This document shows, one piece after another, positions 1 to 12,561 of a stretch of DNA of 12,561 nt (positions within the stretch are counted from its first letter, which is position 1; each line of letters begins with the position of its first letter). Under the pieces are notes generated by a model, which searched no databases, was not told the origin of the DNA, and saw only the letters and a list, made by a program, of their open reading frames with translations. Where the stretch lies: NCBI GenBank assembly GCA_002341815.1, contig DDOT01000029.1, forward strand, positions 6,526 through 19,086. The letters run 5' to 3'. The DNA is from Thiobacillus sp. UBA2487 (GTDB lineage: Bacteria; Pseudomonadota; Gammaproteobacteria; Burkholderiales; Sulfuriferulaceae). The translations under genes were made by a program, and so were the position numbers.

Positions 1-1019
1 GTGCCACCGGATGCCAGCCATGCCAGTGGCAATAATAATGTCAAACCGTGGTCTGGATCCGGGTTGCGGGTGAGGCTTAATGTACACAAGGTGGCCATAA
101 AAACGGCCGAAGGCAGTGCAATGCCCGGTGCCAAAAATTGTTGTTTGCGACGGCTCTGCCACAGTGTCCACAATGCTAACGGCCATGCCGGCCAGGCAAA
201 CCAAGGCAGAAATACCAAATAATAGGGTGTCGGACTGGCATGGGGTATGCCGAAAAATACGAATTGGTTTAATTGCAGCGTCAACCATTGCTGCCAAATG
301 TCGGGAGCGCTGTGCCGGAATTGCCATGGCCAGATCAGCAACCAAGGTGTAACGGCAGCCAGGGTGCTGATGGCAGAACGCAGTGTACTCAGGCTGCGCC
401 ACGCCGGACTGAGTACGGGTAATAACAGCAACGACAGGCCCAATGCGCTGGCATTGACAATGCCGGCCGACATGAAGCTGATGCCTAAACCGCAACCGGC
501 CCAGATGCCGCCGGTGTACGGGCGCGACGGCGATAAGGCTGCACCATAGCCGGTCATGGCAGCGCCAAGCAGCAACGCAGATTGTGGGATCGATTCATGA
601 CCGGCAAACCATAAACCGGTACTGCCGATCAGTACCATTACCACCATACGGCCATGACGTCGGCCATATAAGTGATGCCCGGTCAGTGCGGCAAAAATAA
701 ATGCCAATAATACAAACCCGCCGGCTGCGAGTCGTGCGCCATCATGGGCGGGTAGCCAAGGTGCAAGCCATGCCGCAACAACAGCAGCAACAGTCGGATA
801 GAGGGGAGGGGGGGCGAATGGCCATGGCTCTCCGGCCAGCACGGGTATGCTGGCCGGAGAGCCCGATAAAATGCTGTGTACCAGTCCCATGGTAACGGCC
901 TCATCGCCCTTCCATGGTTCATGTCCAACCAAACCTGGAAACAGCCAAGCCAGACACAGAATCAGCGTCAGCAGAAACGGAAACAGCTCGGATTTTTGGG
1001 AGGTTTGCAGTTCAGACAC
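1..1019 (-). CDS. ArnT/PMT-like membrane glycosyltransferase (GT39/GT83 type), C-terminus cut by window edge
   Basis: The minus-strand frame is open from an in-frame TAA just upstream of the start to the left window edge, giving about 339 residues. It is very hydrophobic, with many membrane spans. Visible family landmarks are a first membrane span (about residues 12-31), then a periplasmic-loop motif HEPWKGDEA (residues 33-41) matching the conserved Asp-Glu of lipid-phosphate-sugar transferases, then LAGEP, HDGARLA and a late YYLVFLPWFAWPAWPLALW block followed by LLPLAWLAS. Members of this family move a sugar from a polyprenyl-phosphate carrier to lipid A, protein or another envelope acceptor on the periplasmic side; the substrate here cannot be told. 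The GTG at 1019 is the start that keeps the first membrane span, but no clear ribosome binding site precedes it; the first in-frame ATG is residue 44 and would remove the DE motif. The gene lies 119 bases after rpmE on the same strand. Several usually conserved charged residues seem replaced (see findings). Confidence 0.8.
   Translation of the reverse strand, partial: MSELQTSQKSELFPFLLTLILCLAWLFPGLVGHEPWKGDEAVTMGLVHSILSGSPASIPVLAGEPWPFAPPPLYPTVAAVVAAWLAPWLPAHDGARLAAGGFVLLAFIFAALTGHHLYGRRHGRMVVMVLIGSTGLWFAGHESIPQSALLLGAAMTGYGAALSPSRPYTGGIWAGCGLGISFMSAGIVNASALGLSLLLLPVLSPAWRSLSTLRSAISTLAAVTPWLLIWPWQFRHSAPDIWQQWLTLQLNQFVFFGIPHASPTPYYLVFLPWFAWPAWPLALWTLWQSRRKQQFLAPGIALPSAVFMATLCTLSLTRNPDPDHGLTLLLPLAWLASGG
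826..863. repeat. Perfect 15-bp inverted repeat with 8-base loop inside the glycosyltransferase gene
   Basis: Arms 826-840 (GGCTCTCCGGCCAGC) and 849-863 are exact reverse complements separated by 8 bases. The element lies within the coding sequence, encoding SGSPAS-IPV-LAGEP on the minus strand. It would fold as a very stable GC-rich stem-loop in the mRNA. No T-run follows on either strand, so it is not a standard terminator. Confidence 0.85.
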
Positions 1020-1055
1020 GGCGTGGCAGCAACAATAGGAGAAGGTGCCAGTTTA

Positions 1056-1069
1056 CCGCACAATTGCGG
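1056..1069. repeat. Small inverted repeat between rpmE and the glycosyltransferase gene
   Basis: CCGCA at 1056-1060 and TGCGG at 1065-1069 can pair around a 4-base loop. It lies in the 119-base gap (1020-1138) between rpmE and the downstream glycosyltransferase gene. A second pair, CGACCT at 1088-1093 with AGGTCG at 1114-1119, has a 20-base loop. Neither is followed by a T-tract, so they could be intercistronic hairpins but are not convincing terminators. Nothing else is seen in the gap. Confidence 0.35.
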
Positions 1070-1138
1070 CTTGGGATGTATTTAGTCCGACCTCCGCACA
1101 TCAACATGAACAAAGGTCGAACCAAGGTGCAGCAGGTA

Positions 1139-1342
1139 TTATTTCATACCATATTTTTGACGGAATTTTTCAATACGGCCAGCAGTATCTACAATCTTTT
1201 GCTTGCCTGTATAGAAAGGATGGCATTCGGAGCACACTTCAATATGCAGCGGCTTGTGCATGGTGGAGCGGGTTTCAAACTGGTTACCGCAGCTGCAGGT
1301 AACCTTGATGGTATCGTATTTTGGATGGATATCGGTTTTCAT
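1139..1342 (-). CDS. rpmE: 50S ribosomal protein L31 (bL31, zinc-binding form)
   Basis: A 67-residue protein that is a component of the large ribosomal subunit at the bridge to the small subunit. It begins [20 protein letters not shown] and contains the highly conserved block [15 protein letters not shown] followed by a basic C-terminus ([11 protein letters not shown]). The cysteines in CSC (residues 16 and 18) and CSEC (residues 37 and 40) form the zinc ribbon that marks the C+ (zinc-dependent) L31 type, so this is not the zinc-independent paralogue ykgM/rpmE2. Length is normal for the family. A ribosome binding site AAGGG on the minus strand (complement of 1349-1353) lies 6 bases before the ATG at 1342. 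It has its own sigma70 promoter upstream. This is the best housekeeping marker in the window and shows that the left flank is chromosomal. Confidence 0.97.
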
Positions 1343-1386
1343 GGTAGACCCTTGGTTAACTGCGGCGAGTACGCAGAGAGCCCGAC

Positions 1387-1415
1387 ATTATGAACGTGTT
1401 TGCTGTTTTATGCAA
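1387..1415 (-). promoter_or_regulatory. Sigma70-type promoter of rpmE
   Basis: On the minus strand, TTGCAT (complement of 1410-1415) and CATAAT (complement of 1387-1392) are separated by exactly 17 bases. Transcription would start near 1380, leaving a leader of roughly 38 bases before the rpmE ATG. This is assigned by consensus match and spacing only. Confidence 0.65.
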
Positions 1416-1494
1416 GGGTTGTTGGGGATAAACGGGTCATCCGGCTGTGGGAGAGCAGACGTGGTGGACCAAGCATTTCAATCGCATGGAATCT

Positions 1495-1509
1495 TACGTT
1501 AATAACGTA
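1495..1509. promoter_or_regulatory. Perfect palindrome upstream of the HTH regulator, candidate autoregulatory operator
   Basis: TACGTTA at 1495-1501 and TAACGTA at 1503-1509 are exact inverted 7-base arms around a single central A. It lies 113 bases before the regulator's ATG, in AT-rich DNA. Its GTTAATAA core (1498-1505) is the reverse complement of TTATTAAC at 2023-2030 in the palindrome over the virB8 promoter. Assignment as an operator is inference. Confidence 0.45.
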
Positions 1510-1621
1510 TCTTTTTGATTTAAAAGTTATTTATGGCTGTGTTGTCGGGTTGTGCGGTATGATTGGCGTTCATGTTTTGCATCGAAAATATGGTTTTGCC
1601 AAGATTGACTGAGAGCCTGTT

Positions 1622-1939
1622 ATGACGGATAAGCCCCTGATCATACGTACCAGCGAAGATAACTTGCGCCGCAAACTTGAGGAGTCGCGCAAGTTGACTC
1701 GGCGAGATTTTTACATTGAGCCACACGCCGTTCCGAACATCCTGTCTGAGGACATCATTCGTATCCGCAATCAATTCAATCTGTCGCGCCCGTTGTTCGC
1801 CCGTTGTCTGCGTGTCAATGTGCGCACCCTGGAGAACTGGGAGCAAGGCCGAGCGCAACCCAATGCGCAGGCGGTTTTGCTGTTAAGGATGGTGGAACGA
1901 TATCCCGATACCATGCAACGCTTGTCCGATTTGGACTGA
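1622..1939 (+). CDS. HTH (XRE/HigA-NadS-like antitoxin type) transcriptional regulator
   Basis: A 105-residue DNA-binding protein. Residues about 43-80 form a helix-turn-helix of the antitoxin class. The pattern SEDIIRIRNQFNLSRPLFAR followed by VNVRTLENWEQGRAQPNAQA matches the family signature of a recognition helix before NWEQGRxxP, as in HigA, NadS and the MqsA C-terminal domain. The end, LLLRMVERYP, is also typical. The N-terminal 40 residues are a short basic extension without a known fold. A GAGAG ribosome binding site at 1611-1615 supports the ATG at 1622. Such proteins usually pair with a RelE/HigB-type toxin, but no toxin gene lies directly before or after; rpmE is divergent and virB8 begins 113 bases downstream. 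Its position just before the secretion/pilus operon suggests it is a dedicated regulator of it. That role is inferred. Confidence 0.85.
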   Translation: MTDKPLIIRTSEDNLRRKLEESRKLTRRDFYIEPHAVPNILSEDIIRIRNQFNLSRPLFARCLRVNVRTLENWEQGRAQPNAQAVLLLRMVERYPDTMQRLSDLD

Positions 1940-2012
1940 AGGCAATGGTTGTGGCGCGTTGCATGCCTGTTTTGTTAATTGTCACCAAATATTCATAAAA
2001 AAATTTACCCAC

Positions 2013-2032
2013 TTGTTTATAATTATTAACAA
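2013..2032. promoter_or_regulatory. 20-bp near-palindrome overlapping the virB8 operon -10 box, candidate operator
   Basis: The sequence TTGTTTATAATTATTAACAA equals its own reverse complement except for one mismatched pair (positions 2018 and 2027). It completely covers the TATAAT box. A protein bound here would block RNA polymerase, so it is a strong candidate repressor site. The half-site TTGTTAAT on the minus strand (2025-2032) recurs on the plus strand at 1972-1979, and its core recurs at 1498-1505. Confidence 0.55.
2018..2023 (+). promoter_or_regulatory. -10 box of the virB8-pil operon promoter
   Basis: A full-consensus TATAAT 30 bases before the virB8 ATG predicts transcription start near 2030 and a leader of about 23 bases. 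No good -35 hexamer stands at 16-18 bases upstream; TTCATA at 1992-1997 is 20 bases away and TTGTCA at 1979-1984 is too far. A TG lies close to the extended -10 position but is one base off. The weak -35 would fit a regulated promoter. Confidence 0.5.
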
Positions 2033-2052
2033 ATGACTTTGGTGTTGTTGAT

Positions 2053-2697
2053 ATGTTAAACGAGTTTGCCGAACAGCTAAACAGACATTACAAGGATCGG
2101 TTAACCGCCAACCGGTTGGGTCTATTGTTGATGGGCTCGATTGTGTTGAATATTCTGCAAGGTATTGCAGTAGCAGGATTGTTTCCGTTGAAAGAGCGGA
2201 TTCCTTATTTTGTGGTGACCCGAAGTGAGACTGGTGAAGTGCATGTGTCTGATCTGGCGACCCAGCGCTTTAATCCAAGCGAAATGAATGTAAAGTATTT
2301 CGCTGCCAGGTTTATTCGACAGTTGTTAACGATTGATCCTTATCGCTCTAAAAGTGAATTACTGCCGGCGGCACATACGACGCTGTTGAGTAAAGGCAAG
2401 GCAGAATTTGCGCAATTTCTGGCAACCGACCATACGCTGGAGAAAATGGATAAAGACCCTTCTTTAGCAAGACAAGTGCAAATCCAGCGCATCATTATTT
2501 TGCCCAGTGCCGAAAATGTCATTTCAGCCGATGTTCGTTTAACGACGCTTTCGGCCGGCTCAGCGCCGTTGACCACGACCAAAACCGTCACCTTGCATTA
2601 TGCATTAACGCCAATCGCAGATGAAAAGCAGGCAATCAATAATCCGATCGGTTTTTACGTGACGCAGTTTTCTATCGATGAGGAGCTGGGGCAATGA
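2053..2697 (+). CDS. virB8: VirB8-family type IV secretion protein
   Basis: A 214-residue bitopic inner-membrane protein. It has a short cytoplasmic N-terminus, one membrane span at about residues 22-43 (RLGLLLMGSIVLNILQGIAV) and a periplasmic NTF2-like domain for the rest. The segment PLKERIPYFVVTRSETGEV right after the span is the usual VirB8 junction (PL..xxPYxVxxxxxTG). The end, GFYVTQFSIDEE, fits the last strand of the fold. VirB8 proteins nucleate the inner-membrane complex and contact VirB9 and VirB10. Length is normal or slightly short. It is the first gene of the long operon and overlaps virB9 by 4 bases (ATGA). The ribosome binding site is weak. A conjugation-type origin is possible, but no transfer genes are seen next to it. 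Confidence 0.85.
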   Translation: MLNEFAEQLNRHYKDRLTANRLGLLLMGSIVLNILQGIAVAGLFPLKERIPYFVVTRSETGEVHVSDLATQRFNPSEMNVKYFAARFIRQLLTIDPYRSKSELLPAAHTTLLSKGKAEFAQFLATDHTLEKMDKDPSLARQVQIQRIIILPSAENVISADVRLTTLSAGSAPLTTTKTVTLHYALTPIADEKQAINNPIGFYVTQFSIDEELGQ

Positions 2698-3509
2698 AGA
2701 TTGGTGTCCTGATCTTGTGTCTGGTGTGGCAATCAACAGTGTTTGCCGGCGAGACTGATCGTCCAATCGCGTTGCCTGCCAATTCCCCATTCACAGGCAC
2801 ATCTACGCCAAAGATTGTCAACTACGACTATGACGCAAACCGCATCTATGCTGTGGTCTCAATGGTGGACATGTTTACCGAACTGTTGCTGCCCGAAGGC
2901 GAGCAGGTTGTTGCCTGGTTCCCTTCAGCAGACGAAAAACGTGGATGGCCTTATCTGGTGTCAGGCGACCATCGTCGCATCATGATCATGCCTCGGCGTG
3001 CCGGATTGCTGAATTCCGGCACATTGGTTTCCAATCTGCATAGCTACTTGCTGTCTTTTCAATCTGTCGCGAACGGCGAGTGGGACCAGCGGGTGAGCTG
3101 GATGGTGTTTGATGTCACGAATGCGCCTTCAGGGTATGAGCAGCAATCGGAAACCCCGGCCATGCCCAATCATCCTGTGCCTGTCAGCAACGCGGGTTCT
3201 GGTCCGACCTTTGCAAATATGAATGTTGCGTACAGCGTGGAAGGCAAGTCGGCGTTTGCGCCGGAAATGGTTGCGGATGACGGGCGATCTACCTGGTTCA
3301 GATTGCCGCAAAAAAATCAGGAAATTCCCGCCTTGTTTGTGCTGGATGAACACGGGATAGGTGAACTGGTGAATTATGTGGTGCAGGAAAAAAATGTGTT
3401 GAAGGCGCAACGGACGTCCAATGCATGGTTGTTGAAGCTGGGCGATGACGAGGTGACTGTGCGGGCCACAGATGCACCCGAATCCTCAACACCTGCGTGG
3501 TTTCGGTGA
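2694..3509 (+). CDS. virB9: VirB9/TrbG/CagX-family type IV secretion protein
   Basis: A 271-residue exported protein with a clear signal peptide (residues 1-18, hydrophobic core VLILCLVWQS, ending VFA). The N-terminal domain (about 38-142) starts IVNYDYDANRIYAVVSMVDMFTELLLPEGE after the lead-in, which is the VirB9 pattern of an Ile/Val-rich strand followed by T-x-x-x-L-x-x-GE. The C-terminal domain (about 171-261) carries VADDGRSTWFRLP, then IPALFVLDEHG and a Leu-Gly turn, the usual VirB9 C-terminal beta-sandwich. Known VirB9 proteins form the periplasmic/outer-membrane ring with VirB10 and the VirB7 lipoprotein. No VirB7-like lipoprotein is found between these genes. It starts inside the virB8 stop and ends 4 bases before virB10, so translation is probably coupled. 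Confidence 0.88.
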   Translation: MKIGVLILCLVWQSTVFAGETDRPIALPANSPFTGTSTPKIVNYDYDANRIYAVVSMVDMFTELLLPEGEQVVAWFPSADEKRGWPYLVSGDHRRIMIMPRRAGLLNSGTLVSNLHSYLLSFQSVANGEWDQRVSWMVFDVTNAPSGYEQQSETPAMPNHPVPVSNAGSGPTFANMNVAYSVEGKSAFAPEMVADDGRSTWFRLPQKNQEIPALFVLDEHGIGELVNYVVQEKNVLKAQRTSNAWLLKLGDDEVTVRATDAPESSTPAWFR

Positions 3510-3513
3510 TGTG

Positions 3514-4851
3514 ATGCCTAAAAAAATCAGCAAAAATCTGGTCTGGCTGATCGCGTTGCTGATGCTTGGCGGCATGGTGGGCGCATATTGGCTTAAATAT
3601 GGCGCTGGGGAAGGTGTGGGTGCCAAGCAAGCCAGGATCAAGGCCACGATTGCCGCACAAGTGGGTAATGATCAACCGGTGAGTGATGCCGACGCCAAAA
3701 AGCAGTTACAGCAAGCCGACCAAACCGTGATGGACGCCTTGGCTAAACAAAAGAATCAGTCGCAACCAGAACACGTATGGCCAAAGACGGCATTGCCGTT
3801 TCAAACCGGCTTGATTCAAGCACCCGATCTGGATCGGTACGAACAGGCGAAACAAGCCCTGATGCAGCAATTGGAAAAGAAAGATAAACAACAGGATGAG
3901 GGTGACAGTTTGCCGCACACATTTGAAGCGCAGGCACTCACGGCCAGTCAAGACGATAATCGCCACGATCTGCCATCCAATACCGGCAATGACGCTGGAA
4001 CTCCGGATGGTGGACGTCGATCGTCGATCAAACCGGTTGCTGATTCCGCAACGTCTGACGTCATCAAGCAAGATGCAACGAGCGGAAACAACGCAGTGGC
4101 AGTCGCACAGCCTGACGCCGATCCCAATCTGAAAATGCTGACCGAGCTGATTGGACGGCAAACGCGGGCGTTGACCGATAGCAATCAAAGCTGGCAACAG
4201 GAACAAGCAAAAACCTCGGCAGCCGGGCATCTGCAAATCCTGCATCCGAGCCAACCGCCCAATGTGCAGTTGTTGCAGGAAGGCAGCGTGGTGCCGTTGG
4301 TATTGTTGAGTGCGTTGAATAACACCTTGCCGGGACATGTCTCTGCACGCGTCACCCAAGATGTGTATGACGCCATCACCGGCGATGCGCTGATTATTCC
4401 GGCCGGGTCAAAATTGGAAGGTAATTATAACCAGAAAACGTTGTTTAACCAGAAACGCATGATGTTGGCGTTTAACCGCCTGATTTTTCCGGATGGTGCG
4501 TCAATTATGTTGGGTGCTTGGGGCGGTAATGATGCGCAGGGGCGTTCCGGGGTGGCAGGTGACATTGATAACCATATTTGGGAACAGCTTGGAACGGGCT
4601 TGTTACTGGCCGCTGTGGATTGGGCGGTGACACCGTCGATGGGCTCAGGAAATGTGGTGGTCAATACGCAAGGCAGTAGCGGTTCATTTGCTGTTCCGGC
4701 GGGACAGGTGGTTAATCAGACCGCGCAAAATATTTTATCGCGCTACCAGAGTCTTAAGCCGGAATTGAACATTCCTGCAGGCACCAAGCTGACCATGACG
4801 GTATTGCAAGATATCAGCATAAAAACCGAAGGAAATGGCAATCATGAATAA
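3514..4851 (+). CDS. virB10: VirB10/TrbI-family envelope-spanning type IV secretion protein
   Basis: A 445-residue protein with a short basic cytoplasmic tail (MPKKISKN), one inner-membrane span (about 8-27) and a long hydrophilic, Gln/Lys/Asp-rich periplasmic linker to about residue 250. The VirB10 C-terminal domain (about 256-445) contains LPGHVSARVTQDVYDAITG, then LIIPAGSKLEGNY, QKRMMLAFNRLIFPDGASI and a final IPAGTKLTMTVLQDI. The stretch LGTGLLLAAVDWAV with the following loop corresponds to the antenna that crosses the outer membrane in known VirB10 rings. VirB10 links both membranes and senses energy use in type IV secretion. The start at 3514 is preferred over an in-frame ATG at 3472, which would overlap virB9 by 38 bases and add a non-family extension; GTG 3511 is also possible. 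It overlaps the next gene by 8 bases. Confidence 0.88.
   Translation: MPKKISKNLVWLIALLMLGGMVGAYWLKYGAGEGVGAKQARIKATIAAQVGNDQPVSDADAKKQLQQADQTVMDALAKQKNQSQPEHVWPKTALPFQTGLIQAPDLDRYEQAKQALMQQLEKKDKQQDEGDSLPHTFEAQALTASQDDNRHDLPSNTGNDAGTPDGGRRSSIKPVADSATSDVIKQDATSGNNAVAVAQPDADPNLKMLTELIGRQTRALTDSNQSWQQEQAKTSAAGHLQILHPSQPPNVQLLQEGSVVPLVLLSALNNTLPGHVSARVTQDVYDAITGDALIIPAGSKLEGNYNQKTLFNQKRMMLAFNRLIFPDGASIMLGAWGGNDAQGRSGVAGDIDNHIWEQLGTGLLLAAVDWAVTPSMGSGNVVVNTQGSSGSFAVPAGQVVNQTAQNILSRYQSLKPELNIPAGTKLTMTVLQDISIKTEGNGNHE
4828..4833 (+). promoter_or_regulatory. Ribosome binding site that fixes the TcpQ-type start
   Basis: GAAGGA lies 10 bases before ATG 4844 but only one base before ATG 4835, so the downstream ATG is the likely start. 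Confidence 0.5.
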
Positions 4852-5770
4852 GATTGTGTGGATCATGATGTTGCTCTTGTTTTGGGCGATACGAAGTGCG
4901 TCAGGGGCCAGTTTGGAGCGTTACGATTTCGCCTATCGGATCAGCGGGGAAACAGAGGCGCGACCGACCCAGGTGTTTGATGATGGGCGCAAATTGTATT
5001 TGCAGTTCGCCAACACGTCGATCTTGCCAACGGTGTATGCCGATGGCGGACAAGGCGATGTGCGGGTAGACGCACACCAGGATTATCCGTATGTGGTGCT
5101 GGATCATTTGTTTAACACCCTGCAAATCCGGGTGAACGGTCACGCCGCATCGATTCATTACGCTGGGGCCAAGGTACATCACCCGGGCAGTACGACGTAT
5201 GGCCAAGCGGCGCCGGATGACGCAGACAAAACGATGCGGGTCGCAGTAGCCGTGCCTGATGCAAGAGCGAACACCGTCAAGACAGTTGCAGAAGCCGCGG
5301 TCACGGTACATACCCCTGATAACGCGGGTTCATTGGCAAACAGCGCAGGACAATCCCGTGCACACACTTTGGTTGAACCATCCGCCCCGGCGCCAGCCGG
5401 GGACGTACCCTCTGTGCAGATGGCAGCGCTCAGCCACCTCAACACGAAAACGGACGCCGCTGAAACGCCCGATCAAAGCCGGAATATCAATCTGTTGGCC
5501 AAGGGTGGGCCAGAAACGGTAAACCAGCCAGCGATCTTACAACTCACCATTCAGACGGGAGACAGTATCCGGTTTCGATTGAGCGACTTTGCAAAGCAGA
5601 ATGGATATTTACTGAATTGGGCGGGAAACGATCTGGTGGCGCGCCAAACAGCGGTATTTTCCGGCACGTCGGCCGAAGCGGTGTTCAATCATGTGTTGAT
5701 GGCCGCAAAAGTGGTTGGCTATTTAAGTCAGGATGAAGAGAAGGTGCTGAATGTGTATGTTAAACCTTAA
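4844..5770 (+). CDS. TcpQ/PilL-type pilus protein with an N-terminal VirB9-C-terminal-like domain
   Basis: A 308-residue exported protein with a signal peptide (about 1-22, MNKIVWIMMLLLFWAIRSAS then GA). Residues about 26-108 resemble the VirB9/CagX C-terminal domain: ARPTQVFDDGRKLYLQF, then LPTVYADGG, VRVDAHQDYPYVVLDHLF and LQIRVNG. A low-complexity Ala/Asp/Thr-rich linker (110-225) follows. Residues about 231-308 match the TcpQ C-terminal domain, with LQLTIQTGDSIRFRLSDFAK, GYLLNWAGND and a final LNVYVKP. In type IVb pili, TcpQ-like proteins are needed for stability and placing of the outer-membrane secretin, which here is the next gene. ATG 4844 is preferred because GAAGGA at 4828-4833 gives proper spacing, while ATG 4835 is too close to it. 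The gene overlaps virB10 by 8 bases and the secretin by 20. Confidence 0.75.
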   Translation: MNKIVWIMMLLLFWAIRSASGASLERYDFAYRISGETEARPTQVFDDGRKLYLQFANTSILPTVYADGGQGDVRVDAHQDYPYVVLDHLFNTLQIRVNGHAASIHYAGAKVHHPGSTTYGQAAPDDADKTMRVAVAVPDARANTVKTVAEAAVTVHTPDNAGSLANSAGQSRAHTLVEPSAPAPAGDVPSVQMAALSHLNTKTDAAETPDQSRNINLLAKGGPETVNQPAILQLTIQTGDSIRFRLSDFAKQNGYLLNWAGNDLVARQTAVFSGTSAEAVFNHVLMAAKVVGYLSQDEEKVLNVYVKP

Positions 5771-7406
5771 AAACGCACGGATTCATTCTCTCAAAATCGC
5801 GTACAACGCTTTGCGGGATACCAGGCAAGCGGCAAATCAAGGCGTTGGCCTGCGATTTTTCACGCCCAAATGGTTGGGCTTGCTGGGGTTGAGTTGCTTG
5901 GTCGGATGCACCACCCAGTCGGTGGACAATCAGAAAATACACGCCGAATCGCAAGCCATGGCAAGCTCTGCCAGTCAGACGCAAGCGCCAGAATGGGGTT
6001 TGCATCATGTGGCGTCCATGACGGAAATGCCTGGCCAATTTGCCGAGCGGCTGGAACCGGGCAGTGAGCAAGGTGATGTGACGGTATCTGCCAGCGGACC
6101 GATTAACGCCCTGTTGCAGCAAGTTGCCGGCAAAGATTACGCCATCTCTTACGTGAATGGGGTGGATGTCAGTCGTCCGACCACGGTATCGGTGCGTGGA
6201 CTAAGCATTCCGGCAGTGCTGCGCGTGGTGGCCGCCAATGCAGGTTATGTCGCTGTCGTGGATGAGAATTCACACAACGTTCTGATTGCAGATCAGGCCG
6301 CGTGGACGTTCCGAATACCCGTGCGCTTGTTGCAGCGCCTCTCAACCCGTTATGGCGTGGATGGTTCGGGTGCAGCCGGTTCCAGTTTGTCATCTGCCGC
6401 CGGCGGGATGGCGGGTGGCGGTTCCGCAGGATCGGGAGGTCAGGGTAGTGGCACAGTCGGTGGAGTGCAGACGCAATTTAACGCGACATCGGCGCTGTCC
6501 ACCAACGGGAGCGTTATCCAGAAAGGCGGGTTAGACGAATTTTTGCAAATGGTGGCCGGTGAGCATGCGTTCGTGTCGGTTTCCAAAGATACCGGCTATG
6601 TCAGCGTGCGAGGCAATGGGGTGGCGTTAAATCGGCTGCACCGGTTCTTGAATCAATTTGTTTACGATAACGACCGACGGGTGGATATCAAGGTTTCTGT
6701 TGTAGAGGTGTCGCTGGACGATGCCAGTCAATTTGGTATTGATTGGAGTCGGGTGCTGTCACCGTTGCAAAATTCAAGTGCGAAGATCGCGTTGAGCGGT
6801 GGGGGTGCCACCCTGATCAACCCCTCATTGACGGTGAATTTTACGACAGCGTCGATCGCCAGTGTGATTAATGCATTACGCACCTATGCCAAGGTATCGG
6901 TATTAACCCAACCTTCCGTTACCGCGATGAACCGGTCACCGGTGGCCATTTTTGATGGCACCAGCATTCCTTATCTGGGCAGCATAACCACGACATCTAC
7001 CCTCAGTTCAACCGCTACCGCGGCGGCAGCCAGTTTTGTTGAAAGTGGCGTCAGCCTGTCAGTCATGCCCGATATTTTGAGTGATGATGAGGCGCAAATC
7101 ACGTTGTCGCCCGTGGTCAGCAATGTGTCCAACATGCAAAGTTTCAGTGTCAGCGGCAGTACCTTGACTGCCCCTGAAACCGTGGAAAAACGCGTGTTGA
7201 TGCAAACCGTTGTGCACAATGGCGAGACAGTCATCTTGGGTGGCATTCGCACGGGGACTAATAATTCGACGTTAACGACGTTGCCGCTGGTACGCGTGCC
7301 GTTGGGCGATAACGCTGATAACAGCGCGGCAGAGGTGGTGATTCTGCTACAAAGCACCGTGGTGCCGCCACGTCGAATCGATACCTTGGTGGCGGAGAGC
7401 TTGTGA
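5751..7406 (+). CDS. pilN: Type IVb pilus secretin lipoprotein (PilN/BfpB/TcpC family)
   Basis: A 551-residue outer-membrane secretin. The lipobox LVGC (Cys53) follows a hydrophobic stretch WLGLLGLSCLVG, but the export signal is unusually long, with about 40 residues before the hydrophobic core; no ATG or GTG nearer to it is seen. Residues about 105-185 form the first periplasmic (N0/secretin-TonB-like) domain, with NALLQQVAG and VSVRGLSIPAVLRVV. A Gly/Ser-rich segment (about 204-238) separates it from a second N-domain (about 255-305, ending NRLHRFLNQF). The secretin beta-barrel domain starts at about 311 (VDIKVSVVEVSLDDASQFGI) and ends with the family hallmark GETVILGGI and VVILLQSTVV. It forms the pore through which the pilus leaves the cell. 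An AAGG site at 5741-5744 supports ATG 5751; ATG 5757 is also possible. It is preceded by its likely TcpQ-type partner and ends in a TGATG overlap with the next gene. Confidence 0.9.
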   Translation: MCMLNLKNARIHSLKIAYNALRDTRQAANQGVGLRFFTPKWLGLLGLSCLVGCTTQSVDNQKIHAESQAMASSASQTQAPEWGLHHVASMTEMPGQFAERLEPGSEQGDVTVSASGPINALLQQVAGKDYAISYVNGVDVSRPTTVSVRGLSIPAVLRVVAANAGYVAVVDENSHNVLIADQAAWTFRIPVRLLQRLSTRYGVDGSGAAGSSLSSAAGGMAGGGSAGSGGQGSGTVGGVQTQFNATSALSTNGSVIQKGGLDEFLQMVAGEHAFVSVSKDTGYVSVRGNGVALNRLHRFLNQFVYDNDRRVDIKVSVVEVSLDDASQFGIDWSRVLSPLQNSSAKIALSGGGATLINPSLTVNFTTASIASVINALRTYAKVSVLTQPSVTAMNRSPVAIFDGTSIPYLGSITTTSTLSSTATAAAASFVESGVSLSVMPDILSDDEAQITLSPVVSNVSNMQSFSVSGSTLTAPETVEKRVLMQTVVHNGETVILGGIRTGTNNSTLTTLPLVRVPLGDNADNSAAEVVILLQSTVVPPRRIDTLVAESL

Positions 7407-8605
7407 TGAAAATACGCCGATTTGCCTGGCCGGGCAGAACGCAGCGCCAACAGACCCAAGCACCGATCACGCACGCATTTGTGCTGGATTGCCGCATTGA
7501 GTCGGGCGCACATTTGTATTACCTGTTACAGCCCGACGGCGACGTGGTTCATCTTGCCGAACCTGTTGAGAACAGTATTGTGGTGTCTGCGGTTTATCCG
7601 CCGGCAGGACGTATGGATGATGAAACGGCTGATGATCACCGCTTTGTATTGCCACGCAAAATGGGCGCATCGCAAGCCGCCGGCTGGTTACAGCGTGAAC
7701 TGGGCTTGTTGGCCCAATTGCGTACGGTGCTATCGGTTGCCAACCCACAGGTAGTGTATGCCTGTATAGCCGGCAAGGTGGAGTCGACCGAGCGGATCGT
7801 TCCTTTTGTATACGCGCTGGAACGTTTGATGGCGGTTGACGGATTGGAAGCGCCTTGCGTAACCGGGGTGCTGTTTGGCGAGAACAGCCTGTTGATTCTG
7901 GTGGCGTTTTCCGGCAACGGGCGGGTGTTTGTTCAAACCTCGGTAGCGCCGGACAATCTGGCGGAAATCATTTCATCGTTTGCCGCAAGTAATGGCGTCA
8001 GCATCGATCTGGCTTCTCTGCCGATTTACACCGGTGAAGAATTGCAGGCTGTTTTGCCAACAATCCCCATGTATCCGCTTCATCCCGAGGTGTTGGGGGT
8101 GTCTTTGCCGACCGTATTGGCTCGGGCAAATGGGGCGGGTGTGGCTTTTTTGATGGTAGCGATGCTGGTCTGGGGGTATTTGCATATGGCTAACCGTGAG
8201 TTGGATCGTAATCTGAAAAAAGTGATGTTGCAGCAACAGCAGGTGGAGCAAGACCGCAATGGTCGTTTGCGTAACAACATGGCTGGTCTTGGACGTGTCA
8301 TGGCGGTTGATTTTGATGCGTTGGTCAGTCATGCGGCTGATTTTTGGGTGGCGGGAGCTCGTCTGGAAAGTATGGCAGCGCATGGTGTGGAAAACCATGT
8401 GGTGATCGTGCCGCTGCATCTTGCGGATTGGGATGCGTCGCCTGTGCAATTGGTAAATGTTCGTCATGTACAGCAAATACCGGCAGGCTGCCGACAAATC
8501 GCTGATGTGCTGAGTAGCAATTTTCATGAATGGCGCATCAGCTATCAATGTGGTTCAACTGCCGCCACGCTGGCAGAGATGGAGCAGGGTGATGCCATTG
8601 ATTAG
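7406..8605 (+). CDS. PilO2-like (R64 PilO type) bitopic type IVb pilus assembly protein
   Basis: A 399-residue protein with a large N-terminal cytoplasmic region (about 1-238) rich in beta strands (THAFVLDCRIESGAHLYYLL, TGVLFGENSLLILVAFSGN), one membrane span at about 242-263 (GVAFLMVAMLVWGYLHMA), then a Gln-rich coiled-coil (LQQQQVEQDRN) and a periplasmic tail. This layout is that of PilO from R64 and of GspL/PilM-N type scaffold proteins that tie the cytoplasmic ATPase to the periplasmic parts. The assignment rests on layout and on its place between the secretin and the ATPase. I cannot see a diagnostic motif. ATG 7406 overlaps the secretin stop by one base, with GGAG at 7394-7397 as binding site; a GTG at 7403 is an alternative. 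It overlaps the next gene by 14 bases. Confidence 0.7.
   Translation: MKIRRFAWPGRTQRQQTQAPITHAFVLDCRIESGAHLYYLLQPDGDVVHLAEPVENSIVVSAVYPPAGRMDDETADDHRFVLPRKMGASQAAGWLQRELGLLAQLRTVLSVANPQVVYACIAGKVESTERIVPFVYALERLMAVDGLEAPCVTGVLFGENSLLILVAFSGNGRVFVQTSVAPDNLAEIISSFAASNGVSIDLASLPIYTGEELQAVLPTIPMYPLHPEVLGVSLPTVLARANGAGVAFLMVAMLVWGYLHMANRELDRNLKKVMLQQQQVEQDRNGRLRNNMAGLGRVMAVDFDALVSHAADFWVAGARLESMAAHGVENHVVIVPLHLADWDASPVQLVNVRHVQQIPAGCRQIADVLSSNFHEWRISYQCGSTAATLAEMEQGDAID
8581..8584 (+). promoter_or_regulatory. Ribosome binding site that fixes the PilP-position gene start
   Basis: GGAG at 8581-8584 lies 7 bases before ATG 8592. The upstream in-frame ATG at 8526 has no such site and would add 22 non-conserved residues read from within the preceding gene. 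Confidence 0.6.
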
Positions 8606-9122
8606 ATCGCGATATGGGTGGCCGATGACGGGACTGGCGCTAATGGCATTATTGCTGCTGCAAATGTTCTTGGTGGATATGCGCTCGTTTCGGCAGATGA
8701 GAGCCGTTCGCACAGACATTCAGCAACGATCGGTTGCGCTAGCCGATGCGATATACCGCAAAGAACGACTGTTTGCCTTGGTGCCGGCTGCGAACGGTCC
8801 GGTGAAACCGGTTGATGAGGTTGCGTTGCTGGGTGGTGTGGTGTTGCTTAATTTGGCCAGAGCCCATCATTTACAGGTTGAGGCCGTTCAGTTGCGCGGC
8901 AGCAGTTTGTCATCCGGGGTGGCTTTGCGCGGTATTGCTGTGCCGGTGACCGGTTCGGGCGGACAAATCAAAAAGGTGGCTTGCGTTATCAAATCAGTAT
9001 TTACAAGTTTGGCGGATCTGCAAGCGTTTGTGCGTGAAATTCCGGGTACCGGTGGATATTTGGCTGCCGTACGTGTGCGTCAGCATGATGCTGTGCTGCT
9101 GGTTAATTTTCTCGGGACCTGA
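8592..9122 (+). CDS. Small bitopic pilus assembly protein in the PilP position (GspM/PilO-like layout)
   Basis: A 176-residue protein with a short basic N-terminus, one membrane span (about residues 12-29, MTGLALMALLLLQMFLVD), an amphipathic helix or coiled-coil (about 30-60, RSFRQMRAVRTDIQQRS) and a small periplasmic alpha/beta domain to the end. In R64 the gene between pilO and the ATPase is pilP, and the layout also matches GspM and the PilO of type IVa systems. Members of this kind form the periplasmic alignment complex between the inner-membrane platform and the secretin. Sequence alone gives no firm family match, so the name rests on context. It is followed 2 bases later by the ATPase gene. 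Confidence 0.55.
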   Translation: MPLIRSRYGWPMTGLALMALLLLQMFLVDMRSFRQMRAVRTDIQQRSVALADAIYRKERLFALVPAANGPVKPVDEVALLGGVVLLNLARAHHLQVEAVQLRGSSLSSGVALRGIAVPVTGSGGQIKKVACVIKSVFTSLADLQAFVREIPGTGGYLAAVRVRQHDAVLLVNFLGT

Positions 9123-9124
9123 TC

Positions 9125-11089
9125 ATGGCGATCTTTATTGGCAGAAACGAAAACCCGATGCGGCAGTCAGTCAGTGACGTGGATCTGTCGATGATTGGTG
9201 CCGCGCTTGACGGGTGCCAACAACCACAAGCCACGCTGAATATACAACAGACGGTGGCACCATTTTGGGTGGTGCTGCCAGAAATGCCGGCACAGCCGCA
9301 GGATTTAGGTTCAACCCATTGCCTGCCCGATGAATCCGTATCGGATCTGCGTCAACAGATGGCCGGATTGGCTGGCGCACCATTGGAAGAGATCCTGACT
9401 GCATTGGGCGCCAGACCGGAGTACGTGCGTGAAGCCTTGAAACGAAAACAGGCAACGCACGAACCATTGCCGGTCATCGTCCGGGATATGGGTTTGATTT
9501 CGCAAGAAATGGTGGCGCGAGCCATAGCACTGCATACCGGTTATGACTATTTCAGTCTGGCACAAGCCGATCAGATGGATATGGCAGTTGTGCGTCGCTT
9601 GCAACAGATTCTGGACACTATCGGATTTCATTACTCAGGGTTTGTGGTGGTGGGTTTCAACGGTAGAAACGGGGTAGTGATTGCCGTTGATTCGCAAGAA
9701 AGGGTCAATGAAGCCAGAAATCTGTTTTTTGATTATCAACCCTCTGTCGTCATTGCATCGGGACAAACCATACTCAAGATTTATCGCAAATATTTTGCCA
9801 ATACCGAACAAGCCTTTAAAACGGCGCTTGCTGCTTATCATCTGGCCACGCAAAAAGGAACCTTGGCAGATGAGCCAGGGCGGGTGTTTCGTGTGATTGG
9901 TACGTTGTTGCGCCACGCCTGCTATGCAGGTGCATCGGATGTGTTTTTATGGTCAACCCGAAAAGTCGGGCAGGTGGGTCTGAAAATCGATGGGAAAGGG
10001 TCGATCTTTACCGTGATCAATACTGACGCCTTCGATTCAATCCTGGAATTGTTGATCAGTTCGTGTGGATTGACAGAGGCCATCAAATTGGGGCCACAAG
10101 AGGCCAAAGTAGAGTTTGTAGGTGCGCCGCCAGAGATACGTGCCGAATTTGATGACATTTTTTCGCGATTTCATTTTCGAATGGAGGCAATTTTGAGTCC
10201 GGCCGGGCGAAAAAATGTGGTGATTCGGATCAACGATGGTCAATCCAGCGAAACCGATTTCAGTGCGCTACCGTTCGACGAGGCGTCGCGTGACATTATT
10301 TTCAACCATATTCACGCGCCAACCGGACTGATCTTGGTGACAGGGCCGACCGGGTCGGGAAAAACCACGACCATGTATTCCATCTTGCGTGAAATCAATC
10401 CGATTCAGCGTCGGGTATTCACCGTAGAAAACCCCATTGAATATCATAATGGTATGTGGATTCAGCATGAATTGCCCCGGCCAAAAATGGAAGGCAACCG
10501 TCGTCAGACCGAGGGCGAGGTTGGTCGTGAATATCTGAAAGCCCTATTGCGCGAAGCACCGGATGTCATTTTGTGGGGCGAGGTACGCGACGACCCGGAA
10601 TTGGTCAAGACGTTGCTGGCGGCGGCTAATACCGGGCATCTGGTGGTCACATCGTTACATACCAACTCTGCTTCTAAAGCGGTCTTGCGCTTGATGGAAC
10701 TGGGAGCGAATCGGGATGCGTTGGCCTCTGTGTTGCGTTTGGTGATTGCGCAGCGTTTGGTGGCTTGTTTGTGTGAACACTGCAAAGTGCCGGATGAGCG
10801 TCTGGAAACCATCCGCGTGTTACGCGAGCATCACATTCATCAAGCCACCCCGTTTGTGGCAGCCGGTTGCCCGCACTGTGGCGATCTGGGTTATCGGGGC
10901 AGGCAAATGATTTATGAAATCATGCCGGTGCATGCAGTGCGCCAATTGATTGAAGATGGGGCCTCAATTTCCCGCATTGAACAGGAGGGGGTGCAAAAAA
11001 CAGAGACCGTTTGGTATCGCGGTTTGAATCTGGTAGCGACTGGTGTGACGTCGCTGGATGAATTAATGATACGGGCGGACAGGAGTTGA
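9125..11089 (+). CDS. pilQ: Type IVb pilus assembly ATPase (PilQ/GspE family)
   Basis: A 654-residue cytoplasmic hexameric ATPase of the secretion ATPase superfamily that drives pilin polymerisation. The N-terminal region (about 84-225) resembles the GspE/MshE N-domain (MGLISQEMVARAIALHTGYD). The catalytic domain contains Walker A GPTGSGKTT (Lys413), the Asp/Glu box region ENPIEYH, Walker B VILWGEVRDDPE (Glu486), a His box GHLVVTSLHTNSA (His505, His512), and a tetracysteine zinc motif CEHC (550-553) with CPHC (582-585), as in GspE/PilB. This zinc motif and the GEVRD box place it with assembly (not PilT-type retraction) ATPases. Residues 1-80 are an extra low-similarity N-terminal extension. 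ATG 9125 has GGGA 8 bases upstream. The neighbour on the right is the platform protein it acts on. Confidence 0.93.
   Translation: MAIFIGRNENPMRQSVSDVDLSMIGAALDGCQQPQATLNIQQTVAPFWVVLPEMPAQPQDLGSTHCLPDESVSDLRQQMAGLAGAPLEEILTALGARPEYVREALKRKQATHEPLPVIVRDMGLISQEMVARAIALHTGYDYFSLAQADQMDMAVVRRLQQILDTIGFHYSGFVVVGFNGRNGVVIAVDSQERVNEARNLFFDYQPSVVIASGQTILKIYRKYFANTEQAFKTALAAYHLATQKGTLADEPGRVFRVIGTLLRHACYAGASDVFLWSTRKVGQVGLKIDGKGSIFTVINTDAFDSILELLISSCGLTEAIKLGPQEAKVEFVGAPPEIRAEFDDIFSRFHFRMEAILSPAGRKNVVIRINDGQSSETDFSALPFDEASRDIIFNHIHAPTGLILVTGPTGSGKTTTMYSILREINPIQRRVFTVENPIEYHNGMWIQHELPRPKMEGNRRQTEGEVGREYLKALLREAPDVILWGEVRDDPELVKTLLAAANTGHLVVTSLHTNSASKAVLRLMELGANRDALASVLRLVIAQRLVACLCEHCKVPDERLETIRVLREHHIHQATPFVAAGCPHCGDLGYRGRQMIYEIMPVHAVRQLIEDGASISRIEQEGVQKTETVWYRGLNLVATGVTSLDELMIRADRS
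11081..11085 (+). promoter_or_regulatory. Strong ribosome binding site for the platform protein
   Basis: AGGAG lies 5 bases before ATG 11091 and overlaps the last codons of the ATPase gene. Confidence 0.7.
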
Positions 11090-11090
11090 C

Positions 11091-12290
11091 ATGAGGTTTG
11101 CCTACCGTTTCCGCGCGCACAATCAAATCTCCCGTGTGGTTGGTGGGTTGATTTATGCCGAGAATAAAAATGCAGCATGGGCGATGCTCAAGCGTTCCGG
11201 TCTCAGGGCTTCGCAAGTGGTGCTGGATTTATCCGGCACCCTGAGTGGGTTGCATGGAAAATTCGACATTCGTGAGTTGGTGAGATTCTACCGGACGATC
11301 GGTCGTCGGCTGGAAGCAGGTAAACCCATGATCAGCGGCATGGATGCTGCCATTACGTTCACCAGCGATCCATTGTTGCAGAATGCGCTGCGCCTGATGC
11401 AACAGCGTTTGATGGATGGGGCACGTATGGCTGATGCCATGATGGTGGCCGGTTTTCCCGAACGGGATCAGCAAGTGATCAGAGCGGCTGATGTGGCGGG
11501 CAAGCAAGGGCAGGCGTTCATTCGGTTGGCTGACGATGTGGCTCGCGCCGATCGCTTAAACACCGCTGTGCAGTCGACTTTTTTACCGATGAAAGTTCTC
11601 GCGGTGGTGGGATTGGCGGGCATGTATGCTGCCATGGCATGGCTGTCTCCGACCATGATTCGTTTTTTTACCCAGTGGAATACGGGAAATGCGCAGCATC
11701 TGCCTTTCACGATCCGGTGTTATAACGCGACTGCTTTGTGGGTGACCGATCATAAGTGGCTGGCGGGATTGCTGGTGGCGCTCATCATCGTGCTGGGCAA
11801 ACAGGTTTTGGCCAGTGCCGTGATGGGGCGTTTGGCTGATTTTTGGCAAAACTGGCGCATGATTTCCGAAAAATCCGATCATTCATCGGCGTGGACCTCG
11901 TTCAGCTTGTTATATGACGCCGGTGGCATTCCTGCATACGAATCCGCTGGCATTGTACGCAAAAGTTGTCGTCGTTCCGATACGCAAGATATGTTTCATC
12001 GATTGGACAAAACCTTGCGCTCGGGTATCCCGATTTCACTCGCGGTGGCGCGTTCCGGCTTTCCTGACTATGTAACCAATGGGGTCAAATCGGCGGAAGA
12101 GGCCGGCGCATCACTGGCTGAAGGGTTATTGGGCATGGTCTCAGACCTTGAACAAGATGTCGAGGTGATGACCGATATGCTTAACATCAAGATTACGTAT
12201 CTGTCGCAGATTTTTGGCGGCGCGATCGTGAGCCTGTTTTTCTACGTCACGTTGTATCCCATGTATATCCAGATAGGTCAGAAATTATGA
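11091..12290 (+). CDS. pilR: Type IVb pilus inner-membrane platform protein (PilR/GspF family)
   Basis: A 399-residue polytopic inner-membrane protein. Two repeats of the GspF-type cytoplasmic helical domain are visible. The first (about 60-165) has ELVRFYRTIGRRLEAGKPM and VIRAADVAGKQGQAFIRLAD. The second (about 270-370) has SLLYDAGGIPAYESAG and VKSAEEAGASLAEGLLGMVS. Membrane spans are at about 168-188, 223-243 and 374-393. The platform is turned by the assembly ATPase to extract pilins from the membrane. Length is normal for PilR and a little below the 400-odd residues of GspF/PilC. It sits 1 base after the ATPase gene and overlaps the prepilin gene by 4 bases (ATGA). Confidence 0.92.
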   Translation: MRFAYRFRAHNQISRVVGGLIYAENKNAAWAMLKRSGLRASQVVLDLSGTLSGLHGKFDIRELVRFYRTIGRRLEAGKPMISGMDAAITFTSDPLLQNALRLMQQRLMDGARMADAMMVAGFPERDQQVIRAADVAGKQGQAFIRLADDVARADRLNTAVQSTFLPMKVLAVVGLAGMYAAMAWLSPTMIRFFTQWNTGNAQHLPFTIRCYNATALWVTDHKWLAGLLVALIIVLGKQVLASAVMGRLADFWQNWRMISEKSDHSSAWTSFSLLYDAGGIPAYESAGIVRKSCRRSDTQDMFHRLDKTLRSGIPISLAVARSGFPDYVTNGVKSAEEAGASLAEGLLGMVSDLEQDVEVMTDMLNIKITYLSQIFGGAIVSLFFYVTLYPMYIQIGQKL

Positions 12291-12561
12291 GCAGCGATTG
12301 GCGATGCGTACTTTCCGTTGGTTATCAGGCTGGTTTCAGCCTGGTGGAATTGCTGGTCGCCATTACCATTCTTGGTGTGATGACGGTAACCACGATGGCT
12401 GCGCTGGGTGGCGGGGCGGATAGCAAAACGGCTGCACTCAACGCAAAAATGAATGAGGTGGCCAATGCGGTGGTGATGTATCAGAAAACAACGGGTTGCG
12501 TGCCATCGTCCGTCGCCGTGTTGTTCGACAAGACCCAGGCCGGCGCTGCCCATAATTTTTG
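12287..12561 (+). CDS. pilS: Type IV prepilin (PilS position), 3' end outside the window
   Basis: The first 91 codons of a prepilin are present. The leader is 16 residues (MSSDWRCVLSVGYQAG), then the cleavage site G|FSLVELLVAITILG, with Glu at mature position 5 and a hydrophobic N-terminal helix (FSLVELLVAITILGVMTVTT). The prepilin peptidase cuts after Gly16 and usually methylates the new N-terminus. After the helix comes KMNEVANAVVMYQKTTGCVP, with a cysteine likely to form a disulfide further on. The leader is longer than in type IVa pilins (5-7) and within the type IVb range, but the first mature residue is Phe, the type IVa choice. Being directly after pilR, it is most likely the major pilin as in R64. 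A minor pilin cannot be excluded. Confidence 0.85.
   Translation, partial: MSSDWRCVLSVGYQAGFSLVELLVAITILGVMTVTTMAALGGGADSKTAALNAKMNEVANAVVMYQKTTGCVPSSVAVLFDKTQAGAAHNF

Follow-up and report, generated by a model that had tools for sequence, protein, structure and literature searches.

It is usual to regard type IV secretion systems (T4SSs) and type IV pili as distinct machines, and we know of no mechanism by which a captured cell is handed over from a pilus to a T4SS. The stretch of DNA analysed here, from a sulfur-oxidising Sulfuriferula species (the window, 12,561 nt; coordinates are window positions unless a contig is named, and the genes listed lie on the + strand), in which three T4SS genes run directly into a set of pilus genes, raises the question of whether the two can be parts of one machine. 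A protein that unites a secretin-partner domain with a domain of the T4SS ring would be a concrete and testable answer to the handover for a class of conjugative elements.

Pfam and NCBIfam profile searches identified a P-type T4SS core of VirB8 (2053–2697; VirB8, 5.6e-24), a full-length VirB9 (2694–3509; CagX, 1.6e-35; NCBIfam VirB9, 1e-20, below its cut-off) and VirB10 (3472–4851; TrbI, 2.2e-43), all three with Pfam matches above cut-off. VirB10, which may start later at an in-frame ATG at 3514 (sequence 3472-3530), has TrwE as its best PDB relative (5.1e-21, profile of alignment A1). A candidate adaptor (4835–5770) leads into the pilus secretin (5751–7406; Pfam Secretin, 3.7e-18; NCBIfam MshL and PilN families below cut-off), which carries a lipobox-like LVGC at residues 50–53 and is closest in the PDB to BfpB (7.3e-18). 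The next two genes, which the earlier note had called PilO2-like and PilP-position, hold these names by position only: neither product (7403–8605 and 8526–9122) matched a relevant Pfam or NCBIfam family, and homologues occupy the same place in relatives for the first and in genus relatives for the second. The structure model of the former was too poor for use (pLDDT 53), and the latter has one hydrophobic segment by hydropathy. There follow a PilB/GspE-like assembly ATPase (9125–11089; T2SSE, 9.2e-70; NCBIfam PilB, 7e-67, below cut-off; Walker A GPTGSGKT), a PilC/GspF-like platform protein (11091–12290; T2SSF, 1.2e-19) and the start of a first prepilin (12287–12561; N_methyl, 2.4e-7), whose full frame of 198 aa (L006:18812-19408) runs on along the contig. 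The frames are open throughout the window, and at each of the nine junctions the genes either overlap or stand no more than 2 bases apart, which confirms the tightly packed VirB8-VirB9-VirB10 and pilus operon that had been described from the bare sequence.

The earlier note had proposed a search of the contig past the right edge for further components. The operon does not stop at that edge but continues, with gaps of at most 10 bases, through two prepilins (Pfam), one prepilin-like gene recognised by eye, a second, PilT-like T2SSE ATPase, a product weakly similar to PilP (0.024, below cut-off) and a large gene that the contig end truncates. The product of this last gene has no Pfam family, and none of its 11 database relatives carries a functional name. 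The secretin with its TcpQ/BfpG-type partner, the assembly ATPase, the platform and the prepilin of a type IVb pilus are all encoded, with the Pfam TcpQ match of the partner below cut-off.

The T4SS had been taken for a minimal VirB8-10 core, a reading that is rejected by a second locus in the same genome (G000, contig C115). This locus encodes VirB1 (SLT, 2e-24), VirB4 (CagE, 2.8e-6), VirB6 (TrbL, 1.4e-9), VirB11 (T2SSE, 6.4e-37) and VirB3, the last recognised by homology (3.9e-39) to the copy in G008, which itself matches by Pfam (4.9e-8); VirB2- and VirB5-position proteins, without a relevant Pfam family, are assigned by position and homology among relatives only. The two loci lie on separate contigs, and in G010 they are about 165 kb apart on one contig. 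Their flanks include rpmE (Pfam) and chromosomal-looking genes, and the transfer genes do not lie within one mobile unit, as they would in an ICE or plasmid.

Both loci are kept together in nine Sulfuriferula genomes, all of them drafts (64-99% complete, 20-290 contigs). The adjacency of VirB8-10 and pilus genes and the gene order are whole in seven of these carriers, and contig ends interrupt the other two (inside the VirB9 C-terminal domain (VirB9-CTD) gene in G009, and leaving VirB10 and the VirB9-CTD gene on different contigs in G015), while the VirB4 of the second locus is present in all nine. Among the nine non-carrier genomes of the genus, matches to VirB10 (A1) and to VirB4 (A4) are both absent from seven, and G001 and G014 have distant matches only. 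The second locus is flanked by the same genes in G000, G005, G006 and G010; neighbours of the first are common to G000 and G010, and others to G006, G008 and G009. Trees of both loci share the groups G000+G010, G006+G009 and G008+G004 at 100%. In the locus-2 tree, outgroups nest among the Sulfuriferula sequences, a placement weakly supported at 50%, so that a single common origin of locus 2 is not established. Values of dN/dS are 0.04-0.22 in 20 of 22 gene-by-gene comparisons; constraint is weakest on the VirB9-CTD protein (0.51 and 0.28, the former including an uncertain start that overlaps virB10). Decay of an integrated element into a remnant that no longer serves any function would account for the split into two loci and for the lack of a match to three relaxase families, but it is highly improbable given the open frames of the window, the conserved gene order and the low dN/dS.

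Beyond the genus, VirB8-10 genes adjoin pilus genes in another family (G025), on named plasmids and, across the order, in 15 of another 20 regions, these being the top of 75 matches below the first five, skipping G260:C1:3360212 and G229:C1:552975. Of the remaining five, one runs off the end of its contig beyond the adaptor, and L115, L127, L130 and L131 have no pilus match. Seen from the pilus side, the adjacency is not universal: of 34 TcpQ loci, spread over 29 of the 300 genomes sampled, only 11, each in a different genome, have a VirB10 match at 1e-30 no more than 10 kb away, a count made with a TcpQ model that misses some diverged copies. Chance juxtaposition of the two blocks is rejected on the adjacencies in the genus, in G025 and in the further regions, and the earlier proposal that they belong together is supported.

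The earlier view that VirB8-10 genes are absent from known pil clusters is not supported: the transfer region of the IncI2 plasmid R721 (TP114 belongs to the same group) contains both P-type VirB genes (MPF_T by MOB-suite) and type IVb pilus genes, as virB1-2-3-4-8-9-10-11-VirD4 between pilL/pilM and pilN. R721, however, is typed as conjugative, with a MOBP relaxase, MobC and a VirD4-type protein, and its TcpQ protein has no CagX match. Also comparable are three genomic elements of the order (G073:C132, G064:C12 and G065:C2) and an Azonexus hydrophilus NCP973 plasmid, in which VirB11, VirB4 and VirB8-9-10 precede the secretin, ATPase and platform; most of this group has VirB3, 5 and 6 too, and a CagX-bearing protein is clear in G065 and weak in G073 and the Azonexus plasmid. 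Unlike the window genome, all hold these genes in one contiguous cluster, with TraI_2 and TraD in the three genomic elements. The full VirB/Tra set with a relaxase that the earlier note had considered is therefore found in relatives, whereas the window genome matches none of the three relaxase families searched, and a plain conjugative element on the window contig is not supported. The contiguous relatives with TraI_2 and TraD point to a conjugative ancestry.

The gene at 4835–5770, first read as TcpQ/PilL type, does match TcpQ (1.4e-4, below cut-off) but proved to be a fusion with a VirB9-CTD (CagX profile positions 112-190, 2e-13). From the structure model and fold matches, the VirB9-CTD spans about residues 28-118 and the TcpQ/BfpG-like domain about residues 232-311, with a long disordered linker between them; phmmer found no local similarity match between the window VirB9 and this protein. 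The C-terminal domain is closest to BfpG by profile search and Foldseek, with a VIA Z of 9.7 that is tied with the N0 domain of a T3SS secretin (8.9). In the BFP and TCP pili (BfpB-BfpG, TcpC-TcpQ), BfpG and TcpQ are described as acting on their secretins (PMC4971541), and the window secretin is likewise closest to BfpB; unlike in those pili, the partner protein here has a VirB9-CTD in front, and VirB8-10 stand in the same operon. The fusion is a concrete candidate for the scaffold or gate role that had been suggested for the VirB10-type channel. Alternatively, its C-terminal domain could decorate the ring instead of binding the secretin, similar to VirB7 of Xanthomonas, an outer-ring component of the T4SS to which an N0-type domain is attached according to PMC3093366; there the N0 domain is on VirB7, whereas here a BfpG-like domain is on a second VirB9-CTD. 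No title among the open-licence literature matches listed dealt with a Sulfuriferula T4SS or with a protein of VirB9-CTD/TcpQ type, although such reports may exist.

Two independent machines that share an operon for co-regulation only, with the pilus finding the target and the T4SS acting later without physical contact, are a serious possibility, if short of probable. R721 and Limnohabitans pTEGF4 link P-type T4SS and pil genes with a TcpQ protein lacking a CagX match, pil sets also adjoin F-type and I-type T4SS genes, and G008 and G004 carry a different pilus set after the same VirB8-TcpQ module. Against this, clusters with the same kind of VirB10 have a CagX match in the adaptor-position protein, above cut-off in L112, L128 and L129 and below it in L158 (1e-6) and L119 (0.008). 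Against docking by an adaptor, in turn, VirB9-CTD and TcpQ are separate genes in the seven other carriers showing both parts, and L042 has a CagX-TcpQ protein without adjoining VirB8-10.

On balance we regard as probable a two-locus envelope machine, of which the window is one half, that derives from a conjugative element's transfer region in which a type IVb pilus was combined with a P-type (VirB) T4SS, and that is domesticated, adaptor-docked and non-conjugative. In favour of this reading are the content of locus 2, VirB4 in all nine carriers, shared neighbours, the lack of matches to the three relaxase families, dN/dS, the shared tree groups, the contiguous relatives, and the adaptor model and fold matches. 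The two halves would assemble together, with the VirB9-CTD in the VirB9/VirB10 outer ring and the BfpG-like domain on the secretin; the pilus would extend and retract through the secretin to take hold of a surface or cell, where the VirB complex may then mediate contact-dependent secretion or adhesion. More tentatively, and less probably than not, the fusion protein may physically join the T4SS outer-membrane core ring and the pilus secretin, making the retractable pilus and VirB channel one envelope complex and, in Sulfuriferula, a stably maintained chromosomal organelle serving a non-conjugative purpose. The case of Sulfuriferula would contribute a split, apparently domesticated T4SS with its pilus kept and no match to the three relaxase families searched.

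PF07514, PF03432 and PF08751, the three relaxase families that the search covered, were each detected in other genomes of the genus and in none of the nine carriers, the window genome included, and six of the nine have no PF02534 coupling-protein match; as all carriers are drafts, such absences weigh less than in closed genomes. The missing coupling-protein match in these six agrees better with substrates drawn from the periplasm, as in Ptl, or with adhesion alone, as proposed for Bartonella Trw, than with conjugation. Bartonella Trw, Bordetella Ptl, Brucella VirB and Helicobacter ComB are T4SSs without VirD4 for which adhesion, protein export or DNA uptake has been proposed or shown (PMC12857230); section 20 of that source describes none of them with a type IV pilus operon. 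According to section 21 of the same source, DNA transfer in PAPI-1 and R64 (IncI) involves T4SS components working together with a type IV pilus, but clear T4SS homologues in PAPI-1 are VirB4 and VirD4 only, and IncI plasmids use a Dot/Icm-like T4SS. DNA uptake, in which the pilus and a ComB-like VirB complex jointly pull DNA into the periplasm, would suit the PilT-like ATPase and the ComB-like lack of matches to VirD4 (in six carriers) and to the three relaxase families, but is quite improbable, as VirB11 and a VirB5-position protein are present and ComB, as described in PMC12857230, has neither. Conjugation still in use, in which a mobile island would provide the relaxase and the coupling protein in trans while mating pairs are stabilised by the type IVb pilus as in IncI/IncI2 plasmids, is unlikely given the family searches, although the TP114 pilus is reported to be required for mating-pair stabilisation in broth (PMC9045228). 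On contigs other than those of the two loci, G000 (C158), G008 and G015 encode a VirD4-like protein (PF02534), in the latter two with an integrase nearby, and the machine may therefore still move something.

The operon of the window begins at position 2053 with virB8, virB9 and virB10, followed by the candidate adaptor gene (4835-5770, encoding a VirB9-CTD (CagX) domain, a disordered linker and a TcpQ/BfpG-like domain), the secretin, genes in the PilO2 and PilP positions, the ATPase, the platform protein and a first prepilin; neighbouring genes overlap or are no more than 2 bases apart. Past the window it continues with two prepilins recognised by Pfam and one prepilin-like gene recognised by eye, then a PilT-like ATPase, a protein that matches PilP weakly and a large one interrupted by the contig end. 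The draft genome (G000; window at C165:6526-19086) comprises 1.78 Mb in 188 contigs and is 93.9% complete. None of the ten window proteins passed an NCBIfam equivalog or subfamily cut-off, and only a short prepilin domain model scored above its cut-off; judged by their sequences, the ten are diverged members of their families. The left neighbours of the operon are rpmE (L31) and a small gene whose match to the MqsA type is weak. This XRE/MqsA-like gene (1622-1939) is immediately upstream of the operon, and a lookalike found by eye in G010 (L082:11862-12176) is immediately downstream of the cluster.

The earlier note took VirB8-VirB9-VirB10 for a minimal core, a view refuted by a second locus in the same genome. 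A VirB4 search of 18 genomes of the genus, most likely Sulfuriferula (Betaproteobacteria), gave a weak match on contig G000:C115, where the gene order is VirB1 (SLT), VirB11, VirB2-position, VirB3, VirB4, VirB5-position and VirB6 (TrbL). The order is identical in G005, G006 and G015, conserved in G002 and G009 as far as their contigs reach, and conserved in the frames read in G008 and G004; VirB11, VirB4 and VirB6 were labelled in G010, where the two loci share one contig about 165 kb apart. In alignment searches the locus-2 VirB4 was present in all nine genomes carrying the window-type locus (G000, G002, G004, G005, G006, G008, G009, G010 and G015; best match at least 1046 bits). Of the other nine genomes, seven matched neither VirB10 nor VirB4, and G001 and G014 had distant matches only (VirB4 at most 385 bits). 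The VirB11 frame of G015 (L078:6879-8102) matched weakly (2.4e-36, where relatives reach about 1e-130) and its alignment with G005 covers only 163 codons, perhaps because of a frameshift or an assembly error in this draft genome.

The adjacency of VirB8-10 and a pilus set, pointed out in the earlier note, extends beyond the genus. A VirB10 alignment searched against 300 genomes of the order (1e-30) gave 80 matches in 54 genomes, and we read 20 regions, taken in order of rank from the 75 matches that follow the first five, two being skipped. A pilus secretin match lay in the same region as VirB8-10 in 15, one was cut off by the contig end after the adaptor, and four regions had no pilus match. 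Three regions (L118, L119 and L128) hold a single contiguous run, VirB11-3-4-5-6-8-9-10-adaptor-secretin-ATPase-platform-pilin, and the split in Sulfuriferula falls at its VirB6|VirB8 border. G025, which belongs to another family, retains this order but has other genes, about 8.6 kb in all, at this same border. In genus g13, VirB4 and VirB8-10 are on different contigs in five of the six genomes, although separate contigs are no proof of a split; VirB4 was not found in G076 of that genus. TraD lies close to VirB4 in G119 and G282. T4SS and type IV pili are already known together on mobile elements (IncI, PAPI-1, IncI2), and the IncI2 plasmid R721 carries VirB8-10 inside its pil region, against the statement of the earlier note, made for IncI and TCP pil clusters, that the pilus set carries no such genes. 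Searches of open-licence papers found none on the CagX-TcpQ protein as a link or on the split chromosomal T4SS/pilus.

The same VirB8-9-10-VirB9CTD-TcpQ module precedes a different pilus set in G008 and G004 (L031, L032), with protein matches to the IncI-like plasmid pND6-2. This points to a swap of the pilus half, so the VirB and pilus halves are exchangeable. Besides a PilV-like gene, this IncI-like set includes a second TcpQ gene with a stronger match. On plasmid 2 of Variovorax sp. SRS16 (L157) an F-type Tra set is followed by a window-type pilus set, indicating that such pili attach to F-type machines too. Four further proteins (P0059, P0061, P0062 and P0065, two named from Paraburkholderia) fuse a VirB9-CTD domain to a lytic transglycosylase domain.

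Several observations bear on a possible domestication of the machine in the genus. Neighbouring genes of both loci were named from reading translations. In G000, G005, G006 and G010 the neighbours of locus 2 are GNAT-like and apaH-like genes and a rep/uvrD-like helicase; G008 and G004 have the locus elsewhere. Left neighbours of locus 1 are common to G000 and G010; response-regulator and TonB-like neighbours are common to G006, G008 and G009. Relaxase families PF07514, PF03432 and PF08751 (MOBH, MOBP and MOBF) matched none of the nine carriers and two, four and three other genomes of the genus, respectively. The coupling protein PF02534 was matched in three of nine carriers. VirD4-like genes occur in G000:C158 (L132, preceded by an HTH_36 gene), G008:C15 (L133) and G015:C100 (L134), the latter two near an integrase; these loci possibly represent a mobilisable island that could exploit the VirB machine in trans.

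For 14 of the 20 regions of the order, flanking DNA was retrieved. TraI_2 relaxase and TraD adjoin the cluster in G073:C132 (also with an integrase) and G064:C12 by Pfam, in G065:C2 by Pfam and phmmer, respectively, and in G232:C8 and G232:C112 by phmmer. In G177, G103:C31 and G231 the relaxase match was no more than weak; in G289 and G103:C23 TraD was matched alone. Neither was matched in the flanking DNA retrieved for G073:C212, G253 and G076 or on the single flank examined for G119. An ordinary conjugative element, the alternative raised earlier of a full VirB/Tra set with relaxase, thus finds support in relatives but not in G000, which matched none of the three relaxase families.

Across two genome pairs, G008 versus G004 (14 genes) and G005 versus G015 (8 genes), dN/dS was 0.04-0.22 in 20 of 22 comparisons, the exceptions being the VirB9-CTD protein in both (0.51 and 0.28). 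Trees of VirB8-9-10 and of VirB11+VirB4 have three pairs in common, each at 100%; several other nodes are weak, with 71-77% in the former and 25-59% within the genus in the latter, which gives no demonstration of a single origin because outgroups fall inside the genus (50% support).

From these parts and their observed co-occurrence we infer how the machine may be assembled and work. VirB8-10 and the locus-2 products would form a VirB envelope complex and the pilus set a retractable pilus, while the adaptor would equip the secretin with VirB9-CTD domains, or the T4SS core with a BfpG-like ring. The two rings may be of unequal symmetry, judged from 9u5s (17 of each chain) and 3jqo (14 of chain A), a mismatch that could be spanned by the adaptor's linker, which is long and flexible. 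As no relaxase of the three families was found in the carriers, we favour contact-dependent secretion or adhesion as the job of the machine, only modestly ahead of rivals. Two large 3'-end genes (L007:4849-6231 and L082:8536-11831), whose products in G010 measure 556 and 542 aa and match no Pfam family, are candidates for tip or mating-contact proteins. Relatives of the first recur close to the cluster end in four other regions (L138, L139, L158 and L159).
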